From: Streptomyces sp. CA-278952 | GTDB taxonomy: Bacteria > Actinomycetota > Actinomycetes > Streptomycetales > Streptomycetaceae | Assembly (NCBI RefSeq): GCF_028747205.1 | Contig: NZ_CP112880.1 | Coordinates: 6,262,001-6,326,000, forward strand | DNA: 64,000 nt | Reading direction: 5' to 3' | Part shown: in pieces, positions 1-64,000 of the stretch | Layout of the letters: the number at the start of each line of letters is the position of its first letter | How positions within the stretch are numbered: position 1 is the first letter of the stretch | Program-made: the position numbers and the translations under genes | Notes under the pieces: model-generated | Seen by the model: only the letters and a program-made list of their open reading frames with translations | Databases searched by the model: none | What the model was told of the DNA's origin: nothing

Positions 1-1221
1 CTCCACGCCCTTCAGCCCGAGCCCCTCGTCCGAGAGCCGCTTCTCGGCGGTCTGCTGGGTCTGGCCCAGCAGCGAGGGGACCTGGGTGAACTGCCCGGAG
101 TTGATGTACCAGACGCCCGTCCCGATGCCCAGCGTCAGCAGTACGGCGGTGAGCACCATGATGAGCTTGCGGTGCGGCCCGCCGAACGGGCCGCGACGGC
201 CGGTCGCGCGCCGGGGAGCGGCAGGGTCCGCGGGTGGCATCACCAGTCGGCTGGTGCGGTGCACTCCGGCCCCGTCGCCGTCCGCCGGGAGGGCCCGCGG
301 GATCACGCTCGTACGGTCGTCCGCGCCGTCATGGGCATCCGACAGGGCCCCCGGCGGTACGGCGTCCAGCTCGGCGTCGGTCAGCGTGGCACGGGCCTCA
401 CGCGCCTCGGCCAGCAGCAGCACCGCGTCGTGCGGGCGCACCTCGGGATTGCGGGCGGTCGCGCTCGCCACCAGGCTGTCCAGCGCGACCGGGAGCCCCG
501 GCACGACGGCGGACGGGGCCGGGACGTCGGAGTTGAGGTGCCGGTAGATGACCTGGGCGGCGTTCTCCCCGGTGTGGGGCTTGACGCCGGTCAGCATCTC
601 GTAGAGCACGACCCCGCAGGCGTACACGTCGCTGCGGGTGTCGGCGCTGCCGTGCTCGATCTGCTCGGGGGCCAGATACGACACGGTGCCCAGCAGGGAG
701 CCGGTCGTGTCGGTGGCCGTGCCGACCGCCCTGACCAGGCCGAAGTCGGCGACCTTCACCCGGCCGTCGTCCCCTATCAGGACGTTCTCCGGCTTCATGT
801 CGCGGTGCACGAACCCCGCACGGTGCGCGGCGCCGAGCGCGGCGAGGACCGGCTCCAGGATGTCCAGCGCCGCTCGGGGTTGCAGGGCGCCGCGCTCGCG
901 CAGCACGTCGCGCAGGGTGCAGCCCGCCACGTACTCCATCGCGAGATAGACATACGCGCCCTCGGCGCCCTGGTCGAAGACCGCGACGACATTGGGGTGC
1001 GCCAGGCGGGCCACCGACTTGGCCTCACGGATGAAGCGCTCGACGAACGAGACGTCGGTGGCGAGCGCCGGGTGCATCACCTTGAGGGCGAGCACCCGGT
1101 CCAGGCGGGTGTCCACGGCCCGGTAGACCGTGGCCATCCCGCCGACGGCGATGCGCGCCTCAATGCGATACCGGCCGTCGAGCAGCTGCCCGACGAGAGG
1201 GTCCTGGAGGGTCGTGTCCAC
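1..1221 (-). CDS. Ser/Thr protein kinase with PASTA domain (PknB/PknL type), C-terminus cut by window edge
   Basis: This membrane-anchored eukaryotic-type kinase probably senses cell wall fragments through extracellular PASTA domains. The 407 visible residues start with the glycine loop (VGGMATVYRA), then the ATP lysine (ALKVM), the catalytic loop HRDMKPEN near residue 137 and the DFG motif (ADFGLV). A Pro/Ala/Arg-rich juxtamembrane linker, one membrane helix near residues 350-372 and the beginning of a PASTA repeat (QVPSLLGQTQQ) follow. The GTG start at 1221 is fixed by an in-frame TAG four codons upstream. That TAG lies in a TAGACT hexamer, so the mRNA is probably leaderless. An Rv2175c-type protein lies 4 kb away; in mycobacteria that protein is encoded next to the kinase PknL and is its substrate. 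The remaining PASTA repeats lie outside the window. Confidence 0.93.
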   Translation of the reverse strand, partial: MDTTLQDPLVGQLLDGRYRIEARIAVGGMATVYRAVDTRLDRVLALKVMHPALATDVSFVERFIREAKSVARLAHPNVVAVFDQGAEGAYVYLAMEYVAGCTLRDVLRERGALQPRAALDILEPVLAALGAAHRAGFVHRDMKPENVLIGDDGRVKVADFGLVRAVGTATDTTGSLLGTVSYLAPEQIEHGSADTRSDVYACGVVLYEMLTGVKPHTGENAAQVIYRHLNSDVPAPSAVVPGLPVALDSLVASATARNPEVRPHDAVLLLAEAREARATLTDAELDAVPPGALSDAHDGADDRTSVIPRALPADGDGAGVHRTSRLVMPPADPAAPRRATGRRGPFGGPHRKLIMVLTAVLLTLGIGTGVWYINSGQFTQVPSLLGQTQQTAEKRLSDEGLGLKGVE

Positions 1222-1227
1222 CCCGAG

Positions 1228-1233
1228 AGTCTA
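1228..1233 (-). promoter_or_regulatory. Candidate -10 box for a leaderless kinase mRNA
   Basis: TAGACT on the minus strand ends seven bases before the GTG start at 1221. This spacing is typical of leaderless Streptomyces transcripts, and no Shine-Dalgarno sequence precedes the start. No convincing -35 box was seen. Confidence 0.35.
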
Positions 1234-1288
1234 CGAGCCGCCGCCGACACCCCGGACGGGCGAGGGCGTTCCCGGGGCCGTTCCGCCA

Positions 1289-1343
1289 TTCAAGCCCCTC
1301 CGGCGATTGAGGAGCCGGGGGTTTGGGGGCGGCGCCCCCGAAC
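1289..1343 (-). repeat. GC-rich interspersed repeat copy with terminator-like hairpin after thiG
   Basis: The stretch contains the block cccctccggcgattgagga also found (as its complement, with small changes) near 41.9 kb and 63.8 kb. It is followed by a short GC hairpin (gggggc/gccccc, 1325-1339). It lies between the convergent-facing end of thiG and the start of the kinase gene and probably acts as the thi operon terminator. Confidence 0.55.
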
Positions 1344-1355
1344 CCGTACCGGCTC

Positions 1356-3609
<2,254 letters not shown>

Positions 3610-3614
3610 GGGTG

Positions 3615-3712
3615 TCCAGCCCCTCCCTTCGCCGGCATGACCCGGAGCAGGTTCGTACGGTCGGAGGCCGGCCAGCCTCCCTCTCAGCCCGGTGCGTCCG
3701 GGCTCCCGCGAG
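3615..3712 (-). promoter_or_regulatory. TPP riboswitch (THI box) controlling thiO-thiS-thiG
   Basis: Read on the minus strand the segment has the conserved THI-box elements in order: GGGGCT-like P1/P2 bases with CTGAGA (complement at 3682-3687), then GAACCTGCTCCGGGTCATGCC, then GCGAAGGGA. The last block merges with AGGGAGGGG, the only plausible ribosome binding site for thiO. TPP binding would therefore be expected to hide the translation start. The pyrimidine- and pyrophosphate-sensing halves are both recognisable. Confidence 0.93.
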
Positions 3713-3713
3713 T

Positions 3714-3719
3714 GTTCTA
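3714..3719 (-). promoter_or_regulatory. Candidate -10 box of the thi operon
   Basis: TAGAAC on the minus strand lies immediately upstream of the riboswitch, at the position expected for the operon promoter. It is assigned by position and -10 likeness only. Confidence 0.3.
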
Positions 3720-3770
3720 CCTTGGCCACCCTAAACCCCGCCGCCCCCGGCCAGTAGAGGAGCGCCCGCC

Positions 3771-4112
3771 ATGGCCCGTTCGCTCGACGGACTCGTCCTG
3801 TCACCCGTCGCCGACCAGGCCCCGGGCCAGGTCGGCACCCGCACCCGCTTCACGTACCACGAACTGGACGGCCGGATCTGGGCCGAGTACGCGGGCGGCG
3901 ACGTGGAGCGCGGCCATCTCGTCGGCACCCGCGACGGGGACGCGCTGGACTTCCGCTACGTGCAGCTCAAGCAGGACGGAACGACCTCGTCCGGGCACTG
4001 CCTCTCCACGGTCGTCGAGCTCGCCGACGGCCGGGTGCGGCTGGAGGAGCGGTGGGCCTGGGAGTCGCAGGAGGGCAGCGGCACCAGCGTGGTGGAACAG
4101 CTTCCTTCCTGA
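3771..4112 (+). CDS. Small conserved protein, lipocalin/avidin-like, often labelled N-acetylglutamate synthase
   Basis: The 113-residue protein has the repeated beta-strand pattern FTYHELDGRIWAEYAGGDVERGHLVGT ... LDFRYVQLKQDG ... GRVRLEERWAWES. I recognise this as a widespread bacterial family of about 110 residues that databases often call N-acetylglutamate synthase. That label is not supported by any visible acetyltransferase motif, and the true function is unknown. A good ribosome binding site (GAGGAG) precedes the ATG. The gene is divergent from the thi operon. Confidence 0.8.
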   Translation: MARSLDGLVLSPVADQAPGQVGTRTRFTYHELDGRIWAEYAGGDVERGHLVGTRDGDALDFRYVQLKQDGTTSSGHCLSTVVELADGRVRLEERWAWESQEGSGTSVVEQLPS

Positions 4113-4144
4113 GCTCCTTCCCGGGTTCCTTCCCGCCCCCCTAC

Positions 4145-4159
4145 CTGACGGGCCGTCAG
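4145..4159. promoter_or_regulatory. Palindromic operator candidate upstream of the ferredoxin reductase gene
   Basis: CTGACGG-G-CCGTCAG is a perfect 7-bp inverted repeat with a 1-bp centre, 18 bases before the GTG start at 4177. The position and symmetry suggest a repressor site (TetR-type operators look like this), but no regulator is encoded beside it. Confidence 0.4.
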
Positions 4160-4176
4160 ATGATTAAGGTGGACGA

Positions 4177-5418
4177 GTGAGCGAGCAGACGGAACAGCGG
4201 GCGGCGCGGCAGGCACGGCACGTCGTGGTCGTCGGGGCGGGCATGGCGGGCGTGCAGAGCGCCGTGGCCCTGCGCGAGGCGGGCTTCACCGGGCCCCTCA
4301 CCCTGATCGGCGCCGAACCCCACCAGCCCTACGACCGGCCGCCGTTGTCCAAGGCCGTCCTGCTGGGCAAGGCCGAGGACTCCGCCTTCGACGTCGACTT
4401 CGAGGCGTTGGACATCACCCTGCGCCTCGGCCTGGACGTCACCGCCCTGCGCGCCGCCGACCATGTGCTGGACACCGCCGGCGGGCCGGTGCGCTACGAC
4501 GCCCTGGTCCTCGCGACCGGCGCGGAGCCCATGACCCTGCCCGGCGCCGAGGGCGTGCCCGGTGTCCACCTGCTGCGCACCCTCGACGACGCCGCCCGGC
4601 TGCGGCCCGTCCTGGACCGGCAGCACGAGGTGGTCGTCGTCGGGGCGGGCTGGATCGGCGCGGAGTTCGCCACGGCCGCCCGCGCCGCCGGCTGCGCCGT
4701 CACCGTCGTCGAGGCCGCCGCCCGCCCGCTCGCGGGCACCCTGCCCGCCGAGGTGGCCGCCCCGATGACCGCCTGGTACGCCGACAGCGGCGCCGAACTC
4801 CTCACCGGAACCCGGGTCGACCGCGTCGAGGAGGGGGCCGTCGTCCTCGACGACGGCCGGGTCCTGCCCGCCGGGGCCGTGGTCGTCGGCATCGGCGCAC
4901 GCCCCGCCACCCGCTGGCTCGCCGGCTCCGGGGTCGCGCTCGGCCCGGACGGCTCGGTCACCGCCGACAGCGCGCTGCGCACCTCGCTGCCCGATGTGTA
5001 CGCGGTCGGGGACTGCGCCTCCTTCCCCTCCACCCGCTACGGGACACGCCTGCTGGTCCACCACTGGGACAACGCCCTCCAGGGCCCGCGCACCGCGGCC
5101 GCCGCGATCATGGCGGCCCAGGACGGGGAGCCGCTCCCCGTCTACGACCCCGTCCCGTACTTCTGGTCCGAGCAGTTCGGCCGCTTCGTGCAGTACGCCG
5201 GACACCACGCGGACGCCGACACCCTGGTGTGGCGCGGCGACGGGGCGGATGCCGCCTGGTCGGTGTGCTGGCTGCGCGAGGGCGCGCTGGTGGCCGTGCT
5301 CGCCGTGGGCCGCCCGCGCGACCTCGCCCAGGGCCGCAGGCTCATCGAGTCGGGGGCCGCCCTCGACCCGGAGAAGGTGGCCGACCCCGCCGTACCGCTG
5401 AAGTCCGCCGCCGTGTGA
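4177..5418 (+). CDS. FAD-dependent NAD(P)H:ferredoxin/rubredoxin reductase
   Basis: This pyridine nucleotide-disulfide oxidoreductase family protein passes electrons from NAD(P)H to a small iron-sulfur protein. The 413 residues contain an FAD Rossmann motif (VVVVGAGMAGVQSAVALREAG), the flavin contact PYDRPPLSK, and an NAD(P)H Rossmann motif (VVVVGAGWIGAEFATAA). The second FAD motif (VYAVGDCAS) and a reductase C-terminal domain beginning with PYFWSEQFG follow. No redox-active CxxC pair is present, which fits ferredoxin reductases rather than thioredoxin reductases. No ferredoxin or P450 gene lies beside it, so its partner is unknown. Confidence 0.88.
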   Translation: MSEQTEQRAARQARHVVVVGAGMAGVQSAVALREAGFTGPLTLIGAEPHQPYDRPPLSKAVLLGKAEDSAFDVDFEALDITLRLGLDVTALRAADHVLDTAGGPVRYDALVLATGAEPMTLPGAEGVPGVHLLRTLDDAARLRPVLDRQHEVVVVGAGWIGAEFATAARAAGCAVTVVEAAARPLAGTLPAEVAAPMTAWYADSGAELLTGTRVDRVEEGAVVLDDGRVLPAGAVVVGIGARPATRWLAGSGVALGPDGSVTADSALRTSLPDVYAVGDCASFPSTRYGTRLLVHHWDNALQGPRTAAAAIMAAQDGEPLPVYDPVPYFWSEQFGRFVQYAGHHADADTLVWRGDGADAAWSVCWLREGALVAVLAVGRPRDLAQGRRLIESGAALDPEKVADPAVPLKSAAV

Positions 5419-5498
5419 CGGACCGCTGACCCGCCGGGCCGCCCCCGTACGGTCGGCTCGGCTACCGGCTGTCGGTCCGGGATGGCACGCTTGTCCCT

Positions 5499-5864
5499 GT
5501 GACCGAGATTGACGCAAAGACCGATGCCCTCGTCCCTGCCTGGCTCCACCTTCCCGACATCGCGGAAATGTTCGATGTCCAGGTGACGCGCGTACGGCAG
5601 CTGGTCAGGGATGGCCAGCTCATCGCCGTACGCCGTGGTGAGAACCGGGCGCTCCAGGTGCCCGCCGCCTTCATCGACGGCGACAAGGTGGTCAAGGGGC
5701 TCTCCGGCACCCTGACCCTCCTGAGGGACGACGGCTATTCCGACGAAGAGATGCTGGAGTGGCTCTTCACTCCCGACCCGACCCTGCCCGGCACCCCCGC
5801 GCAGGCGCTGAGCGAGAATCGCGGTACGGAGGTGAAGCGCCGCGCCCAGGCGCTCGCCGTCTGA
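5499..5864 (+). CDS. Rv2175c-type winged-helix DNA-binding protein
   Basis: The 121-residue protein begins with an excisionase-like winged helix ([30 protein letters not shown]). It is followed by a C-terminal domain with [23 protein letters not shown]. This is the actinobacterial Rv2175c family. In M. tuberculosis the homologue is a DNA-binding protein phosphorylated by its genomic neighbour PknL. Here a PASTA kinase lies about 4.3 kb upstream, suggesting the same pair. The GTG start has no clear Shine-Dalgarno sequence. A strong hairpin follows the gene. Confidence 0.88.
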
Positions 5865-5888
5865 ACCGATACGACGGAAAACGGAAAA

Positions 5889-5923
5889 CGGTGCACGGGC
5901 CGCCCGGCGCGGCCCGTGCACCG
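5889..5923 (+). terminator. Stem-loop between the Rv2175c-like gene and thiE
   Basis: A perfect 15-bp inverted repeat (5889-5903 with 5909-5923) encloses a 5-base loop. It lies 25 bases after the Rv2175c-like stop and just before the thiE ribosome binding site. It can end the upstream transcript or modulate read-through into thiE. It has no THI-box motifs. Confidence 0.7.
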
Positions 5924-5947
5924 TCACGACCACGGGGGAGTCCACCC

Positions 5948-6598
5948 ATGTCCACGCCTCGCGAGCAGCTGTCCGATGCCCGGCTCTACCTGTGCACGGA
6001 CGCCCGCAAGCTCCAGGGTGACCTCCCCGCCTTCCTGGACGCAGTGCTCGCCGCCGGCGTCGACATCGTCCAGCTCCGGGACAAGGGCATGGAGGCCGCG
6101 GAGGAGCTGGAGCACCTCGCCGTGTTCGCCGACGCCTGCCGCCGGCACGGCAAGCTCCTCGCGGTGAACGACCGCGCCGACGTCGCCCACGCCATCGGCG
6201 CCGACGTCCTCCACCTCGGCCAGGGAGACCTCCCGGTCCCCGCCGCCCGGGCGATCATCGGCGCCGACCGGCTGATCGGCCGCTCCACGCACGCCGAGGC
6301 CGAGGTCGACGCGGCGCTCGCCCAGGACGGTGTGGACTACTTCTGCACCGGCCCCTGCTGGCCCACCCCCACCAAGCCCGGCCGCCACGCCCCCGGCCTC
6401 GACCTCGTGCGCTACACCGCCTCCCTCGGCGGGTCGCGGCCCTGGTTCGCGATCGGCGGGATCGACGCGGGCAATCTGGACCAGGTGCTGGACGCCGGAG
6501 CCCGCCGTGTCGTCGTCGTCCGGGCCATCACCGAGGCCGACGATCCCCCCGCCGCCACCGCCGACCTGGCCCGACGCGTCAGGTCCCGGGCGCTCTGA
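5948..6598 (+). CDS. thiE: Thiamine-phosphate synthase ThiE
   Basis: ThiE joins HMP-pyrophosphate and thiazole phosphate to give thiamine monophosphate. The 216-residue protein has a TIM-barrel fold with the family motifs [58 protein letters not shown] and [11 protein letters not shown]. The ATG follows a GGGGGAG ribosome binding site. It is transcribed away from the thiOSG operon and shows no TPP riboswitch in its short leader, so its control differs from that of the thiazole branch. Confidence 0.96.
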
Positions 6599-6758
6599 CT
6601 CTCCGCGCGCCGACCGGCGGGCGGCCGTCGCGCAGGCCCGCACGTCGGCCCGCGTACCGACTCACCTGTCGGCTTGCACGCCGATGCGGAACATCTCGGG
6701 CGCGTGTCCGAGGGATGGACAACAGTCCGGCAAAACGAGACAAAGTCGGTTGGTCCGG

Positions 6759-6787
6759 TTGGGGGAGCGCCCACCCCCTGGTTAACC
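6759..6787 (+). promoter_or_regulatory. Candidate promoter of metF, possibly leaderless
   Basis: TTGGGG (6759-6764) and TTAACC (6782-6787) are spaced by 17 bases. The ATG of metF begins only eight bases later with no Shine-Dalgarno sequence. The -10 box is a poor match, so this is tentative. Confidence 0.35.
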
Positions 6788-6794
6788 TCCCCTT

Positions 6795-7712
6795 ATGGCC
6801 CTTGGCACACCATCCACCAGGACGGATCACGCACTCACCGTGCGTGACCTGCTGGCGACCGGCAAGACGTCGTACTCCTTCGAGTTCTGGGCGCCCAAGA
6901 CGGAGAAGGGTGAGCGGAACCTCTGGAACGCTCTCCGGCGCGTCGAGGCGGTCCGTCCCAGCTTCGTCTCCGTGACGTACGGAGCCGGCGGTTCCACCCG
7001 CGCCGGGACGGTCCGGGCCACCCAGCAGATCGCCGCCGACTCCACCCTCACCCCGGTCGCCCACCTCACTGCGGTGAACCACTCCGTCGCCGAGCTGCGC
7101 AACATGGTCGGGCAGTACGCCGACGCGGGCATCAGGAACATCCTCGCGGTCCGCGGCGACCCGCCGGGCGACCCGATGGGCGAGTGGGTCGAGCACCCGC
7201 AGGGGGTGAAGTACGCCGCCGACCTGGTCCGTCTCATCAAGGAATCGGGCGACTTCTGCGTCGGCGTGGCGGCATTCCCCGAAATGCACCCCCGGTCGTC
7301 CGACTGGGAGACGGACGTCGGCCATTTCGTGGACAAGTGCCGGGCGGGCGCGGATTATGCGATCACCCAGATGTTCTTCCGCCCGGAGGACTATCTCCGG
7401 ATGCGTGACCGTGTGGTCGCCGCGGGTTGCGAAACGCCGGTGATTCCCGAGGTCATGCCCCTCACCAGCGTGAAGCAACTGGAAAAGTTCTCCCAGCTCA
7501 GCAACGCGACCGTGCCCGCGTCGTTGAAAGAGCGCATCCTCGCGGCCAAGGACGATCCAGCCGCTGTACGCTCCATTGGCATCGAGTTCGCAACGGAGTT
7601 CTGCGCGAAGCTGCTGTCCGAGGGTGTGCCCGGGCTGCACTTCATCACGCTCAACAACTCGACGGCTACGCTCGAAATCTACGAAAAACTCGGACTGCAC
7701 AAGCAGTCGTGA
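6795..7712 (+). CDS. metF: 5,10-methylenetetrahydrofolate reductase MetF
   Basis: MetF reduces 5,10-methylene-THF to 5-methyl-THF for methionine synthesis. The 305-residue FAD-dependent TIM barrel shows [17 protein letters not shown] with the catalytic glutamate, [31 protein letters not shown], and the C-terminal LHFITLNNS block. Length is normal for the bacterial enzyme. The gene precedes a membrane protein gene by 49 bases and may be co-transcribed with it. Confidence 0.95.
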
Positions 7713-7761
7713 CCGGTCGTACCCGCCGCCGACGCGGCTACGGCCGAAGGAGGGGGCGGGC

Positions 7762-8658
7762 GTGGGCTGGACGGTCCTCTACATCGCTTTCGGTCTGGTG
7801 GCCCTGTGGCTGCTCGGCGAGGTGCTGTTGCAGTACAAGGCACGACTGCGCTGGCGGCTCCTCGCCTTCGGCGGCTTCCTCGGCGTGGTGGTCGGGGTGC
7901 TGCTGGCGTCCGTCCCGGTCATCGTCGTCGGGACGCTCGCCTTCGCCACCGGCCAGACCTTTGTGACGCTGTCCTTCCGGCGCGGCTTCTCCACCGGCTG
8001 GGCCATAGGCGGCAGTCCGGGGGAGAGCCGTCGGCGCAGGGCCGGCGGCGAGGGAGCCGCCGTGAAGGAACCCACGCTGGAGGTCTCGGACCTGGAGGTC
8101 ACAGGACCCGGGTACGACCAGCCCCCGCCCGCCCAGTCCGTCTACGAACCGCAGCCCCTGCCCGACGACACCGGCCAGTACGGCGTGTACGGGAACACGG
8201 GCTACGACGCGAACGGCAGCGCCCGCGCCCGCCAGGACCACGGCCACGAGGCCGACCCCTCGGCCCAGCCGCAGTACGCCGCGTACGACCCGTACACCGG
8301 CTACGAACAGCCCCCGGCCCAGGACCCCTACGCCGGGACCTACGACTACGGCACCGACCCCCAGAGCTACGCCGCCTACTCCGACCCGTACATCGGCACC
8401 ACCAACGGAGCCCCCTCCTACGGCGGTCACGACGACTACGGCCATGGCGGCGACGGCTACGACAGCCAGGGCGGGCAGCAGAGCTACCCCGACCCCTACG
8501 CCCAGGGCCACGTCGCGGACACCCCGCCCGGCGGCGTCTGGGTCCCGCAGCAGCGCGACACCGAGCAGCACCCCCCGATGCCGCCGGAGCAGCCCGCGAC
8601 ACCCGCTCCGTACGGCAACGGCTACGACACCGGCCAGAACGAGCAGTACCGCTACTGA
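7762..8658 (+). CDS. Membrane protein with long Tyr/Pro/Gly/Asp-rich cytoplasmic tail, unknown function
   Basis: I do not recognise a named family. The GTG at 7762 follows AAGGAGGGGGCG and gives 298 residues. Two hydrophobic helices occupy roughly residues 2-18 and 30-66, and the rest is low complexity with many repeats of the type YDPYTGYEQPP and DPYAQG. Such tails occur in streptomycete membrane proteins that interact with other proteins or self-associate. It lies just after metF and is convergent with the next gene. Function cannot be assigned. Confidence 0.75.
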   Translation: MGWTVLYIAFGLVALWLLGEVLLQYKARLRWRLLAFGGFLGVVVGVLLASVPVIVVGTLAFATGQTFVTLSFRRGFSTGWAIGGSPGESRRRRAGGEGAAVKEPTLEVSDLEVTGPGYDQPPPAQSVYEPQPLPDDTGQYGVYGNTGYDANGSARARQDHGHEADPSAQPQYAAYDPYTGYEQPPAQDPYAGTYDYGTDPQSYAAYSDPYIGTTNGAPSYGGHDDYGHGGDGYDSQGGQQSYPDPYAQGHVADTPPGGVWVPQQRDTEQHPPMPPEQPATPAPYGNGYDTGQNEQYRY

Positions 8659-8665
8659 GGGCCGC

Positions 8666-8701
8666 GCCGCTGCCGGGGGAAGGGCCTGTCCCGGCAGCGG
8701 C
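8666..8701. terminator. Bidirectional terminator between convergent genes
   Basis: A perfect 12-bp inverted repeat (8666-8677 with 8690-8701, gccgctgccggg and its complement) has a 12-base loop. It lies between the Tyr-rich membrane protein gene and the minus-strand oxidoreductase gene. Confidence 0.7.
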
Positions 8702-8719
8702 ACACGTTCAAGCCCATCC

Positions 8720-8763
8720 CCCTCAGCGTGAGCCGCGGAAGCCCTCAGCGTGAGCCGCGGAAG
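8720..8763 (-). repeat. 22-bp perfect tandem duplication covering the 3' end of the oxidoreductase gene
   Basis: Bases 8720-8741 and 8742-8763 are identical. The upstream copy in gene orientation encodes the last six residues (GFRGSR) and the stop codon. The second copy lies after the stop and repeats the same coding end with a spare stop codon. This is a recent slip or duplication with no effect on the protein. Confidence 0.9.
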
Positions 8764-10256
8764 CCGTCGCCCTCCACGACGAGCCCGGCCACCAGCGCCC
8801 CCGACATCCCGGCGTGCGCCAGCCCGCCGCCCGGGTGCGACCAGCCGCCGGCGAGATACAGCCCCGGCAGCCGCGTGAGGTTGCCCGGGTGCAGATACGC
8901 TCCGCCGGCCCCGGCCAGCGCGGGCGGCGGCACCGCACCGCCCTCGGCCCCCGTCCCGTCCTCGGTCTCCGCAGGCGTGCGGACCTCGGTGTGCAGGATC
9001 CGCTCCCGCAGTCCGTCGACGGCCGCCGCCGCCCGCTCCACCAGGACATCGGCGAACCGCTGCCGCACCCCGGCGTCCCGCCAGTCGACCGGCCCCTGCG
9101 GAGCCACCGTCGCGGTGAGCGTCACCGCCTCGTGCTCCGCGTCCGGACGGGTCGCCGGATCGTCGGGGCGCAGCACCGTCACCGTGGGGTGGACGGCGAC
9201 CCGGCCCCCGAACACCGCCTCCTGCTCCGCCGCCCCGTCGCCATGCACCACCGTCCGGTGCACCGCGTCCGCCTCCCGGGCCCCGCGCAGCGACAGCAGC
9301 ACGGTGAACCGGCCCGCCGCCCCCGCGCCGGAGCCCTGCCGGACCGTCACATCGCCCGCGCCCCAGCTCCGCTGACCGGGCACCAGACCCGGGCGCGGCC
9401 GGACCCCGAGCACCACCCGGTCCGCCTCGGCCACCTCACCGTCCGCCAGCTCCACACCCGCCGCCCGGCCGTCCTTCTCGACGACCCGGACCACCTCGGC
9501 GCCGAAGACGAACCGCACCCTGCGGGCCACGCACCGCTCGTACACCGCCCGCGCCAGCTCGCGCATCCCGCCCATCACGTACCAGCTGCCGAAGGTCTGC
9601 TCCATGTACGGCAGCAGCGCGGCGCTCGCGGGGGCGGTGCGCGGGTCGAGGCCGTGGGACAGCGCGTACCCGTCGAGCAGGGCGGCGAGCCGGGCGTCCG
9701 CCAGCTCCCACGCGCCGATCTCCGCGACCGTGGCCGCCCGCCGGGAGCCGCGCAGCAAGCGGCGCTGGAGCACCGCCGGATAGGGATCGCGCCCCAGCAC
9801 CTGGTGATCCGCCCGCAGGGGCTCCTCCAGGAGCGGCCGCCGCGACCGGTCCCAGGCGTCCCGGGCCCGGTCCATGAAGTCGCTCCACCGTGCCCCGGCA
9901 CCCGCACCGAGGGCGTCGTCGAGGGCGGTGGCCACCCCGGCCCGGGAGGCGTTGGGCAGGGACACGGCGGTGCCGTCCACGAAGAGGTGGCGGCTCGCCG
10001 GATCGACCTGCGTCAGGGTCACGGACTGCTCCAGCGACTCCTTGCCGGTCTTCACGAAGAGGTCCCGCTGGACGGCGGGGAGATGCAGCAGCCCCGGGCC
10101 GGTGTCGAAGACGAAGCCCTCGTGCTCATGGCGGCCGACCGAGCCGCCGTAGCTCGCGGACCGCTCGTAGACCGTCACCGTCTCGCCCGCCACGGCCAGC
10201 CGGGCGGCCGCCGCCATCGCGCCCGTCCCGGCGCCGATCACCGCAATTCGTGCCAT
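8745..10256 (-). CDS. Phytoene dehydrogenase-like FAD-dependent oxidoreductase
   Basis: The 503-residue protein belongs to the phytoene desaturase/amine-oxidase-like flavoprotein superfamily. It has an N-terminal FAD motif (IAVIGAGTGAMAAAARLAVAG), followed by YERSASYGGSVGRHEHEGFVFDTGPGLLHLP, a mid-protein substrate domain, and the C-terminal flavin block GLYLAGGWSHPGGGLAHAGMSGALVAG. No phytoene synthase or other carotenoid gene is beside it. It is therefore more likely a general orphan desaturase/isomerase of unknown substrate than a dedicated carotenoid enzyme. Confidence 0.88.
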   Translation of the reverse strand: MARIAVIGAGTGAMAAAARLAVAGETVTVYERSASYGGSVGRHEHEGFVFDTGPGLLHLPAVQRDLFVKTGKESLEQSVTLTQVDPASRHLFVDGTAVSLPNASRAGVATALDDALGAGAGARWSDFMDRARDAWDRSRRPLLEEPLRADHQVLGRDPYPAVLQRRLLRGSRRAATVAEIGAWELADARLAALLDGYALSHGLDPRTAPASAALLPYMEQTFGSWYVMGGMRELARAVYERCVARRVRFVFGAEVVRVVEKDGRAAGVELADGEVAEADRVVLGVRPRPGLVPGQRSWGAGDVTVRQGSGAGAAGRFTVLLSLRGAREADAVHRTVVHGDGAAEQEAVFGGRVAVHPTVTVLRPDDPATRPDAEHEAVTLTATVAPQGPVDWRDAGVRQRFADVLVERAAAAVDGLRERILHTEVRTPAETEDGTGAEGGAVPPPALAGAGGAYLHPGNLTRLPGLYLAGGWSHPGGGLAHAGMSGALVAGLVVEGDGFRGSR

Positions 10257-10333
10257 GCCGGTGACTTTATCGACCGGCGCCGACAGCTCAGCCGGGAGGC
10301 CGGGGCCCGGCCGGCCGTCTCTCCTCGCGGCGC

Positions 10334-10510
10334 CAGGGCCTGTCTGACAACTCCCGCCTGCCTCACGACGCCATGCACGCACTCTCGCCGCGCCGGCCCC
10401 AGACCCAAGTACGTCCAGTACGAGGGTCTGGGGCCGGCACGCCGAGAGCACGCCCCTGACGCCGCGCGGCCGTCCTACGGACTACGACGGGAGCTGTCAG
10501 ACAGGCCCTG
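10334..10510. mobile_element. MITE-like 177-bp palindromic element
   Basis: The ends form near-perfect terminal inverted repeats: cagggcctgtctgacaa at 10334 and its complement ending at 10510, with 22 of 23 terminal bases pairing. A second inner inverted repeat (10382-10406 with 10424-10447) pairs over about 23 bases around the centre gtacgtccagtac. The whole unit is an imperfect cruciform without a coding region, as in miniature inverted-repeat elements. I recall similar gtctgacaa-ended palindromes in many Streptomyces genomes, but no search was done. It overlaps the end of the DUF4126 gene. No clear target duplication is visible. Confidence 0.8.
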
Positions 10511-11071
10511 AGCCCGGCGGCGCAGGAAGCGGCGGATCCGCGAGGCGAGGAAGAGCACGGTGACGATGCCGAGCACCAGCAGCACGGCCGCGATCACGGC
10601 GGCCGCCACCGGGTTGAACAGGGCGAACGTGATGACTCCGGCGACCCCGAGGTCCTCGGCGATGCTCATCCCGATGTTGCTGAAGGGCTCCGGGGAGGTG
10701 TTGACGGCCATCCGCGTGCCGGCCTTCACCAGATGACTCATCAGCGCCGTGGACCCGCCGATCGCACCGGCGGCCAGCTCCGGGAGTGAACCGCTCTCTC
10801 CGGCCAGCAGCGCGGCGATGACCGCCCCGGCCACCGGCCGGATCACGGTGTGCGCGGTGTCCCAGACCGAGTCCACGTAGGGGATCTTGTCCGCCACCGC
10901 CTCGCAGAGGAATAGCACACCGGCCACGATCAGGACGTCGGTGCGCTGCAGGGCGGCGGGCACCTCGTCGGACACGCCGGTCGCGCCGAACAGGCCGAGC
11001 AGCAGGACCACCGCGTACGCGTTGATTCCGCTCGCCCAGCCGCTTGTGAACACCAGAGGTATGACCGACAC
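10475..11071 (-). CDS. DUF4126 integral membrane protein, C-terminus formed by the MITE-like element
   Basis: The 198-residue protein carries several membrane helices and the DUF4126 features SGWASGINAYAVVLLLGL, a conserved P-Y-V-D-S-VWD segment and glycine-rich helices. Function is unknown. The GTG at 11071 follows a TACGAT hexamer within ten bases, so the mRNA may be leaderless. The final residues (GLSDSSRRSP) and the stop codon are encoded by the arm of the 177-bp palindromic element, so the original C-terminus was replaced or trimmed. The natural end probably lay near the basic segment SRIRRFLRRRAQG. Confidence 0.82.
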   Translation of the reverse strand: MSVIPLVFTSGWASGINAYAVVLLLGLFGATGVSDEVPAALQRTDVLIVAGVLFLCEAVADKIPYVDSVWDTAHTVIRPVAGAVIAALLAGESGSLPELAAGAIGGSTALMSHLVKAGTRMAVNTSPEPFSNIGMSIAEDLGVAGVITFALFNPVAAAVIAAVLLVLGIVTVLFLASRIRRFLRRRAQGLSDSSRRSP

Positions 11072-11123
11072 GCAGGCGATCGTAACGACCCCGCGCGGGA
11101 CCCGGGCGGGGTTCGGCGCAGGG

Positions 11124-11145
11124 CCCTGAGTATGCGTACTCAGGG
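11124..11145. promoter_or_regulatory. Perfect palindrome upstream of the DUF4126 gene
   Basis: ccctgagta-tgcg-tactcaggg has 9-bp perfect arms and lies 53 bases upstream of the DUF4126 start. It may be a repressor operator or a small hairpin. No cognate regulator is evident. Confidence 0.45.
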
Positions 11146-11420
11146 ACGGAGATGAGTAGCTACGCGGATAGGCCCCCACCTGCGAGGACGGCAGAGTGAT
11201 GACCACGGAAGGGGCGCTGCGCCAGGACCGCCGGCACGGGGCGGCGGAACGGCGCGGTTCCCCCGACGCAACGGGGGTGCACGACGGAGGCCCGGGGACC
11301 ACGGGGGATACGGGGTCACGGGGAACGGGTTTCCGGAAGCACGGAAGACGCCGGTCCGGTGAGGTTCGCGGGGGATGCGAACCACAGCGGCCGGCGTCTT
11401 CGGCTTTCCCGGTGCGTTTT

Positions 11421-11491
11421 CCGGACCCGGACCCGGACCCGGACCCGGACCCGGACCCGGACCCGGACCCGGACCCGGACCCGGACCCGGA
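11421..11491. repeat. Hexanucleotide microsatellite (ggaccc)n
   Basis: About twelve uninterrupted copies of the 6-bp unit ggaccc run just downstream of the TetR gene stop codon. Perfect short tandem repeats of this length are prone to copy-number change by slippage. Confidence 0.95.
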
Positions 11492-11511
11492 GCCGCAGCG
11501 CCCGGCGGGGC

Positions 11512-12123
11512 TCAGTGCCCGCTGACCCGTCCGTGCAGCAGCAGGGACAGCGCCGAGTGGACCTCGTCGATCGAGCGCTCCGGCTGGAACGCCTGCCAGT
11601 CCAGCGCCGCCACCAGCACCATTCCGACCAGCGCGGCGGCCGTCAGCGGGATGTCGATCTCCTCGCTCAGCTCACCGCTGTCCACGGCCTCCCGCAGCAC
11701 GTCCTCGACGACCGCGACGGCCTCCTGACGTACCACCAGCAGCGTGGACTGCCAGGCGCGGTTGGTGCGCCAGAGCTCGGCCACGTACAGCTGGGTGAAG
11801 GCCGGGTAGCGGTCGATGAAGGCGAGCCCGGCCCGGATCATCGCGTCCAGCGCCTCGACCCGGGTGCCCCCGCGCTCCTCGGACTCCTCGGCGGCGGCCC
11901 GCAGTGAGGCCGTCAGCAGCCCCACGCCGTGCCGGAGCAGCTCCTCGAACAGCTCGGTCTTGCTCTTGAAGTTGTAATAGACCGTGCCCTTGGCGACCCC
12001 GGCCCGCTCGGCGATCTCGTCGACGGTGGTCGCCGAGAACCCCTTCTCGGCGATGAGCGTCACCGCCGCCTCGTAGAGCCTCTGCCGGGTGGCCTGGCGG
12101 CGCGTGGTGCCACTGCTTTCCAT
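11512..12123 (-). CDS. TetR-family transcriptional regulator of the YhgE/ABC operon
   Basis: The 203-residue protein starts with a canonical TetR helix-turn-helix (RLYEAAVTLIAEKGFSATTVDEIAERAGVAKGTVYYNFKSK, residues about 14-53). It continues with an all-helical ligand domain. It is the last gene of a minus-strand operon after the ABC ATPase and YhgE/Pip genes, 53 bases after the latter. A perfect palindrome of the TetR operator type precedes the first gene, so negative autoregulation is likely. The inducer is unknown; the target genes suggest an exported or membrane-active compound. Confidence 0.93.
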   Translation of the reverse strand: MESSGTTRRQATRQRLYEAAVTLIAEKGFSATTVDEIAERAGVAKGTVYYNFKSKTELFEELLRHGVGLLTASLRAAAEESEERGGTRVEALDAMIRAGLAFIDRYPAFTQLYVAELWRTNRAWQSTLLVVRQEAVAVVEDVLREAVDSGELSEEIDIPLTAAALVGMVLVAALDWQAFQPERSIDEVHSALSLLLHGRVSGH

Positions 12124-12176
12124 GAGGGCGATTCTTTCAGGCCCCGCCGCGCCCGCAGGCGCGGAGCCCGGCGCGC

Positions 12177-14264
12177 TCACAGGCTCAGCTCCGGGTGCAG
12201 CCGGCTCAGGCTCCACACCTGCTTGCGGCGGGCGGTGAACGCGGTGAGGGCCAGCGCGCCGACGGTGAAGGCCCCCAGCACCGCGCAGCCCAGCCACACC
12301 GGGCCGAGCGGGCCGCCCGTGATCAGCCTGCGCAGCCCCTCGACGACGTACGTCATGGGGAGGTACGGGTGGATCGCGCCGAAGAAGCCGGGGCTGGTCT
12401 GGACGGGGTAGGTGCCCCCGGCCGAGGTCAGCTGGAGCATCAGCACCACCAGCACCAGGATCCGCCCGGCCGCCCCGAAGCAGGCGTTCAGCCACTGCAC
12501 GATCGCGGCGAAGCAGCAGGTCACCAGGGCCAGGAAACCGATCGTTCCGGCGGCGTGGGTCATCTGGAGGCCGAGACCCCAGTGCAGGACGGCCATCAGC
12601 GCGCCGACCTGGAGCGTGCCGATGGCGGCGACCGGGAGCCAGCCGGCGAGCGCGATCCGCCACGAGGAGGCCCCGGCGGCGAGCGCCCGCTTGTTGAGCG
12701 GCTGGATCAGCATGTACGCCACCATCGCGCCGACCCACAGGGACAGCGGGATGAAGTACGGGGCGAAGCCGGTGCCGTAATTGGGTGCCTCATGCAGCGA
12801 CTTGGAGGCCAGCTGGACGGGGTCCGCCATGACGTCGGTCCGCGCGTCGCGGTCCTTCTTGTCGTAGTCCGGGATCTTGCCGACGCCGTCGTTGAGGCCC
12901 CGGGCCAGCTCGGTCGAGCCGTCGCCGAGCCGGAAGAGCCCGCCGTCCAGGTTCTCCGCGCCGGTCTTCAGCTTGCCGACGCCGGTGTCCAGATCGCTGG
13001 AGCCGGTCTGCGCGCCGCCGAGTCCGGTGTGCAGCGCCTGCGCCCCCTTGGCGACCTTCTGGGCGCCGGTGTTCAGCTCATTGACCTTGGCCACGGCCGA
13101 CGCCAGGTCGTCGTCCAGCGTCGGCGCGCGCTTCGCGAGGTCGTCGGCCTGCTTCTGGAAGGCGGTCAGCCGGGTGCTCAGCTTCTTCAGGTCGCCGTTC
13201 TGGTTGGTGACCAGGGCGTTCACATCGGCGGCGATCCTCGCGACGTCGACGGCGGCGACCTTCGCGCGCTCCAGCGGGGGGCAGACCGCGGTGTCGGGCT
13301 CCTCGGCCTCCTCGCACCGGGTGCGGTGGATCTCGGTCAGCTCGTCGGCCGCCTCCTCGGCGCCGGCGGCAGCGGTGGGCGCGTTCTTCACCAGCAGGTC
13401 GAGGTTGTGCCGTACGGCCCCGGAGGCGTCGGCGACCAGCCGGGCCGTGTCGCGGATGGACTTCCCGTTGTCCTGGAAGAAAGGGCGTACGTCATCGGCG
13501 ATCCCGTTGACCTTGTCGGCCAGGACCTGGGTGCCTCCGGCCACCTGGGCGGAGCCCGTGGCGAGATCCCGCGAGCCCTGGTTCAGCTTGACGATCCCGT
13601 CGGAGAGCTTCTTGCTGCCCGCCTTGGAGTCCTTGAGACCGTCCGCGAGGTCCTTGGAACCCTGCTTCGCCTTCGAGATGCCGCCCTTGAGGTCGTCGGC
13701 ACCCTTGGCCGCCTCGGCGGTCTTGTCGTGCAGATCGGAGAAGTTGATGAAGATGCGGTCGAGGAAGCCTCGGGAGGCGTTCGTGGACGCGGCGTTGCGC
13801 ACCTCTCCGAAGACCGTCCTGGAGATCTGCCCGACGATGTAGTTGTTCGCGTCGTTCGTCCGCACCTGGAGCGCGCCGGTCTCGGGGGACTCCCCGCCGC
13901 TGGAGGCGATCTTCTTGCTGAAGTCCGACGGCATCGTCAGCGAGAGGTAGTACGTACCCTCCTCGACGCCCTTCTCGGCCTCGGCGGGGCTCACCTCGTG
14001 CCAGTCGAACACCTTGGAGTCGAGCAGCTTCCCGCTGATCTCGTCCCCGGCCGCGATGCGCTTCCCGTCACTGGTGGCCCCCTTGTCGTCGTTGACCAGG
14101 GCGACGGGCAGCTTGTCGAGCTTTCCGTACGGGTCCCAGAAGGAGTACAGGTACAGGGCGCCGTAGAGCAGGGGCAGGAGCAGCAGGGCCACCAGCGCGG
14201 CGGCCGGCAGCCTCCCCCTCCCGAACCGCTTCAACTCGAGCGCGGCCAGCTTCGGGCTACGCAT
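12177..14264 (-). CDS. YhgE/Pip-type membrane protein (putative export permease)
   Basis: The 695-residue protein has an N-terminal membrane helix (ALVALLLLPLLYGALYLYSFW). A long periplasmic/extracellular region rich in DLxxG repeats, typical of the YhgE/Pip family coiled coil, follows. Five C-terminal helices of the ABC-2 type (from about FIPLSLWVGAMVAYML) complete it. The ATG at 14264 was chosen because GAGGAG lies seven bases upstream; it overlaps the end of the ATPase gene (ATGCGTAG). Related proteins act in phage adsorption, surface transport and type VII secretion. Its pairing with an ABC ATPase suggests an export system. Confidence 0.92.
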   Translation of the reverse strand: MRSPKLAALELKRFGRGRLPAAALVALLLLPLLYGALYLYSFWDPYGKLDKLPVALVNDDKGATSDGKRIAAGDEISGKLLDSKVFDWHEVSPAEAEKGVEEGTYYLSLTMPSDFSKKIASSGGESPETGALQVRTNDANNYIVGQISRTVFGEVRNAASTNASRGFLDRIFINFSDLHDKTAEAAKGADDLKGGISKAKQGSKDLADGLKDSKAGSKKLSDGIVKLNQGSRDLATGSAQVAGGTQVLADKVNGIADDVRPFFQDNGKSIRDTARLVADASGAVRHNLDLLVKNAPTAAAGAEEAADELTEIHRTRCEEAEEPDTAVCPPLERAKVAAVDVARIAADVNALVTNQNGDLKKLSTRLTAFQKQADDLAKRAPTLDDDLASAVAKVNELNTGAQKVAKGAQALHTGLGGAQTGSSDLDTGVGKLKTGAENLDGGLFRLGDGSTELARGLNDGVGKIPDYDKKDRDARTDVMADPVQLASKSLHEAPNYGTGFAPYFIPLSLWVGAMVAYMLIQPLNKRALAAGASSWRIALAGWLPVAAIGTLQVGALMAVLHWGLGLQMTHAAGTIGFLALVTCCFAAIVQWLNACFGAAGRILVLVVLMLQLTSAGGTYPVQTSPGFFGAIHPYLPMTYVVEGLRRLITGGPLGPVWLGCAVLGAFTVGALALTAFTARRKQVWSLSRLHPELSL

Positions 14265-14994
14265 CGGCCGTCTCCTCATCGGTGGTGGGTTCCTCGGTCA
14301 CGGGCGCGGTGCGCACGACCTGGGTGTTCGCGGGGGCCTCGCTGCACACGGCGAGCACGGTCGTCCCGGCGTCGGCCACGGCGCGCAGCAGCTCCCAGGC
14401 CCGGTCGCGTTCGGCGTCCGGGAGCTTGAGGTCGGTGTCGTCGACGGCGAGCAGCCGCGGCTCGCCGATCAGCGCCAGCGCGACGGACAGCCGCAGCGCC
14501 TCGAGGCGCTCCAAGTCCCGTACGGAGGTACGCCCCGCCTTGGGCAGCGTGGCGAGGTCGAGGCCCGCGGCCTCAAGAGCCCCGTCGACCCGGGCCCGGG
14601 CCGCTGCCCGGCGTTCGGCGCGCGGGCGCAGCAGGGCGCGCAGGGAGGCGCCGTAGCGGCCCTGGAGGAGGGCGCGTTCGGCCAGGTGCTCGGCGACGGT
14701 GAAGGCGGGGTCCAGCTCGCTGACGCCCGGGACCGGCCCGAGGGCGGCGATCCGGCGGACGGCGGCGGCCTGCTCGGGCAGTCGCAGTCCGCCGGTCTCG
14801 GCGCGGCCCCCGGTGGGACGCATCCGGCCGGTCAGGGCGAGCAGCAGGCAGGTGCGGCCCGATCCGGACGGTCCCTCGATGGCCACCAGCGTTCCTGGCT
14901 CGGCACTGAACGTCACGTTCCGGAAGACCCGGCCGCGCGGCCCTTCCAGTCCGAAGTCCTCGGCGGCGACAGCCGCGCCGTGCGGGCTCTCCAT
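14257..14994 (-). CDS. ABC transporter ATP-binding protein, partner of YhgE/Pip
   Basis: The 245-residue protein has a Walker A motif (GPSGSGRT) near residues 41-48 and a Walker B-like strand (PRLLAVDDTDL). The signature region reads DLERLEALRLSVALAL in place of the usual LSGGQ, so the ATPase is divergent. It is shorter than many ABC proteins. The ATG follows GGGGAGG. It is the first gene of the ABC-YhgE-TetR operon and is preceded by the palindromic operator at 15007-15034. Confidence 0.85.
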   Translation of the reverse strand: MESPHGAAVAAEDFGLEGPRGRVFRNVTFSAEPGTLVAIEGPSGSGRTCLLLALTGRMRPTGGRAETGGLRLPEQAAAVRRIAALGPVPGVSELDPAFTVAEHLAERALLQGRYGASLRALLRPRAERRAAARARVDGALEAAGLDLATLPKAGRTSVRDLERLEALRLSVALALIGEPRLLAVDDTDLKLPDAERDRAWELLRAVADAGTTVLAVCSEAPANTQVVRTAPVTEEPTTDEETADA

Positions 14995-15006
14995 AGACCC
15001 TCCCCT

Positions 15007-15034
15007 TTTTTGCACTGACCAGTCAGTGCAAAAA
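15007..15034. promoter_or_regulatory. Operator palindrome for the adjacent TetR regulator
   Basis: tttttgcactgac-ca-gtcagtgcaaaaa has perfect 13-bp arms around a 2-bp centre. It ends 13 bases upstream of the ATPase start. The core ctgac/gtcag is typical of TetR-family operators. It overlaps the position of the operon promoter and ribosome binding region, so binding should block transcription. It also faces the HEPN gene on the other strand. Confidence 0.8.
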
Positions 15035-15161
15035 GGTAGTCCGAACGCGCGCTCGGAGCAAAACAGCAGGTCAGGGGTGCGGCGAGGTCGATTGTCAGTG
15101 GGGCCCGCCACCATGGACACAGACGGCCACGGAGCCGTCACACGACGACAGGAGGTTCGTC

Positions 15162-15689
15162 ATGGCCAGCTCGTCCGCAGCCGCCGCCCCGCGGCGCCGC
15201 GCAGGCAGCCCTGCCCCCTCACTGACCGGTCCGGCAGGCGACGTCCACCCCGTGCCGCGCCGCAGCACGGCGCCGCCCGCCGCTCTCGAACTGCTCGCCA
15301 AGGCCCGCTCCGGCCTCGACGAGGCCGCCGTGCTCCACGAACCGAACGAGCGGTACGCCACCGCGCACCTCGCCGCTCTGCGCACCGCGGCGGCCGTGCT
15401 GGCCGCCCGAGGCCGCCCCGAGACGAACAAGCGCCGCCGTGAACGCATCCGCAGTGCCTGGGAGGTCCTCCCGGAGATAGCACCGGAACTGACCGAATGG
15501 AGCGCCCTCTTCGCCTCGGGCGCCCTGCGCCGGGCCCGTGCGGAGGCCGGCGTGCCGGGAGCCGCCGGCCGGCGCGACGCCGACGACCTGCTGCGCGACG
15601 CGGCCATGTTCCTGCGCCTGGTGGAACGGCTCCTGGTCCTCCAGCCGGTGCTTCCGCAACCACGCCCGGAGCATCCGGGCGGCGGGTGA
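15162..15689 (+). CDS. SAV_6107-type HEPN domain protein
   Basis: The 175-residue protein begins with a disordered Ala/Pro/Arg-rich segment. It is followed by an alpha-helical HEPN-like bundle ([46 protein letters not shown] ... LLRDAAMFLRLVERLL). I recognise it as the SAV_6107 HEPN family of actinobacteria. No RNase Rx4-6H motif is evident, so enzymatic activity is doubtful. A strong AGGAGG site precedes the ATG. The cellular role is unknown. Confidence 0.8.
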   Translation: MASSSAAAAPRRRAGSPAPSLTGPAGDVHPVPRRSTAPPAALELLAKARSGLDEAAVLHEPNERYATAHLAALRTAAAVLAARGRPETNKRRRERIRSAWEVLPEIAPELTEWSALFASGALRRARAEAGVPGAAGRRDADDLLRDAAMFLRLVERLLVLQPVLPQPRPEHPGGG

Positions 15690-15854
15690 CCCGGGGCCCG
15701 CGCCGGATTGACGCCCACCGGACGACGGCGCCGGGCCGACGCCGGGCCCCGGGACGGCGGGGCGAGGCAATAAGGTGGTGACCGCTCACCTCACCACCAG
15801 CACTGTTCACGCTCCGCCGTCCCCGGCGGCACGTTTGCCGAGGAGTCATCTGCC

Positions 15855-16613
15855 GTGTCGGACCAGCCGCGCCCCCGCGCCTCCCTCCGTACCGCCGTGG
15901 TCTGGGAGGTCCTCAAGGACGCTCTGGACCGTCAGGCCGAGGCGGCCGGCCGGGACGCCCTGGATGTTCTGGACACCGGGGGCGGCACCGGCAACTTCGC
16001 CGTGCCCGCGGCCCGGCTGGGCCACCGGGTCACCGTCGTCGACCCCAGCCCCAACGCGCTCTTCGCGCTGGAGCGCCGCGCGGCCGAGGCCGGGGTCGCC
16101 GACCGGGTCCGGGGAGTCCAGGGCGACATCCTCGGGTTGTTCGACGTCGTGGAGCGCGACGGCTTCGACGCGGTGCTCTGCCACGGCGTCCTGGAGTACG
16201 TCGACGAGCCCGCCGAGGGCGTGCGCAACGCGGTCGAGGCGCTGCGGCCCTCCGGCGCGCTCAGCCTGCTGGCCGCCGGCCTGGGCGGAGCCGTCCTGGC
16301 CCGCGCGCTCGCCGGACACTTCACGGAGGCCCGGCAGGCGCTCACCGACCCGGCGGGCCGTTGGGGCGAGGGAGACCCGGTGCCCCGCAGGTTCACCGCC
16401 GAGCAGCTCTCCGACCTGGTCTCCTCCGCAGGTCTGGAGATCGCCGCGGTGCACGGGATCCGGGTCTTCGCCGACCTCGTGCCGGGCGTCCTGGTGGACA
16501 CCGAGCCCGGCGCCGTGGAGGCGCTCCTCAAGCTCGAAGCGGCCGTCGCCGAGCAGCCCGCGTTCCATTCCGTCGCCACCCAGCTCCACGTTCTGGGGGA
16601 GAAGCGCCGCTGA
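15855..16613 (+). CDS. Class I SAM-dependent methyltransferase
   Basis: The 252-residue protein contains the SAM-binding loop DTGGGTGNFAVPAARLGHRVTVVDPSPNAL (motif I and acidic residue of motif II), then GVQGDILGL and DAVLCHGVLEYVDEP (motif IV). This is the general Methyltransf_11/25 fold. The substrate is not apparent, although the SmtA/CmoM-like layout suggests a small molecule or tRNA. The GTG follows AGGAG with good spacing. Confidence 0.88.
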   Translation: MSDQPRPRASLRTAVVWEVLKDALDRQAEAAGRDALDVLDTGGGTGNFAVPAARLGHRVTVVDPSPNALFALERRAAEAGVADRVRGVQGDILGLFDVVERDGFDAVLCHGVLEYVDEPAEGVRNAVEALRPSGALSLLAAGLGGAVLARALAGHFTEARQALTDPAGRWGEGDPVPRRFTAEQLSDLVSSAGLEIAAVHGIRVFADLVPGVLVDTEPGAVEALLKLEAAVAEQPAFHSVATQLHVLGEKRR

Positions 16614-16781
16614 TCAGCAACGCAAGCGCGGACGGAGTGGGACTCAGGACCCCCGTACCGGGCGTACGCCCCGTATGATCGGGTGACACCATCCGGCATG
16701 GCGGATCGGTCGTCGGGGAATCTACGCCTCAACAGCCGAGCCGACATAGCGGTCCGGACTGGCTGAGCGCTAGAGGGCGGG

Positions 16782-16810
16782 TTTCACGGGGGCGAATCCC
16801 TGCCTATCCT
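16782..16810 (+). promoter_or_regulatory. Candidate promoter of the DUF3040 gene
   Basis: TTTCAC (16782-16787) and TATCCT (16805-16810) are separated by exactly 17 bases, 51 bases before the GTG start. Both boxes resemble housekeeping sigma sites. Confidence 0.45.
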
Positions 16811-16860
16811 GGAAGGGCCGCATACCGGTCGCCCCCGCGGCCGACGACGAGGAGGATCCC

Positions 16861-17265
16861 GTGCCGCTCTCGGAGCACGAGCAGCGCATGCTCGAGCAGA
16901 TGGAGCGAGCGCTGTACGCCGAAGATCCCAAGTTCGCGACAGCGCTCGAGGGAAGCGGACTGCGTACGTACACCCGGAAAAGGGTCTATCAGGCGGTCGC
17001 TGGCTTCCTGGTGGGTATCGCGCTCCTCATGGCCGGAATGGTCGCCCAACAGATCTGGATCAGCGTGGTGGGGTTCCTCGTCATGCTCGGCTGCGCCGTG
17101 CTCGCGGTCACCGGATGGCGCAAGGCGCCCAAGCCCGGTGAACAACAGCCGGCTGCCGCAGGCAGCGAGGACAGCGGCGCAGGCCGCCGACCGAGACAAC
17201 GCCGGTCGATGATGAACCGCATCGAGCAGCGGTGGCAGCGCCGCCGCGACGAACAGGGCCAGTAG
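16861..17265 (+). CDS. DUF3040 membrane protein
   Basis: The 134-residue protein starts MPLSEHEQRMLEQMERALYAEDPKFA, the hallmark of the actinobacterial DUF3040 family. Two membrane helices follow (about residues 44-62 and 66-84) and then a basic cytoplasmic tail (RRPRQRRSMMNRIEQRWQRRR). The family is commonly found upstream of dcw clusters in actinobacteria, as here, 6 kb from rsmH. Its function is unknown. GAGGAGG precedes the GTG start. Confidence 0.92.
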   Translation: MPLSEHEQRMLEQMERALYAEDPKFATALEGSGLRTYTRKRVYQAVAGFLVGIALLMAGMVAQQIWISVVGFLVMLGCAVLAVTGWRKAPKPGEQQPAAAGSEDSGAGRRPRQRRSMMNRIEQRWQRRRDEQGQ

Positions 17266-17266
17266 A

Positions 17267-17300
17267 CGCCCGGTCCTGCTCTTCTCCGCAGGACCGGGCG
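17267..17300. terminator. First of three consecutive hairpins between convergent genes
   Basis: Perfect 12-bp arms (cgcccggtcctg at 17267-17278 and its complement at 17289-17300) follow the DUF3040 stop codon immediately. Confidence 0.75.
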
Positions 17301-17321
17301 AAGGCACGTGACACCGATGGG

Positions 17322-17356
17322 TGAGGGGCGGCCGCATTTCCTGCGGCCGCCCCTCA
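17322..17356. terminator. Second hairpin between convergent genes
   Basis: Perfect 15-bp arms (tgaggggcggccgca at 17322-17336 and its complement at 17342-17356) close a 5-base loop. This is a strong bidirectional terminator candidate. Confidence 0.8.
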
Positions 17357-17479
17357 GCCGTCGCCCGACGGCACCATGTGAGCCGTCGCCCACGGTGCTC
17401 CTTGCCCGGCCGCGCCGTCGGCAGTCCGGCCGCGCCGTCGGCAGTGGCGCTGTTGCCCGACCCCGACCCGACAGCGCTG

Positions 17480-17521
17480 AGCCTCCGGTCCCGACCCCTC
17501 CCAGGGGCGGGACCGGAGGCT
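17480..17521. terminator. Third hairpin, next to the transglutaminase gene end
   Basis: Perfect 14-bp arms (agcctccggtcccg at 17480-17493 and its complement at 17508-17521) lie 26 bases after the stop codon of the minus-strand transglutaminase gene. Confidence 0.8.
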
Positions 17522-17546
17522 CTGTCGTGCTTCGCCCCCGACCGCC

Positions 17547-19967
17547 TCAGCCGTGCTGACGTGTGAGGCGGCGCAGCCGGGCCGTCCAGCGACCGGCACC
17601 AGGGCGGCCCGCCCATCGCTCACCGAGCGCAGCCCGGCGCTCGGTGAGGGCCCACACCACCCGGACGGACGATCGGGGCAGGAGCGTTGCCCGCAGCCGG
17701 GTGGAGCGGTCGGCCGATGCCCGCAGACCCGCCCGTACCGCCAGCACGTCCTCGGTCAGTCCCGACGCGGGGCGCGGTTCGGCGGCGTACAGCACCTGCT
17801 CCACCGAGCCCGCGATCCGGTGCACCGCCTCGGCCGCGGTGGTGTCGAGGCGGCCCAGCCGCACGATCCTGGCCGCCGCCTTCCGTGGCGTCAGCGACCC
17901 GTCCGGCGCGATGCCGTGGTCCCAGGCCGCGTCGGTGGTCTCCCGCCAGGCAGCCAGCGTGCGCGCGGCGGCGTCCGCGGGCGTGCGGCCCCCGGAGCCC
18001 AGCCGGCGGTTCCGCGTCCGGATCCGCCACAGCAGCGGCGACAACGCCAGCGCCGCCACGAGCAGGACCGCCGCGTGAACCACCAGCAGCACCTTCCAGA
18101 GCGGAGTGCCCCGGTCGGTCGGCAGCGCGGCGCCCGGCTCCTGCGAGGCACCGCACCCGCCTTCCTGACGCAACTGCGGCGGGCAGCTGTCCTCGGCGGA
18201 GGGCGCCGCGGACGGCTCGTCGGAGGTATCCGCGGAGGGCTCGGCGGCGTCGCTCGCGCTGTCCGTGGGCACCTCGGGACGGGTCCACGAGGGCGTGCTG
18301 CCCCGGCTCGGGGTGGGCTCGAACCGGGTCCAGCCGACCCCCTCGAAATACAGCTCGGGCCAGGCGTGCGCGTCGCGCAGCCCGACCGACATCGCCCCGT
18401 CCCCCTTCACGGTCCCCGGAGTGAAGCCCACCGCCACCCGGGCCGGGATACCCAGCGTCCGCGCCATCGCGGCCATCGAGAAGGAGAAGTGGACGCAGAA
18501 GCCCTCCTTGTCGCGGAGGAACCGGGCGATGGCGGACGACCCCGTCCCCGAGGTGACCGTCGTGTCGTACGTGAAGCCGCCGTCGGACGCGAACCAGTCC
18601 TGGAGCTTCACGGCCCGCTCGTAGGCGTTGGACGCGCCTTCGGTGACCTGCTCGGCGGTCTCGGCGACCACCTTCGGCAGGGAGCCGGGGATCTGGGTGT
18701 ACTCGCGGACCAGCTCCTGTGGCGGTGGACCCGCGGCCGCGAGCTGGTCCGCCGTGGGTTCGACGACCAGACTGCCGACCTCGTAGCTCGAGCCGCGCGT
18801 GGTCTGCCCGTCGTCGCCGACCAGGGTGCGGCCCTCGGGCTCGTACCGCCAGCGGCCGCCGACACGGACCTCGCTGGCCGGGTAGGGGAGCGGCAGATAG
18901 GTCTGCTGGTAGGAGCGCGATGCGGAGATGTTCGTCCGGACCTCGGTGACGGAGACGTCCCTGCCGAGACCGGTGGGCTGCGGGAGGCGGTCGGGAACGT
19001 CCGTCAGCCGGCGGGTGGAGGAACGCCACTCGCTGCCGTTGAACTCGTCCAGGGCCAGGATCCGGAGGTAGAGACTCTGCGGGTCCTCGATGTTGCTGCG
19101 GTACGTCATCACCTCCCGGTTGTCCGGCTGGTTGAGGTTGTTCTGCAGCGAGACCAGCGGATTCACCGCGGAAATGGTGCCGCCGCCGCTGCCCCTGCCG
19201 GTCCCCGGTCCGTCGCCGCCCAGCAGGCCGCTGTCCAGGGCGGGCAGGGCCAGGGGGGCCACCAGGGCGATGCCGAGCGCGAACACGCCGATCCGCCGCC
19301 CGGTCCGGACGGGGGAGGAGCCGCCGCTCACCCCGGCCAGCCCGTCCGCCAGACCGCCCGCATTCCGCGTGGCGCCACCGAAGACGCGGCCCCATTGGGA
19401 GAGCCGGTCCCGGCCCTCCGCCAGCAGGAGCAGCAGATAGCCGGAGGCGGCCAGCAGGAACCAGAGCCAGCCCGCTCCGCCGTCGGAGAGGCCGGCCGCG
19501 ACCGAATACAGGGCGAGGAGGGGCAGTCCGGCGGGGGCCGCGCTGCGGAAGGTCACCGCCAGGGCGTCCACGGCAAGACCGATCAGGACCACCCCGCCGA
19601 CCACCATCAGCTTGATGCCGTCGGTCATCGGGGCCGGGATGGCGTACGTGCCGACATCCTCCCCGCCCGCGACCAGCAGCTCACCGAGCCGCATGAGGGC
19701 CGTCGGCCCCGGCACCACCCCGAACAGGGCGTGGTCCCGGACGAACACCAGCGTCAGCAGCAGCAGGGTGACCAGTGTCTGGACGCCGATGGTCAGTGTC
19801 CTCGCCAGCGGCACCCGGCGCGCGAGGGCGCCCACCCCGCTCTGGACGCCGAGCAGCACCGCCGCCTGCACCAGCCAGCCGACCCCCTCCACCAGCGGGA
19901 TCAGCGCCCCCGCCGCCAGCAGCGTCGCCGCGTAGGCGCACAGCGCCAGCCTGGCTCGCCCGCTCAT
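17547..19967 (-). CDS. Transglutaminase-domain membrane protein (TgpA-like)
   Basis: The 806-residue protein has about five N-terminal membrane helices (DUF3488/TgpA N-terminal domain). An extracytoplasmic transglutaminase-like core follows with the catalytic cysteine in EGFCVHFSFSMAAMARTLGIPARVAVGF (near residue 490). The histidine lies in RDAHAWPELYFEGVGWTRFEPTP (near 531). A Ser/Pro/Asp-rich linker, one more helix and a DUF4129-like C-terminal domain complete it. The ATG overlaps the DUF58 stop codon (ATGA). The moxR-DUF58-transglutaminase trio is a widespread operon thought to act on envelope proteins or peptides; the substrate is unknown. Confidence 0.93.
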   Translation of the reverse strand: MSGRARLALCAYAATLLAAGALIPLVEGVGWLVQAAVLLGVQSGVGALARRVPLARTLTIGVQTLVTLLLLTLVFVRDHALFGVVPGPTALMRLGELLVAGGEDVGTYAIPAPMTDGIKLMVVGGVVLIGLAVDALAVTFRSAAPAGLPLLALYSVAAGLSDGGAGWLWFLLAASGYLLLLLAEGRDRLSQWGRVFGGATRNAGGLADGLAGVSGGSSPVRTGRRIGVFALGIALVAPLALPALDSGLLGGDGPGTGRGSGGGTISAVNPLVSLQNNLNQPDNREVMTYRSNIEDPQSLYLRILALDEFNGSEWRSSTRRLTDVPDRLPQPTGLGRDVSVTEVRTNISASRSYQQTYLPLPYPASEVRVGGRWRYEPEGRTLVGDDGQTTRGSSYEVGSLVVEPTADQLAAAGPPPQELVREYTQIPGSLPKVVAETAEQVTEGASNAYERAVKLQDWFASDGGFTYDTTVTSGTGSSAIARFLRDKEGFCVHFSFSMAAMARTLGIPARVAVGFTPGTVKGDGAMSVGLRDAHAWPELYFEGVGWTRFEPTPSRGSTPSWTRPEVPTDSASDAAEPSADTSDEPSAAPSAEDSCPPQLRQEGGCGASQEPGAALPTDRGTPLWKVLLVVHAAVLLVAALALSPLLWRIRTRNRRLGSGGRTPADAAARTLAAWRETTDAAWDHGIAPDGSLTPRKAAARIVRLGRLDTTAAEAVHRIAGSVEQVLYAAEPRPASGLTEDVLAVRAGLRASADRSTRLRATLLPRSSVRVVWALTERRAALGERWAGRPGAGRWTARLRRLTRQHG

Positions 19968-21330
19968 GACCACCTCCCCGTGAAACCTGTCGCGCCGCCG
20001 CTCGTGGCCGACGGCGAATCCGTGCGCATCCCGCCCGCCAGCTGCCACAGCGCGGGCAGTTCGGCCCCCGGCTCCACGGGCACCGCCGTCCAGCCCGACT
20101 CGCGAAGCCGCCGCAGCCGCTCCTCGGCCCGCCCCGCGCCGTCCTCGTCGCCGGCCCAGGCGGCGCTGTCGAGGACGAAGGCGACCCCCGCCCCGGCCCG
20201 CTGCCGCATCCGGGCCGCGACCGCGGCCTGTTCCTCGTCCAGATCGCCGAAGAAGGCGATGAGCAGTCCCTCGTTGCCGCCGCGCAGCACGTCATGGGCG
20301 CGCGAGAGGCCCCCGCCGTCGGAATGGCCGACCACCGCGAGCGTGTCGAGCATCAGGCCCGCCGAGTCCGCGGACTCCTGGGTCGAGCCCGCGAAACCGC
20401 CCGACCCCTCGCCGGGCACCGCGTTCCCGTCGTCCGTGAGCAGCCGTACGGCGAAGCCGCGCTCCAGCATGTGCACGAGCGCCGAGGCCGCCCCGGAGAC
20501 CGCCCATTCGAAGGCCGAGTCGGGCCCGGCGCCCTGGTAGCCGATCCCCCGGGTGTCCAGCAGGACCGTGCACCTGGCCCGCTGCGGTTGCTCCTCACGT
20601 CGCACCATCAGCTCGCCGTAGCGGGCGGTGGAGCGCCAGTGGACCCGGCGCAGGTCGTCGCCGTGCCGGTAGCCGCGCGGAATGATGTCGTCCTCACCGG
20701 CCAGCGCGAGGGACCGCTGCCGACCGTCGCCGTATCCGGAGGCCTCGCCCGCCAGCCGCAGTACGGGCAGCGGCACCGTGCGCGGGATGACGACGAGGGT
20801 GTCGTACGCGCTGAAGGAGCGGGTCAGCTCGCACATCCCGAACGGGTCGCTGAGCCGCAGCTGCAACGGGCCCAGCGGATAGCGTCCGCGCAGGTCGGAG
20901 CGGACCCGGTAGGACACCTCACGCCGGCCGCCCGCCTCCACCCGGTCCAGGACGAAGCGGGGGCGCGGGCCGAGGACGTACGGAACACGGTCCTGGAGCA
21001 TCAGCAGTCCGGTGGGCAGCCGGGAGACGTTCTCCATCCGCAGGTGCACCCGGGCCTCCGCGCCCGCGGGCACGCGCGACGGTGAGAGCCGCCGGGTGCC
21101 CGTCACCCGGTAGCGGGTGCGGTAGAGCACGGTCACGCAGACCAGGGGCAGCACGGCCAGCAGCAGTCCGACCCGCAGCAGATCGCCCTGGCCCAGGACG
21201 TACGCGCAGACGGCGGCGGCGAGACCGGCGGCCAGGAACGAGCGTCCCCGGGTGGTCAGTCCGCCCAGGGCCGCCCGGAGGCCGCCCTTCCTGTCGCCGT
21301 CCTCCACGGCGCCGGGCTCGCCGGCCGCCA

Positions 21331-21334
<4 letters not shown>
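19964..21334 (-). CDS. DUF58 domain protein (MoxR-associated, VWA-like)
   Basis: The 456-residue protein has two N-terminal membrane helices and a beta-rich segment. The DUF58 signature YRHGDDLRRVHWRSTARYGELMVRREEQ follows, with a VWA-like domain after it (CTVLLDTRGIGYQG). The GTG at 21334 overlaps the moxR stop codon (GTGA), with an ATG alternative one codon later. DUF58 proteins are probable partners of MoxR ATPases. It sits between moxR and the transglutaminase gene with overlaps on both sides, so the three proteins should be made together. Confidence 0.93.
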
Positions 21335-22383
<1,049 letters not shown>

Positions 22384-22633
22384 CCGGCCCTCCTCGGCCC
22401 TTTTGCGCAGGGGCCGTCGCGCGTACCCGCGCGGCCCACCCCGAAAAATCGGACACTCCGCCGGAAGACCCGGGGACGTCACATCCGCATTCTTGTTGCC
22501 GTTACCGCTTCGTGTCACTCGCCTGTGGATAAGTGGGTGTGAAATGTCAGCGTCTGTCGCGATTTCGGCACCGCCAGGCGCGGTGATGCGTGCGTGAGGT
22601 GCGGCGGAGGGCCGGGAAACGAGGTGAGTGCGT

Positions 22634-23197
22634 TCAGGAAACGGAGTGGATCTCGCGCAGCAGACCGGTGGTCACGTCGAAGACGAACCCGCGCACGTCG
22701 TCGGTGTGGAGCAGGAACGGCGAGGTGCGCACCCGCTGCATCGACTGGCGCACGTCCTGGTCGGCGTCCGTGTAGGCCTCGACCGCCCAGACCGGACGCT
22801 GGCCCACCTCGCGCTCCAGCTCCTGCCGGAAGTCCTCGGTGAGGGACTCCAGGCCGCAGTTGGTGTGGTGGATGAGGACCACGCTGCGGGTGCCGAGCGC
22901 CCGCTGGCTGATGGTCAGCGAGCGGATCACGTCGTCGGTGACCACGCCGCCCGCGTTACGGATGGTGTGGCAGTCGCCGAGCTCCAGACCGAGCGCCGCG
23001 TGCAGGTCGAGACGGGCGTCCATGCAGGCGACCACGGCCACCTGGAGGACGGGGCGCGCGTCCATGCCCGGATCGCGGAACTCCTTCGCGTACCCGGCGT
23101 TCAGTGCGACGAGCCGGTCGGTGACCTGGCCCCCCTCGCGGACCGCCGGGGCGGTGGACGACACGGACTCGGCGGGAGAGTGAGCAGAAGTCGACAT
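22634..23197 (-). CDS. Beta-class carbonic anhydrase
   Basis: The 187-residue enzyme interconverts CO2 and bicarbonate. Zinc ligands are seen as Cys58 in ACMDARLD, with the Asp60-Arg62 dyad, and as His111 and Cys114 in IHHTNCG. The protein is short, as in the small actinobacterial beta-carbonic anhydrases. The ATG at 23197 was chosen over upstream starts because the family begins just before VTDRLVALNAGYAK. It is transcribed away from the dcw cluster. Confidence 0.9.
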   Translation of the reverse strand: MSTSAHSPAESVSSTAPAVREGGQVTDRLVALNAGYAKEFRDPGMDARPVLQVAVVACMDARLDLHAALGLELGDCHTIRNAGGVVTDDVIRSLTISQRALGTRSVVLIHHTNCGLESLTEDFRQELEREVGQRPVWAVEAYTDADQDVRQSMQRVRTSPFLLHTDDVRGFVFDVTTGLLREIHSVS

Positions 23198-23625
23198 GGA
23201 TACGACGTTAGCCTTCCCACCTGGCCCGGGCGTGCTGTGAGAGCGGACAAAAAACGCCAACTCGGCTTGTTGTGAGCTAACCCACAAGACTCGCGGAGAT
23301 GCACCCGTTCGGGTGGGTTCGCCGCATCCGGACGGGTGGCGCGACTCGCTGCCCGGTTCGTTGATCGCGCATCGATCGAATGGCAGGGTGGACTAAAGTA
23401 ACGCGAAGTCACCAACCACCCCCGTACCCACTGCCCCACCGCACCCCCTGCACCTCCTGCATATTCCGTATTTCCCCCGTGATGTGCGGCGTACGTGCGA
23501 CCCGGCCCTCTCCCGCTCTCGGTCGGCCGACGCCTCTTCCCCGGCGCCGGCGGACCTCCCCTTCGGAGCGGGCGGGGACCAGGACGTACGTGCCGGCCGC
23601 GCGGGACAGAGCCTGAGAGGGCGCC
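23198..23625. other. 428-bp divergent promoter region upstream of the dcw cluster
   Basis: This stretch separates the carbonic anhydrase gene from rsmH. There is no mraZ gene and no conserved open frame in it. A TAAAGT hexamer at 23394-23399 is a possible -10 box for rsmH, without a clear -35 box. The second half is pyrimidine-rich and could be a long untranslated leader of rsmH. Confidence 0.5.
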
Positions 23626-24591
23626 TTGAGCCAGACCCGACACGTCCCCGTGATGCTCCAGAGGTGTCTGGACCTGTTGGCCCCGGCTCTCCAGGACCCG
23701 GCCCACCCGGAGCCCGTGGTCGTCGACTGCACCCTCGGCCTCGGCGGTCACAGCGAGGCGCTGCTCGCCTCCTTCCCCACCGCCCGGCTGATCGCCCTGG
23801 ACCGCGACAAGGAGGCGCTCCGCCTCTCCGGTGAACGGCTCGCCCCCTACGGCGACCGCGCCACCCTCGTCCACGCGGTCTACGACGAGCTCCCCGAGGT
23901 CCTCGCGCGGCTCGGGATCCCGAAGGTCCAGGGCGTGCTGTTCGACCTCGGCGTCTCCTCCATGCAACTGGACGAGGCCGACCGCGGATTCGCGTACGCC
24001 CAGGACGCCCCGCTCGACATGCGGATGGACCAGAGCACCGGCATGGGCGCCGCCGAGGTGCTCAACACCTATCCGCCCGGCGAGCTGGTCCGCATCCTGC
24101 GCCAGTACGGCGAGGAGAAGCAGGCCAAGCGGATCGTCTCCGCCGTCGTACGCGAACGCGAGAAGGAGCCGTTCAGCAACAGCGCCCGGCTCGTCGAGCT
24201 GATCCGCGACGCGCTGCCGCAGGCCGCCAAGCGGACCGGTGGCAACCCCGCGAAGCGGACCTTCCAGGCCCTGCGCATCGAGGTCAACGGCGAGCTGAGC
24301 GTCCTGGAGCGGGCCATTCCGGCCGCCGTCCAGTGCCTCGACGTCGGTGGCCGCATCGCCGTGCTGTCCTACCACTCGCTGGAGGACAGGCTGGTGAAGC
24401 AGGTCTTCGCGGCCGGCGCCGCCAGCACCGCGCCCCCCGGGCTGCCCGTCGTCCCCGAGCGCTACCAGCCCCGGCTGAAGCAGCTCACCCGGGGCGCCGA
24501 ACTGCCCACCGAGGAGGAGGTCGCCGAGAACCGGCGCGCCGCTCCCGCCCGGCTGCGCGGCGCCCAGCGCATCCGCGCGGAGGAGCGATGA
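23626..24591 (+). CDS. rsmH: 16S rRNA (cytosine1402-N4)-methyltransferase RsmH (MraW)
   Basis: RsmH methylates C1402 in the ribosomal decoding centre and is the first gene of the dcw cluster here. The 321-residue protein shows [28 protein letters not shown] (SAM loop), [44 protein letters not shown], and [13 protein letters not shown], all family-specific. Translation begins at a TTG (23626) behind GAGAGG. mraZ, which usually precedes it in other bacteria, is missing. Confidence 0.96.
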
Positions 24592-24656
24592 GCACCCCGC
24601 GTCGCCCGACGCGAAGCGGCCGCCCGGCGCCGGGTGACAGGGGAGCCGCGCGGTGA
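24588..24656 (+). CDS. 22-codon bridging micro-ORF between rsmH and ftsL
   Basis: An ATG behind GCGGAGGAGCG overlaps the rsmH stop codon (ATGA), and the frame runs 22 residues ([22 protein letters not shown]). It ends in a TGA that overlaps the GTG start of ftsL (GTGA). It has a better ribosome binding site than ftsL, so it may couple ftsL translation to rsmH. The peptide is basic and featureless and may have no function of its own. Confidence 0.35.
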
Positions 24657-25216
24657 GCAAACCGGCCGCACCGCTGAAGGGGCGGGCCGCGCGGCTCGCC
24701 CGGCTGATGCCGTCCACCGGGCCCAGCACTGCGGCGCGCACCCCCTTCGTGCTGCTGGTCGTCCTGCTCCTGGGCGGCGGGCTCATCACCCTGCTCCTGC
24801 TGAACTCCGCGCTCAACGAAGGGTCGTTCAGGCTCAGCGAGCTGAAGCGGGACACGACCGAGCTCACCGACGAGCAGCAGGCCCTCCAGCGCGACGTCGA
24901 CAGCCGTTCCCAGCCCGACGCCCTGGAACGCCGGGCCCGGGAGCTGGGCATGGTCCCCGGCGGCAGCCCCGCCTTCCTGAACCCCGACGGCACGGTCCGC
25001 GGCAACCCCACCGAGGCCACCGCCCCGCCGTCGCCGAGCCCCAGCCCCACGCCGGGGCCCAGCGCCTCGACCGGCGCCGGGACCTCCGTCGCCGGGGCCC
25101 CGGCCGTGCCCTCCGGCGCCACGTCGCCCTCCGGATCCGTCCCCGCTACCGAGCCCGACCCCGCAACCACCCCCGCGGCGGAGAGCACCCCGCCCCCGAC
25201 GAGCCCCGGCAGGTGA
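24653..25216 (+). CDS. ftsL: FtsL-like divisome membrane protein
   Basis: The 187-residue bitopic protein has a basic cytoplasmic N-terminus, one membrane helix (about residues 31-50) and a short extracytoplasmic leucine-rich coiled coil (LSELKRDTTELTDEQQALQRDVDSRSQPDALERRARELGM). A Pro/Ser/Thr-rich tail follows. FtsL forms a trimer with FtsQ and DivIC and activates FtsW-FtsI. Identification rests on position between rsmH and ftsI and on this topology, since FtsL sequences diverge. The long disordered tail is typical of streptomycetes. Confidence 0.87.
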   Translation: MSKPAAPLKGRAARLARLMPSTGPSTAARTPFVLLVVLLLGGGLITLLLLNSALNEGSFRLSELKRDTTELTDEQQALQRDVDSRSQPDALERRARELGMVPGGSPAFLNPDGTVRGNPTEATAPPSPSPSPTPGPSASTGAGTSVAGAPAVPSGATSPSGSVPATEPDPATTPAAESTPPPTSPGR

Positions 25217-25220
25217 CGCA

Positions 25221-27209
25221 GTGCCGCCCAAGGAACCGCCGCGCCGCCGCGTACCCGGCCCGGGCCGCCCCCGTAACGGGGGATCAGGATCCGGCCGCTC
25301 CGGCGCGCGCCCACCGGCCCGCCGCCCCCGTTCCGCCCAGGGGCGCACCACCGCGCGCCCCGGCGCACAGCGCTCCCTGCGCCTCGGCAGCCCCCGCCCC
25401 CGGCTGCGGCTCGTCAGCCTCGGGCTGACGCTGGTCATGCTGGCCTTCGTGGCCCGCCTGCTCCAGGTCCAGGCCGTCGATGCCAGCGCGTACGCGGCCA
25501 AGGCCGAGAAGAACCGCTACCTGGAGTACACGGTCGCCGCCGAGCGCGGCGAGATCACCGACCGCAAGGGCGTCGCGCTCGCCACCAGCGTGGACGCGCA
25601 CAACATCACGGCCGACCCGAAGATGTTCACGCCCGAGGACAGCAAGGCCCCCGACGCGCCCCAGCAGGCGGCGGCCCTGCTCGCCCCGATCCTCGGCAAG
25701 GACGTCGACGAGCTCGTCAAGAAGCTCTCGGCGCCGAAGTCCCGCTACACCGTCCTCGCCCACCGGCAGACCCCCCAGGTCTGGAAGCAGATCAAGGACC
25801 TCAAGTCCGTCTTCGCCGAGAAGGCGTACGAGGACAAGCTGAAGGGCGGTCCGGGAGCCAACGTCCTGGCCGGCGTCCTCCAGGTGCCCACCACCAAGCG
25901 CGTCTACCCCAACGGGGATCTCGCCGCCGGAATACTGGGATTCGTCAGCGCCGACGGCAAGGGCGGCGGCGGCCTCGAATCGCAGCTCGACAAGGAACTC
26001 GCGGGCGAGGACGGCAAGATCAGCTACGCCCAGGCAGGCGGCCGTCGGGTCCCCACCGCGGGCGGCAGCGAGACCCCGGCCGTGCCCGGCTCCGACATCG
26101 AGCTGACCATCGACCGCGACATCCAGTGGGCCGCCCAGAAGGCCATCAGCGACCAGGTCGAGAAGTCCAAGGCCGACCGCGGTTACGTCATCGTGCAGAA
26201 CACGCGGACCGGCGAACTGCTGGCCATGGCCAACGCCCCCGGCTACGACCCCAACGACCTCTCCCAGGCGACCTCGGCCTCTCTCGGCAACGCCGCCCTC
26301 CAGGACGTGTACGAGCCCGGCTCCACCAGCAAGGTCATGTCCATGGCCGCCGTACTGGAGGAGAAGGCCGCCACACCCGGCACCCACGTCACCGTCCCCA
26401 ACCGGCTGCACCGCGGCGACCGGCTCTTCAAGGACGACGTGGACCACCCCACCTGGTACCTCACGCTCAACGGGGTCCTCGCCAAGTCCAGCAACATCGG
26501 CACCATCCTGGCGACCGGTCAGCTCGGCAAGACCCAGGCGGAGTCCAACCAGGTCCTCTACTCCTACCTGCGCAAGTTCGGCCTGGGCTCCAAGACCGGG
26601 CTCGGCTACCCCGGGGAGTCGCCGGGACTGCTGGCCCACCCCAAGGACTGGTCGACCTCGCAGCAGTACACGATCCCCTTCGGCCAGGGCCTCTCGCTCA
26701 ACGCCGTCCAGGCCGCCTCGGTCTACTCCACCATCGCCAACGGCGGCGTACGGATCGCCCCCACCCTCGTCCGCGGCGCCAAGGGCTCCGACGGGCGCTT
26801 CACCGCCGCCGAGGCCCCCGAGGAGAACCGGGTGGTCAGCGAGAAGACCGCCAAGACCCTGGCGACGATGCTGGAGTCCGTCGTCGACGACCGGGAAGGG
26901 ACCGGCACCAAGGCCGCCATCCCCGGCTACCGGGTCGCGGGCAAGACCGGCACCGCCAACCGCGTCGATCCCGTCCGCGGCGTCTACAAGGGCTACACCG
27001 CCTCGTTCGCGGGTTTCGCCCCCGCCGACAACCCGCAGGTCACCGTCTACTGCGCGATCCAGAACCCCACCAAGGGCAGCTACTTCGGCGGCCAGATCTG
27101 CGGCCCGATCTACAAGCAGGTCATGGAGTTCGCGCTCAAGACGCTCCAGACCCCACCGTCCGGCAGCGAGCCGCCCCGGCTGCCGGTGTCCTTCCAGCCC
27201 GGCGAGTGA
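25221..27209 (+). CDS. ftsI: Penicillin-binding protein FtsI (PBP3, division transpeptidase)
   Basis: FtsI cross-links septal peptidoglycan together with FtsW. The 662-residue class B PBP has a Pro/Arg-rich cytoplasmic tail, one membrane helix (LVSLGLTLVMLAFVARLL) and a dimerisation domain starting YLEYTVAAERGEITDRKG. The transpeptidase domain has the serine motif STSK (near residue 368), SSN (near 422) and KTGT (near 575). No PASTA domain follows. The GTG start lies four bases after the ftsL stop codon. Confidence 0.96.
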   Translation: MPPKEPPRRRVPGPGRPRNGGSGSGRSGARPPARRPRSAQGRTTARPGAQRSLRLGSPRPRLRLVSLGLTLVMLAFVARLLQVQAVDASAYAAKAEKNRYLEYTVAAERGEITDRKGVALATSVDAHNITADPKMFTPEDSKAPDAPQQAAALLAPILGKDVDELVKKLSAPKSRYTVLAHRQTPQVWKQIKDLKSVFAEKAYEDKLKGGPGANVLAGVLQVPTTKRVYPNGDLAAGILGFVSADGKGGGGLESQLDKELAGEDGKISYAQAGGRRVPTAGGSETPAVPGSDIELTIDRDIQWAAQKAISDQVEKSKADRGYVIVQNTRTGELLAMANAPGYDPNDLSQATSASLGNAALQDVYEPGSTSKVMSMAAVLEEKAATPGTHVTVPNRLHRGDRLFKDDVDHPTWYLTLNGVLAKSSNIGTILATGQLGKTQAESNQVLYSYLRKFGLGSKTGLGYPGESPGLLAHPKDWSTSQQYTIPFGQGLSLNAVQAASVYSTIANGGVRIAPTLVRGAKGSDGRFTAAEAPEENRVVSEKTAKTLATMLESVVDDREGTGTKAAIPGYRVAGKTGTANRVDPVRGVYKGYTASFAGFAPADNPQVTVYCAIQNPTKGSYFGGQICGPIYKQVMEFALKTLQTPPSGSEPPRLPVSFQPGE

Positions 27210-27249
27210 ACACGGGGATGCGCGAGCATCTCCTCCAAGGGAACCCTCA

Positions 27250-28968
27250 GTGACAACCATCACCCCCGACCCCGGGAACCGGAACGAGAACCGCCGGAAC
27301 CAGGGTCCCTCGCTTCGCGAGACGCCGCACCGGCCCGGTACGCTCACCGCCGTGCCCCACGCTGATCAGTCCCAAACCTCTCAGAAGGACGCGCCTGTGA
27401 CCTACCCGGGAGCGCCCCGACCGGACCGGCTCCGGCCCACCCCTCTCGGCGAGCTGGCAGACCGGCTCGGCGTCGAAGCGGCCGGGACCGGTGAGGTCAC
27501 CGGCATCACCCACGACTCGCGGGCCGTGCGACCCGGAGACGTGTACGCGGCCCTGCCCGGCGCCCGCTTCCACGGCGCCGACTTCGCGGCCCAGGCCGCC
27601 GGCCTCGGCGCCGTCGCCGTCCTCACCGACCCCGCAGGCGCCGAACGCGCCGCGGCCACCGGCCTGCCGGTGCTGGTCACCGAGGACCCGCGCGCCGTCA
27701 TGGGCGAGCTGGCCGCCGACATCTACGGGCGGCCCGGCATCGGCCTGCTCCAGCTCGGCATCACCGGCACCTCCGGCAAGACCACCACCGCGTACCTCGT
27801 CGAGGGCGGACTGCGCGCCGCCGGGCGCCCCACCGGGCTGATCGGCACCGTCGAGATGCGGATCGGCGACGAGCGCATCAAGTCCGAGCGCACCACCCCC
27901 GAAGCCACCGACCTCCAGGCCTTGTTCGCCGTCATGCGTGAACGCGGCGTCGAGGCCGTCGCGATGGAGGTCTCCAGCCACGCCCTGGTGCTCGGCCGGG
28001 TCGACGGCTGCGTCTTCGACGTCGCCGTCTTCAACAACCTCAGCCCGGAGCACATGGAGTTCCACTCCGGCATGGAGGACTACTTCCAGGCCAAGGCCCG
28101 GCTGTTCACCCCCGAACGCAGCCACCGCGGCGTCGTCAACTTCGACGACGAGTACGGCCGCAGGCTCCTGACCGAGTCCGGGGTGCCGGTCACCAGCTTC
28201 TCCGCCGAGGGCCACCCGGACGCCGACTGGCACGCCGAGGAGGTCGAGGTCGGACCGCAGGACAGCACCTTCACCGCCGTCGGCCCGGGCGGCGAGCGGA
28301 TCACCGCCCGCGCCCCGCTGCCCGGCCCGTTCAACGTCGCCAACACCCTCGCCGCGATCGTCACGCTGGCCGTCGCGGGCGTCGACCCGCAGACCGCCGC
28401 CGACGGCATCGCGGCCGTCCCCGGGGTCCCCGGCCGGCTGGAGCGGGTGGACGCCGGACAGCCCTACCTCGCCGTCGTCGACTACGCGCACAAGACCGAC
28501 GCCGTCGAGTCCGTACTGCGCTCCCTGCGCAAGGTCACCGAGGGCAAGGTGCACATCGTCCTCGGCTGCGGCGGCGACCGCGACACCACCAAGCGCGGCC
28601 CGATGGGGGCGGCAGCCGCCCGGCTCGCCGACACCGCCGTGCTGACCTCCGACAACCCCCGCTCCGAGGACCCCCTCGCGATCCTCGCCGCCATGCTCTC
28701 GGGCGCCGCCGAAGTCCCCGTCCACGAGCGCGGCGACGTGCTGGTCGACGCCGACCGCACCTCGGCCATCGCCGCCGCCGTCGCCCGCGCGGAGGCGGGC
28801 GACACCGTCCTCGTCGCGGGCAAGGGGCACGAACAGGGCCAGGACATCCACGGGGTGGTACGCGCCTTCGACGACCGCAAGGTCCTGCACGCAGCCATCG
28901 AGCGGTCCCTGACGCGCCCCGGCGCCGCGGGCCGTGCCCCTCACCTCGAGAACAACAGTCAGGGATGA
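27250..28968 (+). CDS. murE: UDP-MurNAc-tripeptide synthetase MurE
   Basis: MurE adds the third stem-peptide residue, expected to be LL-diaminopimelate in Streptomyces, to UDP-MurNAc-L-Ala-D-Glu. The protein shows the Mur ligase blocks HDSRAVRPGDVYAALPG, GITGTSGKTTTAYLVEG (ATP loop), TTPEATDLQALFAVM, MEVSSHALVLGRVDG and HMEFHSGMEDYFQAKARLF. The recognition loop reads SDNPRSEDP, normally linked to diaminopimelate. The GTG at 27250 gives 572 residues. A GTG at 27397 behind GAAGGA, just before the conserved part, is an equally plausible start (523 residues). Confidence 0.94.
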   Translation: MTTITPDPGNRNENRRNQGPSLRETPHRPGTLTAVPHADQSQTSQKDAPVTYPGAPRPDRLRPTPLGELADRLGVEAAGTGEVTGITHDSRAVRPGDVYAALPGARFHGADFAAQAAGLGAVAVLTDPAGAERAAATGLPVLVTEDPRAVMGELAADIYGRPGIGLLQLGITGTSGKTTTAYLVEGGLRAAGRPTGLIGTVEMRIGDERIKSERTTPEATDLQALFAVMRERGVEAVAMEVSSHALVLGRVDGCVFDVAVFNNLSPEHMEFHSGMEDYFQAKARLFTPERSHRGVVNFDDEYGRRLLTESGVPVTSFSAEGHPDADWHAEEVEVGPQDSTFTAVGPGGERITARAPLPGPFNVANTLAAIVTLAVAGVDPQTAADGIAAVPGVPGRLERVDAGQPYLAVVDYAHKTDAVESVLRSLRKVTEGKVHIVLGCGGDRDTTKRGPMGAAAARLADTAVLTSDNPRSEDPLAILAAMLSGAAEVPVHERGDVLVDADRTSAIAAAVARAEAGDTVLVAGKGHEQGQDIHGVVRAFDDRKVLHAAIERSLTRPGAAGRAPHLENNSQG

Positions 28969-28972
28969 CCAA

Positions 28973-30394
28973 GTGATCACCCTTTCCCTCGCCGAGATCG
29001 CCGAAATCGTCGGCGGGCAGCCGTACGACATACCGGATCCGGCAGTCACCGTGACCGGACCCGTCGTCATCGACTCCCGCGAGGTCGCGCCAGGCAGCCT
29101 GTTCGCCGCGTTCGCCGGCGAACGGGTCGACGGCCACGACTACGCCCGGCGCGCCGTCGAGGCGGGTGCCGCGGCCGTACTGGCGGCCCGCCCCGTCGGC
29201 GTTCCGGCGATCGTCGTGGACGACGTCGTCGGCGCGCTCGGAGCCCTCGCCCGTGCCGTGGTCGAACGCCTCGGCACCACCGTCGTCGGACTCACCGGAT
29301 CCGCCGGCAAGACGTCCACCAAGGACCTGATCGCGCAGCTCCTCCAGCGCAAGGGCCCGACCGTCTGGACGCCCGGCTCCCTCAACAACGAGATCGGCCT
29401 GCCGGTCACGGCGCTGACCGCCACCGCCGAGACCGAGCACCTGGTCCTGGAGATGGGGGCCCGCGGCGTCGGCCACATCCACTATCTGGCCAACCTCACC
29501 CCGCCCCGCATCGGCCTCGTCCTGAACGTCGGCTCCGCACACCTCGGCGAGTTCGGCAGCCGGGAGGCCATCGCCCAGGCCAAGGGCGAGCTGGTCGAGG
29601 TCCTGCCCGAGGACGGCTGCGCCGTGCTCAACGCGGACGACCCGCTCGTCCGCGCCATGGCCTCGCGCACCCAGGCCCGCGTCCTGCTCTTCGGAGAAGC
29701 CCCGGAAGCGGACGTACGGGGCGAGAAGGTCAGGATGACCCCCGACGGGCGGCCCGCCTTCGAGCTCCACACACCCACCGGGTGCAGCGACGTGACCATG
29801 CGCCTGTACGGTGAGCACCACGTGTCGAACGCGCTCGCCGCGGCCGCCGTCGCCCATGAGTTGGGCATGTCCGTGACCGAGATCGCCGAGGCGCTCTCGG
29901 AGGCGGGCACCCTCTCCCGCTGGCGCATGGAGGTCACCGAGCGTCCGGACGGTGTGACGGTCGTCAACGACGCCTACAACGCGAACCCCGAATCCATGAG
30001 AGCCGCACTGCGTGCGCTGGCTGGCATGGGCCAGGCCCGAGGGGCCGACGGGGGACGCACCTGGGCGGTGCTCGGTCAGATGGCCGAGCTCGGTGACGCG
30101 TCGCTCGCCGAGCACGACGCGGTCGGACGGCTCGCCGTCCGGCTCAACGTCAGCAAGCTCGTCGCTGTCGGGGGGAGAGAAGCCTCCTGGCTGCAACTGG
30201 GCGCATATAACGAGGGTTCGTGGGGTGAGGAGTCGGTGCACGTGTCCGACGCACAGGCGGCCGTCGACCTGTTGCGCAGTGAACTGCGCCCGGGAGACGT
30301 CGTGCTGGTGAAGGCGTCCCGGTCGGTCGGCCTGGAGAAGGTCGCCCTGGCACTGCTGGAGAACTCGACCGAGGGCGAGGTCGCCGGCCGATGA
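28973..30394 (+). CDS. murF: UDP-MurNAc-tripeptide:D-Ala-D-Ala ligase MurF
   Basis: MurF adds D-Ala-D-Ala to complete the UDP-MurNAc-pentapeptide. The 473-residue protein has [27 protein letters not shown], the ATP loop [29 protein letters not shown] and the C-terminal block [16 protein letters not shown]. The GTG at 28973, four bases past the murE stop with AGGGA upstream, was chosen over an earlier in-frame ATG that overlaps murE. Confidence 0.95.
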
Positions 30395-31461
30395 GGCAGA
30401 TCCTCTTCGCGGGGGCCATCGGGCTCTTTCTGACCCTGGTCGGTACTCCGCTGCTGATCAAGCTGCTGGCCCGCAAGGGATACGGGCAGTTCATCCGGGA
30501 CGACGGCCCGCGCACGCACGGCAGCAAGCAGGGCACGCCCACGATGGGCGGCATCGCCTTCATCACGGCGACGATCATCGCGTACCTCCTCGCGAAGGTC
30601 ATCACGGGTGAGGACATCCGCTACTCCGGCGTCCTCGTGCTGTTCCTCATGGCGGGAATGGGCCTCGTCGGGTTCCTCGACGACTACATCAAGATCGTCA
30701 AGCAGCGTTCGCTCGGTCTGCGGGCCAAGGCGAAGATGGCGGGACAGCTGATCGTCGGCATCGCCTTCGCGGTGCTCTCGCTCCAGTTCCCCAACTCCGC
30801 GGGCAACACCCCGGCCTCCGACCGGCTCTCGTTCGTGGAGGACTTCGGCTGGTCGATCGGCCCGGTGCTCTTCTGCGTCTGGGCACTGTTCATGATCCTC
30901 GCCATGTCCAACGGCGTGAACCTCACCGACGGCCTCGACGGTCTGGCCACCGGCGCCTCCGTCATGGTCTTCGGCGCCTACACCTTCATCGGCCTCTGGC
31001 AGTTCCAGGAGTCCTGCGCCAACGCGGACAAGCTGACCAACCCGAGCGCCTGTTTCGAGGTACGCGACCCGCTCGACCTCGCCGTCGTCGCCGCAGCCCT
31101 GATGGGCGCCTGTTTCGGCTTCCTCTGGTGGAACACCTCGCCCGCCAAGATCTTCATGGGCGACACCGGCTCGCTCGCCCTCGGCGGCGCCCTCGCGGGT
31201 CTCGCGATCCTGTCCCGCACCGAGTTCCTCCTCGCCATCCTCGGTGGCCTCTTCGTGATGATCACCATGTCCGTGGTCATCCAGGTCGGCTCGTTCAAGA
31301 TGACCGGCAAGCGGGTCTTCCGGATGGCACCGCTCCAGCACCACTTCGAACTCAAGGGGTGGTCCGAAGTCCTTGTCGTGGTCCGCTTCTGGATCATCCA
31401 GGGCATGTGCGTGATCGTCGGCCTCGGCCTCTTCTACGCGGGATGGGCAGCCAAGAAGTGA
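30391..31461 (+). CDS. mraY: Phospho-MurNAc-pentapeptide translocase MraY
   Basis: MraY transfers phospho-MurNAc-pentapeptide to undecaprenyl phosphate to form lipid I. The 356-residue protein has about ten membrane helices and the family signatures [19 protein letters not shown], the catalytic Asp pair in [44 protein letters not shown] and [13 protein letters not shown]. The ATG overlaps the murF stop codon (ATGA). Confidence 0.97.
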
Positions 31462-32888
31462 GCAGCACCGTGGACTGGCAGGGCAAGCACGTCACCGTCG
31501 CCGGGCTGGGCGTCAGCGGGATCCCCGCGGCCCGAGCCCTGCACGAGCGCGGCGCGCTCGTCACCGTCGTCAACGACGGCGACGACGAGCGCGCCCGCGC
31601 GCAGGCGGCGGAACTGGAGGCGCTCGGCATCACCGTGCGCCTCGGTGACGGCGCGACCCTGCCGCCGTCCACGGAACTCGTCGTCACCGCCCCCGGCTGG
31701 CAGCCGGACAAGCCGCTCTTCCTGGCTGCCGCCGAGGCGGGCGTCCCGGTCTGGGGCGACGTCGAACTGGCCTGGCGACTGCGCGGGACCAACGGCCGCG
31801 AGGCCGCCCCCTGGCTCGCGGTCACCGGCACCAACGGCAAGACCACGACCGTACGGATGCTGGCCTCGATCCTTCAGGCCGCGGGCCTGCGCACCGCGGC
31901 CGTCGGCAACATCGGCGTATCGCTGCTGGACGCGGTGCTCGGCGAGACCGAGTACGACGTCCTCGCCGTCGAACTCTCCAGCTACCAGCTGCACTGGGCG
32001 CCCTCCCTGCGCGCCCACTCCGCCGCCGTCCTCAACCTGGCCCCGGACCACCTCGACTGGCACGGTTCGATGGAGGCGTACGCCGCCGACAAGGGCCGCG
32101 TCTACGAGGGCAACACGGTCGCCTGCGTCTACAACGCGGCCGACCCGGCCACCGAGGACCTGGTGCGCGAGGCGGACGTCGAAGAGGGCTGCCGGGCCAT
32201 CGGCTTCACCCTCGGCGCCCCCGGCCCCTCGCAGCTCGGCGTGGTCGACGGCATCCTCGTCGACCGGGCGTTCGTCGCCAACCGCCAGAAGCAGGCCCAG
32301 GAACTGGCCGAGGTCACCGACGTCAACCCGCCGGCCCCGCACAACATCGCCAACGCACTCGCGGCCGCCGCCCTCGCCCGCGCCTTCGGCGTGGAACCGG
32401 CCGCGGTCCGCGACGGACTACGCGCCTTCCGGCCGGACGCCCACCGCATCGAACACGTCGCGGACATCGGCGATGTCGCTTACGTGGACGACTCCAAGGC
32501 CACCAACACCCACGCCACCGAGGCCTCCCTCGCCGCCTACGACTCCATCGTCTGGATCGCGGGCGGACTGGCGAAGGGCGCCACCTTCGACGAGCTGGTC
32601 ACCGGCGCGGCGAAGCGGCTGCGCGGGGTCGTGCTGATCGGCGCCGACCGTGCGCTGATCCACGAAGCCCTGACGCGACACGCCCCCGAAGTCCCGGTGG
32701 TCGACCTCGACCGGACCGACACTGGGGCGATGTCCGAAGCGGTCGCGCGGGCGGCCGAGCTCGCCCGGCCGGGCGATACGGTACTGCTGGCCCCGGCCTG
32801 CGCCTCGATGGACATGTTCACCAACTACAACAAGCGGGGCGAGGCGTTCGCGGACGCGGTCCGCGCACGCGCCGACGAGAGCGCCTGA
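31458..32888 (+). CDS. murD: UDP-MurNAc-L-Ala:D-Glu ligase MurD
   Basis: MurD adds D-glutamate to UDP-MurNAc-L-Ala. The 476-residue product shows the N-terminal Rossmann-like strand [21 protein letters not shown], the ATP loop [59 protein letters not shown] and the end block [17 protein letters not shown]. The GTG at 31458 overlaps the mraY stop codon (GTGA); an ATG five codons upstream is possible. Confidence 0.96.
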
Positions 32889-32904
32889 CCGACGGGGCCT
32901 CCGC

Positions 32905-32928
32905 GCCCGGGGTTCACGGGCCCCGGGC
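32905..32928 (+). promoter_or_regulatory. Intercistronic hairpin between murD and ftsW
   Basis: gcccgggg at 32905-32912 pairs perfectly with ccccgggc at 32921-32928 around an 8-base loop. No T tract follows. It may stabilise or partly attenuate the transcript. Confidence 0.5.
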
Positions 32929-32953
32929 ACGAGCAGTGGAGGGGACAGCGACA

Positions 32954-34399
32954 ATGCCGGCCGACGAGAGATTCGCCGTACGGCGGGACCGCGCACGGGC
33001 CTCGGTTCCCCGCCCCCTCACCGCGATGCCCGCACTCTCCGGAGCACCGCTGCCCGACGGGCTCGCGCTGCGCGGGCGCCTCGCCACCGGGGCCCGGCGT
33101 CCCGAGACGCCCCGCGGCTCCGGACGCGGCGGCGCGGGGCCCCGCCCTCCGCGCTCCGGGCGCGGCGGTGGACCCCGCCGCGCCTACGAGCGGGCACGAC
33201 GGGCCTGGGACCGGCCCCTGACCGCCTACTACGTGATCCTCGGCTCCAGCCTCCTGATCACCGTGCTGGGCCTGGTGATGGTCTACTCCGCCTCGATGAT
33301 CAAGGCGCTGGACATCAGCAAGCCCTCGACCTACTTCTTCGGCAAGCAGTTCCTCGCCGCCGTCATCGGTGGCGGGCTGATGCTGCTCGCCGCCCGGATG
33401 CCGGTGAAGCTCCACCGGGCGCTGGCCTATCCGATACTGATGGTCACCGTCTTCCTGATGGTCCTGGTCCAGGTACCGGGGATAGGGATGTCGGTCAACG
33501 GCAACCAGAACTGGCTCTACCTGGGCGGCCCGTTCCAGCTCCAGCCCAGCGAGTTCGGCAAGCTGGCCCTCATCCTGTGGGGGGCGGACCTGCTGGCCCG
33601 CAAGCAGGACAAGCGGTTGCTGACGCAGTGGAAGCACATGCTCGTGCCGCTCGTGCCGGTCGCCTTCATGCTGCTCGGACTGATCATGCTCGGCGGCGAC
33701 ATGGGAACCGCGATCATTCTCACGGCGATCCTGTTCGGTCTGCTCTGGCTGGCGGGCGCTCCCACCCGGCTGTTCGCCGGGGTGCTCGGCTTCGCCGCCG
33801 TCATCGCGTTCCTGCTGATCAGGATGAGCCCGAACCGGATGTCCCGGCTCGCCTGCATGGGCGTGAGCGAGCCCGATCCGGAGGGCGGCTGCTGGCAGGC
33901 CGCACACGGGATCTATGCTCTGGCGTCCGGCGGATGGTTCGGTTCCGGACTGGGTGCGAGTGTGGAAAAATGGGGTCAACTCCCAGAACCGCACACCGAC
34001 TTCATCTTCGCCATCACCGGTGAGGAACTGGGTCTGGCGGGGACGCTGTCCGTGCTCGCCCTGTTCGCGGCCCTAGGCTATGCGGGTATCCGCGTGGCCG
34101 GACGCACGGAGGACCCCTTCGTGAGGTTTGCCGCGGGAGGCGTGACCACGTGGATCACGGCCCAGGCCGTGATCAACATCGGTGCGGTGCTCGGCCTGTT
34201 GCCGATCGCCGGGGTTCCGCTCCCGCTGTTCTCCTACGGAGGGTCGGCCCTGCTGCCGACGATGTTCGCGGTCGGGCTGATGATCGCCTTCGCACGGGAG
34301 GATCCAGCCGCCAAGGCGGCCCTGGCCATGCGGAAGCCCGGGGTGAGATGGAAGACGATGAGACGGCGCGTCAAGAAGCGTCCGTCCGGAGAGCGGTGA
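32954..34399 (+). CDS. ftsW: Lipid II polymerase FtsW (SEDS family)
   Basis: FtsW is the septal peptidoglycan glycosyltransferase partner of FtsI. The 481-residue protein begins with about 75 disordered Arg/Gly/Pro-rich residues. Ten membrane helices and SEDS motifs follow (LVMVYSASMIKA, WLYLGGPFQLQPSEFGKLALI, MLGGDMGTA, LPEPHTDFIFAITGEELG and AGVPLPLFSYGGSALL). The ATG at 32954 has GGAGGGG upstream. Its long cytoplasmic tail is typical of actinobacteria. Confidence 0.95.
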   Translation: MPADERFAVRRDRARASVPRPLTAMPALSGAPLPDGLALRGRLATGARRPETPRGSGRGGAGPRPPRSGRGGGPRRAYERARRAWDRPLTAYYVILGSSLLITVLGLVMVYSASMIKALDISKPSTYFFGKQFLAAVIGGGLMLLAARMPVKLHRALAYPILMVTVFLMVLVQVPGIGMSVNGNQNWLYLGGPFQLQPSEFGKLALILWGADLLARKQDKRLLTQWKHMLVPLVPVAFMLLGLIMLGGDMGTAIILTAILFGLLWLAGAPTRLFAGVLGFAAVIAFLLIRMSPNRMSRLACMGVSEPDPEGGCWQAAHGIYALASGGWFGSGLGASVEKWGQLPEPHTDFIFAITGEELGLAGTLSVLALFAALGYAGIRVAGRTEDPFVRFAAGGVTTWITAQAVINIGAVLGLLPIAGVPLPLFSYGGSALLPTMFAVGLMIAFAREDPAAKAALAMRKPGVRWKTMRRRVKKRPSGER

Positions 34400-34405
34400 A
34401 TTTCG

Positions 34406-35494
34406 GTGCATGTCGTACTCGCCGGCGGGGGGACCGCCGGACACATCGAGCCCGCGCTTGCCCTCGCAGACGCCCTGCGCAGGCAGGACCCGACCGTGGG
34501 AATCACTGCCCTCGGCACGGAACGCGGACTGGAGACCAGGCTCGTGCCCGAGCGGGGGTACGAGCTGGCGCTCATTCCCGCCGTGCCACTGCCCCGTAAA
34601 CCCACCCCTGAACTGATCACCGTCCCGGGCCGGCTGCGCGGCACCATCAAGGCCGCCGAGCAGATCCTGGAGCGCACCAAGGCGGACTGCGTGGTCGGCT
34701 TCGGCGGCTACGTCGCGCTGCCCGGCTACCTGGCGGCCAAGCGGGCCGGTGTGCCGATCGTGGTCCACGAGGCCAACGCCCGCCCGGGCCTGGCCAACAA
34801 GATCGGTTCGCGGTACGCCCACGGGGTCGCCGTCTCCACCCCCGACAGCAAGCTGCGCGGGGCCCGCTACATCGGCATCCCGCTGCGCCGCACCATCGCC
34901 ACCCTGGACCGCGCCCGGGTCCGCCCGGAGGCCCGCGCCTCCTTCGGCCTCGACCCCAACCTGCCCACGCTGCTGGTCTCCGGCGGCTCGCAGGGCGCGC
35001 GCCACCTCAACGAGGTGGTCCAGCGGGTCGCGCCGCTGCTCCAGCGCTCCGGGATCCAGATCCTCCATGTGGTCGGCCCGAAGAACGAATTGCCGCGCAT
35101 CGACAACATGCCCGGGATGCCGCCCTACATCCCGGTACCGTACGTGGACCGGATGGACCTCGCGTACGCCGCGGCCGACATGATGCTCTGCCGTGCGGGC
35201 GCGATGACCGTCGCCGAACTCTCCGCCGTCGGGCTCCCCGCCGCCTATGTCCCGCTGCCCATCGGCAACGGCGAACAGCGGCTCAACGCCCAGCCGGTGG
35301 TCAACGCCGGCGGCGGCCTGCTGGTGGACGACGCGGCGCTCACCCCGGAGTGGGTGCAGGGCCATGTCCTGCCGGTACTGTCGGACCCCCACCGGCTGTA
35401 CGAAATGTCCCGCGCCGCGGCCGAGTTCGGCCGGCGCGACGCCGACGACCTGCTCGTCGGCATGGTGTACGAAGCGATTGCCGCGCGCCGCTAG
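34406..35494 (+). CDS. murG: UDP-GlcNAc:lipid I transferase MurG
   Basis: MurG adds GlcNAc to lipid I, giving lipid II on the inner membrane face. The 362-residue GT-B glycosyltransferase shows [77 protein letters not shown] and [38 protein letters not shown]. The GTG start lies six bases after ftsW. Confidence 0.96.
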
Positions 35495-35514
35495 GCGCCC
35501 GGCGCGATGCGGTG

Positions 35515-35542
35515 CGGACCCGGGGCGGGCGCCCCGGGTCCG
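35515..35542 (+). promoter_or_regulatory. Intercistronic hairpin between murG and ftsQ
   Basis: cggacccggggc (35515-35526) pairs perfectly with gccccgggtccg (35531-35542) around a 4-base loop. It ends just before the ftsQ ribosome binding site GAAGGAG and has no T tract. It may lower read-through into ftsQ or protect the upstream message. Confidence 0.6.
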
Positions 35543-35556
35543 TCGAAGGAGCGAGC

Positions 35557-36351
35557 GTGGCCGGACCGACGACCGCCCAGCGCGGCGCACCCGGGCGGGC
35601 GGACACCCCCGCCGGCCCGCCGCTCAGCGGCCCCGAGAGGCCCCGGATCGGCCGCCGCACCCTGCTGATCCTGATCGGCGTCGCGGTCGCCCTGCTCACC
35701 GCGTTCGTGATCTGGGTGCTCTACGGCTCCTCCTGGCTCCGTGTCGAGAAGGTCAGCACGAGCGGCGTCGAGGTCCTGACCCGCGAAGAAGTGGAAGCGG
35801 TTGCCGCCACACCGATCGGCGCCCCGTTGGTCTCCGTGGACACCGACGCCATGGAGCGCCGGTTGCGCCAGAAGTTGCCTCGTATCGACACAGTTGATGT
35901 CGTTCGGTCCTGGCCGGACGGCATCGGCCTTAAGGTGACCGAACGGAAGCCGGTCCTGCTGGTCGAAAAGGGCGGCGCGTTCGTGGAAGTGGATGCCGAG
36001 GGCGTGCGCTTCGCCACCGTGGACCAGGCCCCGAAGGGCGTGCCCCTGTTGGAGCTGACTCCCGAACCGTCCGCGAGCCTTCGCCGCTTCGGAGGTGACG
36101 GTCTGTTGCGGGAAGCGGTCCGGGTCGCCGGCGACCTTCCGGAAGGTGTGGCCGAGGACACCGAGGTCGTACGGGTCACCTCGTACGACGCGATCTCCTT
36201 GCTGCTCACCCGGGATCGTGTGGTGACCTGGGGGAGTGGTGAAGACGGGGTGGTGAAGGCGCGCGTCCTCACCGCACTCATGAAAGCAGCCCCCAAAGGG
36301 GGACAGTTCGACGTAAGCGCCCCCACCGCCCCGGCGGTATCGGCGAGTTGA
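35557..36351 (+). CDS. ftsQ: Divisome protein FtsQ (POTRA domain)
   Basis: The 264-residue bitopic protein has a disordered cytoplasmic N-terminus, one membrane helix (LLILIGVAVALLTAFVIWVL) and an extracytoplasmic POTRA domain beginning WLRVEKVSTSGVEVLTREEVEAV. The FtsQ beta domain follows (IDTVDVVRSWPDGIGLKVTERKPVLL). It links FtsL-DivIC to the septal synthases. The GTG at 35557 follows GAAGGAG. The gene precedes ftsZ by 276 bases. Confidence 0.93.
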   Translation: MAGPTTAQRGAPGRADTPAGPPLSGPERPRIGRRTLLILIGVAVALLTAFVIWVLYGSSWLRVEKVSTSGVEVLTREEVEAVAATPIGAPLVSVDTDAMERRLRQKLPRIDTVDVVRSWPDGIGLKVTERKPVLLVEKGGAFVEVDAEGVRFATVDQAPKGVPLLELTPEPSASLRRFGGDGLLREAVRVAGDLPEGVAEDTEVVRVTSYDAISLLLTRDRVVTWGSGEDGVVKARVLTALMKAAPKGGQFDVSAPTAPAVSAS

Positions 36352-36399
36352 CGGGTATTTGTGCTGGCCAGCACCCTGGTTGGTCAGCGCTACGGGTGA

Positions 36400-36412
36400 T
36401 CACATAGGGTGA
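36400..36412. promoter_or_regulatory. TCAC-N5-GTGA palindrome upstream of ftsZ
   Basis: TCACATAGGGTGA is a hyphenated palindrome 228 bases before the ftsZ start. The same 13-mer occurs, inverted, 14 bases before the TraR/DksA-type gene (45687-45699). The sequence also contains TAGGGT, which could be a -10 box. Confidence 0.35.
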
Positions 36413-36441
36413 AAAGAAAAACGGGAGGTTCGGCGTGTTCG

Positions 36442-36471
36442 TTGAACGTGCGCCACTTGTCGACTTAGTGT
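36442..36471 (+). promoter_or_regulatory. Candidate ftsZ promoter
   Basis: TTGAAC (36442-36447) and TAGTGT (36466-36471) are spaced by 18 bases in the ftsQ-ftsZ gap. In S. coelicolor this gap is known to carry several ftsZ promoters, including one raised during sporulation. Position and box quality support this assignment. Confidence 0.55.
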
Positions 36472-36496
36472 CCTGTTCGGAAGAGTCCAGGAAGCA

Positions 36497-36532
36497 GACA
36501 CACTGGTAACCCTAAACTTCAACGTTAGGGTT
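36497..36532. promoter_or_regulatory. GACAC motif and inverted repeat in the ftsZ leader
   Basis: GACAC at 36497-36501 matches the core motif reported for the sporulation regulator WhiA, which activates ftsZ in Streptomyces. Just after it aaccctaa (36508-36515) pairs perfectly with ttagggtt (36525-36532). Both lie in the putative leader, so the pair may be a binding site or an RNA hairpin. Confidence 0.4.
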
Positions 36533-36627
36533 TGGGTCGGCGTTCGGACCGTCCCCATCGACATCAGTCGTCGCCGCGGAGCTACCGCAGAGCGACGACA
36601 CGTAACTCGAGGCGAGAGGCCTTCGAC

Positions 36628-37851
36628 GTGGCAGCACCGCAGAACTACCTCGCAGTCATCAAGGTCATCGGTGTCGGCGGCGGTGGTGTCAATGCCATCA
36701 ACCGAATGATCGAGGTCGGTCTCAAGGGCGTCGAGTTCATCGCGATCAACACGGACGCACAAGCCCTGTTGATGAGCGACGCCGACGTCAAGCTCGACGT
36801 CGGCCGCGAACTCACCCGGGGCCTCGGCGCCGGGGCGAACCCGGCCGTCGGTCGTAAGGCGGCAGAGGACCACCGTGAGGAGATCGAGGAGGTCCTCAAG
36901 GGGGCCGACATGGTCTTCGTCACCGCCGGAGAAGGCGGCGGCACCGGCACCGGCGGCGCACCCGTCGTCGCCAACATCGCGCGCTCGCTCGGCGCCCTGA
37001 CGATCGGCGTGGTCACCCGCCCGTTCACCTTCGAGGGCCGGCGACGCGCGAACCAGGCGGAGGACGGCATCGCCGAACTCCGCGAAGAGGTCGACACCCT
37101 CATCGTCATTCCCAACGACCGCCTGCTGTCCATCTCGGACCGCCAGGTCAGCGTGCTCGACGCGTTCAAGTCGGCCGACCAGGTGCTGCTCTCGGGCGTC
37201 CAGGGCATCACCGACCTCATCACCACCCCGGGTCTGATCAACCTCGACTTCGCCGACGTCAAGTCGGTCATGTCCGAGGCCGGATCGGCGCTCATGGGCA
37301 TCGGCTCGGCACGTGGTGACGACCGCGCGGTGGCGGCGGCGGAGATGGCGATCTCCTCGCCGCTCCTGGAAGCCTCCATCGACGGCGCCCGCGGTGTCCT
37401 CCTCTCCATCTCCGGCGGCAGCGACCTCGGTCTCTTCGAGATCAACGAGGCCGCCCAACTGGTGAGCGAGGCCGCGCACCCCGAGGCCAACATCATCTTC
37501 GGCGCCGTCATCGACGACGCCCTGGGCGACGAGGTGCGGGTCACCGTCATCGCGGCGGGCTTCGACGGCGGGCAGCCGCCGACCCGCCGGGAGAACGTCC
37601 TCGGCGCGAACAGCAACAAGCGCGAGGAGCCGGCCGCCCCGGCCAGGTCCTCCGCCGAGTCCACGCGCTCGGCGGGCGGACTCGGTTCCGTACCTCCGCG
37701 CGAGGAGAGCCCGGCTCCGGCCGAGCCCGCCCCCGCGTCGGCTTCGAGTGAGAGCACGCTCGGGCCGGTCTCGCCGCCGCACGTCCCGCCGGCCCGTCCC
37801 TACCAGGACACCCAGGCCGAAGAGCTGGATGTTCCGGACTTCTTGAAGTGA
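36628..37851 (+). CDS. ftsZ: Cell division GTPase FtsZ
   Basis: FtsZ polymerises into the Z ring or the ladders of rings that precede sporulation septation. The 407-residue protein starts [29 protein letters not shown]. It has the tubulin signature [10 protein letters not shown] (near residues 103-112) and the catalytic T7 loop [12 protein letters not shown] disordered linker ends in DVPDFLK, the conserved tail that binds SepF. The GTG at 36628 was chosen because it begins the conserved N-terminus; GGCGAGAGG lies upstream. Confidence 0.98.
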
Positions 37852-38588
37852 TAGCTCAGCACCGGGCGGCGCCCGTCACGGGCAGCGCTCATTTCGCCTT
37901 CACCGACCGGTGGGGCGGAGTGAGCGCCGCTCCGTACGGTGAGCTCAACCTCGGCGGCGCGGTCGGCGACGACCCCGCCGCCGTCGGCGCGAACCGGGAG
38001 CGCGCGGCCAGGCGCCTCGGTCTCGACCCGGCCCACGTCGTCTGGATGAACCAGGTGCACGGCCGGGACGTCGCGGTGGTGGACGGCCCCTGGGGCGCGG
38101 ACTCGGAGATTCCGGCCGTGGACGCGGTGGTGACCGCCCGGCGCGGACTGGCGCTCGCGGTCCTCACCGCCGACTGCACTCCCGTTCTTCTCGCCGACCC
38201 GGTCGCCGGCGTCGTCGGGGCGGCGCACGCCGGGCGGCCGGGGCTGGTCGCCGGAGTCGTTCCGGCGGCGGTCGAGGCCATGGTCGCGCTCGGCGCACAC
38301 CCCTCCCGGATCACCGCGCACACCGGGCCGGCCGTCTGCGGACGGTGCTACGAAGTGCCGGAGGCGATGCGGGCCGTGGTCGCCGACGCCGTCCCCGGCA
38401 CCTGGTCCGAGACCAGCTGGGGTACCCCGGCGGTCGACGTCACCGGCGGAGTCCACGCCCAGCTCACCGCCCTCGGCGTGGCGGACCGGCACTCCTCGCC
38501 GTACTGCACCCTGGAATCGGGCGACCACTTCTCGTACCGCCGCGACCGCACCACCGGGCGGCTCGCCGGATATGTCTGGTTGGACTGA
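37848..38588 (+). CDS. pgeF: Purine nucleoside phosphorylase-like/peptidoglycan editing factor PgeF (YlmD, laccase domain)
   Basis: The 246-residue multicopper-polyphenol oxidase/laccase-domain protein has family blocks [63 protein letters not shown] and [11 protein letters not shown], which hold the His/Cys metal ligands. Homologues include YfiH/PgeF, which limits wrong amino acids in the stem peptide. The GTG start overlaps the ftsZ stop codon (GTGA), so it is coupled to ftsZ. Confidence 0.92.
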
Positions 38589-38594
38589 TAGGGC

Positions 38595-39314
38595 ATGACG
38601 GACCGTAAGGCTGAACTCGCCGCGAATCTGGCACAGGTGGAGGAAAGGATCGCCTTCTCCTGCGCCGCGGCCGGTCGGAAGCGCGAGGAAGTGACCCTGA
38701 TCGTGGTCACCAAGACCTACCCCGCGAGCGATGTGCGGATCCTGCATGAACTCGGTGTGCGCCATGTCGCGGAGAATCGTGACCAGGACGCCGCTCCCAA
38801 GGCCACTGCTTGTGCGGATCTTTCGCTTACATGGCACTTTGTCGGACAATTGCAGACGAACAAGGTTCGTTCTGTGACCAGTTATGCCGATGTCGTGCAG
38901 TCGGTGGACCGCGCCAAGCTGGTCACCGCCCTCTCCACCGCCGCGGTACGCGAGGAGCGTGAACTCGGCTGCCTGATCCAGGTCGCCCTGGACGCGGAGA
39001 GCGGGGAGCGCGGTGAGCGCGGCGGCGTCGCGCCGGACGGGGTCGAGGAGTTGGCGGCCGCGATCGGCGCGGCTGACGGGCTCCGGCTCGACGGACTGAT
39101 GACCGTGGCGCCGCTGGCCGGAGAGTACGCCGGCCGGCAACGGGCCGCGTTCGACCGGCTGATGGAAATCTCATCCCGCCTGCGGGCAGGTCATCCGGCT
39201 GCGAACATGGTCTCCGCAGGTATGAGCGGGGACCTGGAGGACGCGGTGACGGCCGGAGCGACACATGTACGCGTCGGTACGGCGGTACTCGGAGTCCGAC
39301 CCCGGCTCGGGTAA
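38595..39314 (+). CDS. PLP homeostasis protein YggS/YlmE
   Basis: The 239-residue protein is a pyridoxal-phosphate-binding alanine racemase-like barrel without racemase activity. It shows the PLP lysine in [39 protein letters not shown] and [30 protein letters not shown]. It lies six bases after pgeF and before sepF, as in other Gram-positive ylm clusters. Usual function is control of free PLP. Confidence 0.95.
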
Positions 39315-39439
39315 CGTCGCGAAGCAAGTCGGACCACAGCAGAAAATATGGTCATTACCGCTCACGGCGGGCAGACCACAGTGGATCGCGGGCACTTGGT
39401 GACGAATGCCGATCCACCACAGAGCGGAGGACTCGGAGC

Positions 39440-40069
39440 ATGGCCGGCGCGATGCGCAAGATGGCGGTCTACCTCGGCCTCGTGGAGGACGATGGGTACG
39501 ACGGTCCGGGGTTCGACCCCGATGACGAATTCGAACCTGAGCCGGAGCCCGAGCGCGACCGGCGGCGGCAGCAGCCCCCACACCAGGTGGAGCGGGAACG
39601 CGAGCGCGAGCGCGAAAGGGACGAACCGGTACGAGTGGTTCAACCGCCCGCCCAGCGCGAGCCGGTTCAGCTCCCCGCCGAAAGTGTGCGACCCGCCCGG
39701 ATCGCCCCCGTGGCATCCATCACACCTGAACGCCCGAACATGGAGAAGAACGCACCGGTGATCATGCCCAAGGTCGTGTCCGAGCGGGAGCCGTACCGCA
39801 TCACCACGCTGCACCCCAGGACCTACAACGAGGCCCGTACCATCGGGGAACACTTCCGTGAGGGCACTCCGGTGATCATGAATCTCACGGAGATGGACGA
39901 CACGGACGCGAAGCGACTTGTCGACTTTGCCGCGGGACTCGTCTTCGGTCTCCATGGCAGCATTGAACGCGTGACGCAGAAGGTGTTCCTGTTGTCGCCT
40001 GCTAACGTCGATGTCACGGCGGAGGACAAGGCCCGCATCGCAGAGGGCGGATTCTTCAACCAGAGCTGA
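39440..40069 (+). CDS. sepF: FtsZ anchor and alignment protein SepF
   Basis: SepF tethers FtsZ to the membrane by an N-terminal amphipathic helix. The 209 residues start [18 protein letters not shown] (amphipathic), continue through an acidic and Arg/Glu-rich linker, and end in the conserved SepF domain ([62 protein letters not shown]). Actinobacteria lack FtsA and ZipA, so SepF is the main anchor. A GGAGGACTCGGAGC leader precedes the ATG. Confidence 0.96.
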
Positions 40070-40160
40070 GAACGCAACACCGGGAACAACCCGGCCGAGA
40101 GGCCGGTGCCGGCCACGAGGCCGGAGCTGACGAGAGCCAGGGGAGAGGGAACCGCGGGAC

Positions 40161-40445
40161 ATGGGCGTCGCACTGGATGTGGTCTATATCGCGCTGATGT
40201 GTTTCCTCATCGTGCTGATCTTCCGGCTGGTCATGGACTATGTCTTTCAGTTCGCACGTTCATGGCAACCCGGCAAGGCGATGGTGGTCGTACTTGAGGC
40301 CACCTACACTGTCACCGATCCACCGCTCAAGCTTCTGCGGCGGTTCATTCCGCCGCTGCGTCTCGGGGGCGTGGCACTCGACCTGTCCTTCTTCGTTCTG
40401 ATGATCATCGTCTACATCCTGATCAGCGTTGTGGTCAGGTTGTGA
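40161..40445 (+). CDS. YggT family membrane protein (YlmG)
   Basis: The 94-residue protein has two membrane helices flanking the YggT signature TDPPLKLLRRFIPPLRLGGVALDLSFFVLMIIVYIL. Homologues sit between sepF and divIVA in most Gram-positives and may help division or lipid handling. Its mechanism is unknown. It lies upstream of divIVA with a 49-base gap. Confidence 0.92.
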   Translation: MGVALDVVYIALMCFLIVLIFRLVMDYVFQFARSWQPGKAMVVVLEATYTVTDPPLKLLRRFIPPLRLGGVALDLSFFVLMIIVYILISVVVRL

Positions 40446-40494
40446 GCGATACGGTCTTGCCGACTGCCGACGACTACGTAGAGGTGAAGAAGAG

Positions 40495-41667
40495 ATGCCG
40501 TTGACCCCCGAGGACGTGCGGAACAAGCAGTTCACGACCGTCCGCCTCCGAGAAGGCTATGACGAGGACGAGGTCGATGCCTTTCTCGACGAGGTCGAAT
40601 CGGAGCTGACCCGTCTGCTCCGTGAGAACGAGGACCTGCGCGCCAAGCTGGCCGCCGCGACGCGTGCCGCCGCGCAGAACCAGCAGCAGCAACAGCAGCA
40701 GGGTATGCGCAAGCCTCCGGAGCAGCAGGACCGCCCGGGTGCGCCCGTTCCCGCCGCCATATCAGGACCGCCGCAGCAGCAGCAGCCCCCGCAGATGGGT
40801 CCGCCCCAGCTGCCCGGTGGCGCGCCGCAGCTGCCCGCAGGTCCCAGTGGCCACGGCCCCCAGGGCGGCCATGGTCCCGGTCCGCAGGGCCCGCACGGCC
40901 CCGGCCCGATGCAGGGCGGTCCCATGGGTGGCCCGATGCAGGGCGGCCCCATGGGTCAGCACCCTCAGCAGCAGCAGATGCAGCAGATGCAGCCGTCGCA
41001 GATGCAGCCGCCGCAGATGCAGCAGCAGGGGCAGGCCCCCGGTGGCGACAGCGCCGCCCGTGTCCTCTCGCTCGCACAGCAGACCGCCGACCAGGCGATC
41101 GCGGAGGCCCGTTCGGAGGCCAACAAGATCGTCGGCGAGGCGCGCAGCCGCGCCGAGGGCCTGGAGCGCGACGCGCGTGCCAAGGCCGACGCCCTGGAGC
41201 GGGACGCGCAGGAGAAGCACCGCGTGGCGATGGGCTCGCTGGAGTCGGCCCGCGCGACGCTGGAGCGCAAGGTCGAGGACCTGCGTGGCTTCGAGCGCGA
41301 GTACCGCACGCGGCTGAAGTCCTACCTGGAGAGCCAGCTGCGTCAGCTGGAGACCCAGGCGGACGACTCGCTCGCCCCGCCGCGGACCCCGGCAGCCGCT
41401 TCGCTGCCGCCGTCCCCCTCGCTGGCCCCGGCCGGCGCGGGTGCGATGGGTCACTCCATGGGCGGCTCCAACCACGGTGGCCACGGCGGCCAGCAGATGG
41501 GTGGCGGCCAGTCAGGCATGGGCGGTGCGCCGTCCTACGGTGGCCAGCAGCAGATGTCGCCCGCGATGACGCAGCCGATGGCGCCGGTGCGGCCGCAGGC
41601 GCCGCAGCCGATGCAGCAGGCGCCTTCGCCGATGCGTGGGTTCCTGATCGACGAGGACGACAACTGA
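40495..41667 (+). CDS. divIVA: Polar growth protein DivIVA
   Basis: DivIVA marks hyphal tips and branch sites and recruits the polarisome. The 390-residue protein has the N-terminal lipid-binding domain MPLTPEDVRNKQFTTVRLREGYDEDEVDAFLDEVESELTRLL, then a Gln/Pro/Met/Gly-rich insert (about residues 62-185). A second coiled coil (about 185-305), a Met/Gly/Gln-rich tail and the end MRGFLIDEDDN follow. The insert is typical of streptomycetes and its CAG-rich coding repeats may vary in length. The ATG follows GAAGAAGAG. It ends the cluster before a strong terminator. Confidence 0.96.
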   Translation: MPLTPEDVRNKQFTTVRLREGYDEDEVDAFLDEVESELTRLLRENEDLRAKLAAATRAAAQNQQQQQQQGMRKPPEQQDRPGAPVPAAISGPPQQQQPPQMGPPQLPGGAPQLPAGPSGHGPQGGHGPGPQGPHGPGPMQGGPMGGPMQGGPMGQHPQQQQMQQMQPSQMQPPQMQQQGQAPGGDSAARVLSLAQQTADQAIAEARSEANKIVGEARSRAEGLERDARAKADALERDAQEKHRVAMGSLESARATLERKVEDLRGFEREYRTRLKSYLESQLRQLETQADDSLAPPRTPAAASLPPSPSLAPAGAGAMGHSMGGSNHGGHGGQQMGGGQSGMGGAPSYGGQQQMSPAMTQPMAPVRPQAPQPMQQAPSPMRGFLIDEDDN

Positions 41668-41707
41668 GCGGTTCGCGCTCGCTGAGCGCGTAGCCGTCGG
41701 CAGGCAG

Positions 41708-41744
41708 AGGGCCGGGCCCCGGGGTTTCCCCGGGGCCCGGCCCT
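41708..41744. terminator. Strong terminator of the dcw cluster
   Basis: Perfect 17-bp arms (41708-41724 and 41728-41744) close a 3-base loop and are followed by TTT. This is the strongest hairpin in the window, 40 bases after divIVA. Confidence 0.93.
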
Positions 41745-41784
41745 TTGGCGTGGCTCGGCCGCGTCTGCCAAGGGCGGGTGGGGC

Positions 41785-41932
41785 GCCTGCGGCGGGCTGT
41801 TCCCCTCCCCGCCCCTTCCCGAAACCGGGGCTCCGCCCCGGGCCCCTTCCGCCCTCAAGCGCCGGGCGGCTGCATATCGGGGCTCCGCCCCGGACCCCGC
41901 TCCTCAAACGCCGGAGGGGCTGATCAGCCCAG
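41785..41932. repeat. GC-rich interspersed repeat, compound copy
   Basis: Bases 41785-41840 share more than 50 near-identical positions with 63722-63776 (gcctgcggcgggctgttccc then ccccgccccttcccgaaacc then gggg). Bases 41878-41932 match 63760-63817 (gccccggaccccgctcctca then cgccggaggggctga). A shorter related copy is at 1289-1343. The two halves are separated here by a partial third block. It is non-coding and lies between the divIVA and ileS terminators. Confidence 0.85.
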
Positions 41933-41952
41933 CTCCCGAGGAGGTACGCCGA

Positions 41953-41984
41953 AGGGCCCGCCGGAATCCGTTCCGGCGGGCCCT
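41953..41984. terminator. Terminator of ileS
   Basis: Perfect 14-bp arms (41953-41966 and 41971-41984) close a 4-base loop. The hairpin is 22 bases after the ileS stop codon in minus-strand orientation. Confidence 0.85.
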
Positions 41985-42005
41985 CTCTGGTCCTGCGGGC
42001 TACCG

Positions 42006-45000
42006 CTACCGCTTCCGCAGGCGGAACGTGAGCTCCAGGCCCTCGTCCTCGAACACCTCGCCGTACGTCTCGTCCGCCTCGCCCTCCGCGTAGTCCAGGG
42101 CGAGGACCTCCTCGGAGATCAGCGGGGTGTGCTCGGTGAGGGCCTCCGCCGTTGCCGGGGACGTCGTCGTCCAGCGGACGGCGATGCGGTCCGCGACGTC
42201 CAGGCCGCTGTTCTTGCGGGCCTCCTGGATCAGGCGGATCGCGTCACGGGCCAGGCCCGCGCGGCGCAGTTCCGGGGTGATCTCCAAGTCCAGCGCGACC
42301 GTCGCGCCCGAGTCCGAGGCGACCGACCAGCCCTCGCGCGGGGTCTCCGTGATGATGACCTCGTCGGGGGCGAGGGTGATCCGCTCGCCGTCGACCTCCA
42401 CCGATGCCGTGCCCTCGCGCAGGGCCAGGGACAGCGCGGCCGCGTCCGTGTTCGCCACCGCCTTGGCCACCGCCTGGACGCCCTTGCCGAACCGCTTGCC
42501 CAGGGCGCGGAAGTTGGCCTTCGCCGTCGTGTCGACCAGCGAGCCGCCCACCTCCGAGAGCGACGCCAGCGACGTGACGTTCAGCTCTTCCGTGATCTGG
42601 GCGCGCAGCTCGGTGGAGAGCCCTTCGAAGCCTGCCGCCGCCACCAGCGCGCGCGACAGCGGCTGGCGGGTCTTCACGCCCGACTCGGCGCGTGTGGCCC
42701 GGCCCAGCTCGACGAGGCGGCGCACCAGCGCCATCTGCGTGGAGAGCGTCGGGTCGATCGCCGTCGGATCCGCCTTCGGCCACGAGGACAGGTGGACCGA
42801 CTCCGGGGCGTCGGGAGTGACCGGCGCCACCAGGTCCTGCCAGACCCGCTCGGTGATGAACGGGGTCAGCGGGGCCATCAGCCGGGTCACCGTCTCGACG
42901 ACCTCGTGCAGGGTGCGCAGCGCCGCCTTGTCGCCCTGCCAGAAGCGGCGGCGCGAGCGGCGTACGTACCAGTTGGAGAGGTCGTCCACGAACGCCGAGA
43001 GCAGCTTGCCGGCGCGCTGGGTGTCGTAGCCGTCCATCGCGGCGGTCATCTGGTCGACCAGCGCGTTGAGTTCGCTCAGCAGCCAGCGGTCCAGGACCGT
43101 GCGGTCCGCCGGGGCCGGGTCGGCCTGGGAGGGTGTCCAGCCCGATGTGCGGGCGTACAGGGCCTGGAAGGCGACCGTGTTCCAGTAGGTGAGGAGCGTC
43201 TTGCGGACGACCTCCTGGATCGTGCCGTGACCCACGCGCCGTGCCGCCCACGGGGAGCCGCCGGCCGCCATGAACCACCGCACCGCGTCCGCCCCGTGCT
43301 GGTCCATCAGCGGGATCGGCTGGAGGATGTTCCCCAGGTGCTTGGACATCTTGCGGCCGTCCTCGGCGAGGATGTGGCCGAGGCAGACGACGTTCTCGTA
43401 ACTCGACTTGTCGAAGACCAGGGTGCCCACCGCCATCAGCGTGTAGAACCAGCCGCGGGTCTGGTCGATGGCCTCCGAGATGAACTGCGCCGGGTAGCGG
43501 CTCTCGAAGACTTCCTTGTTCTTGTACGGGTAGCCCCACTGCGCGAACGGCATCGAACCCGAGTCGTACCAGGCGTCGATGACCTCCGGAACGCGGTACG
43601 CCTCCAGCTGGCAGCTCTCCTGCGTGCAGGTGAAGGTGATCTCGTCGATGAACGGGCGGTGCGGGTCCAGATCTGATTGATCGGCGCCCGTCAGTTCCGT
43701 CAGCTCCGCGCGGGAGCCCACGCAGGTGAGGTGGTTGTCCTCGCAGCGCCAGATCGGCAGCGGTGTGCCCCAGTAGCGGTTACGGGACAGCGCCCAGTCG
43801 ACGTTGTTGTTCAGCCAGTCGCCGAAGCGGCCGTTCTTGACCGAGTCCGGGAACCAGTTGGTCTTCTCGTTCTCCTCGAGGAGCCGGTCCTTGATCGCCG
43901 TCGTCCTGATGTACCAGGACGGCTGCGCGTAGTAGAGCAGCGCCGTGTGGCAGCGCCAGCAGTGCGGGTAGCTGTGCTCGTAGGGGACGTGGCGGAAGAG
44001 CTTGCCGCGTGCGTCCAGGTCCGCGGTGAGCGCCTCGTCTGCCTTCTTGAAGAAGACGCCGCCGACCAGGGGGAGGTCTTCCTCGAACGTGCCGTCCGGG
44101 CGGACCGGGTTGACCACCGGGAGCCCGTACGCACGGCAGACCAGGAGGTCGTCGGCGCCGAACGCGGGGGACTGGTGGACCAGACCCGTACCGTCCTCGG
44201 TCGTGACGTACTCGGCGTTGACGACGTAGTGCGCTTCGGACGGGAAGTCCACCAGGGCGAACGGGCGCTCGTAGGTCCAGCGCTCCATCTCCGCGCCGGT
44301 GAACGACTGGCCGGTTACCTCCCAGCCCTCGCCCAGGGCCTTCTCCAGAAGCGGCTCGGCGACGACGAGCTTCTCCTCGCCGTCGGTCGCCACGACGTAG
44401 CGGACCTCGGGGTGGGCGGCGACCGCCGTGTTGGAGACCAGGGTCCAGGGGGTGGTCGTCCAGACCAGGAGGGCGGCCTCGCCGGCCAGCGGGCCGGAGG
44501 TGAGCGGGAAGCGGACGAAGACCGAGGGGTCGACGACCGTCTCGTAGCCCTGGGCCAGCTCGTGGTCGGACAGGCCGGTGCCGCAGCGCGGGCACCAGGG
44601 GGCGACGCGGTGGTCCTGGACCAGCAGCTCCTTGTTGAAGATCTCCTTGAGCGACCACCACACGGAGTCCACGTACTCCGGGTCCATCGTGCGGTACGCG
44701 TCGTCCAGGTCGACCCAGTACCCCATGCGGGTCGTCAGCTCGGCGAAGGCGTCGGTGTGCCGGGTCACCGACTCACGGCACTTGGCGTTGAACTCGGCGA
44801 TGCCGAACGCCTCGATGTCCTTCTTGCCGTTGAAGCCCAGCTCCTTCTCCACCGCGAGCTCGACCGGCAGGCCGTGGCAGTCCCAGCCGGCCTTGCGGCC
44901 GACGTGGTAGCCCTGCATGGTGCGGAAGCGGGGGAAGACGTCCTTGAAGACGCGGGCCTCGATGTGGTGGGCGCCCGGCATGCCGTTGGCGGTGGGCGGG

Positions 45001-45149
45001 CCCTCGTAGAAGACCCACTCGGGGCGGCCCTCGGACTGCTCCAGGCTCTTGGCGAAGACCTTGCTCTCCCGCCAGAAGTCGAGCACGGCGTGTTCGAGCG
45101 CGGGCAGGTCGACCTGGGCGGGTACCTGGCGGTACTGCGGCGATGTCAT
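42006..45149 (-). CDS. ileS: Isoleucyl-tRNA synthetase, IleS2-like, with swapped G-A-H-H signature
   Basis: IleS charges tRNA(Ile). The 1047-residue class I enzyme has a Rossmann catalytic domain split by an editing domain, a KMSKHLGN motif near residue 600 and a helical anticodon-binding C-terminus. In place of the usual H-x-G-H the signature reads GPPTANGMPGAHHIEAR; residues 59-62 are Gly-Ala-His-His. This is the swapped GxHH form described for some IleS2 enzymes, where it was linked to very high mupirocin resistance. The length and KMSK context also fit the IleS2 branch. The ATG at 45149 follows GGAGG within a T-box leader that controls its translation. No second ileS is visible here. Confidence 0.95.
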   Translation of the reverse strand: MTSPQYRQVPAQVDLPALEHAVLDFWRESKVFAKSLEQSEGRPEWVFYEGPPTANGMPGAHHIEARVFKDVFPRFRTMQGYHVGRKAGWDCHGLPVELAVEKELGFNGKKDIEAFGIAEFNAKCRESVTRHTDAFAELTTRMGYWVDLDDAYRTMDPEYVDSVWWSLKEIFNKELLVQDHRVAPWCPRCGTGLSDHELAQGYETVVDPSVFVRFPLTSGPLAGEAALLVWTTTPWTLVSNTAVAAHPEVRYVVATDGEEKLVVAEPLLEKALGEGWEVTGQSFTGAEMERWTYERPFALVDFPSEAHYVVNAEYVTTEDGTGLVHQSPAFGADDLLVCRAYGLPVVNPVRPDGTFEEDLPLVGGVFFKKADEALTADLDARGKLFRHVPYEHSYPHCWRCHTALLYYAQPSWYIRTTAIKDRLLEENEKTNWFPDSVKNGRFGDWLNNNVDWALSRNRYWGTPLPIWRCEDNHLTCVGSRAELTELTGADQSDLDPHRPFIDEITFTCTQESCQLEAYRVPEVIDAWYDSGSMPFAQWGYPYKNKEVFESRYPAQFISEAIDQTRGWFYTLMAVGTLVFDKSSYENVVCLGHILAEDGRKMSKHLGNILQPIPLMDQHGADAVRWFMAAGGSPWAARRVGHGTIQEVVRKTLLTYWNTVAFQALYARTSGWTPSQADPAPADRTVLDRWLLSELNALVDQMTAAMDGYDTQRAGKLLSAFVDDLSNWYVRRSRRRFWQGDKAALRTLHEVVETVTRLMAPLTPFITERVWQDLVAPVTPDAPESVHLSSWPKADPTAIDPTLSTQMALVRRLVELGRATRAESGVKTRQPLSRALVAAAGFEGLSTELRAQITEELNVTSLASLSEVGGSLVDTTAKANFRALGKRFGKGVQAVAKAVANTDAAALSLALREGTASVEVDGERITLAPDEVIITETPREGWSVASDSGATVALDLEITPELRRAGLARDAIRLIQEARKNSGLDVADRIAVRWTTTSPATAEALTEHTPLISEEVLALDYAEGEADETYGEVFEDEGLELTFRLRKR

Positions 45150-45154
45150 GTGCG

Positions 45155-45435
45155 GCTTCCTCCGGCGGACGTCTTCCACTTCCGTCGGAGGGACGAGAGC
45201 GTCTCGGCTCCCGCGGTACCACCCTCCTTGGCCCCGGGCACAGGCCCGTGGCCCCCTCATTGGGGTCGCGATGCCGGGTCTAATGGCCTTGCGTCGACGG
45301 GCGGGGCCCATCGGTCAAAGCGTTCTTCCGGCGGCTCCGGGGTGATCTTCGCGGCGCGCTCGCCCCCGGGCTCCCACCGTCCCCGGGTCGCTACTGGCTG
45401 CGTACGGCGCTACTCGTCCCATCCAAGCCTCTCGC
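45155..45435 (-). promoter_or_regulatory. T-box riboswitch (Ile, translational type) of ileS
   Basis: Read on the minus strand, the leader contains the T-box core GAGGGTGGTACCGCGGGAG (complement at 45209-45226). An ATC isoleucine specifier lies in the context GAAGATCACC (complement 45344-45346). The SD GGAGG lies in a segment (45159-45168) that pairs with one mismatch to an anti-SD segment (45182-45191), forming a sequestrator hairpin next to the start codon. Uncharged tRNA(Ile) binding would be expected to open the SD. Actinobacterial ileS genes are known to use such translational T-boxes. Confidence 0.93.
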
Positions 45436-45442
45436 TGGGGCC

Positions 45443-45448
45443 AGTGTA
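45443..45448 (-). promoter_or_regulatory. Candidate -10 box of the ileS T-box leader
   Basis: TACACT on the minus strand lies just upstream of the first conserved T-box stem, giving a start near 45435. No convincing -35 box was found. Confidence 0.4.
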
Positions 45449-45686
45449 CGGGCCCGTACGGGCGACGGCCGACCGGTTATCCGCGGCGCGAGGGCGTGAC
45501 CCGAGTGGCGGGACGGGGTACAAGGACTTCCCGACGGGGCCCGAGGGCCGGATTACCGGACGGGGAGCTGGGAACAACGGAGGCAGGCGCGCCACGACCG
45601 GATACGGGGAGGGGCGAGAAGGCGGCGTGCCCCGTTGCCGCGGGGCTGGAGTCGATTTATCGTCCCAGCACGATTCGCGAGCAAGA

Positions 45687-45699
45687 TCACCCTATGTGA
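45687..45699. promoter_or_regulatory. TCAC-N5-GTGA palindrome upstream of the TraR/DksA-type gene
   Basis: TCACCCTATGTGA ends 13 bases before the ATG at 45713 and is the reverse complement of the site found upstream of ftsZ at 36400-36412. It overlaps the ribosome binding region GAAGGGG. Confidence 0.35.
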
Positions 45700-45712
45700 A
45701 GGGGCCGCGGCC

Positions 45713-46522
45713 ATGGTGGCGAAGAAGACGGCGGAAGAGACCGCGGCCGAGCACGACGGCACCCACGAGCCACCGGTCGGCCAGGAGGCCGCGCCCGCGA
45801 AGAGCACGGCGAAGAACGCTGGATCCGGGGAAGCCGCCTCCGAGGAAGCCGCCTCCAAGAAGACGGTGGACAACAAGAAGGCCGCGGCCAAGAAGACCGC
45901 GGCCAAGAAGAGCGCGGCCAAGAAGACGGCGACCGGCGAGAAGTCCGTAGCCAAGAAGAGCGCGGCCAAGAAGGCGTCGAGAAAGGCCGCGGTGGCGGCC
46001 ACGGAGGCGGCCACGGCCGCCGAGCAGACGGGAGCCCACACGGTGGTAGCCAAGAAGAGCGCGAGTCGTCACACAGCAGGCGCACAGGCCACGGCCCCCG
46101 TGCCGCCGGCCCGCGCCGCCGCCCCCGACGAGCTGGCCGTCCGGCCCGGGGAGGACCCCTGGACGCCCGAGGAGGTCACCGAGGCGCGCACCCTGCTGAC
46201 GAGCGAGACGCTGCGGCTCCGCAGCGAGCTGGAGGCCTCCGGCGCGGCGCTCGCCGGGCTGATGCGGGACTCCGGCGACGGCGCGGGCGACGACGAGGCC
46301 GACACCGGTACCAAGAACATCACCCGCGAGCACGAGCTGTCGCTGGCCGCCCACGCCCAGGAGACGCTGGAGCAGACCGAGCGGGCGCTCGCCCGGCTGG
46401 AGGCGGGGACGTACGGGCTCTGCGAGGTCTGCGGCAAACCGATCGGCAAGGCGCGGATGCAGGCCTTCCCCCGGGCCACCCTGTGCGTCGAGGACAAGCA
46501 GAAGCAGGAGCGGCGCGGCTGA
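45713..46522 (+). CDS. TraR/DksA-type zinc-finger protein with Lys/Ala-rich histone-like N-terminal domain
   Basis: The 269-residue protein has an N-terminal third rich in AAKK repeats ([21 protein letters not shown]), resembling histone H1-like tails. A coiled coil follows ([23 protein letters not shown]), and then the DksA/TraR finger [31 protein letters not shown]. The finger has Cys-x2-Cys and one later Cys, but the expected fourth ligand is Asp-Lys. DksA-like proteins act in the secondary channel of RNA polymerase; the basic tail suggests DNA contact. The ATG at 45713 was chosen for the GAAGGGG site and for the start of the basic region. Confidence 0.87.
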
Positions 46523-46580
46523 TCCGCACAGGTGTGTCGTACCCTCATCCTCAGGCAGGCACCTAGGTTGAGGGACTCAC

Positions 46581-47171
46581 GTGGCAGAGGCGGAGCGCAT
46601 CATCGGTACGCCGGACAATCCCGAGGCCGAGGGCACGGACGAGGGCGGCAGCACGGCCGCCGACGCGGCCGTGAACGCGGGCCGGGGCAAGCGGAAGGTC
46701 CTCGTTCTCCTGAGCGTGGCCGTCGTGGCCTATCTGCTGGACCTGACCACCAAGATGATCGTGGTCGCGAAGCTGGAGCACCAGCCGCCGATCGACATCA
46801 TCGGCGACTGGCTCCAGTTCCGGGCGCTCCGGAACGCGGGAGCCGCGTTCGGGATCGGCGAGGCGTTCACGGTGATCTTCACCATCATCGCCTCCGGAGT
46901 GATCGTGGTGATCATCCGGCTGGCCCGCAAGCTCTACAGCCTGCCGTGGGCCATCGCCCTGGGCCTCCTCCTGGGGGGTGCGCTCGGCAACCTCACCGAC
47001 CGGCTCTTCCGGGCGCCCGGCGCGTTCGAGGGTGCGGTGGTGGACTTCATCGCCCCCAAGAACTTCGCCGTCTTCAACCTCGCCGACTCCGCCATCGTGT
47101 GCGGCGGCATCCTCATCGTGATCCTCTCCTTCAAGGGCCTGGACCCGGACGGGACCGTCCACAAGGACTGA
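46581..47171 (+). CDS. lspA: Prolipoprotein signal peptidase LspA
   Basis: LspA cleaves signal peptides from lipid-modified prolipoproteins. The 196-residue protein has four membrane helices and the catalytic aspartates in [22 protein letters not shown] and [12 protein letters not shown], plus [13 protein letters not shown]. An N-terminal acidic extension of about 35 residues is typical for actinobacteria. The GTG start lies 58 bases after the TraR/DksA-type gene. Confidence 0.95.
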
Positions 47172-47214
47172 CCGCCCGGCGCGGGGACCTGCGGGCGCAA
47201 GGCATACTCGACAG

Positions 47215-48156
47215 GTGAGTACGCACCCCGAGATCCGCACCCTGCCCGTACCGGACGGCCTGGAAGGCGAGCGCGTCGACGCCGCCATCTCCCGGATGTT
47301 CGGTTTCTCCCGCACCAAGGCCGCCGAGCTGGCCGCAGCCGGGAAGGTCCAGGTGGACGGTTCGGTGGCCGGCAAGTCCGAGCGGGTCCACGGGGGTGCC
47401 TGGCTGGAAGTGGAGATGCCGGGTGCGCCCGCCCCCGTCCAGATCCTCGTCGAGCCCGTCGAGGGCATGGAGATCGTCCATGACGACGACGACATCGTCG
47501 TCATCATGAAGCCGGTCGGCGTCGCCGCCCACCCCAGCCCCGGCTGGACCGGCACCACCGTCATCGGCGGCCTCGCCGCCGCCGGCTACCGGATCTCGAC
47601 GTCCGGCGCCGCCGAGCGCCAGGGCATCGTCCACCGCCTCGACGTCGGCACCTCCGGCCTGATGGTCGTCGCCAAGTCCGAGCGCGCCTACACCCTGCTC
47701 AAGGCCCAGTTCCGCGACCGGGTCGTCGACAAGAAGTACCACGCGCTCGTCCAGGGCCACCCGGACCCGATGAGCGGCACCATCGACGCCCCCATCGGGC
47801 GCCACCCCAACCACGACTACAAGTGGGCGGTCACCGCCGAGGGCAAGCCGTCGGTGACCCACTACGACCTGATCGAGGCCTACCGCGCCGCCAGCCTCCT
47901 CGACATCAAGCTGGAGACCGGCCGCACCCACCAGATCCGGGTCCACATGTCCGCCCACCGCCACCCCTGCGTCGGCGACCTCACCTACGGCGCGGACCCG
48001 ACCCTGGCCAAGCGCCTCGGGCTGACCCGCCAGTGGCTGCACGCCGTGCGCCTGGGCTTCGAGCACCCGAGCGACGGCAGCTGGGTGGAGTTCGCCAGCA
48101 CCTACCCGGCCGACCTCCAGCACGCCCTCGACACCATCTCCGCGGAGAGTCAGTGA
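47215..48156 (+). CDS. Ribosomal large subunit pseudouridine synthase RluD-like
   Basis: The 313-residue protein has an S4 RNA-binding domain ([31 protein letters not shown]). The RluA/RluD catalytic domain follows, with [27 protein letters not shown], where the Asp is catalytic (near residue 142), and [23 protein letters not shown]. It probably makes pseudouridines in helix 69 of 23S rRNA. It follows lspA, as in most actinobacteria. Confidence 0.94.
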
Positions 48157-48638
48157 CCGCGGTTCCCGCCCCGTACAGCACCCGCAGGGCCGTCGAGGAG
48201 AGCGACCTCCAAGCCTGCTTCCAGGTGCGCAAGGAAGTCTTCGTCGGCGAACAGAACGTGCCCGAGGAGCTGGAGTACGACGTCCACGACGCGACCGCGG
48301 TGCATGTCCTGGCCGTCGCGGCGGACGGCACCGCCCTCGGCACGGGCCGACTCCTGCACGGCGCCGACGCGGCCCGGAAGACCGGCGGCGACCCGGCCGT
48401 CGGCTCGCTGGGCCGGCTCGCCGTGAGCCGGGAGGCCCGTGGCCTCGGGGTCGGCGCGGCCCTCGTACGGGCCATCGAGGACGAGGCGCGGGCGCTGGGT
48501 CTGGCCGCTGTCGACCTGCACGCCCAGACGCATGCCCTCGGCTTCTACGAGCGGCTCGGATACGTCGCGTACGGTCCCGAGTTCCCCGACGCGAACATGC
48601 CCCACCGGGCCATGCGGCGGGAGATCCGCCCGGCCTGA
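48153..48638 (+). CDS. GNAT family N-acetyltransferase
   Basis: The 161-residue protein has the GNAT core with [29 protein letters not shown]. The acetyl-CoA loop [31 protein letters not shown] and the C-terminal [14 protein letters not shown] follow. It resembles the ElaA/GNAT group. The substrate is unknown. The GTG start overlaps the rluD-like stop codon (GTGA), so it is translationally coupled to it. Confidence 0.92.
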
Positions 48639-48747
48639 GTGCCGGTAGCAGGGGGTATCGGCCGAATCGCGCACCCCGCGTGGCAGGGTGGGAGCCCTGT
48701 TCGGCCGTTCGTGGTGTGCCGGACCCGCACGCTCCGGAAGGCATGTC

Positions 48748-50334
48748 GTGGAACAGATGTCCCTGCTGCTCCTGCTGCTGCTCGGAGCCGTGGTCACGGT
48801 GCCGCTCGGCGACCGGCTGGGGCTGCCCGCGCCGGTGCTGATGACCCTCATCGGCGTCGCGATGGCCTTCATGCCGTTCGTGCCGAACGTCGACATCCCA
48901 CCGGAGATCATTCTTCCCGCGCTGCTGCCGCCGCTGCTCTACGCCTCCGTGCAGCGCACCTCCTGGCGGCAGTTCGCCGCCAACAGACGCCCGATCTTCC
49001 TGCTGGCCGTGGCCCTCGTCTTCGTCACCACGGCCGCCGTCGCCGCGGTCGCGAACTCGATCGTGCCGGGGCTGCCCATCGCCGCCGCCGTCGCCCTCGG
49101 AGCTCTCGTCGCCCCGCCCGACCCGGTCGCGGCAACGGCTGTGGCGGGCTCCGTGGGTCTGCCGCGCCGGCTGGTGTCGATCCTGGAGGGCGAGGGGCTC
49201 TTCAACGACGTGACCGCCATCGTGCTCTACCACGTGGCCATCGCCGCCGCCGTCAGCGGCACCTTCTCGCTCCCCGAGGCCTTCGGACTGCTGGTGCTCT
49301 CCGCCGTCGTCGCGGTCGCCGTCGGCCTCGCGCTCGGCTGGCTCACCATCAAGCTGATGAACCTGCTGGGCGACGCCACCCTCCAGGTCGGGCTGACCCT
49401 GCTGGTGCCGTTCGTCGCCTACGTCCTCGCGGAGGAGCTGATGGGCTCCGGCGTGCTGGCCGTCCTGACCGTCGCGCTGTTCCTCGCCGAGCACACCGCC
49501 GACGCCGACGACGTGCTCGGCCGGCTCACCGGACGTACCTTCTGGGACATCGTCGACACCCTGGTCACCGGCGTGGCCTTCGGGCTGATCGGCCTGGAGC
49601 TGCACAGCGTGTTCGGCACCGCCGACGGGCACGCCCTGGAGATGGCCGGCTGGGGGCTCGCGATCGTCGCGGTCGTCGTCGGCGTACGGCTGCTGTACCT
49701 GCTGCCGGCGACCTGGCTGGCCAAGCGGCTCCACACCCGCCGCGACGTCAGCGAGGAGATCCCCACCAGCTGGCGGGAGACCGTCGTGATGTGGTGGGCC
49801 GGGATGCGCGGGGTGGCCTCGGTCGCCCTGGCGCTGGCGATCCCGCTGGAGACCGACGACGGGCAGCCCTTCCCCGGCCGTGACGAGATCATCTTCATCG
49901 CGTTCGCCGTGATCATGGCCACCCTGGTCTTCCAGGGGCTCACCCTGCCCTGGCTGGTGCGCAAGCTGAGGGTCCGGGCCGACACCGACGCCGAGGAGGC
50001 ACTGGAGCGGGACCTCGCCGTCCGGGCCGCCAGGGCCGCCAAGTACCGCCTCAAGGAGATCCAGGAGGCCGAGGAGTTCCCCGAGGAGGTCATGGAGCGG
50101 CTCCAGCGAGCCGCGTACGACATCGGAGCCCGGATCAGCCCGGACATGGTCGACGAGGAACGGCGCGAGGCCTACGCCCAGCGCGCGGAACGCTTCAAGG
50201 CGATCAGCCGTGTCCAGCGCGAGATGATGTCGGCGGCCCGCCACGAGGTGCTCTCCGCACGCAGCGAGCCCGGCTCCGACCCGGAGGTCGTGGACCGGGT
50301 GCTGCGGTACCTGGACGTCCGCTCGCTGCGCTGA
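48748..50334 (+). CDS. CPA1 family Na+/H+ antiporter
   Basis: The 528-residue protein has about twelve membrane helices with the CPA1 transport motif APPDPVAATAVAGSVGLPRRLVSILEGEGLFNDVTAIVLYHVA (near residues 115-160). WAGMRGVASVALALAIPL lies near the end of the membrane part. A charged cytoplasmic C-terminal domain of about 130 residues follows. It exchanges H+ for Na+ or K+ across the cytoplasmic membrane. The GTG at 48748 has GGAAGG six bases upstream. Confidence 0.93.
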   Translation: MEQMSLLLLLLLGAVVTVPLGDRLGLPAPVLMTLIGVAMAFMPFVPNVDIPPEIILPALLPPLLYASVQRTSWRQFAANRRPIFLLAVALVFVTTAAVAAVANSIVPGLPIAAAVALGALVAPPDPVAATAVAGSVGLPRRLVSILEGEGLFNDVTAIVLYHVAIAAAVSGTFSLPEAFGLLVLSAVVAVAVGLALGWLTIKLMNLLGDATLQVGLTLLVPFVAYVLAEELMGSGVLAVLTVALFLAEHTADADDVLGRLTGRTFWDIVDTLVTGVAFGLIGLELHSVFGTADGHALEMAGWGLAIVAVVVGVRLLYLLPATWLAKRLHTRRDVSEEIPTSWRETVVMWWAGMRGVASVALALAIPLETDDGQPFPGRDEIIFIAFAVIMATLVFQGLTLPWLVRKLRVRADTDAEEALERDLAVRAARAAKYRLKEIQEAEEFPEEVMERLQRAAYDIGARISPDMVDEERREAYAQRAERFKAISRVQREMMSAARHEVLSARSEPGSDPEVVDRVLRYLDVRSLR

Positions 50335-50355
50335 GGGCGTCGCCGGGGCAGGCTC

Positions 50356-51504
50356 TCAGCCTCGGCCCGTGCGCGGGGCCTTGGAGTCGTCCCCGTCGGT
50401 GGGCGCCGCCTTGTCGCGGCCCGCCCGGCCCCCCGCACCCGTCAGCTCCGCCCACTGCTCGCCCGGCGGCAGCACGGCGGGCGAGGTGGCGACCCGCGGC
50501 AGCGCGTACGGGTGGTGGTCGCGCAGCCAGCCGATCAACTGCTCGCGCACCGCGCAGCGCGCCGTCCAGATGTCGTCCGCGTCCTTCGCCGTGACCACCG
50601 CGCGCACCTCGATCGTGGTCGGCGTGGTGTCGGTGACCGCCAGCGACCAGTCCCGGCCGTCCCAGGCGGCGATGTCCCCGAGGAGGTCCCGCAGCTTCTC
50701 CCGCATCGCGGCCACCGGAGCGGAGTGGTCGAGGTGGAAGAAGACCGTGCCCGTCATCTGCACCCCGCCGCGCGACCAGTTCTCGAACGGCTGGCTGGTG
50801 AAGTACGAGACCGGCATCGTGATCCGCCGCTCGTCCCAGGTCCGTACCGCCAGGAACGTCAGGGTGATCTCGTCGATCGTGCCCCATTCGCCGTCCACCA
50901 CCACGGTGTCGCCGAGCCGCACCATGTCGCCGAACGCGATCTGGAATCCGGCGAAGAGATTGCCGAGCGTCGACTGGGCGGCGACACCCGCGACGACACC
51001 CAGCACCCCGGCCGAGGCCAGCACCGAGGTGCCGACCCCGCGCATCGCGGGGAACGTCAGCAGCATCGCCGCGACGGCGACCACCGCCACGACCGCGATG
51101 ACCACCCGCTGGATCAGCGTCACCTGCGTGCGGACCCGGCGGACCCGGGCCGGGTCGCGGGTGCCCGTCGCGTACCGCGCGTAACTGGCCTCCACGACCG
51201 TCGCCGCGATCCGCACCACCAGCCACGCGGAGGCGCCGATCAGCACCAGGGTCAGCAATTGGCCGATCCCCGCCCGGTGGTCCCACAGCCAGGCGATGCC
51301 CGACTGGCGGTAGCTGCCGCGCAGCAGCGCCGTGATGATCACCACCTGGAGCGGAGGCCGGCAGCGCCGCAGCAGCCCCCACAGCGGAGTCTCGTGGTGA
51401 CGGCTGTCGGCGCGCCGCAGCAGCAGGTCGACCAGCCAGCCGACCAGCAGGGTGATCACCACGGAACCGCCGATGACGATCAGCGGGCGCAGCACGCTCT
51501 CCAT
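50356..51504 (-). CDS. MscS family mechanosensitive channel
   Basis: The 382-residue protein has about five membrane helices and the MscS pore/beta domain (VLGVVAGVAAQSTLGNLFAGFQIAFGDMVRLGDTVVVDGEWGTIDEITLTFLAVRTWDERRITMPVSYFTSQPFENWSR). A C-terminal alpha/beta domain follows. It releases solutes under hypo-osmotic shock. The ATG at 51504 has GGAGGACGAAGGA upstream. It is convergent with the antiporter gene and divergent from the hydrolase gene. Confidence 0.94.
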   Translation of the reverse strand: MESVLRPLIVIGGSVVITLLVGWLVDLLLRRADSRHHETPLWGLLRRCRPPLQVVIITALLRGSYRQSGIAWLWDHRAGIGQLLTLVLIGASAWLVVRIAATVVEASYARYATGTRDPARVRRVRTQVTLIQRVVIAVVAVVAVAAMLLTFPAMRGVGTSVLASAGVLGVVAGVAAQSTLGNLFAGFQIAFGDMVRLGDTVVVDGEWGTIDEITLTFLAVRTWDERRITMPVSYFTSQPFENWSRGGVQMTGTVFFHLDHSAPVAAMREKLRDLLGDIAAWDGRDWSLAVTDTTPTTIEVRAVVTAKDADDIWTARCAVREQLIGWLRDHHPYALPRVATSPAVLPPGEQWAELTGAGGRAGRDKAAPTDGDDSKAPRTGRG

Positions 51505-51553
51505 TCCTTCGTCCTCCAAGCTGTAGGGCGGCCCCCAGGGCACAAATGGCACC

Positions 51554-52132
51554 ATGGGCCTCATGAACATCATGCTTTTCCACTCGACGTACGGGCTCAG
51601 GCCCGCCGTGCACGCCGCGGCCGCGCGCCTCAGGGACGCCGGCCACGAGGTGCGCGTGCCCGATCTGTTCGAGGGGCACACCTTTGACACGGTGGAAGAG
51701 GGCATGGCCTACAAGGACGAGATCGGCAAGGAGGAGCTGCTGAAGCGCGCCGTGCTGGCCGCCGCGCCCTACTCCGACCAGGGGCTCGTCTACGCCGGCT
51801 TCTCCCTCGGGGCGGCGACCGCGCAGACCCTGGCGCTCGGCGACGCGAAGGCCCGCGGGCTGCTGCTGTTCCACGGCACCTCGGACCTCGCCGAGAACGC
51901 CTCGGTGGACGAGCTCCCCGTGCAGCTGCACGTCGCGGACCCGGACCCCTTCGAGTCCCACGACTGGCTGAACAGCTGGTACCTCCAGATGCAGCGCACC
52001 GGCGCGGACGTCGAGGTCTACCGGTACCCCGGGGCCGGGCACCTGTTCACCGACCCCGATCTGCACGACTTCGACCAGGCGGCCGCCGAGCAGACCTGGA
52101 AGGTCGCGCTCGGCTTCCTCGCCACCCTGTAG
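51554..52132 (+). CDS. Dienelactone hydrolase-like alpha/beta hydrolase
   Basis: The 192-residue protein is DLH-like. The nucleophile elbow reads GFSLGAATAQ, with Ser where dienelactone hydrolases normally have Cys. The acid is in VADPDPFESHDW and the histidine is in YPGAGHLFTDPDLHDF. It is therefore a Ser-hydrolase variant, perhaps an esterase of small substrates. An ATG at 51554 or at 51563 is possible. It is divergent from mscS and convergent with the DsbA-like gene. Confidence 0.87.
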   Translation: MGLMNIMLFHSTYGLRPAVHAAAARLRDAGHEVRVPDLFEGHTFDTVEEGMAYKDEIGKEELLKRAVLAAAPYSDQGLVYAGFSLGAATAQTLALGDAKARGLLLFHGTSDLAENASVDELPVQLHVADPDPFESHDWLNSWYLQMQRTGADVEVYRYPGAGHLFTDPDLHDFDQAAAEQTWKVALGFLATL

Positions 52133-52145
52133 ACGCGGCGAAAAG

Positions 52146-52198
52146 CGCGACACCCGGCGCGTTCGGCGGTCGGCCCGCCCGGTGCGCCGGGTGTCGCG
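52146..52198. terminator. Bidirectional terminator between the hydrolase and DsbA-like genes
   Basis: Perfect 15-bp arms (cgcgacacccggcgc at 52146-52160 and its complement at 52184-52198) close a 23-base loop rich in G+C. Confidence 0.78.
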
Positions 52199-52212
52199 GA
52201 AGGCGAAGGCCG

Positions 52213-53028
52213 TTACGCCTTGAGCGCCTTGTCGATGGCCTTCGTGAACTCGGCGGCCGTCATCGGGGCGTTCTCGCTGCCCTCGGCCGTGATCTTCTTG
52301 CCGTCCATCTTCACCGTCGGCGTGCCCTGCACACCGCTCTTGTCGAACGACTTGGACATCTTCATGGCCCAGGCGTCGTACGCGCCGTCCTCGACGTCCT
52401 TCTGGAAGTCCTTGTTCCCCTTCAGCGCGTCGACCGAGTCCGCGACCTCGATGAGATAGCTGTCCTTGGCGAACTTGTCGTCGCTCTCCTCGGGGTGGAA
52501 CTTCGCCGAGTACAGCGCGGCCTTGTACTCCATGAACGCCTCGGGGCTCACGTCCAGCGCCGCACCGAGCGCGCTCAGGGCGTTCTTGGAGCCCTCGCCG
52601 TTGTCGGTGTTGTCGATGAAGGTCGCGCCGACGAACTTGACCTTGTACTTGCCGGCCTCGACGTCCTTCGAGACGGTCTCGCCGACGCCCTGCTCGAACG
52701 TGGCGCAGACCGGGCAGCGCGAGTCCTCGTACAGCTCCAGGGTCTTCTTCGCGCCCGGCTCGCCGATCACCACGGTGGTGCCGTCGTCGCCCGAGGTGTT
52801 CTTCGGCGCGGTGACGTTCTTCGCGTCCGCGGCCGTCTCCCAGGCGTCCGGCTTGTTCAGCTGCGTCACGCCGTAGCTGATGCCGCCGACCACGGCGAGG
52901 GCGGCGACGACCGAGACCGCCACGATGAGCTGCTTGCGGGTCTTGTCCTTCTTGGCCTGGGCCTCGCGCTCGGCGCGCAGCCGCTCGCGGGCCGCTGCCT
53001 TGTGGGCCTGGGTGTTGCGCTTGCTCAT
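52213..53028 (-). CDS. Membrane-anchored DsbA-like thiol-disulfide oxidoreductase
   Basis: The 271-residue protein has a charged cytoplasmic N-terminus (MSKRNTQAHKAAARERLRAEREAQAKKDKTRK), one membrane helix (about residues 33-54) and an extracytoplasmic thioredoxin fold with the active site CPVC at Cys105-Cys108. The cis-proline loop reads VQGTPTVKMDG. It belongs to the DsbA/FrnE-like thioredoxin_4 group and forms or isomerises disulfides of exported proteins. It is co-directional with a membrane protein gene 66 bases upstream. The oxidant partner is not obvious. Confidence 0.92.
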   Translation of the reverse strand: MSKRNTQAHKAAARERLRAEREAQAKKDKTRKQLIVAVSVVAALAVVGGISYGVTQLNKPDAWETAADAKNVTAPKNTSGDDGTTVVIGEPGAKKTLELYEDSRCPVCATFEQGVGETVSKDVEAGKYKVKFVGATFIDNTDNGEGSKNALSALGAALDVSPEAFMEYKAALYSAKFHPEESDDKFAKDSYLIEVADSVDALKGNKDFQKDVEDGAYDAWAMKMSKSFDKSGVQGTPTVKMDGKKITAEGSENAPMTAAEFTKAIDKALKA

Positions 53029-53094
53029 GATCGTTCTCCGTGAGTACGTCTGTGGGGAGTGGGCGGGTGCTGCCGTCGTCGCGTGGCCGTGCCC

Positions 53095-53841
53095 TCAGGC
53101 AGCGGCGTACGTCGCGAGCGGCGGGCCCCTGCGCCCCACACAGTGCACGAGGAAGCGGGCGGTCAGCGGCGGGTGCGGACGCCCGGCGGGCCGGGAGCGG
53201 CGGGTCGCGGCCCGGACGCCCGCGCGCACCACCGCGACCGCGACCAGCAGCGGCCGGAACGCCAGCAGGGCCGCCGCGCGCACCAGCCCGGCCAGGGCCG
53301 CCTCGCCGCGCCGCAGCCAGGCCGCGGCGAGCAGCCCGACCGCCACATGGGCGACGAGCAGCAGCCAGGGCACGGCCGGTCCCGGCTGCGCCAGCAGCGC
53401 CGCCGCACGGTCGCCCGCACCGGCCACTTCGGCCAGCGGGGTGCCCACCGCGCCGACGCCCGCGATCCGGGCCCCGCCCGCGCCGACCTCGCCGCCGCCG
53501 CACAGGACGTCGAAGCCCACCGCGCGCAGCGTGCCCGCGACCGGGCCGCCGGCCGCCCCGTAACAGAGGTGCTGGCCCGTGGTGAAGAGCGTGTCGGCGG
53601 CCAGCTCCAGCGGGACGAGCAGGCCCGCGATCGCCCCGAAGCCGCGCTCCCGGCCGGCCAGCGCGTACGCCACCGCGAAGACCGCGGCGGCGAGCAGCGC
53701 GACCGCGGTCAGCGGCAGCGGGACCCCGGAGAGCAGCACATGGGACGCCGTGGACAGGGTGACGACGAGCGCGGTGAAGACCGCCGCGCGCGCGACCCTG
53801 AGCTGCGTCCCTGAGATGTCCATCGTCGGAAAGTGTGTCAT
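53095..53841 (-). CDS. Integral membrane protein, unknown function
   Basis: The protein (248 residues from 53841; 242 from 53823) has about five helices and a cysteine-bearing loop (GQHLCYGAAGGPVAGTLRAVGFDVLCGGG). An alanine-rich basic tail ends near HCVGRRGPPLATYAAA. I do not recognise a family. It lies upstream of the DsbA-like gene on the same strand, so it may be its membrane partner; the two loop cysteines are not in a CxxC. No clear Shine-Dalgarno sequence decides between the two ATG codons. Confidence 0.65.
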   Translation of the reverse strand: MTHFPTMDISGTQLRVARAAVFTALVVTLSTASHVLLSGVPLPLTAVALLAAAVFAVAYALAGRERGFGAIAGLLVPLELAADTLFTTGQHLCYGAAGGPVAGTLRAVGFDVLCGGGEVGAGGARIAGVGAVGTPLAEVAGAGDRAAALLAQPGPAVPWLLLVAHVAVGLLAAAWLRRGEAALAGLVRAAALLAFRPLLVAVAVVRAGVRAATRRSRPAGRPHPPLTARFLVHCVGRRGPPLATYAAA

Positions 53842-53874
53842 GCGCCGAGGTAAGCGGACCTTAAAAGAGGCTGA

Positions 53875-53900
53875 GAGCCCCGGGTGGCTTCCCGGGGCTC
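53875..53900 (-). terminator. Terminator after the DUF2252 gene
   Basis: gagccccggg at 53875-53884 pairs perfectly with cccggggctc at 53891-53900 around a 6-base loop, next to the DUF2252 stop codon. Confidence 0.65.
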
Positions 53901-53907
53901 CGGCGCC

Positions 53908-55233
53908 CTACAGGCCCGGGATCCGGCCGTTGCGGAAGAGGTCCACGAAGATCTGGTGGTCCGCGCGGGCTCTCGCCCCGTAGCTGTGGGCGAAGTCGAC
54001 CAGCATCGGTGCGAAGCTCTCCTCGTCGCCCGCGATGGCCGCGTCGATCGCCCGCTCGGTGGAGAACGGCACCAGCGAGTGCCCGCTCTCGTCGTCGGCG
54101 GCCGCGTGCATCGTGGCCGTCGCCCGGCCCAGATCCGCGACGACCGCCGCGATCTCGTCCGCCTCGTCGATGTCGGACCAGTCCAGGTCGACCGCGTACG
54201 GCGAGACCTCGGCGACCAGCTGACCCGAGCCGTCCAGCTCGGTCCAGCCCAGCCACGGGTCCGCGTGCGCCTGGAGCGCCCGCTGCGAGATCACCGTGCG
54301 GTGCCCCTCGTGCTGGAAGTACTCCCGCACGGCGGCGTCCGTGATGTGCCGGGAGACCGCCGGCGTCTGCGCCTGTTTGAGGTAGATCACCACATCGTTC
54401 TCCAGGGCGTCGCTGTTGCCCTCCAGAAGGATGTTGTACGAGGGCAGCCCGGCGGACCCTATGCCGATGCCCCGGCGGCCCACCACGTCCTTGACCCGGT
54501 AGGAGTCGGGACGGGTCAGGCTCGACTCCGGCAGCGTCTCCAGATAGCCGTCGAACGCGGCCAGCACCTTGTAGCGCGTCGCGGCGTCCAGGTCGATCGA
54601 CCCGCCGCCGTCCGCGAACCGGCGCTCGAAGTCCCGGATCACCGTCATCGAGTCCAGCAGCGAGAAGCGCGTGCGCGACCGGGCGGCGCGGAGCGCGCCC
54701 AGCAGCGGGCCGTCCGCGGTGTCCAGCGTGAACGGCGGCACCTCGTCGTTCTTCGCGCCCGTCGCCAGCGCGTGGATCCGCTCGCGGTAGGCGATGGCGA
54801 AGATCGTCACCAGCTCGCTGATCTGCTCGTCGGCCAGCGCCTTCGCGTAACCGATCAGCGCCACGGAGGCGGCGAAGCGCTTCAGGTCCCAGGTGAAGGG
54901 GCCCACGTACGCCTCGTCGAAGTCGTTGACGTTGAAGACGAGGCGGCCGTTGGCGTCCATGTAGGTGCCGAAGTTCTCCGCGTGGAGATCACCGTGGATC
55001 CACACCCGGCCGGTGCGCTCGTCCAGGAACGGGCCGCCGTGCCGCTCGCGCTCCAGGTCGCCGTAGAACAGGCAGGCCGTGCCCCGGTAGAAGGCGAAGG
55101 CCGAGCCCGCCATCTTGCGGAACTTGACCCGGAAAGCGGCCGGATCGGCGGCCAGCAGCTCCCCGAAGGCGGTGTCGAAAACGGCGAGAATCTGCTCCCC
55201 GCGCTGCGCTGCGCCGGTCTGCGTTTCCGACAT
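53908..55233 (-). CDS. DUF2252 kinase-like protein
   Basis: The 441-residue protein shows DUF2252 blocks FYRGTACLFYGDLERE, VWIHGDLHAENFGTYMDANGRLVFNVNDFDEAYVGPFTWDLKRFAAS and RRGIGIGSAGLPSYNILLEG. HGDLHxxN and the NDFDE motif resemble kinase catalytic residues (aminoglycoside phosphotransferase/HipA-like folds), but no substrate is known. The ATG follows GCAGGAGG. It is divergent from dnaE with a 214-bp gap that should hold both promoters. Confidence 0.9.
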   Translation of the reverse strand: MSETQTGAAQRGEQILAVFDTAFGELLAADPAAFRVKFRKMAGSAFAFYRGTACLFYGDLERERHGGPFLDERTGRVWIHGDLHAENFGTYMDANGRLVFNVNDFDEAYVGPFTWDLKRFAASVALIGYAKALADEQISELVTIFAIAYRERIHALATGAKNDEVPPFTLDTADGPLLGALRAARSRTRFSLLDSMTVIRDFERRFADGGGSIDLDAATRYKVLAAFDGYLETLPESSLTRPDSYRVKDVVGRRGIGIGSAGLPSYNILLEGNSDALENDVVIYLKQAQTPAVSRHITDAAVREYFQHEGHRTVISQRALQAHADPWLGWTELDGSGQLVAEVSPYAVDLDWSDIDEADEIAAVVADLGRATATMHAAADDESGHSLVPFSTERAIDAAIAGDEESFAPMLVDFAHSYGARARADHQIFVDLFRNGRIPGL

Positions 55234-55447
55234 TTCTTGCTGCCTCCTGCTGTAGCTGGCGTGTCCGGCCGGACCATGGGCCCACCCGATCGGGTCCTGA
55301 CCGAGTGCATGACAAAACGGACAGGTGTCCCGCCCTCTCCAACGCTCGGCGGAAGCCGGGAGTGCCCGTCGTTCGACTCCGTCACGTCGTAGACTTCCAC
55401 GCTGTCCCCCCGTCCGTCATCGCCCGACTTCCCGGAGGCCCGACGCC

Positions 55448-58400
55448 GTGACCAAGCCGCCCTTCACGCACCTGCACGTTCACACCCAGTACTCGCTGCT
55501 GGACGGTGCGGCGCGGCTCAAGGACATGTTCGATGCCTGCAACGAGATGGGCATGTCGCACATCGCGATGACCGACCACGGCAACCTCCACGGGGCCTAC
55601 GACTTCTTCCACTCGGCGACGAAGGCGGGCGTCACGCCGATCATCGGCATCGAGGCGTATGTCGCCCCGGAGTCGCGCAAACACAAGCGCAAGGTGCAGT
55701 GGGGACAGCCGCACCAGAAGCGCGACGATGTGTCCGGATCCGGTGGTTACACCCACAAGACGATCTGGGCGTCCAACAAGACCGGACTGCACAACCTCTT
55801 CCGGCTCTCCTCCGACGCGTACGCCGAGGGCTGGCTCCAGAAGTGGCCCCGGATGGACAAGGAGACCATCTCCCAGTGGTCCGAGGGCCTCATCGCCTCC
55901 ACCGGCTGCCCCTCCGGCGAGGTGCAGACCCGGCTGCGGCTCGGCCAGTTCGACGAGGCGGTCCAGGCGGCCTCCGACTACAAGGACATCTTCGGCGCGG
56001 ACAAGTACTTCCTGGAGCTGATGGACCACGGCATCGAGATCGAGCGCCGGGTCCGCGACGGGCTGCTGGAGATCGGCAAGAAGCTCGACATCCCGCCGCT
56101 CGTGACGAACGACTCCCACTACACGTACGCCCACGAGGCCACCGCCCACGACGCCCTGCTCTGCATCCAGACCGGCAAGAACCTCTCGGACCCCGACCGC
56201 TTCCGCTTCGACGGCACCGGCTACTACCTCAAGACGACGGACGAGATGTACGCCGTCGACTCCTCCGACGCCTGGCAGCAGGGCTGCGCCAACACGCTCC
56301 TGGTCGCCCAGCAGATCGACACCACCGGCATGTTCGAGGCGAAGAACCTCATGCCGAAGTTCGAGATCCCGGACGGCTTCACGGAGATCACCTGGTTCCA
56401 GGAGGAGGTCCGGGTCGGCATGGGCCGCCGCTTCCCGAACGGCGTCCCCGACGACCGGCAGAAGCAGGTCGAGTACGAGATGGACATCATCATCCAGATG
56501 GGGTTCCCGGGGTACTTCCTGGTCGTCGCCGACTTCATCATGTGGGCCAAGAACAACGGCATCGCGGTGGGCCCCGGCCGTGGTTCCGCCGCCGGATCGA
56601 TCGTCTCGTACGCGATGGGCATCACCGACCTCGACCCGATCGAGCACGGGCTGATCTTCGAGCGGTTCCTCAACCCCGAGCGCGTCTCCATGCCCGACGT
56701 CGACATCGACTTCGACGAGCGTCGGCGCGTCGAGGTGATCCGGTACGTCACCGAGAAGTACGGCGCCGACAAGGTCGCCATGATCGGCACCTACGGCAAG
56801 ATCAAGGCCAAGAACGCCATCAAGGACTCCGCCCGCGTCCTCGGCTACCCCTACGCGATGGGCGACCGGCTCACCAAGGCCATGCCCGCCGACGTCCTCG
56901 GCAAGGGCATCGACCTCAACGGCATCACCGACCCCAAGCACCCGCGCTACAGCGAGGCGGGCGAGATCCGGGGGATGTACGAGAGCGAACCGGACGTCAA
57001 GAAGGTCATCGACACCGCCAAGGGAGTCGAGGGCCTGGTCCGGCAGATGGGCGTGCACGCCGCCGGCGTCATCATGTCCAGCGAGCCGATCGTCGACCAC
57101 GCGCCGCTCTGGACGCGGCACACCGACGGCGTCACCATCACGCAGTGGGACTACCCCCAGTGCGAGTCGCTCGGCCTGCTGAAGATGGACTTCCTGGGGC
57201 TGCGCAACCTGACGATCATGGACGACGCCATCAAGATGGTGAAGTCCAACAAGGGCGTCGACCTGGAGATGCTCTCCCTCCCGCTGGACGACCCCAAGAC
57301 GTACGAACTGCTCTGCCGCGGCGACACGCTCGGCGTCTTCCAGTTCGACGGCGGGCCGATGCGCTCCCTGCTGCGCCAGATGCAGCCCGACAACTTCGAG
57401 GACATCTCCGCTGTCTCGGCCCTCTACCGGCCGGGCCCGATGGGCATGAACTCGCACACGAACTACGCGGAGCGCAAGAACGGCCGCCAGGAGATCACCC
57501 CGATCCACCCGGAGCTGGAGGAGCCCCTCAAGGAGGTCCTCGGCCTCACCTACGGCCTGATCGTCTACCAGGAGCAGGTCCAGAAGGCCGCCCAGATCGT
57601 CGCCGGGTACTCACTGGGCGAGGCCGACATCCTGCGCCGCGTGATGGGCAAGAAGAAGCCCGAGGAACTGGCGAAGAACTTCGTCCTCTTCGAGGCCGGC
57701 GCCAAGAAGAACGGCTTCTCCGACGCCGCGATCAAGGCGCTGTGGGACGTGCTGGTCCCGTTCGCCGGGTACGCCTTCAACAAGGCGCACTCCTCCGCGT
57801 ACGGACTGGTCACCTACTGGACCGGCTACCTCAAGGCGAACTACCCCGCCGAGTACATGGCCGCCCTGCTGACCTCGGTCAAGGACGACAAGGACAAGTC
57901 CGCGGTCTACCTCAACGAGTGCCGCCGCATGGGCATCAAGGTGCTCCCGCCCAACGTCAACGAGTCGCTGTCCAACTTCGCCGCCCAGGGCGACGACGTG
58001 ATCCTCTTCGGCCTGACCGCCATCCGCAACGTCGGCCAGAACGTCGTCGACTCGATCATCCGGTCCCGCAAGGCGAAGGGGAAGTACAGCACCTTCCCCG
58101 ACTTCCTCGACAAGGTCGAGGCGGTCGTCTGCAACAAGCGCACCGTGGAATCGCTCATCAAGGCCGGCGCCTTCGACGAGATGGGCCACACCCGCAAGGG
58201 CCTCGTCGCCCACCACGAACCGATGATCGACAACGTGGTGCAGGTCAAGCGCAAGGAGGCCGAGGGGCAGTTCGACCTCTTCGGGGGCGGCGAGGAGGAG
58301 AGCGGCGAGCCGGGATTCGGGCTCGACGTGGAGTTCTCCGACATCGAGTGGGAGAAGGCCTACCTGCTGGCCCAGGAACGGGAAATGCTCGGCCTGTACG

Positions 58401-58984
58401 TCTCCGACCACCCGCTGTTCGGCCTGGAGCACGTGCTGTCCGACAAGGCCGACTCCTCGATCTCCCAGCTCATGAGCGGGGACTACGGGGACGGCGCCAT
58501 CGTCACCGTCGGCGGCATCATCTCCGGCCTCCAGCGCAAGATGACCAAGCAGGGCAACGCCTGGGCCATCGCCACCGTGGAGGACCTGGCGGGCTCCATC
58601 GAGTGCATGTTCTTCCCCGCCACCTACCAGCTGGTCTCCACCCAGCTCGTCGAGGACACCGTCGTCTTCGTCAAGGGACGGCTCGACAAGCGCGAGGACG
58701 TGCCCCGGCTGGTCGCCATGGAGATGCAGGTCCCCGACATCTCCAACGCCGGGACCAACGCGCCCGTCGTCCTCACCATCCCCACCGTGAAGATCACCCC
58801 GCCCATGGTCACCCGGCTCGGCGAGGTGCTCAGCCACCACCGGGGCGACACCGAGGTGCGCATCAAGCTCCAGGGCCCCCGCAAGACCACGGTGCTCCGG
58901 CTCGACCGGCACCGGGTCAAGGCCGACTCGGCCCTCTTCGGCGACCTGAAGGTGCTGCTCGGCCCGGCCTGCCTGGCCGGCTGA
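55448..58984 (+). CDS. dnaE: DNA polymerase III alpha subunit DnaE
   Basis: DnaE is the replicative DNA polymerase catalytic subunit. The 1178-residue protein has an N-terminal PHP domain (FTHLHVHTQYSLLDGAARLKDMF). The palm carries the catalytic Asp motif MPDVDIDFDERRR (near residues 415-427), followed by AAGVIMSSEPIVDHAPLW, a helix-hairpin-helix region and a C-terminal OB fold (IVTVGGIISGLQRKMTKQGN). Length and order fit the actinobacterial DnaE1 group. The GTG at 55448 starts right before the PHP domain. Confidence 0.97.
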   Translation: MTKPPFTHLHVHTQYSLLDGAARLKDMFDACNEMGMSHIAMTDHGNLHGAYDFFHSATKAGVTPIIGIEAYVAPESRKHKRKVQWGQPHQKRDDVSGSGGYTHKTIWASNKTGLHNLFRLSSDAYAEGWLQKWPRMDKETISQWSEGLIASTGCPSGEVQTRLRLGQFDEAVQAASDYKDIFGADKYFLELMDHGIEIERRVRDGLLEIGKKLDIPPLVTNDSHYTYAHEATAHDALLCIQTGKNLSDPDRFRFDGTGYYLKTTDEMYAVDSSDAWQQGCANTLLVAQQIDTTGMFEAKNLMPKFEIPDGFTEITWFQEEVRVGMGRRFPNGVPDDRQKQVEYEMDIIIQMGFPGYFLVVADFIMWAKNNGIAVGPGRGSAAGSIVSYAMGITDLDPIEHGLIFERFLNPERVSMPDVDIDFDERRRVEVIRYVTEKYGADKVAMIGTYGKIKAKNAIKDSARVLGYPYAMGDRLTKAMPADVLGKGIDLNGITDPKHPRYSEAGEIRGMYESEPDVKKVIDTAKGVEGLVRQMGVHAAGVIMSSEPIVDHAPLWTRHTDGVTITQWDYPQCESLGLLKMDFLGLRNLTIMDDAIKMVKSNKGVDLEMLSLPLDDPKTYELLCRGDTLGVFQFDGGPMRSLLRQMQPDNFEDISAVSALYRPGPMGMNSHTNYAERKNGRQEITPIHPELEEPLKEVLGLTYGLIVYQEQVQKAAQIVAGYSLGEADILRRVMGKKKPEELAKNFVLFEAGAKKNGFSDAAIKALWDVLVPFAGYAFNKAHSSAYGLVTYWTGYLKANYPAEYMAALLTSVKDDKDKSAVYLNECRRMGIKVLPPNVNESLSNFAAQGDDVILFGLTAIRNVGQNVVDSIIRSRKAKGKYSTFPDFLDKVEAVVCNKRTVESLIKAGAFDEMGHTRKGLVAHHEPMIDNVVQVKRKEAEGQFDLFGGGEEESGEPGFGLDVEFSDIEWEKAYLLAQEREMLGLYVSDHPLFGLEHVLSDKADSSISQLMSGDYGDGAIVTVGGIISGLQRKMTKQGNAWAIATVEDLAGSIECMFFPATYQLVSTQLVEDTVVFVKGRLDKREDVPRLVAMEMQVPDISNAGTNAPVVLTIPTVKITPPMVTRLGEVLSHHRGDTEVRIKLQGPRKTTVLRLDRHRVKADSALFGDLKVLLGPACLAG

Positions 58985-59013
58985 GCAGGCGCCACCGGCG
59001 ACGAGAACGGCAG

Positions 59014-59045
59014 GAGGGGCGTCCCGCACGTGCGGGACGCCCCTC
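59014..59045. terminator. Terminator of dnaE
   Basis: Perfect 15-bp arms (gaggggcgtcccgca at 59014-59028 and its complement at 59031-59045) close a 2-base loop 29 bases after the dnaE stop codon. It also faces the end of the small minus-strand gene. Confidence 0.9.
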
Positions 59046-59104
59046 TCGCTGTCCTCGACGCCTGTCTCCGCCGGCGCCTGTCCCTACCGCACGCGGCCGA
59101 CGGG

Positions 59105-59284
59105 TCAGTTGTGGCCGAAGCGCCGCTGATGCTTGCGCGCCACGTCGGACGGGCTGCCCTGGGCCTGCGCCTGCGGCTGGTTCTGCGACTCGTACGCCGT
59201 CGACTTGGCCTGCTCCGCGCTGCGCTCCGACGCGGAAGCGCGGTCGTGCTGGCTGCCCTGCTTGCGGTTCTTGTTCTTGGCCAT
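59105..59284 (-). CDS. Small hydrophilic conserved protein (59 residues)
   Basis: The protein reads MAKNKNRKQGSQHDRASASE and continues Gln/Ala/Ser-rich to a basic end (ARKHQRRFGHN). The ATG at 59284 has a good AGGAGG site 8 bases upstream, which supports translation. It is probably disordered and may bind nucleic acid. I do not recognise a function; similar short MAKNKNRKQ proteins occur in streptomycetes. Confidence 0.7.
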   Translation of the reverse strand: MAKNKNRKQGSQHDRASASERSAEQAKSTAYESQNQPQAQAQGSPSDVARKHQRRFGHN

Positions 59285-59629
59285 GGTGAATGCCTCCTGT
59301 GGGGAATCCTGGGGGGCCAGGACCGCTGTCAGATTCACATGACGCCGCAAACGCCGCATGTTGGATCATTACCGTGCGTAGCGGTTTCCGCAGTGGAGCC
59401 CCGTTCCGCCGCCTTCGCACGGCCTCTCCGCGTCTCCCCACCGCCTTGCGCGATGCCTCCCCCTCTCTTCTCACCTTCCTTCCCCCCTTCCTTTCCGGAT
59501 CCGCCACGCCGATGATCCAGTTCCGGCCGTTAACCCCCGCGCGGTCGGGCAGACTCGAAGGAAACCCTGGGTAAGCGGACCCGGTCATCGAGGAGCGGGC
59601 CGCTGAACCGTTCCCGAATTCGGAAGAGG
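59285..59629. other. 345-bp divergent region without gene
   Basis: It separates the 59-residue protein gene from the NYN gene and must hold promoters for both. A long pyrimidine tract on the plus strand (about 59450-59505) is the only distinct feature. No conserved open frame was found. Confidence 0.5.
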
Positions 59630-60895
59630 GTGGAACGCGTGGACCGTTGCGTCGTCCTGGTGGACGCCGGCTACTTGCTGGGCGCAGCCGCGAGTCTGCT
59701 GGCCGGAGAGCCCGCCCGTTCCCGCATCACCGTCGACCACGCGGCCCTCATCCAGGGGCTGCGCGAGCGCGCCGAGGCCGACACCCAACAGCCCCTGCTG
59801 CGCATCTACTGGTTCGACGGCGCCCCCGACCGGGTGCCCCAGCCCGAGCACCGCCGGCTCCGCGTGATGCCCCGTGTGACCGTCCGGCTCGGCGCCCTGA
59901 CCCGCAGCGACGGACGCTGGGCGCAGAAGGGCGTCGACGCCGCCATGCACGCCGAGCTGACCGAACTGGCCAGGAACCGGGCCTGCTCCGACATCGTCCT
60001 GGTGACCGGTGACGGCGATCTGCTGCCCGGTCTGATGTCCGCCAAGGAACACGGGGTGGCCGTCCACCTCTGGGCCGTGCAGGCGGCCGACGGCGACTAC
60101 AACCAGTCCGAGGACCTCGTCGCCGAGGCCGACGAACGACGAGTCCTGGACCGGGTCTGGATCACCAAGGCCGTACGCGCCAAGGACCTCGGCGGCACCT
60201 GCGCCCCGCCGCCCGTCCCGCGCCCCGAGATCGCCGCGATCCTCTCCGCACCGCTGCCGGAGGCGGCCCTCGCCGCCTCCGCCGAACGCGCCTCCGAGGC
60301 GCAGGCCGCCGCGGCCCGGAGCGGTGCCACCGCCCCCGCCGAGAACGCCGCCGCCTCTTCGTCCGACACCCCGTCCGCCCCCGGACACAAGACCGTCCCC
60401 ACCCCCAAGGACCTGGCCGCGCTGCGCGCCCACGCCACCCACCCGGACCGCCAGCACCCGCCCCAGCCCGCGAACGCCACGCTGCGCTGGTCCTCCGACA
60501 AGGGCTGGGTGGAGCGCGGCGGGCCCCTCGGCGAGCCGGCGGAGACCGCGTCCCTGCCGACCCTCGCCCAGGTCACCAGCGCCGAGCAGCGCTGGGCGGA
60601 CCGGGAGGAGGACATCACCACCGTCGGCGGCGACCCCTTCGAGGTGGGCCAGGTCTTCGCCCGCCGCTGGATGGAGCGGCTGCCGGAAACCGTCCACCTG
60701 CAGAAACTCTCCACCATGTACCCGCGCATCCCGCACCGGATCGACGGTGAACTGCTGCGGTACGCGGCCCGCTTCGGGCTCCTCGCCCACAAGGACGACC
60801 AGATCGACGAGCACGACCGGTACGCGATCCGGGCCGGCTTCTGGCGGGAGATCGACGTGCGGGCCGCCGCCGAGCACGTACCGGCGGGGGAGTAG
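59630..60895 (+). CDS. NYN-domain protein with C-terminal winged-helix-like domain (putative RNase)
   Basis: The 421-residue protein begins with a NYN/PIN-like domain. Acidic residues are placed as in RNase-type enzymes: VVLVDAGYLLG, RIYWFDGAP, GRWAQKGVDAAMHAELTELA and DIVLVTGDGDLLPGLMSAKEHGVAVHLW. A low-complexity Ala/Pro/Ser linker follows. The C-terminal part (FEVGQVFARRWMERLPETVHLQKLSTMYPRIPHRIDGELLRYAARFG) resembles an OST-HTH-type or winged-helix domain. It is likely a sequence- or structure-specific RNase. GTG starts at 59630 and 59639 are possible. Confidence 0.85.
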   Translation: MERVDRCVVLVDAGYLLGAAASLLAGEPARSRITVDHAALIQGLRERAEADTQQPLLRIYWFDGAPDRVPQPEHRRLRVMPRVTVRLGALTRSDGRWAQKGVDAAMHAELTELARNRACSDIVLVTGDGDLLPGLMSAKEHGVAVHLWAVQAADGDYNQSEDLVAEADERRVLDRVWITKAVRAKDLGGTCAPPPVPRPEIAAILSAPLPEAALAASAERASEAQAAAARSGATAPAENAAASSSDTPSAPGHKTVPTPKDLAALRAHATHPDRQHPPQPANATLRWSSDKGWVERGGPLGEPAETASLPTLAQVTSAEQRWADREEDITTVGGDPFEVGQVFARRWMERLPETVHLQKLSTMYPRIPHRIDGELLRYAARFGLLAHKDDQIDEHDRYAIRAGFWREIDVRAAAEHVPAGE

Positions 60896-60981
60896 CCGGC
60901 CCGCGCCATCCCGTGCCGCCCGGCGACGCGAGGTGGCCCCCGACGTGAACCGGGGCAGGTGACCCCGTACCCTCGTACCTC

Positions 60982-62007
60982 GTGAGTACGGGCACTGCAC
61001 AGGCGCAGAGGGACACCGGCACCGTGTGCGCGGTGCGCGATCTGGTCAAGACCTATCCCGCCGTCCGAGGCCGCCGTGGCGCTCCCGCGACGCCCGAGGT
61101 CCGCGCCACCGACAGCATCAGTCTGGACGTCGAGCGCGGCGAGATCTTCGGACTGCTCGGCCCCAACGGCGCCGGCAAGTCCACCCTGGTCCGCCAGCTC
61201 ACCGGGCTGATGCGGCCCGACTCCGGCAGCGTCGAGATGCTGGGCCACGACCTGGTACGCCACCCCGAGCGGGCCTCCCGGCTGATCGGCTACCTCGGGC
61301 AGGAATCCACCGCCCTCGACGAACTGACCGTCTCGCTCGCCGCCGAGACCACCGGACGGCTGCGCGGTCTCACCCTTCGGGAGGCGCGTGCCGAGCGCGA
61401 CGCGGTCCTGGAGGAGCTGGGCCTCACCACGATCGCCGGGCGGCCCCTGAAGAGACTCTCCGGCGGTCAGCGGCGGCTCGCCTGCTTCGCCGCCACCCTG
61501 GTCGGCGACCGGCCCGTCCTCGTCCTCGACGAACCGACCACCGGAATGGACCCGGTCGCCCGCCGCGCCGTCTGGGCCGCCGTCGACCGCCGCCGGGCGG
61601 AGCGCGGGGCCACCGTCCTGCTGGTCACCCACAACGTGATCGAGGCCGAGACGGTTCTCGACCGGGTCGCCGTCCTCGAACGCGGCCGGGTCATCGCCTG
61701 CGACACCCCCGCCGGGCTCAAGGAGCAGGTCGCCGGGGAGGTGCGCGTCGAGCTGATGTGGCGCGAACGGGCCCCGCTGGACGTCCCCGAGGTGGCGGCC
61801 CTGCGGCCGTCCGCCCAGGAGTCCGGGCGGCGCTGGGTGCTGCGGCTCGGGCCGGACGAGGCACGGGCCGCGGTCGCCGCGGTGACGGGCGGCGCGGCCT
61901 TCGCCGCGCTCGACGATTTCACCCTGGCCACGCCCAGCCTGGAGGATGTCTATCTCGCCCTCGGGGGAGACGCGGCCAATGCGACCAAGGGGCTGGTCAA
62001 GGCGTGA
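60982..62007 (+). CDS. ABC transporter ATP-binding protein
   Basis: The 341-residue ATPase has Walker A LLGPNGAGKSTLVRQLTGL, a Q-loop, LSGGQRRLACFAATLVGDRPVLVLDEPTTGMDP (signature and Walker B), and the His switch LLVTHNVIEAET. It is a daunorubicin-resistance (DrrA)/ABC-2 type exporter ATPase with the usual C-terminal extension. It is followed 100 bases later by its permease. Confidence 0.93.
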   Translation: MSTGTAQAQRDTGTVCAVRDLVKTYPAVRGRRGAPATPEVRATDSISLDVERGEIFGLLGPNGAGKSTLVRQLTGLMRPDSGSVEMLGHDLVRHPERASRLIGYLGQESTALDELTVSLAAETTGRLRGLTLREARAERDAVLEELGLTTIAGRPLKRLSGGQRRLACFAATLVGDRPVLVLDEPTTGMDPVARRAVWAAVDRRRAERGATVLLVTHNVIEAETVLDRVAVLERGRVIACDTPAGLKEQVAGEVRVELMWRERAPLDVPEVAALRPSAQESGRRWVLRLGPDEARAAVAAVTGGAAFAALDDFTLATPSLEDVYLALGGDAANATKGLVKA

Positions 62008-62107
62008 ACGGCGTGATCGGCGCGAGAGACGGCGTGGGCAGCGTGAACGCGGTGAACGCGATGTATGTACGGGGAAGTTCGGACGTGTCTCAGGGGGGCA
62101 GCCGCAG

Positions 62108-62950
62108 GTGACGAGCATCATTCCGGCCAGGACCGCACCGCCGAGCGTCCGGCCCGCGCCCGGCACCTCCGGTACGGGTGCCGCCCGTACCGTCGCCGCG
62201 CCCCTCGCGCCGCGCGCCCGGCTGCTGCCCTCGCTGGCCGCCGTCTACCGCGCCCAGCTCTCCCGGGCGCGCGTCGCCCGGATCCCGCTGCTCTTCGTGG
62301 CGACCTTCCAGTCCGTCGGGATCATGGTCCTGATGCGCGGCGTCGTGGACGGCGGCGCGGAGGCCCGCGCGGTGGTCGCGGGATCCAGCGTCCTGGTCGT
62401 CGCGTTCGTCGCGCTCAACCTGCTCGCCCAGTACTTCGGGCAGCTGCGGGCTGGCGGCGGGCTCGACCACTACGCCACCCTGCCGGTGCCGCCCGCCGCG
62501 GTGGTGCTCGGCGCGGCCGCCGCCTATGCCTCGTTCACCGTGCCCGGCACGGTCTTCACGGCGATCACCGGAAGCGTCCTGTTCCAGCTGCCGATGACCC
62601 ATCTGTGGGTCCTGGTGGCCGTCGTCCCGCTCTCCGGCGCGGCCCTGGCCGGTCTCGGCGCCGCCCTCGGGCTCCTCGCCCCGCGCCCGGAGCTGGCGAC
62701 CCTGCTGGGCCAGCTGGGGATGTCCGCCGCCCTGCTGCTCGGGGTGCTGCCGGCCGACCGGCTGCCGGAGCCGGTCGGGTGGGCGCGTGACCTGCTGCCC
62801 TCGACGTACGGCGTCGAGGCGCTGGCCCGGTCCTTCGACGCCCGCCCGGACTGGGGGCTCATCGCGTTCTTCCTGGCGATCTGTGCGGCGGTGGGGGTTC
62901 TCTCGCTGGCCGTGGCGACGTGGGCGTACCGGCGGGCCGCCGTACGGTAG
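62108..62950 (+). CDS. ABC-2 type transporter permease
   Basis: The 280-residue protein has about six membrane helices of the ABC-2 type (VYRAQLSRARVARIPLLFVATFQSVGIMVLMRG ... LLNLLAQYFG-like ... LPSTYGVEALARSF). GGGGGG precedes the GTG at 62108. It forms an exporter with the ATPase immediately upstream. The substrate (drug, lipid or envelope component) is not visible. Confidence 0.88.
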   Translation: MTSIIPARTAPPSVRPAPGTSGTGAARTVAAPLAPRARLLPSLAAVYRAQLSRARVARIPLLFVATFQSVGIMVLMRGVVDGGAEARAVVAGSSVLVVAFVALNLLAQYFGQLRAGGGLDHYATLPVPPAAVVLGAAAAYASFTVPGTVFTAITGSVLFQLPMTHLWVLVAVVPLSGAALAGLGAALGLLAPRPELATLLGQLGMSAALLLGVLPADRLPEPVGWARDLLPSTYGVEALARSFDARPDWGLIAFFLAICAAVGVLSLAVATWAYRRAAVR

Positions 62951-63006
62951 GCCCGGGCGCGGCATCCGGTGAGGCGCCTCACAGGGTGGCCTGGCACGAT
63001 GGCACG

Positions 63007-63717
63007 GTGACCGCACCTCTGACGCCGCCCCACCAGCCCGGCCCCCACGACCCGTGGCAGGCCCCGCCCTCGGGCTCCCACCCCGCGCCCTCGGTGGGCG
63101 ATCCGGACAACCCGGACACGGCCACCGAGCTTCGTCAGGCCGCCGTTGTCGTCGTTCTGGTCGCGCTCGCGGGCATCGTGCTGGGGCTGCTGTGGCTGTG
63201 GCTCGCGCCGCGGGTGCCGCTGGTCTCCGACGACACGGCCGTCTTCCTCAGGAACAGCGAGGGCGAGGAGGCGATCGGGGCGGACGGAACGTTCGTCCTG
63301 CTGGCCCTCGGCTTCGGCGCGCTCTCCGCCGCCGCCGTCTTCTGGCGGCTGCGTCGCGGGGGCGTCCTCGTGGTCGTGGGGCTGGCGCTGGGCGCGCTGC
63401 TCGCCTCGCTGGTGGCGTGGCGGGTCGGCATCTGGCTGGGGCCGTCGTCCGACGTGGTGGCCCGGGCCCGGGAGGCCGGCCAGGGCGTGACGTTCGACGC
63501 GCCGCTGGAGCTGCACTCGGTGTGGGTGGCGGTGCTGGCGTGGCCGTTCGCGGCGATGGGGATCCATCTGCTGCTCACGGCGGCGTTCGGGCCGCGGGAT
63601 GTGGAGCCGGGGTGGTCGGGGTACGGGTCGTACTACGACGGGCCCGTGCAGGGGCCCCTGGCGGGGCCGGCGTCCGGGCCCCCGTCGTCGCCCGCCGGTG
63701 GCGGTGGGGCGGCCTAG
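63007..63717 (+). CDS. DUF2567-like membrane protein
   Basis: The 236-residue protein has a Pro-rich cytoplasmic N-terminus, four helices (roughly residues 44-68, 98-113, 118-140 and 173-195), and a Gly/Pro/Ser tail. The segment LRQAAVVVVLVALAGIVLGLLWLWLAPRVPLVSDDTAVFL fits the actinobacterial DUF2567 family. Function is unknown. The start is a GTG at 63007. Confidence 0.78.
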   Translation: MTAPLTPPHQPGPHDPWQAPPSGSHPAPSVGDPDNPDTATELRQAAVVVVLVALAGIVLGLLWLWLAPRVPLVSDDTAVFLRNSEGEEAIGADGTFVLLALGFGALSAAAVFWRLRRGGVLVVVGLALGALLASLVAWRVGIWLGPSSDVVARAREAGQGVTFDAPLELHSVWVAVLAWPFAAMGIHLLLTAAFGPRDVEPGWSGYGSYYDGPVQGPLAGPASGPPSSPAGGGGAA

Positions 63718-63721
63718 AGTC

Positions 63722-63817
63722 GCCTGCGGCGGGCTGTTCCCCACCCCGCCCCTTCCCGAAACCGGGGCGCCGCCCCGGACCCCGCTCCTCAATCGCCGGA
63801 GGGGCTGAAAATCCCAG
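63722..63817. repeat. GC-rich interspersed repeat copy
   Basis: This is the continuous form of the repeat split at 41785-41932; most bases are identical. It contains nested inverted repeats and sits between two converging genes, so it can also act as a terminator. Confidence 0.85.
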
Positions 63818-63842
63818 CCCGTCCGGCGATGAAGGACATCTT

Positions 63843-64000
63843 TCAGCCCCCCCGGGCGATCTCCGCGAACACCGCCCCCGTCAGCTCCGCCAGATCCGTC
63901 GCCGCCAGTTCCACCTCCAGGCCCCGGCGGCCCGCCGACACGCAGATCGTGGTGTGGGCGCGCGCCGACGTGTCCAGCACCGTGCGCAGGCGCTTGCGCT
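63843..64000 (-). CDS. YbaK/EbsC-like protein, C-terminal end only
   Basis: The visible 52 residues (RKRLRTVLDTSARAHTTICV then SAGRRGLEVELAATDLAELT and GAVFAEIARGG, then stop) match the C-terminal block of YbaK/EbsC-type tRNA-editing deacylases. These hydrolyse Cys-tRNA(Pro) or similar misacylated tRNAs. The rest, including the active site, lies beyond the window edge, so the assignment is tentative. Confidence 0.6.
   Translation of the reverse strand, partial: RKRLRTVLDTSARAHTTICVSAGRRGLEVELAATDLAELTGAVFAEIARGG

Follow-up and report, generated by a model that had tools for sequence, protein, structure and literature searches.

The window analysed here, a stretch of 64,000 nucleotides from Streptomyces sp. 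CA-278952, carries on its minus strand ileS, the gene of isoleucyl-tRNA synthetase (IleRS), framed by two groups of conserved neighbours and preceded by a putative T-box leader (Table 1). In the upstream group, lspA encodes signal peptidase II and the rluD-type gene a pseudouridine synthase. The locus adjoins a run of cell-wall and division open reading frames (ORFs).

Table 1. Features of the ileS locus, by position in the window
Feature	Position	Strand	Basis
ileS, isoleucyl-tRNA synthetase, IleRS2 type, 1047 aa	42006..45149	-	TIGR00392; IleRS2 structures nearest
GAHH (residues 59-62) replacing HxGH	44964..44975	-	codons and alignment
KMSKH (residues 600-604) replacing KMSKS	43338..43352	-	alignment and translation
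sepF, yggT, divIVA, conserved genes on the downstream side of ileS	39440..41667	+	Pfam SepF, YGGT, DivIVA
dksA/traR-type gene, lspA, rluD-type gene, upstream of ileS	45713..48156	+	Pfam zf-dskA_traR, Peptidase_A8, PseudoU_synth_2
Putative T-box leader of ileS, under the Rfam gathering score	45186..45434	-	RF00230 match, model 1-219 of 219
Predicted hairpin covering the ileS Shine-Dalgarno	45159..45191	-	minimum-energy fold

The ileS product reaches 895 bits against TIGR00392, for which the cut-off is 621.4, and contains the Pfam domains tRNA-synt_1, Anticodon_1 and DUF5915. The solved IleRS2 entries 1ile (Thermus) and 8c8w, the latter presumably from P. megaterium, match it at 890 and 885 bits, far above the 336-344 bits of the best-matching IleRS1 structures, namely 1ffy from S. 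aureus together with 8c9f and 8c9e. Furthermore, no cysteine occurs within its last 200 residues, and it therefore lacks the C-terminal zinc-binding cysteine cluster that characterises IleRS1 (PMC4861432). By its sequence, the enzyme is assigned to the IleRS2 type. It is also the sole IleRS found in the genome, which is represented by one contig of 8.2 Mb with a completeness of 100: a genome-wide profile search returned one place passing the ileS cut-off, all other matches lying below it. The idea of a second, canonical ileS was rejected on these grounds; four of the weaker matches were translated, and they show the HxGH usual in class I synthetases.

A sequence-only reading had noticed Gly-Ala-His-His at the place where class I synthetases have HxGH. 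This is borne out by the minus-strand codons, GGC GCC CAC CAC, and by the alignment with the IleRS of T. thermophilus (1ile), in which GPPTANGMPGAHH faces GPPTANGLPHVGH without gaps around the motif and GAHH stands opposite HVGH. The window protein thus has the G/AXHH motif at the HxGH position. Scanning the whole protein for a true HxGH elsewhere, the finding that had been named as fatal to the reading, returned none, and [GA]xHH occurs once. Neither canonical class I signature is present, the second being KMSKH instead of KMSKS; this second change, which the earlier reading does not mention, places His604 where the last serine of KMSKS would be, on the ATP-closing loop. The four weaker matches mentioned above, class I synthetase ORFs which we take to be ValRS, LeuRS, MetRS and CysRS, all have HxGH, and KMSKS is present in three of the four within the stretch fetched. 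The signature change is specific to IleRS among the class I synthetases looked at.

The leader of ileS matches the T-box model over its full length at 40.6 bits (E 1.4e-7), which agrees with the earlier description of the gene as T-box-led although the match stays under the Rfam gathering score of 93; a search of the whole window at that score missed it. In the class, matches at E 0.01 or better occur in 79 of 138 genomes, and none of the 138 reaches 93. The predicted hairpin over the Shine-Dalgarno is weak alone, as 20 of 200 shuffled sequences fold at least as well. Translational T-boxes before ileS were described in several Actinobacteria in 2005 (PMC1262725), and the translation of ileS is likely to be under T-box control here too; accumulation of uncharged tRNA(Ile) would then raise ileS translation, as that paper proposed. 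The DksA/TraR-type zinc-finger protein encoded beyond the leader (45713-46522, plus strand) was observed to have a long Lys/Ala-rich N-terminal tail, with a weak histone H1-like HC2 match of 22.2 bits against a cut-off of 40.

A survey covered 138 genomes of the class (Actinomycetes), of which 133 gave an ileS match at E 1e-60 or better. Two types of gene were distinguished. Type A, found in 107 of the 133 genomes, is 56-100% identical to the window protein, and type B, found in the other 26, is 39-47% identical; no genome among the 133, some of which are incomplete, contained both. The type A gene was read in 105 of its 107 genomes (two have matches that lack the gene start), and GxHH is carried by all 104 type A genomes in which the motif is readable. 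All 26 type B genes have HYGH, together with KMSKS. GxHH was also found in 12 of 12 genomes of the same genus (the genome itself included), there as GAHH, and in all of the 120 nearest protein clusters, which are mostly named Streptomyces; the nearest-cluster, Aeromicrobium-relative and survey sets overlap in organisms. Since GxHH is conserved across same-genus genomes, the type A genomes of the class and the nearest clusters, it is not the product of chance or of a sequencing error. Outside the class, a search of the phylum matched 370 of 396 genomes, and 74 of 74 genes read had GxHH; these were drawn from the better-scoring matches, and the weaker ones may be IleRS1 or of the HYGH type. In the loci read the swap occurs throughout the phylum, and the idea that it is a trait of antibiotic producers was dropped as unsupported.

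Two trees were built, one with FastTree on 161 rows with the motif columns kept, the other with IQ-TREE on 50 rows with those columns removed (LG+G4 without mixture, with a very long outgroup). The window enzyme groups with IleRS2 and lies, among enzymes of its own phylum, within a large GxHH clade; a long branch leads to the HYGH genes, which make up a clade of their own. Type B is a distinct kind of IleRS in other Actinomycetes: it is likewise a housekeeping enzyme, is in part preceded by T-box matches, and has the canonical HYGH/KMSKS signatures. T-box matches precede many type A genes, including that of the window, and stand directly before the type B gene in at least nine of 26 genomes. 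The minimum number of changes of the first motif on the trees is three; as the trees are drawn, one separates type B from type A and the others lie at Thermus and at P0201. The latter is an IleRS with HIGH/KMSKS nested inside the GxHH clade beside the locus L150 with moderate support, and may represent a second return to HxGH besides Thermus. In one genome of the survey (G438), two type A ileS genes (L262 and L278) were seen on different contigs, one of the matches containing an in-frame TAG; this assembly, with an estimated contamination of 7%, may be a mixture. The split of the class between two lineages (26 of 133 genomes with HYGH/KMSKS, none with both) was not found discussed in the open-licence literature.

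The second signature has a narrower distribution than the first. Among 96 type A loci of the class outside Streptomyces (one genome being counted twice), 91 end in KH: GxHH could be read alongside 77 KMSKH and 13 RMSKH, and one more KMSKH has an unreadable first motif; the remaining five are one KMSKN and four that are cut off. KMSKH is likewise found in 12/12 same-genus genomes, in 80/80 named loci and in 120/120 of the nearest protein clusters. Outside the class it was met in one of the 74 phylum genes (L150), and 65 of the 74 combine GxHH with KMSKS. It is absent from the 94 GxHH rows of a search with the Thermus query, and from 172 HxGH enzymes (26 type B loci, 26 Thermus-query rows and 120 Aeromicrobium-query rows, one of the last being KMSKN). 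On the trees KMSKH forms one clade, that of the Actinomycetes, plus L150, which implies two gains and one loss (at L124). L150, from a genome of the same phylum and another class (G003), has GAHH/KMSKH and falls outside the Actinomycetes clade; it is a likely case of an independent gain of KMSKH. A strict coupling of KMSKH to GxHH was considered and set aside: no KMSKH was met outside GxHH enzymes, yet the trees need just two gains and one loss, and so small a number of gains does not establish coupling. As GxHH with KMSKS is common, KMSKH is not required by GxHH.

Both lineages meet in one genus of the survey, in which one genome (G481, locus L162) has a type A gene with GTHH/KMSKH and two (G214, L163; G489, L164) have type B genes with HYGH/KMSKS. 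Among the best 80 of at least 595 matches to the type A protein, the closest named ones are mostly Aeromicrobium, among them A. piscarium, A. terrae and A. camelliae; for the type B protein they are again Aeromicrobium (including A. halocynthiae and a MAG called A. erythreum), followed by Nocardioides. In all three genomes ileS has the same orientation, with divIVA on one side and traR-lspA-rluD on the other, and the flanks nearest to it are 70-75% identical between the two kinds. IleRS enzymes of both kinds thus share a locus within one genus, and lineages that differ in their signatures occupy a single core locus. In all eight named Aeromicrobium type A loci examined traR adjoins ileS, contig ends hiding part of the rest in some of them. 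More broadly, sepF, yggT, lspA and rluD are present in all six type A genomes fetched with their flanks. Among 14 type B genomes with flanks, the whole neighbourhood was found in two (the above G214 and G489) and its sepF-divIVA side alone in two; two more have lspA-rluD about 7-10 kb away, and eight have none of these neighbours. Type A occurs across the phylum, which would fit its being the older resident, and multiple ancient transfers of ileS2 have already been inferred (PMC4861432). In G214 the type B leader matches the T-box model at E 6.3e-4 (27 bits and E 0.04 in a second search); with a threshold of E 0.1, L162 and L186, both type A, gave no match. No discussion of Aeromicrobium holding both kinds at one position was found in the open-licence literature.

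The first motif itself is well described. A survey of 379 prokaryotic IleRSs counted 86 IleRS2 with G/AXHH and 77 with HXGH, and found no IleRS1 with G/AXHH (PMC10485003). The swap lifts the Ki of mupirocin up to about a thousandfold, to the millimolar range, and an organism may rely on IleRS2 alone for housekeeping, the IleRS2 of Streptomyces griseus being named as a carrier of the motif (PMC10485003). The S. griseus IleRS has a mupirocin Ki of 10 mM, is active, and rescues the growth of E. coli under mupirocin (PMC4861432). It is a close counterpart of the window enzyme in print, coming from the same genus and being a housekeeping IleRS2 with, by its published description, the same motif (PMC4861432, PMC10485003); the number of its editing-site mutant, D334, also coincides with Asp334 of the window protein (in ADDLL, 332-336), which is a hint only. 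The IleRS2 of Deinococcus radiodurans is a natural G/AXHH enzyme as well, with a Ki of 6.6 mM, and has ALHH in place of GAHH (PMC10485003). A Deinococcus relative in our set (P0174) reads GIHH/KMSKS, in contrast to the KMSKH of the window.

The earlier reading was thus right in equating the swap with the published GxHH motif of IleRS2 and in recalling its link to mupirocin resistance (PMC10485003). The finding is correct, but it is ordinary for Streptomyces and already known, and that such an ileS is a core gene rather than an acquired one is likewise in print (PMC10485003, PMC4861432). In IleRS2 the signature is shifted towards the KMSKS loop, and the third histidine of the motif puts a nitrogen where that of the first would sit; when modelled, the third-position histidine collides with mupirocin (PMC10485003). 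Judging by the published structures and kinetics (PMC10485003, PMC4861432), in the window enzyme the third-position histidine would, owing to this shift, stand in for the catalytic first one, and the same residue would clash with bound mupirocin. By analogy with the S. griseus relative, the window enzyme is likely to be mupirocin-resistant, with a Ki probably in the millimolar range. The exchanged enzymes in print are without KMSKH, as far as their text tells, and the transfer of their kinetics is therefore inexact. Overall, we hold with high confidence that this IleRS, the sole one found in the genome, is of the known GxHH IleRS2 kind, charging tRNA(Ile) normally in all likelihood and being nearly insensitive to mupirocin.

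Three other explanations were weighed. The core locus might have been taken over by an acquired, specialised mupirocin-resistance IleRS such as MupA or MupB (NF000257, NF000258), which are related in sequence and known for resistance, but are acquired genes. Their models are the second and third best family models for the window protein, and Aeromicrobium does show an exchange of lineages at the ileS locus. The scores of 764.8 and 740.4 bits are, however, far below the cut-offs of 1900. GxHH is moreover universal among the readable type A genomes and the phylum genes read, the gene tree nests the window ileS among those of its phylum-mates, and ileS is the only copy in the genome, so that such a takeover is very improbable. 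The earlier view of a core chromosomal gene is upheld by this single copy, by the conserved sepF-yggT-divIVA and traR-lspA-rluD surroundings and by the IleRS2 type. Slightly less credible still is that the swap and KMSKH together have abolished or weakened isoleucine activation, another enzyme doing the housekeeping: both class I signatures of this IleRS do depart from the consensus, but its one-contig genome yielded no second ileS, the signature is strictly conserved across the class, and the S. griseus enzyme is active and supports the growth of E. coli (PMC4861432). Misalignment or a sequence error, with the real HxGH elsewhere, found no supporting point and is refuted by the absence of HxGH from the protein, the unbroken alignment through GAHH and the presence of GxHH in every homologue of the lineage whose motif was read.

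The motif in the housekeeping IleRS2 of the window has been inherited within its lineage and does not mark a resistance gene of recent acquisition. In much of this large bacterial class, to which Streptomyces belongs, protein synthesis depends on a swapped-motif IleRS, so that the occurrence of the motif in a genome is by itself no sign of an acquired resistance gene.

As regards KMSKH, the text of PMC10485003 does not contain it, although the alignment figures of that paper and of PMC4861432 may show it unremarked, and no related paper discussing it was found in open-licence full text, figures excluded. We offer, as a tentative proposal that is more probably wrong than right, that both signatures were rewritten together in the housekeeping IleRS of Actinomycetes, the change of HxGH into GxHH being followed by that of KMSKS into KMSKH. 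His604 would be functionally coupled to the relocated catalytic His61, in a class I active site whose two signatures share out the histidines in a new way, and the extreme mupirocin resistance would depend in part on it. Under this proposal, the exchange has already been run by nature, since Aeromicrobium species hold either enzyme at one locus; the genus offers species with either one in the same position. For the question of why IleRS2 tolerates the swap, and what benefit the swap brings, the co-signature names one residue. Elsewhere in the window, a TPP riboswitch was recognised at 3607-3719 on the minus strand, with 61.3 bits, above the gathering score.
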